DNA from: an uncultured Flavobacteriales bacterium
Lineage (GTDB): Bacteria > Bacteroidota > Bacteroidia > Flavobacteriales_D > Sanyastnellaceae
Assembly (NCBI GenBank): GCA_905478325.1
Contig: CAJQIB010000019.1
Location: 1-44,117, forward strand
Length of the DNA stretch: 44,117 nt
Direction: 5' to 3'
Positions 1-44,117 of this stretch are shown here, piece by piece (positions within the stretch are counted from its first letter, which is position 1; every line of letters starts with the position of its first letter). The notes under the pieces are model-generated. The model worked only from the letters and a program-made list of their open reading frames with translations, was not told the origin of the DNA and ran no database searches. The position numbers were made by a program, and so were the translations under genes.

Positions 1-841
1 GAATTGTGAGCATCAAATTGCCACCTTCAGCAAAAAACAACTCCACTCCGAGCGCCACATAAGCGCCATAGCCTGTGGATGTGAGGTTCGAAGTTGGTCC
101 TGTAAATTGATTCCCAACTTGAGCCGTCAACAGCTGGTAATTGCTGTTAAGAATCCGCACGTAATTGTTTTCTAATTGAGTAGCTAATATACTGCCTCCC
201 AATTCAAAGACCCAACTTACCTCATCTGTAATATAGGCTGCTGACCGGTATCCCAACGACAGTTGGAATCGGTTTTCTTCACTGAAAATACCGTAGGTCG
301 TTCTTCGTTCAGACCCCTGACCGGTGTCCACATCTGACGAAACGATGTTCCAGCCTCCTTGCGATTTCAACCCGTTGATCGCATCAACATGCAATACAAA
401 GGCGCTCTCAGGATTGAAGAAAAAAAGCGTTTGCAACCCCATCAACGTGCCGGGTGTGTAGCGCATCCCATAAAGCCCTGGATATTCTATGTATTTGAAT
501 TCTCCGGCTTCCAATCCAATCGAGCTCATCACCTGACTCCACACCTGGCTATTGGGATTGTCCAGCCCCAATCGCTGCTCAATGGTCATGATGTTGGCGG
601 TATTGTCTCCGAGGTCATAGTATTCACCTGCATACCCATTGTAAAAGGCATTGGCTGCTTTATGATTCCCCTGATAAATACCAAAATTCAAAGCGAATTC
701 AATCCCCTTACGGGCAGGCACATACGCATCATCGAGGTCATCCCAATCGTCCCAGTCTTGCGCTTGGGCAGCAGTCGCCATGCCTGCAACTGCTAAGCAA
801 ATTACACGAAAGGCCGTTTTCACAGTATACACTTGCATCAT
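1..841 (-). CDS. Putative outer-membrane beta-barrel protein, 3' end cut by window start
   Basis: The frame starts at an ATG-ATG pair (841 or 838) and stays open to the window edge, so about 280 residues are visible and the C-terminus is missing. The N-terminus is a signal peptide ending in an AQAQ-type cleavage site, followed by an Asp/Trp-rich stretch (DWDDWDDLDD). The rest alternates polar and hydrophobic residues with many aromatics and glycines (for example FELGGSILATQL and YGAYVALGVELFF), as in outer-membrane barrels. It lies 39 bases behind the cyclophilin gene on the same strand, so co-transcription is likely. I do not recognise the family. Secretion and barrel fold are inferred from composition only. 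Confidence 0.7.
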   Translation of the reverse strand, partial: MMQVYTVKTAFRVICLAVAGMATAAQAQDWDDWDDLDDAYVPARKGIEFALNFGIYQGNHKAANAFYNGYAGEYYDLGDNTANIMTIEQRLGLDNPNSQVWSQVMSSIGLEAGEFKYIEYPGLYGMRYTPGTLMGLQTLFFFNPESAFVLHVDAINGLKSQGGWNIVSSDVDTGQGSERRTTYGIFSEENRFQLSLGYRSAAYITDEVSWVFELGGSILATQLENNYVRILNSNYQLLTAQVGNQFTGPTSNLTSTGYGAYVALGVELFFAEGGNLMLTI

Positions 842-880
842 CTCGCTCGAATTTACGACAGGAAGCAGGAACAGGCTGAA

Positions 881-1684
881 TCAAGGCTCCAATTCCATAC
901 GGACCTCCACACGATTGAGGGGCCAATCGCTGTTGTCGGTTGGCAGCGCGGCCAACGTATCGAGCACATCCCAACCCGACACCATGCGGCCAAATACCGT
1001 GTGCTCCCCATCCAAGTGAGGTGCTCCCCCCTCCTTCTTGTAGCGTGCCTTTTGAGCCGCCGTATAGGTCCGACCTTTTTCGTTTTCAAGTTGCGAAAGT
1101 TCCACTGTAGACACTTTCCTACCGACCACCACATAAAAGTCATAAGAAGACGAACGCTTGTCTGGATTTCCCTGGTACGTGCGGCCCATGGCCAACGCTC
1201 CCCGATAATGCAGGCGATCCTTTCGGAATTCAGACGGCAACGTATGCTTGCCAATGAGCCAGCGCAATTCTTGTGCACGTTCTTCTTCTGAATTGCCTCC
1301 TTGCACCACAAATTCAGGAACAATCCGCACCATCTCAGTGGGTGAGTAATACCCGCGGTGCACTTTGTAACGCATGTTCGCTGCGTGCAGGGGAACATCA
1401 TCAAACAACTCCACAACGATCTCTCCCCAATCCGTGGTCATCCGAACAAAACGATCGCGGTGCTCTTCATGCCAATCCATCAAAAATGACTCACAATTGG
1501 CATTGGTCAGGCTCGCGTAAGCCTCTGGCATTGTTGCCAATGCCTCAGGGACAACCGCGGGGATCACAGAAACCTGTTCGACCACCGCGGGGTACGCTTC
1601 AGTTCCCACTGTGTCTTGTTGCGGTTCAGAGCACCCCAACAACCCGATTACCATCACCAGCGCGAAACTTCGATTCCTGTGCAT
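881..1684 (-). CDS. Cyclophilin-type peptidyl-prolyl cis-trans isomerase, lipoprotein
   Basis: 267 residues. The N-terminus is a lipoprotein signal with lipobox LLGC (Cys about residue 18), so the enzyme should be anchored in a membrane on the periplasmic side. After a linker of about 70 residues comes a cyclophilin-like domain: TDWGEIVVELFDDVPLHAAN, a degenerate RIVPEFVVQGG core (usual form F.R.I..F..QGGD), then ALAMGR and the late HTVFGRMVSGWDVLD motif typical of cyclophilins. It catalyses proline isomerisation in folding of exported proteins. The usual catalytic F-H-R-V segment is changed to VRIVP, as in many Bacteroidota paralogues, so activity may be modest. The start ATG follows a perfect TAGCTTTG box by four bases (see promoter), suggesting a leaderless mRNA. 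The gene leads a likely two-gene unit with the downstream outer-membrane-like protein. Confidence 0.85.
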   Translation of the reverse strand: MHRNRSFALVMVIGLLGCSEPQQDTVGTEAYPAVVEQVSVIPAVVPEALATMPEAYASLTNANCESFLMDWHEEHRDRFVRMTTDWGEIVVELFDDVPLHAANMRYKVHRGYYSPTEMVRIVPEFVVQGGNSEEERAQELRWLIGKHTLPSEFRKDRLHYRGALAMGRTYQGNPDKRSSSYDFYVVVGRKVSTVELSQLENEKGRTYTAAQKARYKKEGGAPHLDGEHTVFGRMVSGWDVLDTLAALPTDNSDWPLNRVEVRMELEP

Positions 1685-1688
1685 GCCG

Positions 1689-1696
1689 CAAAGCTA
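1689..1696 (-). promoter_or_regulatory. -7 promoter box TAGCTTTG of the cyclophilin gene
   Basis: Read on the minus strand this is a perfect TAnnTTTG, the -7 element of the Bacteroidota housekeeping sigma factor. Four bases (CGGC) separate it from the ATG at 1684, so transcription should begin at or next to the start codon. No TTG is seen at the usual -33 spacing. Confidence 0.6.
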
Positions 1697-1768
1697 CAAC
1701 CCTGTTTTTTTCATTCAGGCGATTCAAAAATGGCGAGAAGCGTCAAATAATGTGGAGATTTACCATCC

Positions 1769-3118
1769 ATGCGCTTTGCTCTTGTCGACATAGAAACCAC
1801 CGGTTCCCACGCCAAAGGCCATGGCATCACCGAAATCGCCATCATCATCAGTGATGGAAACAAGGAGCTGGAGCGCTGGGAAAGCCTGGTAGACCCTGGC
1901 GCGCCGATCCCTCTTCACATCACGCGCCTGACCGGAATTGACGACGACATGGTCGCCAAAGCCCCCCCCTTTCATCAAATCGCAGACGAGCTGCGCGAGT
2001 GGTTGGGCGATGCTGTTTTTGTAGCGCACAACGTTGGGTTTGACTACTCCTTCATTCGAGGCCACTATGAGTTCCTCGGACAAACCTGGAAAAGTCCCAA
2101 GCTGTGTACAGTCCGCATGGCTCGTAAGCTGTTGCCTGGTCATGGAAGTTACAGCCTCGGCAACCTGTGCCGTGATTTGGATATCGGAAACGACGCGCGC
2201 CACCGCGCTATGGGGGATTGCGCCGCGACATTGGAGTTGTTTCATCGCATGATGGCTTTGCCTGAAGCCTCCAAAACGGTGGACCGCATGCTCCAGCGCA
2301 ACCAACGTGAATCCTGGTTGCCGCAGCATGTGCAATCGGATGATTTCGAAAAGCTCCCCAATGGGCCGGGCGTCTATCGGTTTTTAAATAAATCGGGCGT
2401 ACCCATCTACATTGGCATGTCACACAAGGTCAAACACCGCGTCCGGACACACTTTGGAGGAAGCATGTCGAGTGCCAGAAGACAAGCCTTTTTGCGCGAT
2501 ACCTATAAAATCGAAGCAGAATCGACCGGTTCAACGCTGATCGCCCGGCTGTTAGAAGACGAATTGATTCGAGAAAATTGGCCCATTCACAACCGCGCTC
2601 AAAAATCAATTCCCATGCGCACCGCGATTGTCCCGTACACGGACCGGTTGGGATACATGCGGCTTTCCTTGCGACAGCAACGCCACACCCGCGATGCCGT
2701 CCGATGTTTCTTTCGCGCTGAAGATGCCAAATCGTGGCTACACGCCAACGCACAGGAGTTTCAACTGGACCCCGAATTGTTGGGATTGGGAACCGATGGC
2801 GCTCAAGCACAGCGCTCCCAGACTGCCGATTTCCACAACCGTGCTTTGCAGGAAATCCTTGACCGATGTGCCCAAAACGAGCACTTCGCCATCATCGAAA
2901 ATGGTCGATCTCCCCAAGAGAAAGCCGTCATTTTGATTGAAAATGGAAGCTTGAAGGGATGGGGGTTTACCGAACAGTCCATTTCTCATTTCGAAGAGAT
3001 CGAACACCTCATCGAACTCAAGAAAGGCTCGTCCACCACCGATGCCATCATCGAGCACGCGTTGAAAGAACGCAGTGCAGGAGAAGCGACGTTTCAAATC
3101 GTTTCGCCTGCCCCATAA
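1769..3118 (+). CDS. DEDD 3'-5' exonuclease fused to a GIY-YIG endonuclease domain
   Basis: 449 residues. Residues 1-165 are a DnaQ/epsilon-like exonuclease: ExoI motif with acidic pair in LVDIETTG, ExoII around VAHNVGFDYSF, and ExoIII HRAMGDCAAT. Residues about 195-275 are a GIY-YIG nuclease of the UvrC/Cho type: GPGVYRFLNKSGVPIYIGMS (GVY...YIG), then RVRTHFGG and the catalytic Glu near ALLEDELI-like LLEDELIRENWP. The remaining 170 residues have no motif I recognise. Such fusions are known in Bacteroidota and resemble actinobacterial DnaQ-UvrC proteins; the likely role is incision and trimming in DNA repair, and uvrA lies 1.1 kb downstream. ATG at 1769 starts immediately with the exonuclease core. 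It diverges from the cyclophilin gene across an 84-base gap. Confidence 0.9.
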   Translation: MRFALVDIETTGSHAKGHGITEIAIIISDGNKELERWESLVDPGAPIPLHITRLTGIDDDMVAKAPPFHQIADELREWLGDAVFVAHNVGFDYSFIRGHYEFLGQTWKSPKLCTVRMARKLLPGHGSYSLGNLCRDLDIGNDARHRAMGDCAATLELFHRMMALPEASKTVDRMLQRNQRESWLPQHVQSDDFEKLPNGPGVYRFLNKSGVPIYIGMSHKVKHRVRTHFGGSMSSARRQAFLRDTYKIEAESTGSTLIARLLEDELIRENWPIHNRAQKSIPMRTAIVPYTDRLGYMRLSLRQQRHTRDAVRCFFRAEDAKSWLHANAQEFQLDPELLGLGTDGAQAQRSQTADFHNRALQEILDRCAQNEHFAIIENGRSPQEKAVILIENGSLKGWGFTEQSISHFEEIEHLIELKKGSSTTDAIIEHALKERSAGEATFQIVSPAP

Positions 3119-3170
3119 CGGCTCGCGAATTACGGCAACGTCCTAAGCACCGCGATTTTTAGGCACAAAA

Positions 3171-3200
3171 AAAAGCCACCCTTGTGAGGCAGCTTTTCTC
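3171..3200. terminator. Possible bidirectional terminator
   Basis: An A-run leading into GCC, a short loop around CTTGTGAGG, then GGCAGC and TTTTCT. The arms AAAAGC/GCTTTT pair, but the inner stem has mismatches. It lies between the end of the nuclease gene and the stop of the minus-strand small ORF, where a shared terminator would be expected. Weak case. Confidence 0.4.
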
Positions 3201-3214
3201 GATTATTTGATTCT

Positions 3215-3496
3215 TCAATTCAGTGGGGTGCAAACCGATCCTAAACGTTCGGTTGAAATCATGCGGGTTCCAGCTGAATACGCTAGGATGTTCCGCACCG
3301 CACTCGGGCGTGGCATTAGGCTGCCTGCTTTCATCGTGTCATCACACCAATCAGAAGTCAAATCGCTGAGGGTAACATGTGCCATGGGCTCTTGTTTTAG
3401 AGTTGATTCTCTCCCTAAACGCTCATCCTTTTCGACTATTGTGTTGACATCGAATTTAACGTTCCTAGCGCGCTGTAAGCTGCACGCCATTGTCAT
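3215..3496 (-). CDS. Probable small protein behind the ECF sigma gene
   Basis: 93 codons from the first ATG (3496), which overlaps the end of the sigma gene by 32 bases; shorter in-frame starts exist at 3385, 3334 and 3316. The C-terminal part, PRPSAVRNILAYSAGTRM followed by a segment ending VCTPLN, has the pattern PS-x5-NILxYSxxL...-LN that I recall in tiny proteins encoded near ECF sigma genes of flavobacteria. No signal peptide, Cys pair or membrane segment is visible. Function unknown. The overlapping plus-strand ORF at the same place has no recognisable feature, so I prefer this strand. Existence of the protein is likely, its start is not certain. Confidence 0.45.
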   Translation of the reverse strand: MTMACSLQRARNVKFDVNTIVEKDERLGRESTLKQEPMAHVTLSDLTSDWCDDTMKAGSLMPRPSAVRNILAYSAGTRMISTERLGSVCTPLN

Positions 3497-4049
3497 CCAC
3501 CAACTTCCTTAAGTTGATGAGCGCATAACGCATACGGCCCAAAGCAGTATTGATTGAAACCCCTGTTTCATCCGCAATCTCCTGGAAACTTAAGTCCCGT
3601 TCGATCCGCATGGCCACCACGTTTTGCTGGTCTTCTGGTAAGAATTGCACCAAATGCCGCACGTCATGATAAATTTGGTCTTGGACCAATGCATCCTCAG
3701 CGTGCAGGTCGTCGCTGTGAAGGGTGTCGAACACATTGAATTCATCTGTGGCACGCACCATGCGCATCTTTTTATTCCTTCGGAAATGGTCGATCGATAA
3801 ATTGTGTGCAATGCGCATCACCCAGGGAAGAAACTTTCCTTCCTCGTTGTACTTGCCGCTGCGCAAAGTATTGACCACTTTAATAAAGGTGTCTTGAAAC
3901 AAGTCATTGGCAAGATCTGCATCTCGAACAATGAAGTAAATTTTAGAATAGATCTGTTGTTGATGTCTATTCAACAAGGACTCAAATGCCCTCTCGTCAC
4001 CGGAGAGGTACAAATCGATCAATTGACGGTCCGTCAGTGATGCACGCAT
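3465..4049 (-). CDS. ECF-type RNA polymerase sigma-70 factor (RpoE/SigW-like)
   Basis: 194 residues, normal for an ECF sigma factor. Region 2 spans about residues 20-95: AFESLLNRH, the core-binding stretch DLFQDTFIKV, and the -10-reading region FLPWVMRIAHNLSIDHFRR. Region 4 spans about 130-185, with LPEDQQNVVAMRIERDLSFQ leading into the helix-turn-helix EIADETGVSINTALGRMRYA. It directs RNA polymerase to alternative promoters; the regulon cannot be read from here. No anti-sigma gene (FecR/ZAS type) follows, only a small ORF overlapping its end. The upstream region holds TTG-N20-TAATTGCG, a poor match to the housekeeping promoter. Confidence 0.93.
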   Translation of the reverse strand: MRASLTDRQLIDLYLSGDERAFESLLNRHQQQIYSKIYFIVRDADLANDLFQDTFIKVVNTLRSGKYNEEGKFLPWVMRIAHNLSIDHFRRNKKMRMVRATDEFNVFDTLHSDDLHAEDALVQDQIYHDVRHLVQFLPEDQQNVVAMRIERDLSFQEIADETGVSINTALGRMRYALINLRKLVDDNGVQLTAR

Positions 4050-4187
4050 GATTCACGCAATTAAGGATAATACAAAACCCAGTCAATTCTGGGGCCTTAC
4101 TTTGAAGCGTAAAATGTGTCGATCGCGTGCTTTTTGATTCGTGTATTGTGAATATACAACTAAATTTCAATGAAATGAAACCACAGG

Positions 4188-4195
4188 TACCTTTG
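4188..4195 (+). promoter_or_regulatory. -7 promoter box TACCTTTG of uvrA
   Basis: Perfect TAnnTTTG 18 bases before the uvrA ATG. The expected -33 place, 20 bases upstream, reads TTT rather than TTG. The gap 4050-4213 between the divergent sigma and uvrA genes holds both promoters and nothing else recognisable. Confidence 0.5.
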
Positions 4196-4213
4196 ATGTG
4201 TTAACAAACGAGA

Positions 4214-7042
4214 ATGGACATTCAGATTAAAGGTGCCAAAGTGCACAACCTGCAAAACGTTTCCGTCACCATCCCCAAACGGAAATGGACGGTGATTACC
4301 GGTTTGTCGGGTTCGGGAAAAAGCTCGCTCGCGTTCGACACACTCTATGCGGAAGGCCAACGACGTTACGTAGAAAGCCTCAGCAGCTATGCCCGCCAGT
4401 TTTTGGGGCGACTTGACAAGCCTGACGTTGACTCCATCGACGGCATCTCCCCGGCTATTGCTATTGAACAGCGGTCATCCTCGGGAGGACCGCGATCGAC
4501 CGTTGCTACCCGCACGGAGATCCATGACCATTTGCGGCTCTTGTACGCTCGAATCGGACGTACCATTTCTCCGATTTCAGGTGAAGAGGTCCGCAAAGAC
4601 CGTCCCGAAGATGTCCTTGACTTCACCTTGCGGCTCGCCACAGGCACCCGCTTCATGGTGGTTTCCCCCCTCTCACTTAAAGAAGGGCGCACGTGGGCAC
4701 AGCAATTGGAAATCCTAACTCAACAAGGGTTCAGTCGCGTCATCGACACCGCAGGAAAGCCGCAACTCATCAACGACATCCTTGCCTCAGACGAGCAAGA
4801 CGGCATCCTGTCCAACGCCCCCAATTCTTGGATGCTCCTAATCGATCGCCTCGTCGTAGAACGTGAAAATGACGAATTTCAGGCTCGGGTCATGGATTCC
4901 GTTGAAACCGCTTTTTTCGAAGGCGAAGGAGAATGCAAAATTGTAACTGTTGAAGATGGAGTCATAGAGCAACACTCTTTTTCCGATCGATTCGAACGCG
5001 ATGGCATGACATTTATCGAGCCGACCCCGGACTTGTTTACGTTCAACAATCCGGTCGGGGCGTGCCAAAAGTGTGAGGGCTTTGGCCATGTGATTGGAAT
5101 CGATCCGGAACGTGTGGTTCCCGATCCGAGGCTGTCCATCTTCGAAGATGCCGTTGCTTGTTGGCGTGGAGATCGCCTGGGGAAATGGAAGGAAAGGCTA
5201 TGCTTGAATGCCAACAAGGCCGACCTGCCCATTCACACGCCATGGAATAAGCTCTCTGACGCCCAGCGAAAGCTTGTGTGGGACGGCGGCCCCGGGTTCA
5301 AGGGGTTGCATGCCTTTTTCTCCTACCTCGAGGAGAAGAGCTATAAGATTCAATTCCGCGTGATGCTGAGCCGGTATCGCGGTAGAACCATCTGCTCCGA
5401 TTGCCATGGGACTCGTCTTGGAATCGCATCCCAGCATGTCCATGTAGCTGGCGTCAATTTGACCCATGTATTGCGTTTGACATCAGAGCAAGCTTTGAAT
5501 CACATGCGCACCCTTGAATTGACCGAAAATGAGGGGTCCATTGCCAAGCGTCTGCTTCAAGAAATTGAACAACGTCTCTCCTATCTATGCGATGTTGGGT
5601 TGGGCTATTTGACTCTGGATCGTTCCAGTAAAACGTTGAGTGGCGGTGAAGCTCAACGCATCGCCTTGAGCGCTTGCTTGGGGAGCAGCCTTGTGGGAAG
5701 TACGTACATCCTGGACGAGCCCAGCATTGGCCTTCACCCAGAAGACACCGCCCGCCTGATTTCCATTTTAGAAAAACTCCGCGACTTGGGCAATACCGTG
5801 GTCGTTGTGGAGCATGATGAGGACATCATGAAAGCTGCTGACCACCTCATCGACATGGGGCCTGAAGCAGGAACACATGGAGGCAGAGTCGTCTTCGCTG
5901 GGAGCCATCACGAATTGGACACGCTCGACCTCGACCACCCTTCTTGGACCGCCGCCTATCTCAGTGGGCGCCAACGTGTCAGTATTCCAACACAGACTGG
6001 CCGCTCAAAAGAGTACATCGGTCTGCGCGGCGCTCATCTGCACAACGTCACAGGAGTTGATGTCAACTTCCCCTTGCACGCACTTACCGCCGTAACGGGA
6101 GTCAGCGGATCAGGAAAAAGCACCTTGATCAATGGGGTGTTGGTTCCCTTGATTCGCCAGCATCTGGAAGGATTGGGAGGATTGAAAAATGCATATGGAT
6201 CCCTCGAAGGAAAAGTTGAATCGATTGGAGCGCTTGAATACATCGATCAGAACCCGATCGGCAAATCATCGCGGAGTAATCCGGTGACGTACGTCAAAGC
6301 GTTCGATGAAATTCGAAGTTTGTTTTCCGATTCGGTCCCGGCGAAAGCACGCGGTTACAAACCTGCCCATTTTAGCTTCAATGTCACCGGAGGACGTTGT
6401 GACACCTGCGAAGGCGAAGGCGAAGTCACCATTGGCATGCAATTTATGGCCGATCTAAAATTGCAATGCGATGCCTGCCATGGCAAGCGTTTCAAAGATG
6501 AGGTACTGGAAGTCCAGTGGAACGGGAAAAACATTTCGGAGGTACTAGCGATGACCGTTGACGATGCCATGGAGTTTTTTCTTCCCGACCCCACTGCCAA
6601 GAAGGTCCCTGCTGCGCAGAAAAGGCTCATCACCAAGCTCACACCCCTGTGTGAAGTCGGCCTGGGGTATGTCACCTTGGGACAAAGCAGCAACACCCTC
6701 AGTGGCGGTGAAGCCCAACGCATCAAATTGGCCTCTTTTCTTTCGCGTGGAGACCGGCAAGTGCACACGTTATTTGTTTTCGATGAACCAACAACAGGCT
6801 TGCATGCCCACGACGTGCAGAAGTTGTTGACGACCTTCCACGCTTTGCTTGCCCAAGGACACACGCTCATTGTCATTGAACACCACTTGGATGTCATGGC
6901 ACATGCAGACCATTTGATTGACATGGGACCCGGCGGCGGTGATGCAGGAGGTACGTGCGTGTTTCAAGGCACACCGCAAGCATTGCTAGACTGCAAGGAC
7001 TCCAAAACCGCGAAACATCTTCGCCCCAAACTGATTTCATGA
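4214..7042 (+). CDS. uvrA: UvrABC nucleotide excision repair ATPase subunit UvrA
   Basis: 942 residues, the usual UvrA length. It recognises DNA damage as a dimer and loads UvrB. Two ABC ATPase halves are clear: Walker A GLSGSGKSS (about 31-39) with signature LSGGEAQRIALS and Walker B YILDEPSIGLHP; second half Walker A GVSGSGKST with LSGGEAQRIKLASF and FVFDEPTTGLH. The UvrB-binding/insertion region is present between the first Walker A and its signature. The C-terminal zinc finger is intact (CDTCEGEGEV...CDACHGKRF). The N-terminal zinc finger keeps only CQKC; the first Cys pair, usually FxCPxC, reads FERDGM. This matches a variant I recall in flavobacterial UvrA proteins. The stop overlaps the msrB start (ATGA), implying coupled translation. 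Confidence 0.96.
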   Translation: MDIQIKGAKVHNLQNVSVTIPKRKWTVITGLSGSGKSSLAFDTLYAEGQRRYVESLSSYARQFLGRLDKPDVDSIDGISPAIAIEQRSSSGGPRSTVATRTEIHDHLRLLYARIGRTISPISGEEVRKDRPEDVLDFTLRLATGTRFMVVSPLSLKEGRTWAQQLEILTQQGFSRVIDTAGKPQLINDILASDEQDGILSNAPNSWMLLIDRLVVERENDEFQARVMDSVETAFFEGEGECKIVTVEDGVIEQHSFSDRFERDGMTFIEPTPDLFTFNNPVGACQKCEGFGHVIGIDPERVVPDPRLSIFEDAVACWRGDRLGKWKERLCLNANKADLPIHTPWNKLSDAQRKLVWDGGPGFKGLHAFFSYLEEKSYKIQFRVMLSRYRGRTICSDCHGTRLGIASQHVHVAGVNLTHVLRLTSEQALNHMRTLELTENEGSIAKRLLQEIEQRLSYLCDVGLGYLTLDRSSKTLSGGEAQRIALSACLGSSLVGSTYILDEPSIGLHPEDTARLISILEKLRDLGNTVVVVEHDEDIMKAADHLIDMGPEAGTHGGRVVFAGSHHELDTLDLDHPSWTAAYLSGRQRVSIPTQTGRSKEYIGLRGAHLHNVTGVDVNFPLHALTAVTGVSGSGKSTLINGVLVPLIRQHLEGLGGLKNAYGSLEGKVESIGALEYIDQNPIGKSSRSNPVTYVKAFDEIRSLFSDSVPAKARGYKPAHFSFNVTGGRCDTCEGEGEVTIGMQFMADLKLQCDACHGKRFKDEVLEVQWNGKNISEVLAMTVDDAMEFFLPDPTAKKVPAAQKRLITKLTPLCEVGLGYVTLGQSSNTLSGGEAQRIKLASFLSRGDRQVHTLFVFDEPTTGLHAHDVQKLLTTFHALLAQGHTLIVIEHHLDVMAHADHLIDMGPGGGDAGGTCVFQGTPQALLDCKDSKTAKHLRPKLIS

Positions 7043-7557
7043 AACACACTCCACTTATGCTGTTGAGTTTTTGCGTCGCCCTTCTTTTTGCCGGTTGTAC
7101 ATCCGCACAGCAGGACACAAAAAACGATGAAACGCAAACATCTTCCATCGATTGGAGCGCCGAACTTTCACCGGAACAATACCGCATTCTAAGACAATGT
7201 GGGACTGAACCGCCCTTTACAGGTGAGTTTTGGGACCACCATGAACGAGGAGTCTATCAGTGCGCAGGATGCGGGTCGCCACTTTTTAGCAGTCAGACGA
7301 AGTACGAGAGCGGAAGCGGTTGGCCCAGTTTTTTTGGGGCTTTGGATTCCTCCAATATCCGAACACGTGTCGATCGTGAACATGGAATGATTCGGACAGA
7401 ATTATTGTGTCAATCATGCGGTGGGCATTTGGGCCATCTATTCAATGACGGGCCTGCACCGGATGGACTGCGCTACTGTATCAACAGCGTTTCCTTACAA
7501 TTCGAGCACGATTCTATTGCTTCCAAAGAAGCGTCTCCCAAGGGAGAGCAGCACTAG
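7039..7557 (+). CDS. msrB: Peptide-methionine (R)-S-oxide reductase MsrB, lipoprotein
   Basis: 172 residues from ATG 7039, which overlaps the uvrA stop by four bases; an in-frame upstream ATG at 6955 lies inside uvrA and is not used here because it would bury the signal peptide. The N-terminus MKHTPLMLLSFCVALLFAGC is a lipoprotein signal with lipobox FAGC. The MsrB domain follows: YRILRQCGTEPPFTGEFWDH, structural-zinc pairs CAGC and CQSC, the SGSGWPSF substrate motif, GHLGHLFNDGP and the catalytic Cys in RYCINSVSL. It repairs methionine-R-sulfoxide in exported proteins. Coupling with uvrA may place oxidative and DNA damage repair together, though this is inference. Confidence 0.95.
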   Translation: MKHTPLMLLSFCVALLFAGCTSAQQDTKNDETQTSSIDWSAELSPEQYRILRQCGTEPPFTGEFWDHHERGVYQCAGCGSPLFSSQTKYESGSGWPSFFGALDSSNIRTRVDREHGMIRTELLCQSCGGHLGHLFNDGPAPDGLRYCINSVSLQFEHDSIASKEASPKGEQH

Positions 7558-7570
7558 GCTATGTTCAGAG

Positions 7571-8179
7571 TTACTGTCCGCAGCTGAAGGTCACACCTTC
7601 TGCTTGGATCATGTTGCCTCCCTCAATGGTACCGTCATCCTTTTGCGTCGCTTTGGTGCGGCCGTGGATGTTGATCATGCCGGTAATTTGACCGGTAGAC
7701 GTGAGTTGTGCAACGAGAATACGCTTGTCAGCTGGCGCTAAAGCCTGACGCTTGTCCGGAGTTACAAACCACGCTCCGTTGTCCGTTTCCAAGGCATTCC
7801 CCTTTTCAAACTCTGTAAAATCCATGAGGAAGCCCGTCAATGAATTCATGTAGTTGTCTTCCAAGCCGATTGTCACCCATGTATCAAAAGCCAATGTGGC
7901 ATCATTTTCCACATCGAATCGCTGCACCTGTGATGCCAACTCTCCTCCTCTAGGATGCTGATAAAACGGCTTTGTTGAACGGATGTAAAGAGATTTTCCG
8001 GCCTCTCCAAAAATGGCATCAATGACATCGCCTTCACTTTCCATGACGGCGTAGACTCGATACGTATTTCCAGAAACAGAACCATTATTGTCAACAGGCT
8101 CTACCTCTAAATGAGAGAACTGAGCACTCCCTACAACGGGCAACAGCAACAGGGCAACAGCAAGGGCATTCAAACGCAT
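7571..8179 (-). CDS. Small secreted protein made of one YRVYA/DSWVTIG module
   Basis: 202 residues from ATG 8179 (an earlier TTG at 8185 is possible). A signal peptide ends at VVGSAQ. The mature protein is essentially one copy of a module that also occurs twice in the repeat protein at the right end of the window and, more diverged, at the N-terminus of the adhesin encoded first in this operon. Landmarks: NTYRVYAVMES, DAIFGEAG, STKPFYQ, LAFDTWVTIG, WFVTPD and LVAQLTSTGQITG. It has no T9SS sorting domain. It is the last gene of a tight minus-strand unit with the PorP/SprF protein (28-base gap) and the adhesin. Function unknown; a surface or extracellular role is inferred from the operon. Confidence 0.8.
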   Translation of the reverse strand: MRLNALAVALLLLPVVGSAQFSHLEVEPVDNNGSVSGNTYRVYAVMESEGDVIDAIFGEAGKSLYIRSTKPFYQHPRGGELASQVQRFDVENDATLAFDTWVTIGLEDNYMNSLTGFLMDFTEFEKGNALETDNGAWFVTPDKRQALAPADKRILVAQLTSTGQITGMINIHGRTKATQKDDGTIEGGNMIQAEGVTFSCGQ

Positions 8180-8207
8180 GATCAATTTTTTCTTCGGCCT
8201 AGCGAAT

Positions 8208-9185
8208 TTATTTCACCAGACGATTTCTACCTAAAATACGACGATTTCCCATGGATTTCGAATTAAATCCACTTGAACGAGGAACAAAGTACGTTAAAGT
8301 CATCTCGTGCGTATGCGGGCTGAAGTACTGAGCCCCCGTGTTTGTTACGTCGTAAGCGTAGGACAAACCGAATGAACCGTATTCTCCACCTAGACCTAAA
8401 ATCAAGGCATCGTTGGTCCGGAATCCCAAAGACAACCAGGCCATCTGGGCATACCAGCCACGGACATAGATGTCCATTTGAGCTGGGGTACGTTCTGTTA
8501 AACGCACAATTCCAGACGGTTCCAACAAAAAGACATCACTGACTTGATAGCGGTACGTCCCCATGAATCGAAAATGACGCACTCCGATGTTTTCTTGACC
8601 ACCCGACAAAGGGCTGGCCTCCAATCCCGTCGATGATTGAAGCAAATTTGGAATGGCAAAACCGAATGAATACGCTTCGCTAAAGACCATCATACCAAAA
8701 TGTGCATCCAATGAGGTCGTCTGTTCCATGCCCCACTGCAATGCCGGATCTTCGACATCCCAAACATCAAGAGAGGCATTGTCAAACGACCATTGGTTGG
8801 CCATCAAACTCAATCCAAATGAGACGGCATCGTAGTTGTTCAAATCGATGGTATACGACCCCGTCAATTCCATACCCGTTTGCTTGATCGCTCCTCCCGT
8901 GTTGTCCGAATAGACGATACCACCGACACCAATGTTGTTGGGAAGCGACGTATGGCCGCTAAACGTCATGGTTGTTGGGGCACCCTCAAAACCTGTCCAC
9001 TGGTTCCGATACGACATCGAAATCGGAGTCTCGGTCAATGTCCCCGCAATCGCAGGGTTACTGAGATACGGATTGGTCATGAATTGCGACCTCCGAAACA
9101 ACTGCTGACCCTGAACGTTTCCGATAGCTGTAAGCATCAGTGCGCTGACAGCAAAAACGATGAGTGATTTATTTTGTATCCACAT
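8208..9185 (-). CDS. PorP/SprF family type IX secretion outer-membrane protein
   Basis: 325 residues with a signal peptide (cleavage near VQGQQ). The first mature segment, FMTNPYLSNPAIAGT, is the hallmark of the PorP/SprF family, followed by SYRNQWTGFEGAPTTMTFSG and repeated beta-strand segments to a final strand EMTLTYFVP. SprF-type proteins help export and surface attachment of a partner with a CHU_C (type B) sorting domain. Here the partner is encoded immediately upstream with a 5-base gap, the classical sprB-sprF order. A short basic tail (SMGNRRILGRNRLVK) follows the last strand. Confidence 0.93.
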   Translation of the reverse strand: MWIQNKSLIVFAVSALMLTAIGNVQGQQLFRRSQFMTNPYLSNPAIAGTLTETPISMSYRNQWTGFEGAPTTMTFSGHTSLPNNIGVGGIVYSDNTGGAIKQTGMELTGSYTIDLNNYDAVSFGLSLMANQWSFDNASLDVWDVEDPALQWGMEQTTSLDAHFGMMVFSEAYSFGFAIPNLLQSSTGLEASPLSGGQENIGVRHFRFMGTYRYQVSDVFLLEPSGIVRLTERTPAQMDIYVRGWYAQMAWLSLGFRTNDALILGLGGEYGSFGLSYAYDVTNTGAQYFSPHTHEMTLTYFVPRSSGFNSKSMGNRRILGRNRLVK

Positions 9186-9190
9186 ACTCC

Positions 9191-12100
9191 TTAATACTTC
9201 AAGGTTACTGTTCCGGTAATAGGCTCTTGATCACCGTTGAAATCGATCACGTAATAATAATCCGCCATCGGCAACGGCGCGTTGTTGAAACGGCCATCCC
9301 AGCGCTTTGCATAGCCAAGAGAGCTGAATAGCTCCTGTCCCCAACGGTTGTAAACCGACACCTTGGAGGATGGGAAGAATTCAAGCCCCCCTACAATCCA
9401 TTCATCATTGTATCCATCTCCATTGGGAGTGATGGCGTCCGCGATGAAAAAGCATCCAATCGTCGGTTCCACCACAACAGCTGAAGACAAAGTGCATCCC
9501 AAGCTGTCCGTAATGACGACTGCATAGGTGTCTTCAAACAACCCCGTCGCCGTGGCTGTTTCTTGCGCTAAGAAGTCACTCCAGAGGTATTGGATGGGCA
9601 AGTGCCCCCCATCGACCGAAGCGGTAACCGTGCCGTCTTGTTCATTCCAGCAGGTGACCGGACTGCTCAACATGGTGAGGATCATATCCGTATCCTCCTC
9701 TGCTCCTATTTCAAATAGCGTGTCCTCAATGCAACCTGTCGCATCCACGGCGGTCACATGATACACTCCCTCATACAAATTGAATAAATCAATTCCTTGT
9801 TCTTCAATTTCCCAAACGAGATCGCCTGTTCCTCCAACCGGAAAAATATTGACGGCCCCATCGCTCATTCCGGTGCAGGTGACATTCGTCACGTTGATCA
9901 GCACTTCGATCGGATCTGGCTCCAAAATCTCAAATAAGGCTGAGTCCATGCATCCATTGGCATCAATCACTTGCGCCGCATAATCGCCCGCACACAGGGC
10001 GCTGAAGTTGAATGTCTCGTTGGCATTGAGCGTCAACATGACGTCGCCTGTTCCTCCTGCAAAGTCCACAACAGCTGAACCGTCGCAATCACCCCCACAA
10101 ACGACATTTTCACTGAGCAACAGCTCAACCACCAAAGAATCAGGTTCAAATACCGCCTGCATGCCGGACACCAAGCATCCATTCTCGTCTTCAACAATGA
10201 CATCGAGGTTTCCCTCATTCAAATTCTCTACCGTATAAGGCAGCACTCCCGATTCAGGGGATTGCAATGTCAAAACTCCCGTACCTCCAACGGCATCGAC
10301 GGACACCGTGCCATCGCCATAGGCCGTACATGAGATCGGGGTCGATGACAAAATCAATTGAATCGGTTCCGGTTCGATGAGTGTTTGCGGCTCAGAATTG
10401 ACAATACAACCGGCTTCATCCGTAACACTCAAGGTGTAGGTTCCAACCGACAAATCAAAACAGGGTTCAATCCCAAATCCATCCGCTGGAGGATCGACTT
10501 GGTAAGACAGCGCTCCCGTTCCTCCTTGCGCATTCACGATGCAAATCTCACCATCCGACTCTCCTGCACATGACACATCCAAAAGCTCTAAGTCAAACTG
10601 AATGGAGTCCGGTGCATTGATCAAGAAATCATCTTGGATTACGCAACCGTTGTCATCAATTGCATTGGCTATAAATGCGCCAGAACACAAAGCGTTTCCG
10701 TTGAATTCGGTGCCCTCTTCATCTGTTACTGAATAATCGAAATTGCCTGTCCCGCCTGTCGCGACTATGACGACTTCGCCATTGCAGGCATCCGCACACA
10801 ACAAATCCGATGGGTCAATTGAAATCTCCACCGCAGAAGGCTCTATCAACGTCACTTGAGCTTCTTCCGTACAACCATTGCTATCGGTGAGCGTCACATT
10901 GTATTGCCCTGGCAAAACGTTGTCCAAGTCAATGACCACATTGCCTTCGCCCGTTATGGTTTCCGGGAATGCTGGATCTGCAGTCAAGGTTAAGGTTCCG
11001 CTACCACCGGACATGCTTCCATCAACTTGCCCATCACCATAGTCGAAACAAGAGATATCCGTTTCGTTCAAAATCAGTTCAAAGGGATCGATGCAACTCA
11101 ATTCGATGACCGTATCCACTGAACAGCCGTAGAGGTCCGTAATCTCGAATGTCCATTGGCCATCTCCAGCAACACAAGGAAGGCCAATCCACTGTTCAGC
11201 CACAGGGACTTGCACATTTCCTGGAGTCGCTAACGGATAGGCAACAATATCCAATGGATCTGAACCACCTTGATAGTTGATTTGCACAACGCTGTTTTGA
11301 TCACCAGGACACTCGTTATCCTGCAGCAATTCCCAGTTGGCATTCAACTGTGGGGGGTCGATGAAGGCAAACAGGTCGGTCGTATCGCGGCAGCTATTGC
11401 CGTCCAAAATGGCAACAAAGTAATCGCCTTGTCCAATGTCCGAAAATGTACCGTTGTCATCTTGAGACAGAATCAAGGTTGAATCAGAAGCATCATACAA
11501 CTCATAGGTCACCGGGTTCATACTCGCTCCATCGGCGTTCACCTCAACCGTGGCTGTTTCTCCAAAACAATTGATTGGAGTCGTCACATTCACCTCTGAA
11601 TTGGATGCAGCGAATTCACCACAGGGATTGGGCACGGTCATAGCGCCGCCGCCATCACCTTCCATGCACCACAAATCAATATCGCTTTGATCGCCTTCAA
11701 CAAAGACTTGAAAACAGGCATGGAACGAAAACGGGCCACACGTCGTCACCTGAGCAATTTGTATCCTCATGTCAGGACCAGCTTCAACCGGTGCGATGGT
11801 GAAAACCGTTCCTTCAATCACTTGCTCGGAACACATGGTTGTGCTCGAATAATCGGTATTCGTTGAGACAATTTGTTCACCGGGCGCGAAGCCCAATGTC
11901 CAAAACGTGTCGTATTCAATTTCTGGAAAAAAGTCCAACAGTCCCGGATTTTGAGCTGACCCTAACAGCACATCCCCCAGCAAGGGATTGAAGCATCCGC
12001 AAGGAGCATTCATATACAATGGATCGGTAAATGCCACGGTATTGTCAGCATACATGGCACTCAACTGGTCCGTCTCATTCTGAAAAACAGCGTAGATATC

Positions 12101-12325
12101 ATAGGTCACATAGCCATTGAGCAGATCTTCTAGATCAAAACCATCACCCGTGGGAGCATAGAATGCCGTATCGACCTCTATTTCAATGCCCACAACTTGG
12201 GAAGTTGAGCTCGTTTGAACTGCAAACAACATTAAAAACAACAGGGCAGGCGCCCAAACAGTCGTTAAATGCGACAAGACGGAAGAGATCCGTAATACAG
12301 GGAGACGTGACTCTATTGCTTTCAT
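9191..12325 (-). CDS. SprB-repeat surface adhesin with type B (CHU_C) T9SS sorting domain
   Basis: 1044 residues. A signal anchor lies at residues 20-45. Residues about 45-210 are a diverged copy of the YxxYAVF...FWTLG module. Then come about eight repeats of roughly 75 residues of the SprB type, each starting like ISCFDYGDGQVD or VTCTGMSDGAVN, with GGTG and NGC landmarks. The last 85 residues are the gliding-motility-associated C-terminal domain: DAITPNGDGYNDEW, VSVYNRWGQELF, YYYVIDFNG, GTVTLKY. It should be exported by the T9SS and attached to the cell surface with the help of the PorP/SprF protein encoded next. The start ATG 12325 faces the truC gene; the 137-base gap between them has no clean promoter box for this gene. 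Confidence 0.93.
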   Translation of the reverse strand: MKAIESRLPVLRISSVLSHLTTVWAPALLFLMLFAVQTSSTSQVVGIEIEVDTAFYAPTGDGFDLEDLLNGYVTYDIYAVFQNETDQLSAMYADNTVAFTDPLYMNAPCGCFNPLLGDVLLGSAQNPGLLDFFPEIEYDTFWTLGFAPGEQIVSTNTDYSSTTMCSEQVIEGTVFTIAPVEAGPDMRIQIAQVTTCGPFSFHACFQVFVEGDQSDIDLWCMEGDGGGAMTVPNPCGEFAASNSEVNVTTPINCFGETATVEVNADGASMNPVTYELYDASDSTLILSQDDNGTFSDIGQGDYFVAILDGNSCRDTTDLFAFIDPPQLNANWELLQDNECPGDQNSVVQINYQGGSDPLDIVAYPLATPGNVQVPVAEQWIGLPCVAGDGQWTFEITDLYGCSVDTVIELSCIDPFELILNETDISCFDYGDGQVDGSMSGGSGTLTLTADPAFPETITGEGNVVIDLDNVLPGQYNVTLTDSNGCTEEAQVTLIEPSAVEISIDPSDLLCADACNGEVVIVATGGTGNFDYSVTDEEGTEFNGNALCSGAFIANAIDDNGCVIQDDFLINAPDSIQFDLELLDVSCAGESDGEICIVNAQGGTGALSYQVDPPADGFGIEPCFDLSVGTYTLSVTDEAGCIVNSEPQTLIEPEPIQLILSSTPISCTAYGDGTVSVDAVGGTGVLTLQSPESGVLPYTVENLNEGNLDVIVEDENGCLVSGMQAVFEPDSLVVELLLSENVVCGGDCDGSAVVDFAGGTGDVMLTLNANETFNFSALCAGDYAAQVIDANGCMDSALFEILEPDPIEVLINVTNVTCTGMSDGAVNIFPVGGTGDLVWEIEEQGIDLFNLYEGVYHVTAVDATGCIEDTLFEIGAEEDTDMILTMLSSPVTCWNEQDGTVTASVDGGHLPIQYLWSDFLAQETATATGLFEDTYAVVITDSLGCTLSSAVVVEPTIGCFFIADAITPNGDGYNDEWIVGGLEFFPSSKVSVYNRWGQELFSSLGYAKRWDGRFNNAPLPMADYYYVIDFNGDQEPITGTVTLKY

Positions 12326-12462
12326 GAATGCAGATTCAATGGCTTAGAAACAAAACAAGATATCGCGTGCAAACGTTGCATCGATATATGTTGAGCGCGC
12401 AAATTAGCGGATTTCGTCCATATAGCTACCTTCATTCCTCGGAATCACCATTCAATGCCTAC

Positions 12463-13242
12463 ATGAAAATCGTTACAACCGCTCAAGCGCTGCCTGTCGC
12501 CAACGAAATTCCCCATATTCTAGAAAGCGATGATCACTTGGCTTGGGTGTGGAAACCCAACCATCTTTTGGTCCACAGAACCGACTTGGCCATGCATGAT
12601 CTGCTCAACCTGAAGGATTGGATTTTGGAAACTACCGACTGGTCCTTCGCACAACCGATCAATCGATTGGACCGTCCCACAAGCGGGCTGGTGCTTGTTG
12701 CGCGCGACGTTGACGCCCTGAAAATGGTTTCTGAGCAGTTCGCGCAACACGCTGTGGCCAAAACGTATCTGGCAATCGTCAGAGGTTGGACCGAGGATGA
12801 GGGTGTTATTGAAAAGCCTTTACCGACGAGTCACAACAGCACTCCAAAAGAAGCCATCACCACCTACAAAACCTTGGGTCGGGCTGAATTGCCGCTGGCC
12901 ATCACGCGGTATGAAACAAGTCGATTTAGCCTGGTCGAATGCACGCCTCAAACGGGACGTTTCCATCAAATTAGATTGCATCTCAAGCACCTCAAACACC
13001 CGATCATTGGAGATACGGCACATGGTGACAAGCCACACAACCGCTATTTCGCTCAGCATTTAAACCAACCGTATTTGTTGCTGCATTCCGGTGAGTTGAC
13101 CCTGGAACACCCTCACACTGCGTTGGAAAAAACCGTGCAGGCTCCGTTGCCTGAGCACTGGAAACAGACGCTCGATCAACTCGGCTGGTCCGATTCGTTT
13201 TCCACGTTTGGCTCTTCGGATTCAACCCAATCAGGTTCTTGA
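12463..13242 (+). CDS. truC: tRNA pseudouridine(65) synthase TruC
   Basis: 259 residues from ATG 12463, matching E. coli TruC length; an upstream ATG at 12328 would add 45 unrelated residues and is not preferred. It belongs to the RluA superfamily: catalytic Asp70 in INRLDRPTSGLVLVARD and the QTGRFHQIRLHLKHL motif. The start (KPNHLLVHRTDL) and the stretch QFAQHAVAKTYLAIVRGW closely follow TruC rather than RluA/C/D, and there is no S4 domain. It converts U65 of certain tRNAs to pseudouridine. Its last 67 bases overlap the end of convergent rluF; the encoded tails are low-complexity, so the overlap probably costs little. Confidence 0.88.
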   Translation: MKIVTTAQALPVANEIPHILESDDHLAWVWKPNHLLVHRTDLAMHDLLNLKDWILETTDWSFAQPINRLDRPTSGLVLVARDVDALKMVSEQFAQHAVAKTYLAIVRGWTEDEGVIEKPLPTSHNSTPKEAITTYKTLGRAELPLAITRYETSRFSLVECTPQTGRFHQIRLHLKHLKHPIIGDTAHGDKPHNRYFAQHLNQPYLLLHSGELTLEHPHTALEKTVQAPLPEHWKQTLDQLGWSDSFSTFGSSDSTQSGS

Positions 13243-13973
13243 CCCTCGCCCACTTTGGAAATCCGCAAATGAATCTCAGTCAATTCCTCTTCCGTCAAAT
13301 GCCGCCATTCGCCCATCGGCATGTCCAAATCAACATTCATGATTCGGGAACGCTGCAAGCGAATCACACGGTGTCCTAAGGCCTCGCACATGCGTCGAAT
13401 TTGGCGATTCAAACCTTGAGTCAAGATCATCCGAAACGTCGTTGCACTTGTTCGCTCGATAGCACACGGCAACGTGATGGTGTCAAGAATCTGAACCCCT
13501 GCACTCATTTTTTCGAGAAAAGCATCGTCAAATTCGCGGTTCACCATCACATGGTATTCCTTTTCGTGCTGGTGACGGGCACGTAGAATCTTATTAACGA
13601 TGTCGCCGTCATTGGTCAGAAAAATGAGGCCTTCGCTCATCTTGTCCAATCGACCGATCGGGAAAATCCGTGTAGGGTAATCGATAAAGTCAATGATGTT
13701 GTCCTTTTCGCGGACTTGATCTGTTGTACAAACGATTCCAACCGGCTTGTGCAGAGCGATGTAAACCGGTGCCGCACCTTCTAGCTTACCTACCTCCTCG
13801 CCTTTCACAGCGACCACATCACCAGGCTGCAGTCGGGTGCCCATTTCAGGGACTACGCCATTGATTGTCACCTGCCCCAATTCAATCAGCTTATCGGCTG
13901 CTCGTCGCGAGCAATAACCAATTTCACTGAGGTACTTATTGATGCGTTTGCCGCTTGGCTGAGATTCCTCCAT
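13176..13973 (-). CDS. rluF: 23S rRNA pseudouridine(2604) synthase RluF
   Basis: 265 residues from ATG 13973. The much longer open frame running on to 14849 is antisense to icmF and is not coding. An S4 RNA-binding domain at residues 8-65 (INKYLSEIGYCSRRAADKLI, GQVTINGVVPEMGTRL) precedes an RsuA-family synthase domain with the catalytic Asp in PIGRLDKMSEGLIFLTNDGD and the QGLNRQIRRMCEALG motif. KPVGIVCTTD and EKEYHVMV are typical of RluF. It modifies the large-subunit rRNA. The C-terminal 30 residues are acidic and overlap truC on the other strand. A TACCTTTG box four bases before the ATG suggests a leaderless mRNA. Confidence 0.92.
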   Translation of the reverse strand: MEESQPSGKRINKYLSEIGYCSRRAADKLIELGQVTINGVVPEMGTRLQPGDVVAVKGEEVGKLEGAAPVYIALHKPVGIVCTTDQVREKDNIIDFIDYPTRIFPIGRLDKMSEGLIFLTNDGDIVNKILRARHQHEKEYHVMVNREFDDAFLEKMSAGVQILDTITLPCAIERTSATTFRMILTQGLNRQIRRMCEALGHRVIRLQRSRIMNVDLDMPMGEWRHLTEEELTEIHLRISKVGEGQEPDWVESEEPNVENESDQPS

Positions 13974-13977
13974 GGCG

Positions 13978-13985
13978 CAAAGGTA
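13978..13985 (-). promoter_or_regulatory. -7 promoter box TACCTTTG of rluF
   Basis: Perfect TAnnTTTG on the minus strand, then CGCC and the ATG of rluF. The four-base spacing puts the expected transcription start at the start codon. No TTG at -33. Confidence 0.6.
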
Positions 13986-14014
13986 TGCAGCCAAAGCATC
14001 CATCCTTGACTTCC

Positions 14015-14022
14015 TACCTTTG
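14015..14022 (+). promoter_or_regulatory. -7 promoter box TACCTTTG of icmF
   Basis: Perfect TAnnTTTG 41 bases before the icmF ATG at 14064, back to back with the rluF box 29 bases away on the other strand. This predicts an icmF leader of about 37 bases, unlike the leaderless rluF. Confidence 0.5.
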
Positions 14023-14063
14023 CATTCAGATTCACAGCGAATCTCGCGTTCACCATCAATGCA

Positions 14064-17000
14064 ATGGTTCAATCTTCCATGGAACAAGCTCCTCCTTATC
14101 ACCCCCAAAACAAGGTCCGAATCGTCACCGCAGCGAGCCTCTTTGACGGGCACGATGCCGCCATCAACATCATGCGGCGCATCATGCAACGGTCGGGCTG
14201 TGAAGTCATTCACTTGGGGCATGACCGCAGTGTCGATGAAGTGGTCAATTGTGCGATTCAAGAAGATGCCCAGGGCATTGCCATGACCTCCTACCAAGGA
14301 GGGCACATGGAGTACTTCAAGTACATGAAGGACTTGTTGGAAGAAAAAGGAGCCGGCCACATCCGCATTTTTGGCGGCGGCGGCGGCACCATCCTGCCCG
14401 AGGAGATTGCGGAATTGCATGCCTACGGTATCGAGCGCATTTACCATCCTGATGATGGCCGTGCGATGGGACTGCAGGGCATGATCAACGATCTGGTTCA
14501 ACGAGCCGACTTTGAAACGGTGCATTCCGTTGCGGATGTTGCCGAAGAATTGAAGCAACTGAATCACGCCGGTCACCGGGGCATTGCGCGTTGCATTACC
14601 GCCGCGGAAAATGACCCCGATGGATTTTCCGCCGCGTTCAAAGCCGCCCAACCCAATGTGGCTGCAGTGCCTGTTTTGGGTATTACGGGAACTGGCGGAT
14701 CGGGCAAATCGTCGATGGTCGATGAATTGGTGCGTCGCTTTTTGATGGACTTTCCGGATAAGCGCATTGGCTTGATCAGTGTAGACCCTTCCAAGCGCAA
14801 GACCGGTGGCGCCTTGTTGGGTGATCGCATTCGCATGAACGCGATCCACAACGAGCGCGTCTACATGCGCTCACTGGCGACCCGACAATCCAATTTGGCA
14901 CTGTCCAAGCACGTATCCGAAGCGGTGGAAGTGCTCAAGGCGAGCCAGTTCGACCTCATCGTCTTGGAGACGAGCGGCATTGGCCAGAGCGACACCGAGA
15001 TCATGGACCACAGCGACGTGGCCTTGTACCTCATGACACCTGAATTTGGCGCTGCGACGCAGCTGGAGAAAATTGACATGCTGGATTTTGCCGATGTCAT
15101 CGCCATCAATAAATTCGACAAACGCGGCGCATTGGATGCCATTCGCGATGTGCGGAAACAATTCAAGCGCAACCACGATCTATGGGAAGCTACTGACGAA
15201 GACTTGCCGGTCATTGGCACCATTGCCTCTCAATTCAATGATCCCGGAACCAATCGGTTGTACAAGCTCTTAATGGATCACTTGGCCAAGCGCACCGGCA
15301 ACAACTTGAAATCCACTTGGGACGTGAGCCAAGACGAAAGCGAAAAGCTCTTTGTCATTCCTCCAGGACGCGTGCGTTACTTGAGTGAGATTGCCGAATC
15401 CAACCGCGCTTACAATACATGGTGTGAAGAGCAAGCCGAAGTGGCGGGCAACCTTCAAGCGTTGCGCGAAGCCACCCTCCTCCTCGACCCGGCCGATCAG
15501 CAGGCGTTGATCCAAAAAGCCGAGGAAGTGCAGATGGAGCTCGACCCGAAGTTGATGGCGTGGCTGGACCAATGGCCTGCGCTCCGAGCACGGTATCGCG
15601 ATGCGGTGTACAGCTTTGATGTCCGTGGAAAGCAAATCGACATCGAAACCACGTCCAAGAGCCTGTCTCAACTCAATATTCCCAAGGTGAGTGTCCCCCG
15701 CATTAGCGGCTGGAAGGATTTGCTTCGATGGGCTTTGCAGGAGAATCTACCCGGTTCATTCCCTTACACCGCCGGCATCTATCCGTTCAAACGACAAGGC
15801 GAAGATCCCGCCCGCATGTTTGCCGGTGAAGGCGGACCTGAGCGCACCAACAAGCGATTCCATTATGTCTCTGTCGGAATGCCGGCCAAACGCCTTTCAA
15901 CCGCCTTTGACAGCGTCACCCTGTACGGGCGTGACCCCGATGTTCGACCGGACATCTATGGCAAGGTGGGCAACAGCGGCGTGAGCGTCTGTTCGCTCGA
16001 TGACGCCAAGAAATTGTACAGCGGATTTGACCTGTGCGATCCTGCGACCAGTGTGTCCATGACCATCAACGGTCCGGCCCCGATGATCTTGGGCTTCTTC
16101 TTGAACGCCGCCATCGATCAAACGTGCGAAAAATTCATCCGTACGGAAGGACTTGAAAAAGACGTTGAAGCCCTCCTCAAAAAGAAGTGGGACGACCAGG
16201 GATTGCAACGGCCCACCTACCATGGGGAATTGCCCGATGGCCACAACGGCTTGGGTCTGTTATTGCTGGGATGTACAGGAGATGAAATCCTTCCTGCCGA
16301 CACCTATGCGCGGCTCACCAACGAGGCCCTCACGCAGGTACGCGGAACCGTGCAAGCCGACATTCTCAAGGAAGATCAAGCCCAAAATACGTGCATCTTC
16401 TCCACTGAATTTGCCTTACGTCTGATGGGCGACGTGCAGCAAAGCTTCATTGACCGCAACGTCAAGAACTTCTATTCGGTTTCCATCAGCGGTTACCACA
16501 TCGCCGAGGCAGGAGCCAATCCCATTACCCAGTTGGCCTTCACCTTGGCCAATGGATTCACGTATGTGGAATACTACCTGAGTCGGGGCATGGATTTGAA
16601 TGCCTTTGGTCCCAACCTCAGCTTCTTCTTTTCCAACGGCATCGACCCGGAGTACGCTGTCATTGGACGAGTGGCGCGCCGCATTTGGGCCAAAGCCATG
16701 CGCGAGAAATACAAGGCATCGTCGCGAGCGCAGATGCTCAAGTACCACATCCAAACGTCCGGAAGATCGCTGCACGCGCAGGAAATCGATTTCAATGACA
16801 TCCGCACGACTTTGCAGGCTTTGTATGCCATCTATGACAATTGCAACTCGTTGCACACCAACGCATATGATGAGGCGATTACGACACCGACGGAACACAG
16901 TGTCCGCCGTGCGATGGCCATTCAGCTGATCATCAACAAAGAACTGGGGCTCACCAAGAATGAAAACCCGCTGCAGGGCTCGTTTATCATTGAGGAGTTG

Positions 17001-17441
17001 ACCGATTTGGTGGAAGAAGCGGTGCTGCTTGAATTTGATCGGATTACGGAACGCGGCGGCGTGTTGGGTGCGATGGAAACCATGTACCAACGATCACGCA
17101 TACAAGAGGAAAGCTTGCACTACGAAATGCTCAAGCACACCGGCGAATTCCCCATTATTGGTGTGAATACCTTCCTGTCGAAGACTGGCTCTCCCACCCT
17201 GACTCCGGGCGAAGTTATTCGCGCTGAAGTGGAAGAAAAACAGGCGCAACTCGATCATGTTTCGGCATTGCACGCTTGCCACGATAGCGAATCAACGGCC
17301 TCCATTGTCGAGCTGAAGCGTACGGCCGTGGCGGGTGAAAATCTCTTCGAAGCCTTGTTGAGATCGACCAAGCATTGTTCGTTGGGCCAATTGACCGATG
17401 CTTTGTTTGAAGTGGGCGGCGCGTATCGACGTAACATGTAA
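14064..17441 (+). CDS. icmF: Fused isobutyryl-CoA mutase IcmF (B12-binding, G-protein chaperone and mutase in one chain)
   Basis: 1125 residues, typical for IcmF. Domain order: cobalamin-binding domain, residues 15-150, with the axial His in [12 protein letters not shown] (His30) and FGGGGGTI; a MeaB-like GTPase, about 205-440, with P-loop [20 protein letters not shown] and NKFDKRGA; and the mutase barrel from about 540 to the end. In the barrel the substrate loop GIYPFKRQG carries Phe (about 574) where methylmalonyl-CoA mutase has Tyr, the IcmF signature. It interconverts isobutyryl-CoA and n-butyryl-CoA using adenosylcobalamin, with the GTPase part gating cofactor loading; some IcmFs also act on isovaleryl/pivalyl-CoA. 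A second start, Met6, is possible. The stop overlaps the start of the EamA transporter gene by one base. Confidence 0.94.
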
Positions 17442-18319
17442 TGATGCAAACCAAGGCGACCGAAGGCATCGCTTGGATGATCTCCGCCACGGTGTTGTAC
17501 ACCGCAGCCAATCTGTGCGTGAAATCATTGGCGCATTTGCCGACGGAGGAATTGGTATTCTTGCGTTCCGCGACCTCGTTGATCCTCGCCGGAAGCTGGT
17601 TGCTTTGGAAAGGCAAATCGTTGCTGGGCGTGAACCGAAAATGGCTGCTCATCCGAGGCATTTTCGGGACCATTGGCTTAGCGACCTTCTTTCATACCAT
17701 CCGCTTCATTCCGCTCGCGAGCGCGACTGTGATCCAGTATTTGAGTCCCATTTTCACGGTGTTGTTGGCGGCGCGCTTTGATGGCCAGCGCGGCATGCGG
17801 CCCGTGCAATGGGTATTCTTTGGATTGGCATTTCTTGGGGTGTTGATGGTCAAAGGGTTTGACCCGCGCATCAGCTGGCTCTACCTCGGCCTCGGCATCA
17901 CCAGTGCCATTTGTGCTGCCGTCGCTTACCTCGCCACCATGAAATGCCGCGACACAGACCATCCGGTGGGAGTTGTTATTTGGTTTCATTTGGTGGCTGT
18001 TCCCGTGACGGGAACGTGGACGGCGTTTACCTGGGTGCCGCCGGTAGGCCATGAATGGTTGTTGGCACTCGCTGTTGGGGTATTGAGTATCCTCGCCCAA
18101 GTCGCCATGACGCATGCCTTGCATCGCGGTGAAGCCAATGTGGTCATGCCGTTTAAATACCTCGGAGCAATTCTCGCCTTTGTATTTGGGTTGCTGCTCT
18201 TTGATGAACGCCTCAATGCGTATGCCCTTGCCGGCATGATCTTGGTCATCGCCTCTTTGATCACCAACACGTTGTACAAGCGCTACCGCTCAAAGAAAAT
18301 GGGTGCTCTGGCTTCGTAA
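17441..18319 (+). CDS. EamA/DMT-family transporter
   Basis: 292 residues with ten hydrophobic segments arranged as two EamA repeats. The first repeat opens with GIAWMISATVLYTAANLCVK and contains RSATSLILAG and ATVIQYLSPIFTVLLAA. The second opens at LYLGLGITSAICAAVAYLAT and ends with VMPFKYLGAILAFVFGLLLF, DERLN and ALAGMILVIASL, with a basic tail. These are inner-membrane exporters or exchangers of small metabolites; the substrate cannot be read from sequence. ATG 17441 shares its A with the icmF stop and ATG 17444 follows, so translation is probably coupled to icmF. A link to branched-chain acyl metabolism is only a guess. Confidence 0.9.
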   Translation: MMQTKATEGIAWMISATVLYTAANLCVKSLAHLPTEELVFLRSATSLILAGSWLLWKGKSLLGVNRKWLLIRGIFGTIGLATFFHTIRFIPLASATVIQYLSPIFTVLLAARFDGQRGMRPVQWVFFGLAFLGVLMVKGFDPRISWLYLGLGITSAICAAVAYLATMKCRDTDHPVGVVIWFHLVAVPVTGTWTAFTWVPPVGHEWLLALAVGVLSILAQVAMTHALHRGEANVVMPFKYLGAILAFVFGLLLFDERLNAYALAGMILVIASLITNTLYKRYRSKKMGALAS

Positions 18320-18323
18320 GCTG

Positions 18324-18755
18324 TTAGGCGCGATTCACGCGGTGCTGCAATGCCCGTGCAGCCAACCAGGCTAACGGGACATAGCCCAACACATCGGTCA
18401 CGACCATCCAAGTGGGCATGGGAATCATCATGGCATTGAGGATACCGCCGATGAGAAAGACAACTCCCATGGTGGCTCCCGGCCACACCTTCTTGGTCGG
18501 AGCGATGAGCTGTGCCGTAAGAGCGCTCATCACGGTTCCTCCCCAATGCGAAAGCAATACCGAGATTTTGGGCGCCAAACCCAATCCCGTCATGAACGAC
18601 TCCAATTCAACGGGATCTGTAGGAATCTTGCTTATGGCCGCTTCGGGAAATACAAATCCAGAGAGGTGATGCAATCCCATCATACTGTACATACCAACCA
18701 AAGTCGCCGCTACAAAGGCGACCACCCAAAGGAGAATTTTAATGACCGTGTTCAT
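18324..18755 (-). CDS. Small four-helix membrane protein, unknown function
   Basis: 143 residues from ATG 18755; an upstream start at 18803 would overlap the preceding gene and is less likely. Four hydrophobic segments are visible: ILLWVVAFVAATLVGMYSMM, LSHWGGTVMSALTAQLIA, GATMGVVFLIGGILNAMMI and VVTDVLGYVPLAWLAARAL. The stretch GLHHLSGFVFPEA between the first two has paired histidines. It ends five bases from the convergent EamA gene and lies 13 bases behind the aminotransferase-like gene, as the last of five tightly spaced minus-strand genes. I do not recognise the family. Confidence 0.75.
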   Translation of the reverse strand: MNTVIKILLWVVAFVAATLVGMYSMMGLHHLSGFVFPEAAISKIPTDPVELESFMTGLGLAPKISVLLSHWGGTVMSALTAQLIAPTKKVWPGATMGVVFLIGGILNAMMIPMPTWMVVTDVLGYVPLAWLAARALQHRVNRA

Positions 18756-18768
18756 GAGCGGATATAAA

Positions 18769-19686
18769 TTATAGACTGCAATAAGCCAAAGGATGTCCTT
18801 CATCCCACACCATCTGTTGGTATGCTTCTTGCAATTTCAAGGTGATCGGTCCCATGGCGTCGGAAGGTCCAATGAGGCGCCCATCCACTTCGCGCATGTG
18901 CGATAGCCCACCCATCGTCCCTGTCGTAAAGGCTTCGTCCGCCGTGTACAGCTCTGTCAAGGACAGGTCGGCTTCGACTGCAGGGATTCCGATGCGGGCG
19001 GCAACCTCCAGTACCATAGACCGCGTCAAGCCGGGCAGGCAAGCCACGGGAAATGGCGTCATCAACACGCCCGAACGGACCACAAAAATATTGGTCGCAT
19101 TGGTCTCTGCAATGAAGCCTCTCACATCCAACATGACGGCATCATCGACGCCCGCCACATTGGCTTCAATTTTCGCCAGTATGTTGTTGAGCAGGTTGTT
19201 GTGGTGGATCTTGGAATCCAAGGTCGCAGGTGAATTGCGCCGCGTGGAGGCTGTGACCAGCCGCGTGCCCTCATCACCGTAAACCATCCCTTTGTATTCC
19301 GGCAAAATGATCAAGGTCGATCCATGGACATTGAGTCGCGGATCCATTCCTGAGGTGCTCTTGAGTCCGCGCGACAAGGTCATTCTCGCGTGCACTCCAT
19401 CGCACATGCCATTGGCCTCAAACGTACGCAAAACGGCATCCACCACCTCATCCTCATCCGGAATGTCTACAAAGGCCAAAGCATGAGCTGAATCGCGCAG
19501 GCGACGGATATGTTCCTTGAGTTGCAACACGCGACCATTTCGCACACGCAGTCCTTCCCACACGCCATCTCCCCCCTGAACAACACTGTCTAGCACGCTC
19601 ACCTTGGCATCTGCACGAGGGACCAACCCATCCACCCACACTTGGGTATTTTCGTTGCGCAGGTCAGGTTGATTGAATTTTGGCAT
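18769..19686 (-). CDS. Class IV aminotransferase-like protein with altered PLP-lysine site
   Basis: 305 residues with the whole BCAT/D-amino-acid aminotransferase fold: VWVDGLVPRADAKVSVLDS, GDGVWEGLRVRNGRV, the cofactor-site segment at 155-172, LDVRGFIAETNATNIFVV, and LPGLTRSMVLEVA with EAFTTGTMGGL. In known family members the PLP lysine is K-S-L-N-Y-L or K-A-G-G-N-Y-L. Here the text is DSKIHHNNLLNN: aligned on NLLNN without gaps, His161 (or Ile160) stands where lysine is expected, and Lys159 is one or two residues off. From memory, plant branched-chain-aminotransferase-like proteins have a very similar IHHNNLLNN segment. The start is two bases behind the sulfotransferase-like gene. Enzymatic activity should not be assumed. 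Confidence 0.85.
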   Translation of the reverse strand: MPKFNQPDLRNENTQVWVDGLVPRADAKVSVLDSVVQGGDGVWEGLRVRNGRVLQLKEHIRRLRDSAHALAFVDIPDEDEVVDAVLRTFEANGMCDGVHARMTLSRGLKSTSGMDPRLNVHGSTLIILPEYKGMVYGDEGTRLVTASTRRNSPATLDSKIHHNNLLNNILAKIEANVAGVDDAVMLDVRGFIAETNATNIFVVRSGVLMTPFPVACLPGLTRSMVLEVAARIGIPAVEADLSLTELYTADEAFTTGTMGGLSHMREVDGRLIGPSDAMGPITLKLQEAYQQMVWDEGHPLAYCSL

Positions 19687-19688
19687 GG

Positions 19689-20408
19689 TCAGTGGGAATG
19701 GGATTGCAATCTCTCAAAAATGGGTTGGACTTCCGCTAAAAGTTGAAGAAGATCTTGACTCCAATCCGAAATTTCAGGCAATGGTTGGTCGATTCTAGGG
19801 ACTTCCCATCCTGCTGAAGCATGCACGCTTTGGTACCAATATTGCGCCCAGACACCATCTTCCGGTCGCGGTCCCGGTTTCCAGCGCAACATGTTCGCGT
19901 CCCATGGCAAGTCCAAGAACGTGCACAACCGCTTGAGTTGATTTTCAGGGTCTTTGATCAAGGCGTCCGAATCCACGACAAGCAAGGGAATTCTTTGTGT
20001 TTTGCAGGAGTTCAGCAGGCGCCATTGGTGGTCGTAGCACACATCCAACCGGGTAGGACTTTGGATGTGCTGTTGGTACGAGGCCAACACCCGAACGGGA
20101 TCGCGCGTGAGGAGCACTTGCTTGTGCTGTGTGAAATCCGCTATCTCTTCCCAACCTTCCGTGTGGTTGGCCATGTGTTTCAGAAACAAATGGGGCGTTT
20201 GAGGGCGATCGAATTGGGCTAAAATCGAGGGGCGATCGAGGGGCATCGTTGCCAACACCGCTTCGCGAGAAGGTCGCGCTGCACCGGTATGCTCCAAGAA
20301 ATGGCCAAACAACGGTTCGTCCATCACGCTCATGTCGCGGCGTTGCGCAAAACTGTACATCAGAGCTGTACTGCAATTGCGCGGACCGGACCACAGCGAG
20401 ATGATCAC
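19689..20408 (-). CDS. Sulfotransferase-like P-loop protein
   Basis: 239 residues if translation starts at GTG 20408, which gives the family-like N-terminus (M)IISLWSGPRNCSTALMYSF; ATG 20471 is an alternative that overlaps the upstream gene by 50 bases. The first strand and loop SGPRNCST resemble the 5'-phosphosulfate loop of sulfotransferases, followed by FAQRRDMSVMDEPLFGHFL, KQVLLTRDPVRVLASYQQHI (the 3'-phosphate-like R-P/S motif), and DLPWDANMLRWKPGPRPEDG with VWAQYWYQSVHASAGW. The substrate is unknown. It sits two bases before the aminotransferase-like gene. The pair matches, as I recall, the two halves of plant branched-chain-aminotransferase-like proteins, which implies a shared function. 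Confidence 0.8.
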   Translation of the reverse strand: MIISLWSGPRNCSTALMYSFAQRRDMSVMDEPLFGHFLEHTGAARPSREAVLATMPLDRPSILAQFDRPQTPHLFLKHMANHTEGWEEIADFTQHKQVLLTRDPVRVLASYQQHIQSPTRLDVCYDHQWRLLNSCKTQRIPLLVVDSDALIKDPENQLKRLCTFLDLPWDANMLRWKPGPRPEDGVWAQYWYQSVHASAGWEVPRIDQPLPEISDWSQDLLQLLAEVQPIFERLQSHSH

Positions 20409-20421
20409 GTGGCTGCGGTGG

Positions 20422-23400
20422 TTATCGGACGACAGAGATGGATCCTGTAAACAACTCCGGTGCCAAGGCATGCACCGATTGTACCGACAATCGATACATG
20501 TACTGTCCGTCCCGCACAAAGTGATCGCCACCTTGATGCTGGCCCAACCACGGTTCATTCGGGTTGGTCGATTCAAACACCTTTTCTCCCCAGCGATTGG
20601 CAATCACCAAATGATACGAACTGGCAATAAATGCATCACCAACAGGTAAGAAGGCATCGTTCAAGCCGTCATTGTTCGGGCTAAAGGCATTGGGAACGTA
20701 CATCGCGAATTCGACCGGGCGGAAGTAGGCCGTGATCTCGTCGTAGGCTTCGATTGGGAAAGTCACCGTCGACGATTGCGCGTCGGGATTGGGATCAGTC
20801 AACAAACCGTCCCAGTGGTCAAACTCCCAAAATTCAATGGGCGTCGCTTTGGCGTCGATCGGACCGTTGGACTCAATGCCTCCAGACCAGTAGCCTTGGG
20901 TCACAATTTGACCATTTTCAACACTCACTGAACCGGAACCGGCGGGCTCAACACGCACCACTAAATCCACGTGCTCGATGGCATCAAAATGCGCAACGAT
21001 GGTGTTGGATTCTGTCACGATGATATTGCCTGTCGGAGAAGTCATCGAAGGACTCACTTCTGAGCCGGTGGTGGTCCATCCTGTAAAGACATGCCACTCA
21101 TCGATGCCCACAGCTTGAACCGAATGCCCTCCAAAGTCAACCAACTCGGTTGCAGGGTAGGTCTCTAAAGACAGTCCGTCGAGCAAGATGTTTCCAGCCC
21201 CCGCAGGGTCCACATCGAAGACGATTTGCTGGGGTTCCGCAGAAGCAGCGAAATACGCCACGAGCGTGGCATTGCCCGTTAAGGTAAAATCCAATGATGG
21301 ATTGGTCGAATTGGCCAGAACGATGTCTCCATCGAGCACTTGCCAAAACAAAAACAACTCCCCCATGGATTCCAGTGCCTGCAACTCCATCGGAACGCCC
21401 GAGAAATACGTCCCCTCCAGCGGGGAGTCCTCCGGACCAATTTCAACCGAATTGATTTGAATCTCTCCTTGACCTTCGATCATGATGGTCAAAGACACGC
21501 TCTCCACATCGTAGCAATCCTCAATGCCATCAATCAATGTCGCCTCGCAGCGCTCATCAATGAAATCGTGAATTTCCTGCACGTTGCCGACCCACTCATC
21601 ATAATCCCCGCCCCAACGGTCCATTTGACGATCCATTTCCGGATCGATGACGTTGATCATGCTGTCGAGTACCGCGTGCATGTTGTCACAACTGAAGTGC
21701 GTATTGCTCAAATCCGCCCAACGATTGATGTACGTTGCCCAGAAATCCTCATTGTCCAAAAGCGCGTTGAAAATCGGAATGTGCCCTTGGCCTCCCGGGT
21801 TGTTCAAACTCTCCGGATTGCACGGGTCCGCATCCGGTCCTTGCGATGGAATGCCGGTGTAGTTCGCGCCGTGACCAAACGTGTTGTCCATGTCCCAGAG
21901 GGCATAACGCCAGCGCTTCGCATCGCCATCGGGATGGCGACCACGCCACCAAGCCGTATTCCAATTGAGCCAGTCTGCACACACGACAAACGAATTCAGC
22001 AACACATAATCGATGAGGCTCATGGTATTGAATACGCTTTCAACGTACTCGTAGTTGGCTGCATCTGACATGTCTTGGCCCGTGATAAAGCCCACCAGAG
22101 GGCCCCAATCCGCATCGCTTCCGTACTCTACCCATGTCCCTCCCCACGTCTTGATGAAGTCAACAAAATGCCGGGGTTGGTCATAGTACTCGTCTGTAAA
22201 GTCAATGTCATCTGCCTTTTCACGGTACTCGTAAACACCCCAGTATTCTCCGTTGAGGTATACGATGCAGCTTTCGTTGGTCCGCTCATCGACCTTCAAT
22301 CCAGCCAAATGACTCAGCGTCTGGACGTAAGCATCTCGGATGTGACCACCCCCTGAAAACGGATAGTTGTCATTGGCCGCTGCCTTGAAAATCAGTCGTT
22401 GGTATTCATCGCGGGATTTGACGTGAAACAATTCCGCTTCAATCGCATGGCTCTCCCCCATCTGGTCGCGCGACACATAGTCAAAGCCCTTTTGTGGATA
22501 CGCGTTGGAATCGTTGCCGTGCTCGTTGGAGTCGCCTCCACCTTCGCACCAAAATGTGCCATCCGCGTTGAAAAATTCAATGTGTGCCGGCTCATCTGCT
22601 CCGCCTCCCCATCCGCCGGGCCAAACTCCGTCTTCTTGTTCATTACCCGAAACCGAAACCACCAACATGGTGTGGCTATCATCTCCTGTGAAGTAGGTGT
22701 TGGTCGATACATGGGAAGCTGTCATCGCTCCTGAAGGATCGATGCAACGCGCTCGGATCACCGTGGTAGCGTTCACTGCAATGGGGCCGTTGTACACTGC
22801 ACTTGCAGCAGTGGGCTCATAGCCATTGAGCGTGTACCGGATTTCATACCCTCCTGGCGCTGAAATGGCGACATCAGTCCCGTTTGCGTAGTACCCCGCG
22901 TCCACCTCAAATGTGGGCGTTGGAGCATACTCTGCAAACAACGAGCCTCCGACTCCAAACCCAGGCGTCGGGTCTGTGCACACCTTCCAAGCGCCCGCAC
23001 TTCCGTTGGCATCGCGTGTCCAGCTGTGGTCGGCGAGGGTTGGGGTCCAATCGACTCCAAATGTGTAGGACTCCAATACATTTTCGTTCTCATCCGAGAA
23101 CACAACGGATTCATTGTCTGTTTGAGTCACCTTGAAATTCGTATTCAAATTGCCTCCCACGTACAAATTACCGGGGATTTCTCCCTCGCCCGAACATATG
23201 ACCAGTAGGTAGCCTCCTGCAGGAACAACTGTTCCCGCAGGCAATTCGAACATATCGACGTTGTCGACGTTGTCAGAAAGGAAGTAACCGCTGATATCGG
23301 CTGCGACATTTCCTTCGTTATAAAACTCCACAAAATCCTCGTTATCTCCCCCCACACCTAACGTGTAATTGGACGCAGAAAATTCAGTGATAATGACTTG

Positions 23401-23466
23401 CGCATCGGCTTTGCAACAAAGCAATCCGAAGACAAGCGCAAGGATAAATGATGAAAATCTTGACAT
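20422..23466 (-). CDS. Secreted CotH-kinase family protein with lamin-tail-like, chitobiase-like and type B T9SS domains
   Basis: 1014 residues from ATG 23466 (TTG 23484 is an unlikely earlier start). A signal peptide ends at CKADAQ. Domains in order: lamin-tail-like domain (about 20-130, IITEFSASNY, GDNEDFVEFYNEG, DISGYFLSD); chitobiase-type C-terminal domain (about 180-250, YEIRYTLNGYEP); CotH kinase-like domain (about 260-640, LNGEYWGVYEYREK and the metal-site segment WRYALWDMDNTFG); beta-rich repeats (about 660-900, GWTTTGSEV and HFDAIEHV); and the CHU_C sorting domain (NAFSPNNDGLNDAFLP, IANRWGEKVFES). CotH proteins phosphorylate protein Ser residues in spores; in this clade the role is unknown. 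It lies 24 bases behind the lysyl-oxidase protein. Confidence 0.92.
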   Translation of the reverse strand: MSRFSSFILALVFGLLCCKADAQVIITEFSASNYTLGVGGDNEDFVEFYNEGNVAADISGYFLSDNVDNVDMFELPAGTVVPAGGYLLVICSGEGEIPGNLYVGGNLNTNFKVTQTDNESVVFSDENENVLESYTFGVDWTPTLADHSWTRDANGSAGAWKVCTDPTPGFGVGGSLFAEYAPTPTFEVDAGYYANGTDVAISAPGGYEIRYTLNGYEPTAASAVYNGPIAVNATTVIRARCIDPSGAMTASHVSTNTYFTGDDSHTMLVVSVSGNEQEDGVWPGGWGGGADEPAHIEFFNADGTFWCEGGGDSNEHGNDSNAYPQKGFDYVSRDQMGESHAIEAELFHVKSRDEYQRLIFKAAANDNYPFSGGGHIRDAYVQTLSHLAGLKVDERTNESCIVYLNGEYWGVYEYREKADDIDFTDEYYDQPRHFVDFIKTWGGTWVEYGSDADWGPLVGFITGQDMSDAANYEYVESVFNTMSLIDYVLLNSFVVCADWLNWNTAWWRGRHPDGDAKRWRYALWDMDNTFGHGANYTGIPSQGPDADPCNPESLNNPGGQGHIPIFNALLDNEDFWATYINRWADLSNTHFSCDNMHAVLDSMINVIDPEMDRQMDRWGGDYDEWVGNVQEIHDFIDERCEATLIDGIEDCYDVESVSLTIMIEGQGEIQINSVEIGPEDSPLEGTYFSGVPMELQALESMGELFLFWQVLDGDIVLANSTNPSLDFTLTGNATLVAYFAASAEPQQIVFDVDPAGAGNILLDGLSLETYPATELVDFGGHSVQAVGIDEWHVFTGWTTTGSEVSPSMTSPTGNIIVTESNTIVAHFDAIEHVDLVVRVEPAGSGSVSVENGQIVTQGYWSGGIESNGPIDAKATPIEFWEFDHWDGLLTDPNPDAQSSTVTFPIEAYDEITAYFRPVEFAMYVPNAFSPNNDGLNDAFLPVGDAFIASSYHLVIANRWGEKVFESTNPNEPWLGQHQGGDHFVRDGQYMYRLSVQSVHALAPELFTGSISVVR

Positions 23467-23490
23467 AGTATAGGGAGTCAACAAATCTTT

Positions 23491-26412
23491 TTATTGAATG
23501 TTCAGGCGACCGGAATACGATACGATGTGATCACCTGAGAGCGTATAGATATACGAGCCAGACTTCAAATCACCTCGTGCTATGATGTGGGTATTGCCGG
23601 TAGCAATCTCCTCCCGCACGAGACGACCTGACGCGTCCGTAATCCGCAACACCAAATCTTGTCGGGTGGGGTTATCGAAACGAAGCGTTGCCGATTCCAC
23701 CAATGGATTCGGGTACAACATGGGCGCAGAAGCTTCCATGTTCTGGCTGACTCCACTGGATACCACGCACCCGTTTTCAATCACGTGCAATGTGTTGTGG
23801 TATTCTGGGTTGACCACATCCGTGATCAAGTCGATGCACACCTCGTCTTCAATCGAAGTCCAGTACAAGCGCAAGAACGGCACGTAGTCATAGTGCTTTG
23901 GAAAGCTCATGTTGGTGTATGACAACCCAATGACCTCGACGCCTCCAGGCATGAATTCCGGAGTGATCGGGAAGTCGATGGGATCTGCAATGCTATACGC
24001 TGAAGCGATTCCCATACCGCTCATTGAGAGCTGATAACCCACAATGCGGTTGTTGGGGTTCAATACGTGGATGTCCAGGTATTGCTCTGTCCAGTTCACC
24101 GCACCGATGGTGAAGTGCACCGTATCAAATGGGTTGACGATGTGGTTGACCGGGAAGTTGCACTTATCATGAAACCCGGAGCTATCGGGATGCTGGTGCG
24201 CCGTGTTGAAATATTGGCATTGAGCCAAATACGCAGCGTCAGCTACCGTGATGTCACCGTCCTGATCCACATCCGTACAAGGCAATGGTTCGATGTCGTC
24301 ACCGAGAATGTGCTCGACATAGCTAACCGCATCAGCATACTCTTGAGCGCCGTTGGCATCCAAATCACCCATCAGCGCCGAACCGTTGCAATCGCCGTTG
24401 CAATCCATCGTCGCCAATCCAAACATCTCTCCTGTGCAGTCCACGTATTCTTCGCAGTCGTCATACTGCTCTAGCAACAACTCGCCGCTGCTACGGTCCA
24501 AGCCGATGCATACCACCGCCCAGTTGTTGTCGTAATTTGTTTCGTAATGTCCCAAGGCATCGGGAGCACCGTCCCAATTGACCCGCACAACCAATTGGTA
24601 TTGGCCGTCTGGGATACCGGTTACATCAACCCATTGGCAGGATAAACCGGAACCATAAATGTCACCGCAATGCGCTGAGATCCCCATGGTAGAGCATCCG
24701 TATTGGGCCGTTCCGCCATCGCTGCACTCCAAGTCCATCACACAGAATCCGTTTTTAAACCCAATGGGCAGCGACTCTCCGTCCATGGTGAACATCGTGT
24801 ATTCCGCATACCCATCATAATGCCAGTGGTTGTGGCAATCGCCCCACTCAAATTGTTGGGTGCCTGAATTGTTGGACGTTTGACCAATGTAGTAGTCGAT
24901 ATCCCCGATGTTTTTGATGTGGGTGGTGAATCGGATCAATTCACGCGTGCCGTAGCCATTGAGGCAGCCTTCGACGATGTAACAATCCGACTCCGCGACT
25001 TCCATAGTGGACGCATACAGACTGCTGGTGATCGCCGATTCCAAGACCAATAAATCCGGTCCTGTACACAAAGGATCACCTGGATACAAGCAATCTCCGC
25101 TGTCCACTTCTGCAAACGGACTGAAGTTGCAAGCCGTCTCATCCATGCATCCCGTGGGAGGGCCTACAAAGTCAAATTCCCAATCGAAGCCCGCTGAACA
25201 CGGACCGGTCATCGTTTCTACCTGCAATTCCAAATCAAAACTAATGTCCGAACTGGTCGTGTTGATTTGATGGATTTCCACCGCCACTACGTTGGTTCCA
25301 TTGAGTAAATTCAATGCAACAGGATACTCATTGAGGAGCGTTTCATTGTTGCCTGTCATTTCTGCAGAGGCGAGCGTATTGGCAGCGATCGGGCCATCCG
25401 GCATGTTGCTTCGTTGGATCTCTTGCCCATTCAAATACACCACCGCACCATCGTCGCGACGCAAGCGCAAAAGGCCATTCAAGTTGCTGTCCGACTCACC
25501 ATCGTATTCAAACGCGTGGCGGAAGTAGGTTGTGGTGTGCTTATTGGAGGCATCATCGCCGTAGCTCACGACCGTGGCCTCATCCCCATCTCCATAGCCC
25601 AATTCAGCATTGCCTGAAGCCCAGCTCGCGTCATCGAAATCACTCGCCAACCAGCTTGTACCCAAGTCTTCTCCCGAGTCCAAATACTTCCAATTGGATT
25701 CCAATCCCACGAGTCCGTCGTATTCCGCGTTGCCCAATCCCATTCGGATCCAATACGACACTCCGCCTTCCAGCAACACCGTCAAATTGGCTTGTTCGCC
25801 ACATCCGCCCTCTTCATCATCATAGTAAATGGACCCTTCGTTGGTATTGTCAAAGTTGCCCATGTTACAGTAATCATAGACCCACAAGCGCGTATCGCAT
25901 TCGACATCGCAAGTGGACATCAAGTACATGCCGTTGGCTGGAGGCGTAAACAGGTACCAGGCGTTGCTCGCATCTTGCGCGATCGTACCGTAATCTTCAT
26001 CGGACAGATCCAACGCATCATTGCAGGTAGCTCCCGGTGAACAGTTGAAACTGATGGACTCCCCGTAACCGTAACTCCCACCTGAGGCAATCTCTACGCC
26101 ATTCTCATAAATCCAGTAGCCTCCTGGGTCAAAAATTCCATCTCCGTATGAATCGTACGCACTGAAGACAAAACAAGGGTCCTCAATGGACGCATCAAAA
26201 CAAATGGTATCGCCCACAGAACCGCCTTCAGCCAGGAGATTGCCTTCGTATTCCAAGGTCCAAGAAATCTCATTGGGGTAGCCATCGGCTACAATCAAGA
26301 CTTCAATCGTTGTCTCACCCTCGGCACATTGCGCAGAGAGATTCGAAACTCCCAAAGAAAACGCGCAAACGAAAAAAGTAAGGGCGAGAAAAGAAAAGCG
26401 ACGATTTGGCAT
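23491..26412 (-). CDS. Secreted lysyl-oxidase-domain protein with type A T9SS sorting domain
   Basis: 973 residues from ATG 26412 (ATG 26430 also possible); signal peptide ends at SNLSAQC. Domains: an N-terminal module with DSYGDG (about 30-120), a PPC-like domain (about 125-225), a galactose-binding-like jelly roll with RLRRDDGAVVYLNGQEI (about 235-400), one GC...GDC mini-repeat, a lysyl oxidase domain (about 450-640), a dockerin-like Ca-binding segment (GDLDANGAQEYAD, DVDQDGDITVADA), and a type A sorting domain. In the lysyl oxidase part WGDCHNHWHYDGY supplies copper ligands His527, His529 and His531. Lys553 (FKNGFC) and Tyr586 (DIYGSGLSCQW) match the two residues that form the LTQ cofactor in human LOX. 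It could oxidise lysine side chains of extracellular proteins; the substrate is unknown. Confidence 0.9.
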   Translation of the reverse strand: MPNRRFSFLALTFFVCAFSLGVSNLSAQCAEGETTIEVLIVADGYPNEISWTLEYEGNLLAEGGSVGDTICFDASIEDPCFVFSAYDSYGDGIFDPGGYWIYENGVEIASGGSYGYGESISFNCSPGATCNDALDLSDEDYGTIAQDASNAWYLFTPPANGMYLMSTCDVECDTRLWVYDYCNMGNFDNTNEGSIYYDDEEGGCGEQANLTVLLEGGVSYWIRMGLGNAEYDGLVGLESNWKYLDSGEDLGTSWLASDFDDASWASGNAELGYGDGDEATVVSYGDDASNKHTTTYFRHAFEYDGESDSNLNGLLRLRRDDGAVVYLNGQEIQRSNMPDGPIAANTLASAEMTGNNETLLNEYPVALNLLNGTNVVAVEIHQINTTSSDISFDLELQVETMTGPCSAGFDWEFDFVGPPTGCMDETACNFSPFAEVDSGDCLYPGDPLCTGPDLLVLESAITSSLYASTMEVAESDCYIVEGCLNGYGTRELIRFTTHIKNIGDIDYYIGQTSNNSGTQQFEWGDCHNHWHYDGYAEYTMFTMDGESLPIGFKNGFCVMDLECSDGGTAQYGCSTMGISAHCGDIYGSGLSCQWVDVTGIPDGQYQLVVRVNWDGAPDALGHYETNYDNNWAVVCIGLDRSSGELLLEQYDDCEEYVDCTGEMFGLATMDCNGDCNGSALMGDLDANGAQEYADAVSYVEHILGDDIEPLPCTDVDQDGDITVADAAYLAQCQYFNTAHQHPDSSGFHDKCNFPVNHIVNPFDTVHFTIGAVNWTEQYLDIHVLNPNNRIVGYQLSMSGMGIASAYSIADPIDFPITPEFMPGGVEVIGLSYTNMSFPKHYDYVPFLRLYWTSIEDEVCIDLITDVVNPEYHNTLHVIENGCVVSSGVSQNMEASAPMLYPNPLVESATLRFDNPTRQDLVLRITDASGRLVREEIATGNTHIIARGDLKSGSYIYTLSGDHIVSYSGRLNIQ

Positions 26413-26529
26413 AATGGCTTCAATTTGCATGAAAGAACACAGGTGTCGGCAAGATACAACAACCTGTTGCAGTGGTAACTCAAGCTGGCACAATAGGGTT
26501 GCATAGCCTGATTAAACTAAAAATAGTCC

Positions 26530-26560
26530 TTGTGCGAGGCATGGAATCAGCCTATTTTTG
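26530..26560 (+). promoter_or_regulatory. Complete promoter (TTG-N20-TATTTTTG) of the 40-residue membrane protein gene
   Basis: TTG at 26530-26532, 20 bases, then a perfect TAnnTTTG at 26553-26560. Four bases later comes the ATG at 26565, so the mRNA should have no leader. This is the best combined match to the Bacteroidota -33/-7 consensus next to a start codon in the window. Confidence 0.7.
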
Positions 26561-26564
26561 CAGA

Positions 26565-26687
26565 ATGTCAAATGAACATTCACACGGCCACGATGCCGAA
26601 CCCGAACAAAACGAGATCGGCGGACCTGTAGTCTTTGCCCTCTTTCTCTTTGCCTTGGTCATCATCGTCATTTCGTTCTTGGCCTGA
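26565..26687 (+). CDS. 40-residue single-span membrane protein with His-rich N-terminus
   Basis: The protein begins MSNEHSHGHDAEPEQNEIGG and continues into one hydrophobic helix (PVVFALFLFALVIIVISFLA) at the very C-terminus. A longer open frame from 26472 is not needed. The N-terminus has three His residues in HSHGH that could bind metal. It stands alone between two long minus-strand units: the lysyl-oxidase gene starts 152 bases upstream in the opposite direction, and the peptidase ends 28 bases downstream. A perfect -7 box four bases before the ATG supports that it is a real gene. I do not recognise it; similar small His-rich helices occur near respiratory oxidases, but no such gene is in view. 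Confidence 0.7.
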   Translation: MSNEHSHGHDAEPEQNEIGGPVVFALFLFALVIIVISFLA

Positions 26688-26715
26688 GTCAGGCCTGCGA
26701 ACACCCCCCCGGCGA

Positions 26716-28848
26716 TTAGCGTACCAAGTCCATCTCATCAATGAGGTGATGCGCTCCTGCGTATACGTCCGTAATCCACAATACGTAGCGGATGTCCACC
26801 ATGATGTTGCGGCATCGGTTCTCATCGAACAAGATGTCACTCATCGTCGACTCCCATGAACGGTCGAAGTTGATGCCCACCAAGTAGCCATCGCCATCGA
26901 TGGCAGGAGATCCTGAATTGCCTCCTGTGGTATGGTTTGATCCGGTGAAGCAAACGGGTAGCTCGCCCTGTGCATCCGTATAATCGCCCCAATTCCCTTC
27001 ACGTAAAGCGCCGACCAGGTCTTCTGGCAAGTCAAAGTCGGGGTCTCCCGGAACATACTTTTGTAGAATGCCTTTTGTCGTGCTAAAGGGTTTGTACTCC
27101 ATGCCATCATACGGCGAAGAGCCTTCTACTTTTCCATAGGTCAATCGCATGGTGCTGTTGGCATCCGGGAAAAACGCCCGTTCTGGGAAGAGCGTTCGCA
27201 GTCCTTGGGTGTATTGGCCCGTGAGCGCATCCAATTGCATCTTGGTGGTGCGGTATTCTGTGGCGACCTGCTCAAAATAAGCGGACCGCAGGGCGTTGAT
27301 CAAGACGTACACGGGATCTTTTTGAAGTTTTGAAAAGCCCTTGGCTTGCCCCTTGTCCAACAGTGCTTCCAACGCTTCGCGGTCGGCAAAGACTGACTTG
27401 GCATACAGCGATCGAGCGAACTCGGTGCCATTTCCATCAAAATCCTTCAAGACTTCTGGACACAAATCGGGATGAATGGCCGCGACATAGGGAGACAGCA
27501 GCGCCGCCAAAATGGCTTCATCCACTTGCGCGTCATAGTGCCGGAAATGGCCCGCGATGAGTTCGCGACTTTGGGACAACTGGCCCTCCAACTTTCCGGC
27601 TTCTTCGAGCGACTCCCAGCCTTCAATGAGCGGTTTGAAACCAAGTGCAAAATTCAGCGCATCGGGACCATAATAAACCAACTCGATGAACAGACTTCGG
27701 GCTTCTTTCAACGGAAAATGAACTTCGTTTTGCGCGGCGATGTCCGCGAACAAATTGGCCCATTCGGTATGACCCGCTTCGAGCGCTCGCCGATTGAATT
27801 CCGCTTCCAGTTCCGCTTTTTTGCCCAAGGCATCCAACTCCAACAATCCTTTGTTCTGGCCGATCCATTTTTTCCAGGCATTGGCTACCGAGCTTTGCTT
27901 GTCCGCATAGGCAATTTTCATGGCCGGAGACTGTGATCGTGCTGCGTTGATCACCTTCAATGATGCGTCCCGCATAGCAATGCGCATGGGGTTGAGTCGG
28001 CTCACCACGTGGTCCACGGCGTCGCGCGTCAGGTACTGTTCTGTTGTCCCAGGAAATCCAAACACCATCATGAAATCCCCGTCTTCCACCCCGCCAATAT
28101 TGACTGGAAAATGATGCGCCGGTTGGTACGGGACATTGCTCTCATCGTAATCCGCTGGGTCGTTATCGGCGTTGGCATAGATGCGGAACATACTGAAGTC
28201 CCCCGTGTGACGCGGCCACACCCAGTTGTCTGTATCACCTCCAAATTTCCCCACCGCTGAGGGCGGTGCTCCGACGAGCCGCACATCCCGATAGGTTCGG
28301 GTGGTGATCAGGTAGTGGCTGTTGCCAAAATCAAAGGCGACTACGCTGCCCTCCAAATCAGTACCTGCAATGGCAGCTTCGATTAATTGTTGCTTGGCCG
28401 CTTCGAGGTCTTCAGCTCCCAACAGCGCGGACGTCACGTCCACGATTCGGTCAATGAAGGTGGCCACCAGATTTGTATTCACAAGTTCTTCCTCACGGCT
28501 CATGGCCCAAAACCCATCGGTGAGGTAATCATTTTCGACCGTGCTGTGGAATGCAATTTGTCCAAAACCACAGTGGTGATTGGTCAACAACAATCCTTGA
28601 GAACTGATCATTTCAGCGGTGCAGCCGCCATTGAAATGGACCACCGCATCCTTCAGGCTACCGGTGTTGATGCTGTAAATGTCTTCCGCTGAGAGGTGCA
28701 TGCCCATGGACTGCATATCGCCTTCTACCGCTTGCAATAACGTGGGAATCCACATGCCTTCTTTGGCGTGGGACTGCAATGCGGTGGCGCAGGTCAATGC
28801 GCACAGCGCGAATCGAAAAACAAGTGCGTTCGATGAATTCAAGGTCAT
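26716..28848 (-). CDS. S46 family dipeptidyl-peptidase, DPP11-like (Asp/Glu-specific)
   Basis: 710 residues from ATG 28848; the earlier start at 28905 adds a non-signal extension. A signal peptide ends around LQSHA. The serine-protease residues are visible: TNHHCGFGQ (catalytic His, about 91-92), the mid-protein helical domain, and GNSGSPAIDGDGYL with the nucleophile Ser645. Eighteen residues later is Arg663 in INFDRSWES. In S46 enzymes position 673, eighteen after Ser655, is Gly in DPP7 and Arg in DPP11, and the Arg selects Asp/Glu at P1. So this enzyme should release dipeptides with acidic second residues from peptides in the periplasm. It converges on the small membrane protein gene and diverges from threonine aldolase. 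Confidence 0.93.
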   Translation of the reverse strand: MTLNSSNALVFRFALCALTCATALQSHAKEGMWIPTLLQAVEGDMQSMGMHLSAEDIYSINTGSLKDAVVHFNGGCTAEMISSQGLLLTNHHCGFGQIAFHSTVENDYLTDGFWAMSREEELVNTNLVATFIDRIVDVTSALLGAEDLEAAKQQLIEAAIAGTDLEGSVVAFDFGNSHYLITTRTYRDVRLVGAPPSAVGKFGGDTDNWVWPRHTGDFSMFRIYANADNDPADYDESNVPYQPAHHFPVNIGGVEDGDFMMVFGFPGTTEQYLTRDAVDHVVSRLNPMRIAMRDASLKVINAARSQSPAMKIAYADKQSSVANAWKKWIGQNKGLLELDALGKKAELEAEFNRRALEAGHTEWANLFADIAAQNEVHFPLKEARSLFIELVYYGPDALNFALGFKPLIEGWESLEEAGKLEGQLSQSRELIAGHFRHYDAQVDEAILAALLSPYVAAIHPDLCPEVLKDFDGNGTEFARSLYAKSVFADREALEALLDKGQAKGFSKLQKDPVYVLINALRSAYFEQVATEYRTTKMQLDALTGQYTQGLRTLFPERAFFPDANSTMRLTYGKVEGSSPYDGMEYKPFSTTKGILQKYVPGDPDFDLPEDLVGALREGNWGDYTDAQGELPVCFTGSNHTTGGNSGSPAIDGDGYLVGINFDRSWESTMSDILFDENRCRNIMVDIRYVLWITDVYAGAHHLIDEMDLVR

Positions 28849-28892
28849 GTGGCGATTTTTATCGTTTGATGAAGCAAGATAACGACAGAGCG

Positions 28893-28923
28893 TTGCAACC
28901 GGCATCTGCGGAACTTAGCTTTG
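28893..28923 (+). promoter_or_regulatory. Promoter (TTG-N20-TAGCTTTG) of the threonine aldolase gene
   Basis: TTG at 28893-28895 and a perfect -7 box at 28916-28923 with a 20-base spacer. The ATG at 28961 lies 37 bases further on, so a leader of about 33 bases is expected, in contrast to the leaderless genes of this window. Confidence 0.65.
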
Positions 28924-28960
28924 GCAAACGTAGACTGATTTCCGTATTGACCCGACCACC

Positions 28961-29998
28961 ATGATTGACTTCCGTTCCGACACCCTGACCCGCCCTACTT
29001 CAGCCATGCTTCAGGCCATGCACAACGCACCGACCGGTGACGATGTCTTTGCTGAAGACCCAAGCGCGGTCGCGCTTCAGGAGCGCTGCGCTGATCTTTT
29101 CGGTCACGAAGCTGCTTTGTTTTGCCCATCGGGCACGATGACGAATCAAATTGCCATCAATGTCCACGTGCGGCCGGGCGACGAAGTTATTTGCGATCGG
29201 TTGTCCCACATCTACAACTATGAAGGCGGTGGAATTGCCCGCAACTCCGGTGCTTCGATGCGCTTGCTACACGGCGACCGAGGACGGTTTACGGCAGCAG
29301 AAGCCATGGCCGAAATCAACCCTGCCGACAGCCATTATTCTCGTACCTCGCTGGTCTGCGTAGAAGACACGGTCAACAAAGGAGCCGGTTCAGTTTGGGA
29401 AATGCAGCAGCTCAGCGAACTCTCGCAAGCTTGTAAAGCCCATCACTTGCCCTTGCATCTCGACGGAGCCCGTTGCTGGAACGCCATGGTCCAACGTCAT
29501 GGCAATAGCGTGCCCGACGCGGCGGCATGGAAAGCCTATGGACAACTTTTCGATTCCATCTCCATTTGCTTTTCCAAGGGATTGGGCGCACCCGTGGGAT
29601 CGGTAGTATTGGGCTCCAAGCCCTTCATCGAAGAAGCCCATCGCACCCGCAAAGTCTTGGGGGGTGGCATGCGTCAAATTGGAGGATTGACCGCTGCGTG
29701 CATGCATGCGCTCGATCATGAATTGCCCCGCCTATCCGAAGATCACCGGCATGCACAGTTGTTGGCTGCAGCGCTGAATAATTCCGATGCTATAGCCTCC
29801 GTAGAAACGGTGCAGACCAACATTGTCATCGTAGAAGTCGCAAACGGAGAGAGCGCCGAGTTCTTTGTGGCAAAAGCTGCAGAAGAAGGCATCGCCTGCT
29901 TTGCCTTTGGCCCCACACAAGTGCGCTTTGTGACGCACCGCGACTTGACTCTTAGCGTCATCGAGGAGGCCTGCAGCCGCCTGGCCGCACTCAAGTGA
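28961..29998 (+). CDS. ltaE: Low-specificity L-threonine aldolase
   Basis: 345 residues, normal length. A PLP enzyme that splits L-threonine and L-allo-threonine to glycine and acetaldehyde. Landmarks: IDFRSDTLTRPTSAML at the N-terminus, GDDVFAEDPS, the PLP-stacking region FCPSGTMTNQIAI with DEVICDRLSHIYNYEGGG, LHLDGARCWNA (Asp contacting the PLP pyridine), and the Schiff-base Lys in CFSKGLGAPVGS. The GG-M-RQIGGLTAA motif follows. It is a monocistronic gene with its own promoter and ends 19 bases from the convergent phospholipase D gene. Nothing unusual in sequence. Confidence 0.95.
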   Translation: MIDFRSDTLTRPTSAMLQAMHNAPTGDDVFAEDPSAVALQERCADLFGHEAALFCPSGTMTNQIAINVHVRPGDEVICDRLSHIYNYEGGGIARNSGASMRLLHGDRGRFTAAEAMAEINPADSHYSRTSLVCVEDTVNKGAGSVWEMQQLSELSQACKAHHLPLHLDGARCWNAMVQRHGNSVPDAAAWKAYGQLFDSISICFSKGLGAPVGSVVLGSKPFIEEAHRTRKVLGGGMRQIGGLTAACMHALDHELPRLSEDHRHAQLLAAALNNSDAIASVETVQTNIVIVEVANGESAEFFVAKAAEEGIACFAFGPTQVRFVTHRDLTLSVIEEACSRLAALK

Positions 29999-30017
29999 TG
30001 CGCCGTTCAGGCCGCAT

Positions 30018-31565
30018 CTAAAGCAAATGCTCAGGCACTACGCCACGAATCCAAGTAGTCAACAGCTTCCACCACCCCGCGTGATGATCCGGATTCTCAT
30101 CCGCTGTGGTGCGCCATGCATTTTCAGGCTCTAGCTCCAAAAACATCAACGATTCCACTTGTTGAGACATTGATTTTGAGCGCATGATCGCGACGCATTC
30201 TGTATTGAGATTGGCACTTCGAGGATCCAAATTGAACGTACCTATAACGGTGGTAGCATGGTCCACGACCATGGATTTTGCGTGCAAGCCAAAGGTCGGA
30301 AGGTAGCCTGAGCGCTGCTGTTTAGTCGCCGTAATGAGCTTTGTACGGATAGCTGCATCAGGCCGGTATTCATAGACCTCCACGCCCGCGGAAAGGAGGC
30401 GCTCACGAATGCGCCGATACCCACTGAAAGCTTCCAAATTGTCGGTAGAGCAGAGGCTATTGGTCAAGATGGTCACCTTCACACCTCGATTCACAGCGGA
30501 TTCAAACAACGCAATGCCCTCATCCGTAAGCACCAAATAAGGGCTTTGAATCATGAGTGATTCCCTCGATTTTTCGACCAAGTCGACCAGTGCCGATGTG
30601 CTTCGTCCTCCCCCATAAAATCCATCAGATGCATTTTTCCCGGGCACATCCGATACAAATTGGAGATCATCCAATCGATGCAACCGACCCGATGACTGAA
30701 TGCGCGGGATGGCTTGCGGGATGCCAGCGATCATCGTTCGGATCTCAGGCCAGAAGTTGTCAGGATCACATGCATAGGCATGGATCTGATCATACAAGGC
30801 GAGGCGATGGTCCGCCTCGACCGCGGCGCTTCCATCCACTTCTACTGCAAGCGGGTGGCTCCAAAAGGATTCAAACGATTGTTGGATGGTTGCTGCAGCG
30901 GCACCGATCAACATCACATCCCGGTCACGAAAGTTGTATTCCTGGTCATAGTCGAAGTATTCATCAGCAATGTTGCGGCCACCGGTGATGGCCACCCGCC
31001 CATCGACGATGAAGGTCTTGTTGTGCATACGCTGGTTGAACCCCCGGAAATCGCGCGCCGCATGGATCACTTTCTGAAATCCATTTTTGCCCGGATTCGG
31101 ATTGTAGATGCGGATTTCAAAATTGGGATGCGCACTCAGCGCTAAAACATCTTCTTCGGACACATCCAACATGATGTCGTCCACCAACATGCGCACCTTG
31201 ACCCCGCGATCCGCGGCACGCAAAAGGTAATCCAATGCGATGATGCCCACATTGTCCATTGAAAAGATGAAGTACTGGATGTCAATAGAGCGTTCGCTGT
31301 TTTGTCCCAACCAAGCACGGGTAAAAATCGCCTCTTCCCCTTCCTCCAAGACATAGGCCCAGGTGGCCGTGGAGTCGGTGATGCCCGCGCGTTCAATTTG
31401 CTCGGCGATGTTCATCGGCTCGGCCCCTGCGATCCTGTCACATGCGAGGGAATCCGCTTCATACCCAACGAGAGGGCCCTCAAGACTTGGCGTTCCACAC
31501 CCCCAAGAAAGACAACCCAACAAAAGAAGAAGACGAGGGGAAACACCCCAATGAAAAGGCCTCAT
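30018..31565 (-). CDS. Phospholipase D superfamily protein, ClsC-like cardiolipin synthase, lipoprotein
   Basis: 515 residues. The N-terminus has a lipoprotein signal with lipobox candidates LLGC and SWGCG. Two HKD motifs are present: MHNKTFIVDGRVAITGGRNI with ADEYFD (about 195-220) and LHAKSMVVDHATTVIGTFNL with DPRSANLN (about 425-450). The spacing and the first motif resemble E. coli ClsC (YmdC), which joins phosphatidylglycerol and phosphatidylethanolamine into cardiolipin. ClsC itself works with the partner YmdB, which is absent here. Start ATG 31565 lies 25 bases behind the stop of the T9SS protein gene, so the two may share a transcript. Other roles for a PLD lipoprotein remain possible. 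Confidence 0.85.
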   Translation of the reverse strand: MRPFHWGVSPRLLLLLGCLSWGCGTPSLEGPLVGYEADSLACDRIAGAEPMNIAEQIERAGITDSTATWAYVLEEGEEAIFTRAWLGQNSERSIDIQYFIFSMDNVGIIALDYLLRAADRGVKVRMLVDDIMLDVSEEDVLALSAHPNFEIRIYNPNPGKNGFQKVIHAARDFRGFNQRMHNKTFIVDGRVAITGGRNIADEYFDYDQEYNFRDRDVMLIGAAAATIQQSFESFWSHPLAVEVDGSAAVEADHRLALYDQIHAYACDPDNFWPEIRTMIAGIPQAIPRIQSSGRLHRLDDLQFVSDVPGKNASDGFYGGGRSTSALVDLVEKSRESLMIQSPYLVLTDEGIALFESAVNRGVKVTILTNSLCSTDNLEAFSGYRRIRERLLSAGVEVYEYRPDAAIRTKLITATKQQRSGYLPTFGLHAKSMVVDHATTVIGTFNLDPRSANLNTECVAIMRSKSMSQQVESLMFLELEPENAWRTTADENPDHHAGWWKLLTTWIRGVVPEHLL

Positions 31566-31590
31566 ACGCTGTTCTTACGAGTTCAGAAAA

Positions 31591-33510
31591 TCAATGCCGC
31601 ACCATCAAAGGGCGAACCAACGAACGGTCACCATCCAACAACTGGATTTGATACCATCCTTCCCTCCAGCTCGAAACATTGAACAGCGGCGCGGAGCCAC
31701 CGGACCACATGCCCCGATGCACTTCACGACCGGCAGCATCGCGAACCGAAATGGCCCACGGCTGGTCCGTTAAGTCGATGTCCAGGTAAACGTGCTCATT
31801 GGCCGGCTGGGGATAAACCAGCGACGCCTCCAATCCCACTTCATCCACTCCTACTGAGCAAGTGTGCACCGTCAAAATCAAAGCATCGGCAAATTCACAC
31901 CCGGAATCGGTGGTGGCATTTAAAATAATGCTGTACGTCCCCGGAGCATAGGTCCCCGCCTCGATGTAGTAGAACTGATTGCTCGATCCATCTTGCCATT
32001 CGTAGGTGAGACCGGTAGGTCCGTAAAGCAACAGCGGCTCATCTTCACAAATGATGGTGTCGTTGCCAATGGTGAAATCACCATAACCAGCATCCGTCAC
32101 ATAGGCCGTCAAAGGATTGGTGCAACCGTTCAAATCCGTAACCACCAATTGGTAGGTTCCCGCCACAACGCCTTGAAGATCCTCTTCTTCAGAGGTAAAT
32201 TCTCCAGGACCTGTCCACGCGAAAGTGTACCCCCCGTTGGCTCCAGACACCTCCACCTCCACGGCACCATCGGCCGAAGTCTCACACGAGGCCTGCGTCA
32301 CCTCCGAAGACATGCTCCAAGAAGACGGGGCAATGATATTGCGTTCCAACGTGAAGGCATTGCCACAGGCGGTGAGTATTTCAGCGGTATAGGTTCCAGG
32401 CGAAAGGTTCTGGATCCAAGCCTCATTGGTTTCAACACCATCAGGGCCGGTCCAGGTGCAATCAAAGTCTGAACCGCCATTGTTGACATAGGCCAGCAAC
32501 AAGCCATTGGGTTCGGAATCCTTGCTCAATGGACAGGTGACATTGCGCTGCTGGGCATCGGCCGATCCTTCATACGTCTCGGAAGTAAACAGCGTTATCT
32601 CGGCCACACCTTGCTGACCAGCCCAACCGTCCAATTGGATGAGATAGGTCACACCCACTTCCAAGCAACTGGAATAAAGGATGGAAGCATACCCCGCGCA
32701 AGCATCGTCATTGGATCCGACCAGTTCGAAGGTGGTGAAATCTCCACAGTCCTCCACCCGGTACATCGCCAATTGGGTGTCAAATGTGGTGCTATCTGAG
32801 CAGGCCATAACGGTCACAGGATCGGAAACGATCGGCGTATAAGTGAGCCAAGCAGAAGCCGAAGCATTGCCATCGCTTCCACACCACGCCCCCGGGAGGT
32901 TGCAGCTGCCATTGGGAGCTGCCTGTGGGCTGACTTCGCCTGATTGGACCGTGAGCCCTGCATTGGATACCATCACAGTCTCGCCATCCAACACAATCTC
33001 CGCAGCATCGCAAGGCACATCATGGGGGGCAAACAAGCTTTCGCCAGCAACAAACGACCACACGTTGCCCGCGCCGGTTCCGCCAAAGGCACCTGAAAGT
33101 GTTTCATCCATGTTGAGCTCGAATGTTGTCCCTCCATCTCCATAGCTGTCGACATGGATCAATTCCAATGCCGTTCCATCCACCACGCAAAACGGTCCTT
33201 CTACAAACTGAGCATTGCTGCCGTATGTCGTTCCCCCTGATCCCATGTTGCCCGCTCCATCGCAGCCAACACCATCCGAATTGCCTCCACTCGCAATGAA
33301 TTCGAGTGATCCACAACCCACGCCTACAGGTGCTATTTCCCAATACATCTCGTAGCCCCAGGCATCCGTTCCAATGGTCAATTCCAAGGCAACTTCACCG
33401 GCCTCACACTGGGACCAAGCAACAGATGTGCAAGCTGTTAGCACCATAAACACACCGGTTAGTGTTCCTTGGACGAACGCGCGCGAAAAGCTTTTTTGCA
33501 AATTTTTCAT
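31591..33510 (-). CDS. Secreted protein with SprB-like repeats and type A T9SS sorting domain
   Basis: 639 residues; signal peptide ends near VAWSQC. Residues about 34-165 resemble the N-terminal module of the lysyl-oxidase protein (QCEAGEVALELTIG..., then HVDSYGDGG), so the two share a building block. Next comes a PPC-like region (about 170-315, CDAAEIVLDGETVMV, YLIQLDGWAGQQGVAEITLF) and two SprB/PKD-like repeats (about 325-480, TQASCETSADGAVEVEVSG, VVTDLNGC). The last 75 residues are a type A sorting domain (LVYPQPANEHVYLDIDL, SVRDAAGREVHRG, WYQIQLLDG). It should be secreted by the T9SS; binding partner unknown. The start ATG follows the near-perfect box TATCTTTC by four bases. Confidence 0.88.
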   Translation of the reverse strand: MKNLQKSFSRAFVQGTLTGVFMVLTACTSVAWSQCEAGEVALELTIGTDAWGYEMYWEIAPVGVGCGSLEFIASGGNSDGVGCDGAGNMGSGGTTYGSNAQFVEGPFCVVDGTALELIHVDSYGDGGTTFELNMDETLSGAFGGTGAGNVWSFVAGESLFAPHDVPCDAAEIVLDGETVMVSNAGLTVQSGEVSPQAAPNGSCNLPGAWCGSDGNASASAWLTYTPIVSDPVTVMACSDSTTFDTQLAMYRVEDCGDFTTFELVGSNDDACAGYASILYSSCLEVGVTYLIQLDGWAGQQGVAEITLFTSETYEGSADAQQRNVTCPLSKDSEPNGLLLAYVNNGGSDFDCTWTGPDGVETNEAWIQNLSPGTYTAEILTACGNAFTLERNIIAPSSWSMSSEVTQASCETSADGAVEVEVSGANGGYTFAWTGPGEFTSEEEDLQGVVAGTYQLVVTDLNGCTNPLTAYVTDAGYGDFTIGNDTIICEDEPLLLYGPTGLTYEWQDGSSNQFYYIEAGTYAPGTYSIILNATTDSGCEFADALILTVHTCSVGVDEVGLEASLVYPQPANEHVYLDIDLTDQPWAISVRDAAGREVHRGMWSGGSAPLFNVSSWREGWYQIQLLDGDRSLVRPLMVRH

Positions 33511-33514
33511 GCCT

Positions 33515-33522
33515 GAAAGATA
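33515..33522 (-). promoter_or_regulatory. Possible -7 box TATCTTTC of the T9SS protein gene
   Basis: One mismatch (final G to C) from TAnnTTTG, again exactly four bases (AGGC) before the ATG at 33510. Its value rests on that repeated spacing rather than on sequence alone. Confidence 0.4.
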
Positions 33523-33528
33523 ATCGAA

Positions 33529-33559
33529 TTGATTCCCCTCTCCTCATCTTGTACTTTTG
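33529..33559 (+). promoter_or_regulatory. Promoter (TTG-N20-TACTTTTG) of yaaA
   Basis: TTG at 33529-33531, a 20-base spacer and a perfect -7 box at 33552-33559. The yaaA ATG follows 12 bases later. It overlaps the promoter region of the divergent T9SS gene, so the two polymerase sites may compete. Confidence 0.65.
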
Positions 33560-33571
33560 TGCGCTCGACCC

Positions 33572-34348
33572 ATGATCTGCCTCCTCTCTCCAGCCAAAAC
33601 CATCGACTTTGCAAACGCACGCGATGTCAGCCCGGCATCGCAGCCCGAGTTCCTCAGCGATGCCACTTACCTGGCTGATAAGCTGCGTAAACACTCGGCA
33701 AAGCACTTGGCGGTATTGATGGCACTGAACCCTGATCTCGCTGCCCAAACCAAGGAACGGGCCGATGCGTGGGATGCTTCAGCGCATGAGGACGGAGGCA
33801 AGCCGGCCGCCATGGCCTTCCAAGGAGCAGTATACCGTGGTCTGGATGCCGCATCACTCTCCTCAGATGATTTGGCTTTCGCGCAAGGGCATGTGCGCAT
33901 CATCAGTGGACTGTACGGTATTTTGCGGCCTTTGGACCGCATGCAGCCTTACCGTTTGGAAATGGGTTTAAAATGGCCCATCACAACCAAGAAAAAGAAC
34001 CTGTATCACTACTGGGAAGATCGGTTGGCTGATCATATCGTTGGTGCAGCCAACGGGTGTTTGATCAACCTCGCAAGCAACGAATACAGCAAAGCTATTT
34101 TGCGCAAAGACACCCCGATCCGTGTGATCACCCCCCAGTTCAAGGATGAGGTCAACGGTCAATTCAAATCGCTGATGACTTACGCCAAAGAAGCTAGGGG
34201 ACAGATGGCGCGGTATCTGATTCAACAACGCATTGAAAACCCCATAGATCTCAAGAAATTCACTGGCATGGGCTACGCATTCAATGCGGATCTATCCACT
34301 GAAAATGACTGGGTCTTCACTCGTAAAAAAACAACTCAATCCTCATGA
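33572..34348 (+). CDS. yaaA: YaaA family peroxide stress protein
   Basis: 258 residues from ATG 33572 (an earlier TTG at 33557 lies in the -7 box and is rejected). Family landmarks: MICLLSPAKTIDF at the N-terminus, AMAFQGAVYRGLDA, IISGLYGILRPLDRMQPYRL with EMGLKW, and INLASNEYSKAI. The basic patch of YaaA is thought to bind DNA and lower free iron under hydrogen peroxide stress. The stop overlaps the FKBP start as ATGA, so the two are translationally coupled. Confidence 0.94.
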   Translation: MICLLSPAKTIDFANARDVSPASQPEFLSDATYLADKLRKHSAKHLAVLMALNPDLAAQTKERADAWDASAHEDGGKPAAMAFQGAVYRGLDAASLSSDDLAFAQGHVRIISGLYGILRPLDRMQPYRLEMGLKWPITTKKKNLYHYWEDRLADHIVGAANGCLINLASNEYSKAILRKDTPIRVITPQFKDEVNGQFKSLMTYAKEARGQMARYLIQQRIENPIDLKKFTGMGYAFNADLSTENDWVFTRKKTTQSS

Positions 34349-35034
34349 TTTCTTTCAATTTTAAACCTACAGCCTTGTGCGCAGGTATCGCATTTTCGTT
34401 CTTATCAACTAGCTCAACACATGTGTGGGCACAATCCAACTCCACTTCAATGGAATCCATTAGTTACGCCTTAGGCGTCTTGTTCTCTACCAACCTGATG
34501 CAGGAAGGTCTTACTGAAATTGATGCAGCTCAGCTCGCTGCCGGTTTTGAAAATCAAATGAACGGTTCAGCCACCATGACCCCCGAACAAGCCAACGAGA
34601 TGGTCGGTGAATTCATGACGAAAAAGAAGGAAGAGTCCTCAGCGGGTTACCGCAACGAGTGTCTTGAGTTCTTGGCCACCAACGCCAAGAAAGACGGCAT
34701 CCAAGTGACTGAATCTGGACTGCAATACACGCACGAAACAGAAGGGTCAGGTGACGCACCAACGGCTGCCTCTACCGTGACCGTTCACTACCGCGGAACA
34801 TTGATCGACGGAACCGAATTCGACTCATCGTTCAAGCGAGGAGAGCCGATTTCTTTTCCACTCGGAAACGTAATCGCTGGATGGACTGAAGGCCTTCAAT
34901 TGATGAAGCCAGGAGGAAAAACAACGTTCTACATTCCACAAGAATTGGCGTACGGAGCGAATCCAAATCCAAACGGACCGATCCCTCCATTTGCAGCACT
35001 CGTCTTTGATGTGGAGTTGATCTCTGTGGACTGA
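34345..35034 (+). CDS. FKBP-type peptidyl-prolyl cis-trans isomerase, exported (FkpA/Mip-like)
   Basis: 229 residues with a signal peptide ending at THVWAQ. The N-terminal half is the helical dimerisation domain of Mip/FkpA proteins (ISYALGVLFSTNLMQEGL, AAGFENQMNG). The C-terminal 105 residues are the FKBP domain: VTVHYRGTLIDGTEFDSSF, the active-site segment VIAGWTEGLQLMKPGGKTTF, YIPQELAYG and FDVELISVD. It speeds proline isomerisation during folding in the periplasm. It is coupled to yaaA by a four-base overlap and followed by a strong terminator, so the pair forms one transcript. Confidence 0.94.
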   Translation: MISFNFKPTALCAGIAFSFLSTSSTHVWAQSNSTSMESISYALGVLFSTNLMQEGLTEIDAAQLAAGFENQMNGSATMTPEQANEMVGEFMTKKKEESSAGYRNECLEFLATNAKKDGIQVTESGLQYTHETEGSGDAPTAASTVTVHYRGTLIDGTEFDSSFKRGEPISFPLGNVIAGWTEGLQLMKPGGKTTFYIPQELAYGANPNPNGPIPPFAALVFDVELISVD

Positions 35035-35060
35035 TCCGCAGACAGCAACCCGCTGATGAA

Positions 35061-35100
35061 GGCCTGCTTCGATCCTTAAGGATGGAGCAGGCCTTTTCTT
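35061..35100 (+). terminator. Intrinsic terminator after the yaaA-FKBP unit
   Basis: Stem GGCCTGCTTC/GAGCAGGCC extended by ATCC/GGAT with one bulged G, loop TTAA, then TTTTCTTTT. About 14 paired bases and a clear T-run; it ends 26 bases after the FKBP stop. High-quality plus-strand terminator. Confidence 0.88.
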
Positions 35101-35149
35101 TTGGCCTCTCCTAACCGACTTCTGCCGAGTCCTCCTTAGTTTGCATCCT

Positions 35150-36427
35150 ATGAATGCTTTGATTACCAATGACGCGGTTGTACTGGGTCTGCTCCTAGCC
35201 ACTTTGGCCCTGATTTTTCACTTCAGCTCGCTTCCAAAATTTGCTGGATTTTTCAAAATCATCCCGTCGTTGCTGCTGTGTTATTTCCTTCCAGCTGCCT
35301 ACAATTCATTGGGGTTGATCGACGGGGAATCCTCCAACTTGTACTTCGTGGCTTCGCGTTACTTGTTGCCGGCCAGTCTGGTCCTGCTCTGCTTGAGCAT
35401 CGACTTGAAAGGAATTTGGAACCTGGGACCGAAAGCACTGATCATGTTTTTTACGGCCACATTCGGCATCGTCATCGGCGGACCATTGGCGCTGTGGGCG
35501 GTCAGCTTCATCGAACCCTCGGTGCTCGGAGGTGATTCGCCTGAAGCGTTTTGGCGCGGACTGTCGACGGTAGCGGGAAGCTGGATCGGCGGCGGAGCGA
35601 ACCAAGCGGCACTTAAAGAGATTTCAGGCACCTTGGACAGCCAGTTCAGCGCCATGTTGATTGTGGATGTGTTTGTTGCCAATTTATGGATGCCCTTCTT
35701 GCTGGTTGGCGCCGGTATGAGCGCCATTTTGGACCGCAAGCTCAAGGCCGACTCCTCGGCCGTGGATGAACTCAAAGAGAAGGTGGAAGCCTTCCAATTG
35801 GGTATCGCACGGGTACCTTCTTTTCAGGACCTCATGATCATTGCGGGCATTGCATTCGGAGCGGTTGCCGTGTCGCATGCATTGGCGGATGGCTTGGCTC
35901 CCGGTTTCAGCGCGTGGTTTACCCGCATCAAAACGGCCAATCCCGATAGCTTCGTTCAATACCTCAGCAGCTTGGAAGGCGGGTTCTTCTGGCTCGTAGT
36001 GGCCGCAACAGCTATTGGGATTGGACTGAGCTTTACGAAGTTGAGAAATTACGAGGGTGCTGGCGCGAGCAAGACAGGCAGTGTCTTTCTCTATGTGCTC
36101 GTCGCTACCATCGGCATGAAGATGGATGTGGTCGAGCTCTACCACAATTGGGACGTCTACTGGTCCGTCATCCTCATCGGATTGCTCTGGATGCTCACGC
36201 ACATCATCACATTGCTGACCGTAGCCAAGATCATCAAAGCGCCATTTTTCTATGTAGCTGTCGGATCGCAAGCCAACATCGGCGGAGCAGCCTCTGCTCC
36301 CATCGTAGCCGCAGCATTCAGTCCAGCTCTAGCACCTGTGGGCGTCTTACTAGCAGTATTGGGTTATGCAGTGGGGACCGTGGGAGCCATTGTGTGCATG
36401 GAACTCATGCACGCGATCTCGATGTAA
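35150..36427 (+). CDS. DUF819 family membrane protein
   Basis: 425 residues from ATG 35150 (TTG 35141 is an alternative upstream codon). About ten to twelve hydrophobic segments, beginning with VVLGLLLATLALIFHFSSL. The family-typical stretches are IIPSLLLCYFLPAAYNSLGL, LLLCLSIDLKGIWNLGPKAL (written around LCLSIDL), STVAGSWIGGGANQAALKEI, and VGSQANIGGAASAPIVAAAF. The paired GGGAN and GGAAS motifs suggest an inverted-repeat transporter fold. Function and substrate are unknown. A one-mismatch -7 box (TTAGTTTG) lies six bases before the ATG. It converges on ribA with a 9-base gap. Confidence 0.9.
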   Translation: MNALITNDAVVLGLLLATLALIFHFSSLPKFAGFFKIIPSLLLCYFLPAAYNSLGLIDGESSNLYFVASRYLLPASLVLLCLSIDLKGIWNLGPKALIMFFTATFGIVIGGPLALWAVSFIEPSVLGGDSPEAFWRGLSTVAGSWIGGGANQAALKEISGTLDSQFSAMLIVDVFVANLWMPFLLVGAGMSAILDRKLKADSSAVDELKEKVEAFQLGIARVPSFQDLMIIAGIAFGAVAVSHALADGLAPGFSAWFTRIKTANPDSFVQYLSSLEGGFFWLVVAATAIGIGLSFTKLRNYEGAGASKTGSVFLYVLVATIGMKMDVVELYHNWDVYWSVILIGLLWMLTHIITLLTVAKIIKAPFFYVAVGSQANIGGAASAPIVAAAFSPALAPVGVLLAVLGYAVGTVGAIVCMELMHAISM

Positions 36428-36436
36428 AGCGGGGTT

Positions 36437-37012
36437 TTAGCTCAGCAAATGGCCCATCAACGATTGCTTGACGTGCAAGTAGTCGGCATTCTCTTTGCCT
36501 GCGGGGATGATCACCGGTAGCCGTTTAACAACCTCAATGCCGCCGGCATTCAGCGCTTCCATCTTCAACGGGTTGTTGGTCATCAATTGGACAGCGTCCC
36601 AACCCAAGTCTTTCAGGATGGCCACGGCATCATCATACCCCCTGGCATCCGCTGGATGTCCCAACTCCTCATTGGACTGGATCGTGTCCCGTCCCTTGTC
36701 CTGCAAGTTGTAAGCCTTTAGTTTCTCCACCAAACCGATGCCTCGGCCTTCTTGACGGAGGTACAACAAGGCGCCGCCTTCTTTGGCGATGGAGTCGAGG
36801 GCTCGATTCAATTGTTGACCGCAATCGCAACGTGCGCTGCCAAACAAATCGCCGGTCATGCACTCACTATGGATGCGGACCACGGGCGCAGCATCGGACT
36901 CGAGAGTTGACATCAAGACGACATGGGGAAACAAATCCCCTTCTTCTCCGAAGGCCAAAATGGTAAAGGAACCCACGGCAGTGGGCAAGCGAGATTCAAC
37001 CAAACGTTTCAC
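36437..37012 (-). CDS. ribA: GTP cyclohydrolase II
   Basis: 191 residues, the length of a stand-alone RibA. It opens GTP to the first riboflavin precursor, releasing formate and pyrophosphate. The zinc site is HSECMTGDLFGSARCDCG (three Cys); the catalytic region is YLRQEGRGIGLVEKLKAY, followed by LGHPADARGYDDAVAIL and the LMTNNPLKMEALNAGGIEV motif. There is no RibB domain fused in front. The start codon is GTG at 37012, four bases behind a perfect TAACTTTG box, so a leaderless mRNA starting at a GTG is predicted. No FMN riboswitch is visible in the 111 bases upstream. Confidence 0.95.
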   Translation of the reverse strand: MKRLVESRLPTAVGSFTILAFGEEGDLFPHVVLMSTLESDAAPVVRIHSECMTGDLFGSARCDCGQQLNRALDSIAKEGGALLYLRQEGRGIGLVEKLKAYNLQDKGRDTIQSNEELGHPADARGYDDAVAILKDLGWDAVQLMTNNPLKMEALNAGGIEVVKRLPVIIPAGKENADYLHVKQSLMGHLLS

Positions 37013-37016
37013 GATA

Positions 37017-37024
37017 CAAAGTTA
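37017..37024 (-). promoter_or_regulatory. -7 promoter box TAACTTTG of ribA
   Basis: Perfect TAnnTTTG on the minus strand, then TATC and the GTG start. No clear TTG at -33. Same four-base spacing as at 1689, 13978 and 26553. Confidence 0.6.
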
Positions 37025-37071
37025 CGATGTTCAAAGGAAGCTTGACGCTCCTTGTGGCAAGCCCTTGAAAT

Positions 37072-37101
37072 AAAAAAGGCCAACTCCAAGAGGAGTCGGC
37101 C
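37072..37101 (-). terminator. Intrinsic terminator of the modular repeat protein gene
   Basis: On the minus strand: GGCCGACTCC, loop TCTT, GGAGTTGGCC, then TTTTTTATTT. Ten paired bases with one G-T pair. It lies 22 bases after the stop at 37124 and before ribA, insulating the two minus-strand genes. Confidence 0.85.
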
Positions 37102-37123
37102 TTTCCTATTCTAATCAATCAAA

Positions 37124-39985
37124 TCAATTGCAATCAGTTCCGAATACGGACAAGAAGGAAAGCAAGTCAGGTGTTGCCACCAAACCGTCACCATCCAAAT
37201 CACCAGGACACGCATTGTCCACAAATTCACAACTTCCATCGTCTGTGTTTGCTGCAGCAGTATAGTTCTCTGCTGACTCATACATGCAACCGAATACCAC
37301 TGATGTCATACAAGATCCATCGTCTTCGGTAGCATACAAGTCAAACTCAGCAAAGAATGGATCCATACAACCCAAGATTGGGCAAGTCGCAACGCAGCTT
37401 CCTGCGCAGTATGCAACAACCAATCCTTCAGCCGCTGTAGCCCCGTAGTTTCCACCACCCGCTCCGATCGGAGCTTCGGGATTGGTAGAGCACTCAGCTG
37501 GTGCATTGAATACAGAGCCCCAACCAGAATATCCATCTAGAGGACCGGTTACAGCAATGACGAATTCAAATGCAGCGCCTTCTTCAAGAGCCAAAGTTCC
37601 AGACCATACACCGTCGCCGTCAGCATCCGCAAGGGTCACACCCCAGCCGCCCCAGCCGTTCCAAGAACCGTTGACAACAACGTTGTCGAAGTCTGCGTTC
37701 GGGTAGCCCGTTCCGTTCATATCAATGTCAAACATGACATCAACAATCGCAGGTGGATTCACTTCATCACACGTCAAACACGTGCCATACGCATCGTTGT
37801 TCGTTGAACCTGCGTCAGTCAGTCGATTCGCATAACCTGCGAAATCAGTCACTGGAGCACACTCGCCACCGTTTTGCATGTCGTCCACCAAATCCTCTTG
37901 GTGAGCCCATCCATCAACCATGTACTTGTATTCGATCGTTCCAGCCAAGTCAATGGTCAACGAGTGAATGCCATCTCCATCGTCATCAGACAAGAAGTTG
38001 TAATCTTCAGCAGCACACCATCCACACCAAGGACCCGTCACATACACTGTCGTAAACTCAATCCCTGAGCAAGACATGTCCACGTTGAATGTTGTTGAAT
38101 ACAAGCAAGAACCATCGTCAAGGTTCGCCGCTTCGTTGTAGTTGCTCGCTGTTGAGTCCATGCAACCGTATACGTCCCCTTCATTGGTGTCGCATGCACT
38201 GCAAGACTCGAAACAAACCACTTCCAATACCATATCAACGCCGCCTTCAACGGTGATGTAACGGTTGGTGTAAGGGCCTGTTGTCAACGTGCATTCTGCT
38301 GTAAGCTCAGGGTCTAATGATTCCTCAGTACCTGAGTTGACATATTTGAATTCGTGACCGCCTGAAGCCAATACCGTTGTAAACTCATAAATACCATCTC
38401 CGTCTTCGTCGGTCATTGGGGTTGCACCCGCATTCCAGCCGTTCAATGAAGCACCGAAAATCGTCACCGCACCTGTCACACCACTAGTGGACATGTCCAC
38501 TTGGAATGTAACGGACGCTTCAGAAACAGAACTGCAAGACCCGTCTGTTGAGCACTGTGCAAAGCACGTGTTGATCGTCGTAGGACCTTCGATAGCGGGT
38601 AAGAAACGGTCATTGTAGTTCGCTGCATCTCCGCACTCCTGGCCTGCCAAGTTCTCTTTGCAAGACCAATCACCGCAAGCACCATTGGTGAACGCGTAGT
38701 GGCCTGCAAACCCTTCGTCCAACATCATGCTAATCGCATAGACGCCATCACCATCGTCGTCCATCATTTGATTGTCACCCGGTACGCCAAAATATGCACC
38801 ACCTGCGAGGTAAACTCCGGTTTCTGCAACTTCTTCGTTGGCCATATTCACCATAAACGTGACTTCGTGTTGAACGACTTCCGTGTCGCACCCAACGCAA
38901 GCAGCGTAACAAACAGCGTCCACGACTACGTCAACCACACCGACTTCAACCGATCGGTTGAAGAATTCAGCCGTGCCACAAGCGGCAGGAACATTTTCTA
39001 CAAAATCCCACCCTGGTCCGTTCATGTACTTGAACTGCACCGTGCTGTTCGCAGGAACCGAATGCGTGTAAGAGAACACACCGTCTCCGTCTTCGTCAGC
39101 CATTTGAGTAAAGTCCCAAGCGATGAAATCGCCTGCCACAAAGATCCCAGCAGGATTTGCTCCAGCTACATTCATGTCAACATTGAAAGTCAAGTTCACT
39201 GGGTCTTCAGTAACAGGAGAACAAGTCTCACCGCAACCTGAAGGACATAGGTTCACCACATTACCTTCTGCACTTGTAGTAAAGAAAAAATTAGCCGTTC
39301 CTGCCAATGCACAATCGAGGCCGGCATTGTATACAAAGCCCCAACCAGAGTAACCATCTGCCGCGCCCGTTGTAGAAACAACATACTCATATGTCAATCC
39401 TATTTCGAGTGCGATTGTGCCCGTCCAAATGCCATCGGCATCATCGTCAGCCAAAGCAACACCCCAACCTTGCCATCCATTCCAGCTACCATTGACTGCT
39501 ACAGCATCATAATCAGCTGTTGGAAAATCCTGGTAGTTCATGTCAATATTGAACGTTACGTCTGCTGTCTCTACAGGAGGTGGCGCAGAACACGAACCGT
39601 CCGTGGTGCACTGAGCAAAACAGGTGGATATCACTGTGTTTTCCGATATGTCTGAAAGCAATCGATCACTCCATTGTCCATCTGCACAATCCTGTCCTTC
39701 AATATTCTCTTTACACGACCAGTCTCCACAAGCACCATTGGTAAACGTATAGTTTCCTGTGTATGGAGTATTCACTTCAACCGTGATACTATAAATACCA
39801 TCACCGTCCTCATCGAGCATTGGGTTATCACCAGGATTACCCCAGTCAGCTCCTCCTGCGAGATAGACACCTGATTCAGCAACCACTTCATTGGCCATGT
39901 TCAAATTGAACGTAACTGAAGCAGTTTGCGCAAAGGACACTGTTGCAATCGCCAACAGACTAAAGAGTAAATAAACGTTTTTCAT
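37124..39985 (-). CDS. Secreted protein of seven carbohydrate-binding-like (E-set) modules with dockerin-like tail
   Basis: 953 residues from ATG 39985; signal peptide ends at TVSFAQ. Seven modules of 105-120 residues (about 22-133, 140-256, 263-366, 373-484, 490-598, 630-739, 748-868) share VTFNVDM at the start, a GVYLAG or VVNGSWNGW strand, MxDEDGDGIYS, and a closing Cys pair. The pattern resembles CBM48/glycogen-binding E-set domains, so glycan binding is plausible. Modules 1 and 4, and 2 and 7, are near copies. Three GC...DDGSC mini-repeats are interspersed. The protein ends with GDLDGDGLVATPDLL and SFLSVFGTDC, a Ca-loop tail, and has no T9SS domain. The next gene upstream is a sugar transporter. 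Confidence 0.88.
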   Translation of the reverse strand: MKNVYLLFSLLAIATVSFAQTASVTFNLNMANEVVAESGVYLAGGADWGNPGDNPMLDEDGDGIYSITVEVNTPYTGNYTFTNGACGDWSCKENIEGQDCADGQWSDRLLSDISENTVISTCFAQCTTDGSCSAPPPVETADVTFNIDMNYQDFPTADYDAVAVNGSWNGWQGWGVALADDDADGIWTGTIALEIGLTYEYVVSTTGAADGYSGWGFVYNAGLDCALAGTANFFFTTSAEGNVVNLCPSGCGETCSPVTEDPVNLTFNVDMNVAGANPAGIFVAGDFIAWDFTQMADEDGDGVFSYTHSVPANSTVQFKYMNGPGWDFVENVPAACGTAEFFNRSVEVGVVDVVVDAVCYAACVGCDTEVVQHEVTFMVNMANEEVAETGVYLAGGAYFGVPGDNQMMDDDGDGVYAISMMLDEGFAGHYAFTNGACGDWSCKENLAGQECGDAANYNDRFLPAIEGPTTINTCFAQCSTDGSCSSVSEASVTFQVDMSTSGVTGAVTIFGASLNGWNAGATPMTDEDGDGIYEFTTVLASGGHEFKYVNSGTEESLDPELTAECTLTTGPYTNRYITVEGGVDMVLEVVCFESCSACDTNEGDVYGCMDSTASNYNEAANLDDGSCLYSTTFNVDMSCSGIEFTTVYVTGPWCGWCAAEDYNFLSDDDGDGIHSLTIDLAGTIEYKYMVDGWAHQEDLVDDMQNGGECAPVTDFAGYANRLTDAGSTNNDAYGTCLTCDEVNPPAIVDVMFDIDMNGTGYPNADFDNVVVNGSWNGWGGWGVTLADADGDGVWSGTLALEEGAAFEFVIAVTGPLDGYSGWGSVFNAPAECSTNPEAPIGAGGGNYGATAAEGLVVAYCAGSCVATCPILGCMDPFFAEFDLYATEDDGSCMTSVVFGCMYESAENYTAAANTDDGSCEFVDNACPGDLDGDGLVATPDLLSFLSVFGTDCN
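37382..37744 (-). repeat. Module 7 of the seven-module protein, near copy of module 2
   Basis: Partner of the copy at 39218-39568; see there for the shared segments. Confidence 0.8.
38534..38869 (-). repeat. Module 4 of the seven-module protein, near copy of module 1
   Basis: Partner of the copy at 39587-39922; see there for the shared segments. Confidence 0.8.
39218..39568 (-). repeat. Module 2 of the seven-module protein, near copy of module 7
   Basis: Encodes VAVNGSWNGWQGWGVALAD and DGYSGWGFVYNA. Module 7 at 37382-37744 has VVVNGSWNGWGGWGVTLAD and DGYSGWGSVFNA. The tryptophan-rich strand NGSWNGW is where glycan-binding aromatics would sit in CBM48-like folds. Confidence 0.8.
39587..39922 (-). 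repeat. Module 1 of the seven-module protein, near copy of module 4
   Basis: Encodes VTFNLNMANEVVAESGVYLAG and ends CFAQCTTDGSCS. Module 4 at 38534-38869 reads VTFMVNMANEEVAETGVYLAG and ends CFAQCSTDGSCS. Both contain TNGACGDWSCKEN. The identity points to a duplication within the gene. Confidence 0.8.
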
Positions 39986-40053
39986 GAGTAGTTGTTTTCC
40001 GAAAAATTCCACTAAACCGGGTTATTAAGCATTGAAAACCCAAATTCAATCCC

Positions 40054-40084
40054 TAAATGTACGATAAATAAGGTGTACAAACAA
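40054..40084 (-). promoter_or_regulatory. Promoter (TTG-N20-TACATTTA) of the seven-module protein gene
   Basis: On the minus strand TTG (40084-40082), 20 bases, then TACATTTA (40061-40054), one base from TAnnTTTG. It predicts a leader of about 65 bases. The 151-base gap 39986-40136 contains nothing else that I can name. Confidence 0.5.
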
Positions 40085-40136
40085 CACTTTATGCATTGAT
40101 TTTTAACCGTCTCAAGCAAATGATGCAAGTGACACC

Positions 40137-41459
40137 TCACTCCTTCACAAACAAAGTAGCAAGACCAGCCAACACGAGAGCGATCCCTGCAATGGTCATC
40201 GTATGAATAACCTCTCCTCCAAAAGCAATATCATTGATAAAATTGATTCCTCCCAAGGCAGCTATGACTTGCGGGATGACGATAAACATGTTAAAAATGC
40301 CCATGTAAATGCCCATTTGCTTCATTGGAATTGAGCTCGACAACATCGCATAAGGCATCGAAAGCATACTGCCCCAAGCGATTCCAATCAGAGCAAAACT
40401 CCACTTCAACCCCTCACTTGACTCGGGACTCAAGGACAGCATTGAGAAAAAGCCGACACCCCCTAGCACCATAGCCAAGGCATGAATCCATCGTCGATTG
40501 ATCGGATACTTTCTTGTATAGAAAACAAGCAGCAAGGCAAACGCCATCGAGCTCAATCCATACATCCCCATGGCGCTGGAAACTGAGTTTGCCGCTTCAT
40601 TGTAAGCCGCACTCGCTGGGTCTGACGCCTGAAACACATGCTCTGTGAGTGCAGGAGTCGCAAATGACCACATCGTGAAAAATGCAAACCAACTAAAAAA
40701 CTGCACCACACCCAATTGCGCCATCACCCGAGGCATCGTCAGGATGGCCTGGATAATCTCGCGTACAGCTCGCGTAAATCCAGCCGAAGATTCTTTTTCC
40801 GCCTTGAAAGCTTCCAAATCTTCTGGAGGATCTTCCGAAGTAGTAAAAACAGTGACCGCAATGGAGATTAGAAAAACAGCTGCTCCAATGGCAAATGAAT
40901 AAAACACAGAATCGGGGATCTCTCCGGCAGCAGCCTCATTTCGTACGCCCAGCTTTGTAACAAACCAGGGCAAGTTCGACGCCACCCACGTACCAATACC
41001 GATGATCAGCGTTTGCATCACAAACCCATAAGAGCGCTGATGCTCAGGTAATTTGTCGGCTACCAGCGCACGAAACGGCTCCATGCTAATGTTGATCGAG
41101 GCATCGAGAATCCATAAAAATCCTGCCGCCATCCAAAGCGTGGAACTGTAGGGCATGAAAAAGAGCGCAAACGAACTCAGAACGGCTCCAATCATGAAGA
41201 ATGGACGCCTTCTGCCCCATCTGGGACTCCAGGTGCGATCACTTAGATAGCCGATGATGGGCTGAACCAGAAGGCCCGTTAGCGGGGCAGCAATCCACAA
41301 CCCAGGCAGCTCTTCAGGACTGGCACCCAAGGTTTGAAAAATCCTTGACATGTTCCCTCCTTGCAACGCAAAACCAAACTGGATTCCCAAGAACCCAAAG
41401 CTCATGTTCCAGATTTGCCAAAAAGAAAGTGACTTAGACGGTGAGGCTTTCGAATTCAT
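40137..41459 (-). CDS. MFS sugar transporter, SLC45/GPH-like
   Basis: 440 residues from ATG 41459; a GTG at 41474 would add five. Twelve hydrophobic segments. The opening SFWQIWNMSFGFLGIQFGFA leads into LQGGNMSRIFQTLGA, and GLLVQPIIGYLSDRTWSPRW with GRRRPFF is the typical loop 2-3 of SLC45-type sucrose/maltose permeases. INISMEPFRALVADKLP and the late AWGSMLSMPYAMLSSSIP are also typical of that group. It imports a sugar across the inner membrane, probably with protons; specificity is not readable. The neighbouring protein with CBM-like modules suggests a glycan-related locus, but no glycoside hydrolase is in the window. Confidence 0.9.
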   Translation of the reverse strand: MNSKASPSKSLSFWQIWNMSFGFLGIQFGFALQGGNMSRIFQTLGASPEELPGLWIAAPLTGLLVQPIIGYLSDRTWSPRWGRRRPFFMIGAVLSSFALFFMPYSSTLWMAAGFLWILDASINISMEPFRALVADKLPEHQRSYGFVMQTLIIGIGTWVASNLPWFVTKLGVRNEAAAGEIPDSVFYSFAIGAAVFLISIAVTVFTTSEDPPEDLEAFKAEKESSAGFTRAVREIIQAILTMPRVMAQLGVVQFFSWFAFFTMWSFATPALTEHVFQASDPASAAYNEAANSVSSAMGMYGLSSMAFALLLVFYTRKYPINRRWIHALAMVLGGVGFFSMLSLSPESSEGLKWSFALIGIAWGSMLSMPYAMLSSSIPMKQMGIYMGIFNMFIVIPQVIAALGGINFINDIAFGGEVIHTMTIAGIALVLAGLATLFVKE

Positions 41460-41516
41460 AATGTCATTTTTCACAATAATACTGTGGCAGGGCTTCTGTC
41501 GATGACGCCCTTCAAC

Positions 41517-41550
41517 AAAAAAGCACTGACCAGCGAAGGTCAGTGCTTTT
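41517..41550. terminator. Strong bidirectional terminator
   Basis: Perfect nine-base stem GCACTGACC/GGTCAGTGC with loop AGCGAA, preceded by AAAAAA and followed by TTTT. On the minus strand the stem is followed by TTTTTTG, so it ends the transcript of the large repeat protein whose stop lies at 41574. Confidence 0.9.
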
Positions 41551-41573
41551 CGTAATACAATGATCTGTTTGGG

Positions 41574-44117
41574 TTATTGGCAAGGATAGCTGTAGGCAGC
41601 TAAGAATTCCAACAAGTCTGCAGAGCCGACCATTCCATTGCCATCTGTGTCAAATGGACAATCGGACTCGCCACTTGGCATTTCGCATGAACCATCATCC
41701 ATGGTCGCATCCGCATTGTAGTTTGGCGCTTCTTCGTACGTGCAACCCATTACATCAAAGACACACGACTCATCATCAACCAAAGCCAAAGGACAGTAGT
41801 TACTCGCCATTTCATCGGTACAACCTGAGAACGTACAGCTTCCATCTTCAAATGAAGCACCCGCGTCATAGTTGGATGCATTGGGGTAAAGACACCCTCC
41901 TGCAATACATGACCCGTCATCAACATTGGCCGAAGGATCATAATTCTCAGCATTCGGATTGGTACACCCTGGATACTCACAAGTGCCATCATCGTCAGTG
42001 GCATCGGCATTGTAATTCGGCGCGTCATCATCCGTGCAACCTGGAATTTCCAACTCATCGCAAATCCCATCGTTGTCGCTATCACTCATACAGTCCCCAT
42101 TGCAATCGTAATACTGCACTGGGAAGTCGCAGGAACCATCGTTGGTATTGGCCGTTGCATCATAATTGCAAGCCGCCTCGTCCGTACAACCCAAGAATTC
42201 ACATGAACCGTCATCATCCGTTGCCGATGCATTATAGTTGTCTGCATCGTCGTTGGTACAACCCGGGATTTCGAGTTCATCACACACACCATCGTTGTCC
42301 GCATCATTCAAACATGCTCCCTCACAATCCAAGTAATCCTCGGCATAGGTACATTCTCCTGATTCAGCTTCCGCTTCCTCATCGTAGTTGCAAGCTGCTG
42401 CATCCGTGCATCCGAAGTTCAAATCAGGGAAGACCAACAACTGGTCCAAAGCCTGAGGGTTGTCCCCATTTTGCGCTCGGTATTGGATGCTGACCTGGAA
42501 GGTCACCTCACCCGTTGTCGTCAATTGAGCAAGCAAGACTTGACCATTTTCATCCGGAAAAGCGGCCGGCTCCATATCTGGCAACACAAACCAGCTCGCA
42601 CCGAGATCATTGTCGACCTGGAAATCGCCTCCGGTAGCAAATACCTGTGCCGCGTCGTCCGTGCCCACCGTTGAAATACTGACTGTATTGTCTTCGCCTC
42701 CGATGGTCATCCAACTATCATACGCAACGTCAGGATCAACCAAGACAGCGGCTGGATTGATTTCACTCGCAAACGTGCCGCCCAATGTATTCTGATAGAA
42801 TGAAGACGAGGAACTTATATCAATGGCGTTTCCTGCTTGAGCAAAGACCGCTGTCATTTGATCCTGAGGATTGTCAAAATTGGCATAGACCCGGAAAGTG
42901 CGCATCCCCTCTTCCGGCATGTTTTCTGAGATCAACTCATACGACAAGCCCGAATAACTCGGCTCGGGATAATCACACGTTCCATCATCCAACGTCGCTG
43001 CTGGATCATAATTGGATGCTGATGCATCCGTACATCCCAAACCGGGCGTCTCTGCCATCGGAAAAGTCAATGGCAATCCAGTAATCTCAACCGACTCATC
43101 CGCTTCATCACGAATCTGAAGGTTGACCAACATGTCCGTCGTGCCATCAGTCGTAATCTGCGCTACCAAAACTTTACCGTCAACAGGCACCGCCTGATCC
43201 GACGATCCTGGGATCAAGTACAGCGACCCTCCTAAGAATGTGTTCACGTTCAGTGCATCGCCTGCTTCAAAAGAAGGGAAGAAAGCATCCATGCCCACAC
43301 TGCCACTTGAATCATCCACACCTGGGGCTGCGCCAAGCGTTACCCATGAGTCAAATTCCAAAGAAGGGAATCCTGCAAAAAACAAGGGGTTGATTCCCGC
43401 AGCTGTTGGACCACCGACAGCATCCTGATAGAAGGAAGTCGAGGGCGTGATTTGCCAAGGCGAAGCCTCGGTGCCATACATCGCAGTGACCTCGATGTCA
43501 TCCGAAGCAAACACGGCATAGACACGGTATGTCGTCATGCCGTCGATACCATCCTCTGCAAACACCTCGTATTCCAAGCCCTGGACCAAGCCATTCAGCC
43601 ATACACAGCTCCCATTGTCCGTCAAAGCCTCGGAGTCGTAGTTGTCGGCAGTTTCTGCCATGCAACCAAAGACTTCCAATTCATCGCAAATGTTGTTGTT
43701 GTTTTCGTCATTGGCACATGAGCCATCGCAATTGAAAAGCTCCTCTGGATAAACACACGAGCCGTCCTCGTCTGTAGCCGACTGGCTGTAGTTGCAGGCC
43801 ATCTCATCCGTACAACCGGGCGTTTCCAAGTCGTCGCAAACTCCATCGCCATCCGTATCACTGAGGCAGACTCCTTCGCAGTCATATCCTGTTTCTGGCA
43901 AGTTCCCGTCGCAATCGCAAGTTCCTGCCACGATGCCATCACCACCACAGACACCACACTCATCAAAACTCGCGCAAGAACCGTCATCGTCCGTTGCCGA
44001 AGTACTGTAGTTACAAGCTGTAACATCCGTACAACCCGCTGTTTCGAATTCATCACAGACGCCGTCATTATCGGCATCATTGAGGCATTGGTCATTGCAG
44101 TCATACCCCGTATTCGG
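41574..44117 (-). CDS. Large extracellular Cys/Asp-rich repeat protein, 5' end cut by window end
   Basis: 847 residues are visible; the frame is open through the right window edge, so the N-terminus and signal peptide are missing. It contains twelve 21-residue mini-repeats of form GCT(D)xxAxNYxxxAxxDDGSC, five linkers such as YDCNGDCMSDSDNDGICDEL with Ca-loop DxDxDG spacing, and two copies of the YRVYA/DSWVTIG module (42477-42950 and 43107-43580). The C-terminus, CPFDTDGNGMVGSADLLEFL with AAYSYPC, matches the dockerin-like tail of the seven-module protein; no T9SS domain follows. Paired Cys and many Asp suggest a disulfide-linked, Ca-binding rod outside the cell. Function unknown. Confidence 0.88.
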   Translation of the reverse strand, partial: PNTGYDCNDQCLNDADNDGVCDEFETAGCTDVTACNYSTSATDDDGSCASFDECGVCGGDGIVAGTCDCDGNLPETGYDCEGVCLSDTDGDGVCDDLETPGCTDEMACNYSQSATDEDGSCVYPEELFNCDGSCANDENNNNICDELEVFGCMAETADNYDSEALTDNGSCVWLNGLVQGLEYEVFAEDGIDGMTTYRVYAVFASDDIEVTAMYGTEASPWQITPSTSFYQDAVGGPTAAGINPLFFAGFPSLEFDSWVTLGAAPGVDDSSGSVGMDAFFPSFEAGDALNVNTFLGGSLYLIPGSSDQAVPVDGKVLVAQITTDGTTDMLVNLQIRDEADESVEITGLPLTFPMAETPGLGCTDASASNYDPAATLDDGTCDYPEPSYSGLSYELISENMPEEGMRTFRVYANFDNPQDQMTAVFAQAGNAIDISSSSSFYQNTLGGTFASEINPAAVLVDPDVAYDSWMTIGGEDNTVSISTVGTDDAAQVFATGGDFQVDNDLGASWFVLPDMEPAAFPDENGQVLLAQLTTTGEVTFQVSIQYRAQNGDNPQALDQLLVFPDLNFGCTDAAACNYDEEAEAESGECTYAEDYLDCEGACLNDADNDGVCDELEIPGCTNDDADNYNASATDDDGSCEFLGCTDEAACNYDATANTNDGSCDFPVQYYDCNGDCMSDSDNDGICDELEIPGCTDDDAPNYNADATDDDGTCEYPGCTNPNAENYDPSANVDDGSCIAGGCLYPNASNYDAGASFEDGSCTFSGCTDEMASNYCPLALVDDESCVFDVMGCTYEEAPNYNADATMDDGSCEMPSGESDCPFDTDGNGMVGSADLLEFLAAYSYPCQ
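41685..42413 (-). repeat. Tandem block of eight GC...NY...DDGSC mini-repeats
   Basis: Within the large repeat protein, eight units follow one another with short spacers or the CxGxCxxDxDNDG linker. Examples: GCTDEAACNYDATANTNDGS, GCTNPNAENYDPSANVDDGS, GCTYEEAPNYNADATMDDGS, each closed by Cys. Four further units lie upstream in the same gene, three in the seven-module protein and one in the lysyl-oxidase protein. Confidence 0.85.

Follow-up and report, generated by a model that had tools for sequence, protein, structure and literature searches.

The window, by which we mean the whole 44,117-base stretch analysed here (the entire contig C19), contains on its reverse strand an open reading frame, 41574-44117(-), which codes for an 847-residue piece of a protein and is open at the contig end. 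This piece is composed of twelve copies of a 21-residue unit, five Cys-Asp linkers, one CGVCGGD element, two copies of a domain, each some 186 residues long, and a tail at the C terminus. The original prediction had counted the same twelve units, which we confirmed with the pattern GCxxxxAxNYx10C, as well as three in the 962-aa protein of frame 37124-40012(-), one of which turned out to be divergent (GCMDPFFAEFDLYATEDDGSC), and one in the lysyl-oxidase protein of frame 23494-26511(-), also found by us; the lysyl-oxidase domain of the latter protein matches PF01186 with 102 bits. The five linkers were recovered as CxxxCxxDxDxDGxCDxxE, one of the five being degenerate. The strict unit pattern occurs 13 times and the linker pattern five times in the window, and both occur 0 times in each of 200 dinucleotide-preserving shuffles. 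The earlier observation is correct, and it understated the scale. The features, with residues numbered within the unit, are as follows:

43974..44036 (-), unit 1, Cys8 present, then the CGVCGGD element
43755..43817 (-), unit 2, Cys8 present, then linker 3
43605..43667 (-), unit 3, no Cys8, then SWVTIG domain 1
42975..43037 (-), unit 4, no Cys8, between two SWVTIG domains
42351..42413 (-), unit 5, Cys8 present, then linker 4
42201..42263 (-), unit 6, no Cys8
42129..42191 (-), unit 7, Cys8 present, then linker 5
41979..42041 (-), unit 8, no Cys8
41907..41969 (-), unit 9, no Cys8
41835..41897 (-), unit 10, no Cys8
41763..41825 (-), unit 11, no Cys8, odd Cys at position 11 (also in L061)
41685..41747 (-), unit 12, no Cys8, precedes the C-terminal tail
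44043..44099 (-), linker 1, EF-hand-spaced loop CNDQCLNDADNDGVCDEFE
43824..43880 (-), linker 2, CEGVCLSDTDGDGVCDDLE
43674..43730 (-), linker 3, degenerate, CDGSCANDENNNNICDELE
42270..42326 (-), linker 4, CEGACLNDADNDGVCDELE
42048..42104 (-), linker 5, CNGDCMSDSDNDGICDELE
43905..43958 (-), second linker type, CGVCGGDG..CDCDG
43038..43598 (-), SWVTIG beta-sandwich domain copy 1, the stretch between units 3 and 4; its near relative in L061 can be aligned to copy 2
42414..42974 (-), SWVTIG beta-sandwich domain copy 2, AlphaFold mean pLDDT 93.7
41577..41660 (-), dockerin-like C-terminal tail CPFDTDGNGMVGSADLLEFLAAYSYPCQ, finishing at the stop
38105..38167 (-), unit of the 962-aa protein
37310..37372 (-), divergent unit of the 962-aa protein
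37229..37291 (-), unit of the 962-aa protein
37127..37210 (-), dockerin-like C-terminal tail of the 962-aa protein
25090..25152 (-), unit with Cys8 of the lysyl-oxidase protein
23524-23718, T9SS type A domain ending the lysyl-oxidase protein

Within its own genome, that of a marine flavobacterium, the whole 847-aa protein gave 195 matches. In 40 stretches of this genome together with the window 294 units were counted (unit patterns vary slightly between counts, so that the own set comprises 294, 303 or 298), and the own-genome stretches examined hold 43 unit-bearing frames. Among 233 distinct 21-residue units Ala7 and Asn9 reach 99%, Ala14 94%, Asp18 83% and Cys8 65%; since the search itself required Gly1, Cys2 and Cys21 and limited the choice at positions 7, 9 and 10, only the remaining positions give free evidence of conservation. 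A profile of the unit-linker-unit segment matched 14 of 198 genomes across the phylum; within the order it matched 111 of 120, among them every one of the 31 from the family of the window. In a scan of contigs, the best 80 matches formed 79 loci, of which 76 are named Flavobacteriales, Bacteroidetes or narrower, two are named "bacterium" and one belongs to a Proteobacteria bin. The alignments used were A1 (19 of 67 stretches found), A2 (45 of 94 non-redundant units) and A4 (the window plus 27 of 78). Pfam gave no unit model at E up to 1 in six unit-bearing proteins scanned, and the same holds for NCBIfam in two proteins scanned. In the open-licence literature the unit is not named in the available text of the matches listed, and literal motif strings matched a single, unrelated paper. 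The unit is a real, widespread mini-module, most probably closed by a disulfide, and bacteria of this order decorate putatively secreted proteins with a repeat that lacks a Pfam or NCBIfam model in the proteins scanned.

A third Cys (in ACNY), which had been said to occur "sometimes", stands at position 8 in four of the twelve units in the main protein, and its occurrence can now be described more precisely: it is coupled to an extra Cys downstream. The coupling was first noticed in the own genome and then tested on sets from which it had not been derived, namely 79 loci from other records and as many viral ones, with a common rule for all sets that accepts a Cys up to 16 residues on, before the next unit and with no Gly preceding it. 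By this rule, and in counts that overstate the number of independent events because the sequences are related, the extra Cys follows 197 of 204 units with Cys8 versus 34 of 94 without it in the own genome, 791/822 versus 87/426 in the other records and 84/88 versus 85/648 in the viral loci. With a 10-residue window the corresponding values are 194/203 versus 27/94, 741/820 versus 74/426 and 80/86 versus 83/636. Presence or absence of the two Cys agrees in 257 of 298, 1130 of 1248 and 647 of 736 units, respectively, an agreement never reached in 500 within-frame shuffles of the Cys8 labels per set (maxima of 225, 920 and 581). Earlier versions of the rule had given 780/822 versus 72/453 in the other records and, in a version that missed some following units, 87/90 versus 191/597 in the viral loci. 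Of the 780 Cys8 units from other records, 527 have their next Cys at a distance of 5 or 9 residues, which corresponds to a short EYxSC form and to the linker form. In the window itself, by reading, a Cys-rich element comes after all four Cys8 units, while seven of the eight units without Cys8 have no such element after them and the eighth meets the Cys of the tail. In that part of the exceptions which was examined, many of the nearby Cys open another domain or an undetected unit; the upstream association with Cys8 is weaker (odds ratio of 4.1). The simplest cause of this coupling would be a disulfide between Cys8 and the downstream Cys, with Cys2-Cys21 closing every unit, and the best reading of these sequences is that Cys8 may clamp the unit to the next element. 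With this rule, a disulfide map open to testing could be drawn up solely from sequence. An unexplained Cys stands at position 11 in unit 11 of the window and is kept in L061.

The linker follows the form D-x-D-x-D-G-x-C-D-x-x-E, with a Cys at loop position 8. The positions of an EF-hand loop are 1, 3, 5, 7, 9 and 12, and the linkers aligned in A3 carry acidic ligands of EF-hand type at 1, 3, 5, 9 and 12 together with Gly6, window linker 3 departing from this. In A3, whose 53 rows (the window, 16 of 26 long and 36 of 153 short rows) were chosen by a pattern fixing D45 and restricting 37 and 39 to D/N, residues D37, D45 and E48 are invariant and D39, D41 and G42 occur at 90% or more. The Binary_toxB calcium-binding model PF03495 matched two proteins below its cut-off (E of 0.011 and 4.7e-5), and TSP3_bac matched 2 of 42 viral-contig arrays. 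What the linker shares with TSP3_bac (PF18884) and with the Binary_toxB loops is the DxDxDGxxDxxE loop; in contrast to them, it possesses three Cys (CxxxC before the loop and one inside) and alternates with the 21-mer.

The AlphaFold model of a unit-linker-unit-unit segment, obtained with 53 rows, has a mean pLDDT of 96.7 and a pTM of 0.71, the latter being no demonstration of a rigid rod. It contains no helix of four and no strand of three residues, and such scarcity may be expected of a disulfide-rich chain. When the PDB was searched by phmmer with the 847-aa protein, MPEG1 (perforin-2) was matched at a best E of 2.7e-4; the A2 unit profile found five distinct sequences, all of them MPEG1, with a best E of 0.0051, at which its positions 1-21 align to residues 332-352 of 6u23. 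The 21-residue spacing with Cys2, Asn9-aromatic, Ala14 and DD(G/D)SC is found in the MPEG1 hinge. A reversed decoy profile (24 of the 45 rows of A2) gave two eIF1 sequences, best E 1.6, and MPEG1 was absent. Foldseek with the unit-linker-unit-unit model returned three chains in all, every one MPEG-1, which may have been in the AlphaFold training data: the best, 6u2k, superposes at 0.7 Å over 25 columns with 56% identity and an E of only 2.0, the second likewise at 0.7 Å over 25 columns with 56% identity and an E of 2.2, and the third at 6.3 Å over 35 columns. In VIA-align of the same model 0 of 3 MPEG1 chains reached Z of 2 or more.

This segment of perforin-2 is described, in the available text of PMC6989145, as a truncated EGF-like domain between MACPF and P2 and is proposed to be the focal point of rotation. 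The accessible part of PMC7593815 calls it a small folded linker, postulated to be EGF-like, and locates the matching region within the ER-lumenal ectodomain, and in that of PMC9713709 it is unresolved in the pore state. The hinge (PDB 6u23, 6u2j, 6sb3) shows the 21-residue pattern of the unit, the unit profile aligning to it over its full length, but it occurs as a single copy in an animal pore-forming protein, has no Cys8 and lies between MACPF and P2/MABP. It is the only solved relative found. By sequence the unit thereby matches a segment of defined structure, which corresponds in part to an outcome that the original prediction had named as speaking against it. For a module of this size, the resemblance to the hinge may stem from descent or from convergence. 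MACPF (PF01823) was found in 0 of 120 genomes of the order, the own one included (control match in 1 of 14), and a MACPF origin within the order was rejected on this count. The match supplies an experimental template for the unit, and it suggests that the "truncated EGF domain" of perforin-2 would be a different, wider mini-fold.

Seven of the 43 unit-bearing frames of the own genome have an open 3' end; the other 36 end in a dockerin-like tail (30), in a T9SS domain (4) or in neither (2), in a count that used 19 of 79 T9SS places, on contigs judged relevant, and in which 20 of the 40 stretches had been chosen by tail matches. The 20 stretches picked by their units gave 18 with the tail and 3 without it, and 84 held-out frames gave 37 tails, 28 T9SS-like ends (by a loose pattern) and 19 with neither. 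In the own genome 77 places lie above the T9SS type A cut-off, and 54 places match one tail with an E no higher than 1, in some cases two within a single protein. The tail profile A5, made from 25 of 76 tails, placed dockerins first in the PDB (2y3n_B, E 5e-8), and we take the top 10 of its 48 rows to be cellulosomal dockerins. The calcium loop followed by an LL helix, which marks a dockerin, is present in the tail. Dockerins of type I/II, the best solved relatives of the tail profile, have two tandem loops; some tails are doubled, but many consist of a single loop, and they bring their own flanking Cys pair. Pfam Dockerin_1 reached an E of 0.57 in one protein. A cohesin-type partner for this tail is conjectural. 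The SWVTIG domain gave a confident, beta-rich AlphaFold model (mean pLDDT 93.7), which in VIA-align (50 rows) resembles Als adhesins (Z 6.3), cohesins (4.6-6.0, with 2vo8, 6kg8 and 5nrk among them) and Cna (4.6-5.2), a BBSome subunit and ApaG also standing close behind the Als adhesins, with the provision that Z under 8 may reflect a common arrangement. By sequence no cohesin was found in the PDB, the only row having an E of 0.44. As the Als adhesins at 6.3 exceed the cohesins at up to 6.0, the domain is at most a candidate cohesin, and the matches of the modelled domain to solved structures are too weak to give it a name.

The explanation which we consider probable is that the 21-mer constitutes a self-contained extracellular mini-module, closed by a disulfide and used in connectors and stalks. 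The sequence pattern, its distribution, the coupling of Cys8, the confidently predicted fold and the match with the perforin-2 hinge are shown, and from them we infer the disulfides, the calcium binding, the export route and the stalk function. A Cys2-Cys21 disulfide, to which conservation and the confident model point, would close a 21-residue bead held by Ala7, Asn9, Tyr/Phe10, Ala14 and a DDG(S/T) turn. Beads with two Cys would be concatenated or placed between domains, and those with Cys8 would form a bond with a Cys that closely follows the bead, located either in a short EYxSC end or within a linker. The CxGxC..DxDxDGxCDxxE linker, which has a Cys of its own, would be an EF-hand-spaced calcium loop. 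Together, beads and calcium loops may build compact connectors and stalks between the beta domains of secreted proteins, which would carry a C-terminal T9SS domain or a dockerin-like tail. The two-Cys spacer closed by a disulfide, as proposed originally, is supported as the simplest reading, in which both the closure and the connector role would be as predicted.

Calcium might instead be held by the unit itself, through the acidic DDG that precedes the final Cys, as was proposed originally, and through Asn9. Asp or Glu are common at positions 16 and 17, Asp18 is found in 83% of the 233 distinct units and Asn9 in 99%, though the search pattern restricts position 9 to N, D or E. However, no EF-hand spacing was seen on reading the unit, the match of PF03495 in the window protein falls on a linker (residues 679-697), and the main text of neither PMC6989145 nor PMC9713709, both on perforin-2, contains the word "calcium", so that a calcium-binding unit seems quite improbable to us. 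Since the calcium-loop spacing (1, 3, 5, 7, 9, 12) is missing from the unit and sits in the linker, the site in the unit was dropped and calcium reassigned: the signature, as read from sequence, belongs to the linker, which may bind the ion. Somewhat better, but still unlikely, is the idea that beads form a binding surface of repeated, diversifying adhesive units for a ligand, as their high copy number (up to about 20 per viral-contig frame) and the free variation at positions 5, 6 and 11-13 would allow. Many units, however, are single and stand between larger domains (window units 3 and 4) or before the C-terminal tail, for which a connector is the simpler role; a connector or stalk is the best reading, though long arrays may have a binding role.

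An EGF domain has six Cys in EGF order, while the unit has two, or three plus one downstream, and the scan of six unit-bearing proteins against Pfam found no EGF model with an E of 1 or below. We hold it very unlikely that the unit is a true, degenerate EGF domain, even if the matching perforin-2 segment is termed a truncated EGF-like domain in the available text of PMC6989145. That the Cys of this short motif, rich in Cys and Asp, bind a metal or redox centre instead of forming disulfides is hardly credible: N termini which look leader-like by eye and T9SS domains point outside the cell, the extra Cys within the unit accompanies an extra Cys after it, and the matching MPEG1 region belongs to an ER-lumenal ectodomain according to the accessible part of PMC7593815.

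Unexpectedly, arrays of the unit also occur on viral contigs. A scan of IMG/VR gave 285 stretches with relatives, of which the best 80, equal to 79 loci, were kept. In these best 80 of 285 the product encountered most often is a frame about 1000 residues long, which combines roughly 10 to 20 units, usually with a single linker. Of the 79 loci, 58 have a neighbour of about 350 residues, 43 a 93-residue coil and 43 a thioredoxin-like protein. A holin model matches the coil weakly (0.0035), and the thioredoxin hit for L154 lies just under the Pfam cut-off (23.3 versus 23.5 bits), and CxxC was found in 0 of 43 thioredoxin-like neighbours. The T9SS type A domain PF18962 was matched, at E up to 1e-3, in all 42 arrays scanned (A6, 42 of 44 non-redundant complete frames), its position being seen for the first array only, at the C terminus (43.2 bits, cut-off 27). 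The T4-like capsid gene Gp23 was found in 5 of 24 viral records (control match in 0 of 14 genomes) and the terminase PF03237 in three of these five (control match in 6 of 14 genomes), where absence of a gene from a record shows nothing, because the record may be a fragment, and the viral status of the other 19 records is the IMG/VR assignment alone. Ten flanking frames were scanned in either of the two largest records with Gp23, and each time five of the ten had PHROG matches; an endolysin-like gene lies upstream of the array, one small frame away in one record and at about 2.5 kb in the other.

The available text of PMC7468147 reports T9SS cargo borne by Cryophage (an endoglucanase, a GH39 and a PA14 protein) and calls it a unique occurrence, so the idea of phage T9SS cargo is not new. 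Both cases share phage-encoded proteins with T9SS type A domains; as far as that text goes, the Cryophage cargo is that of a single phage, whereas the cargo of the viral contigs consists of Cys-unit arrays, with the T9SS domain in 42 of 42 scanned. The new element is a recurrent Cys-unit cassette on viral contigs, which suggests that marine viruses would repeatedly carry proteins addressed to the T9SS of the host. A wider, tentative reading, with distinctly less than an even chance of holding, is that the bead is a mobile mini-module which surface proteins of Flavobacteriales, T4-like phages and the hinge of animal perforin-2 have in common through descent, and that marine phages send bead arrays through the host T9SS to the cell surface. 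This would occur by means of a conserved cassette (near an endolysin gene in the two records examined) and with two partners, one co-conserved, of about 350 aa and with a barrel-like look, the other resembling thioredoxin but lacking CxxC; it would serve to shield against superinfection or to assist lysis at the outer membrane. A 365-aa partner was matched in 0 of 120 host genomes of the order, in a search without positive control, and this neighbour protein in 0 of 50,697 records of cultured phages. The array protein matched five of the same 50,697 records, four of which are S-CAM3 records.

The window protein, besides its 21-residue Cys-framed units, carries two copies of a beta-sandwich domain of about 186 residues (the SWVTIG domain) and a C-terminal dockerin-like tail with its own Cys pair, a tail that occurs either single or doubled. 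The features concerned are as follows:

window 43038-43598, minus strand, SWVTIG domain
window 42414-42974, minus strand, SWVTIG domain
window 41763-41825, minus strand, unit 11
window 41577-41660, minus strand, dockerin-like tail
window 37127-37210, minus strand, dockerin-like tail of the 962-aa neighbour
window 37124-40012, minus strand, unit-bearing neighbour protein of 962 aa

Neither SWVTIG copy of the window protein was matched by Pfam at E <= 1e-2, the sole signal on them being a weak Invasin_D3 row (0.15). The predicted structure of the domain is weakly similar to Als/Cna adhesins and cohesins. Among the best matches listed, 43 of the 79 related loci possess it. In unit 11 the Cys at position 11 has no obvious partner; the same residue is present in the near relative L061. 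The 962-aa neighbour, apart from its units, gave carbohydrate-binding-like matches to AMPK1_CBM (47.9 bits) and CBM_48 (34.2 bits).

A search with one dockerin-like tail matched 54 places in the source genome, which additionally contains 77 places with the T9SS type A sorting domain, and 40 frames among the stretches read terminate in such a tail. It may serve in sorting, as a Ca cap or in docking.

Breaks in unit-bearing frames affect contigs C15, C35 and C38 of this genome as well as C19, the window itself, whose end falls inside such a frame; some contigs consist of a single unit-bearing frame open at both ends. Since contigs break within these frames, the real copy number of the unit is probably higher than the count.

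Across viral IMG/VR contigs (L144-L222, loci from the best 80 of 285 stretches) a cassette is kept, in which a Cys-unit array bearing a T9SS type A domain is accompanied by three partner proteins, one about 350 aa long, one a small coil and one thioredoxin-like and devoid of CxxC. Viral coordinates are:

L224:10504-15372, viral cassette
L225:9043-14333, viral cassette
L223:3072-4622, protein with two units, Synechococcus phage S-CAM3

An endolysin-like gene lies close to the cassette in both records examined, and a T4-like capsid gene was found in 5 of 24 IMG/VR records. The range of the unit extends beyond Bacteroidota and their phages, because it is present in the S-CAM3 protein, annotated as virion structural in this one cyanophage record, whose two units both lack Cys8.
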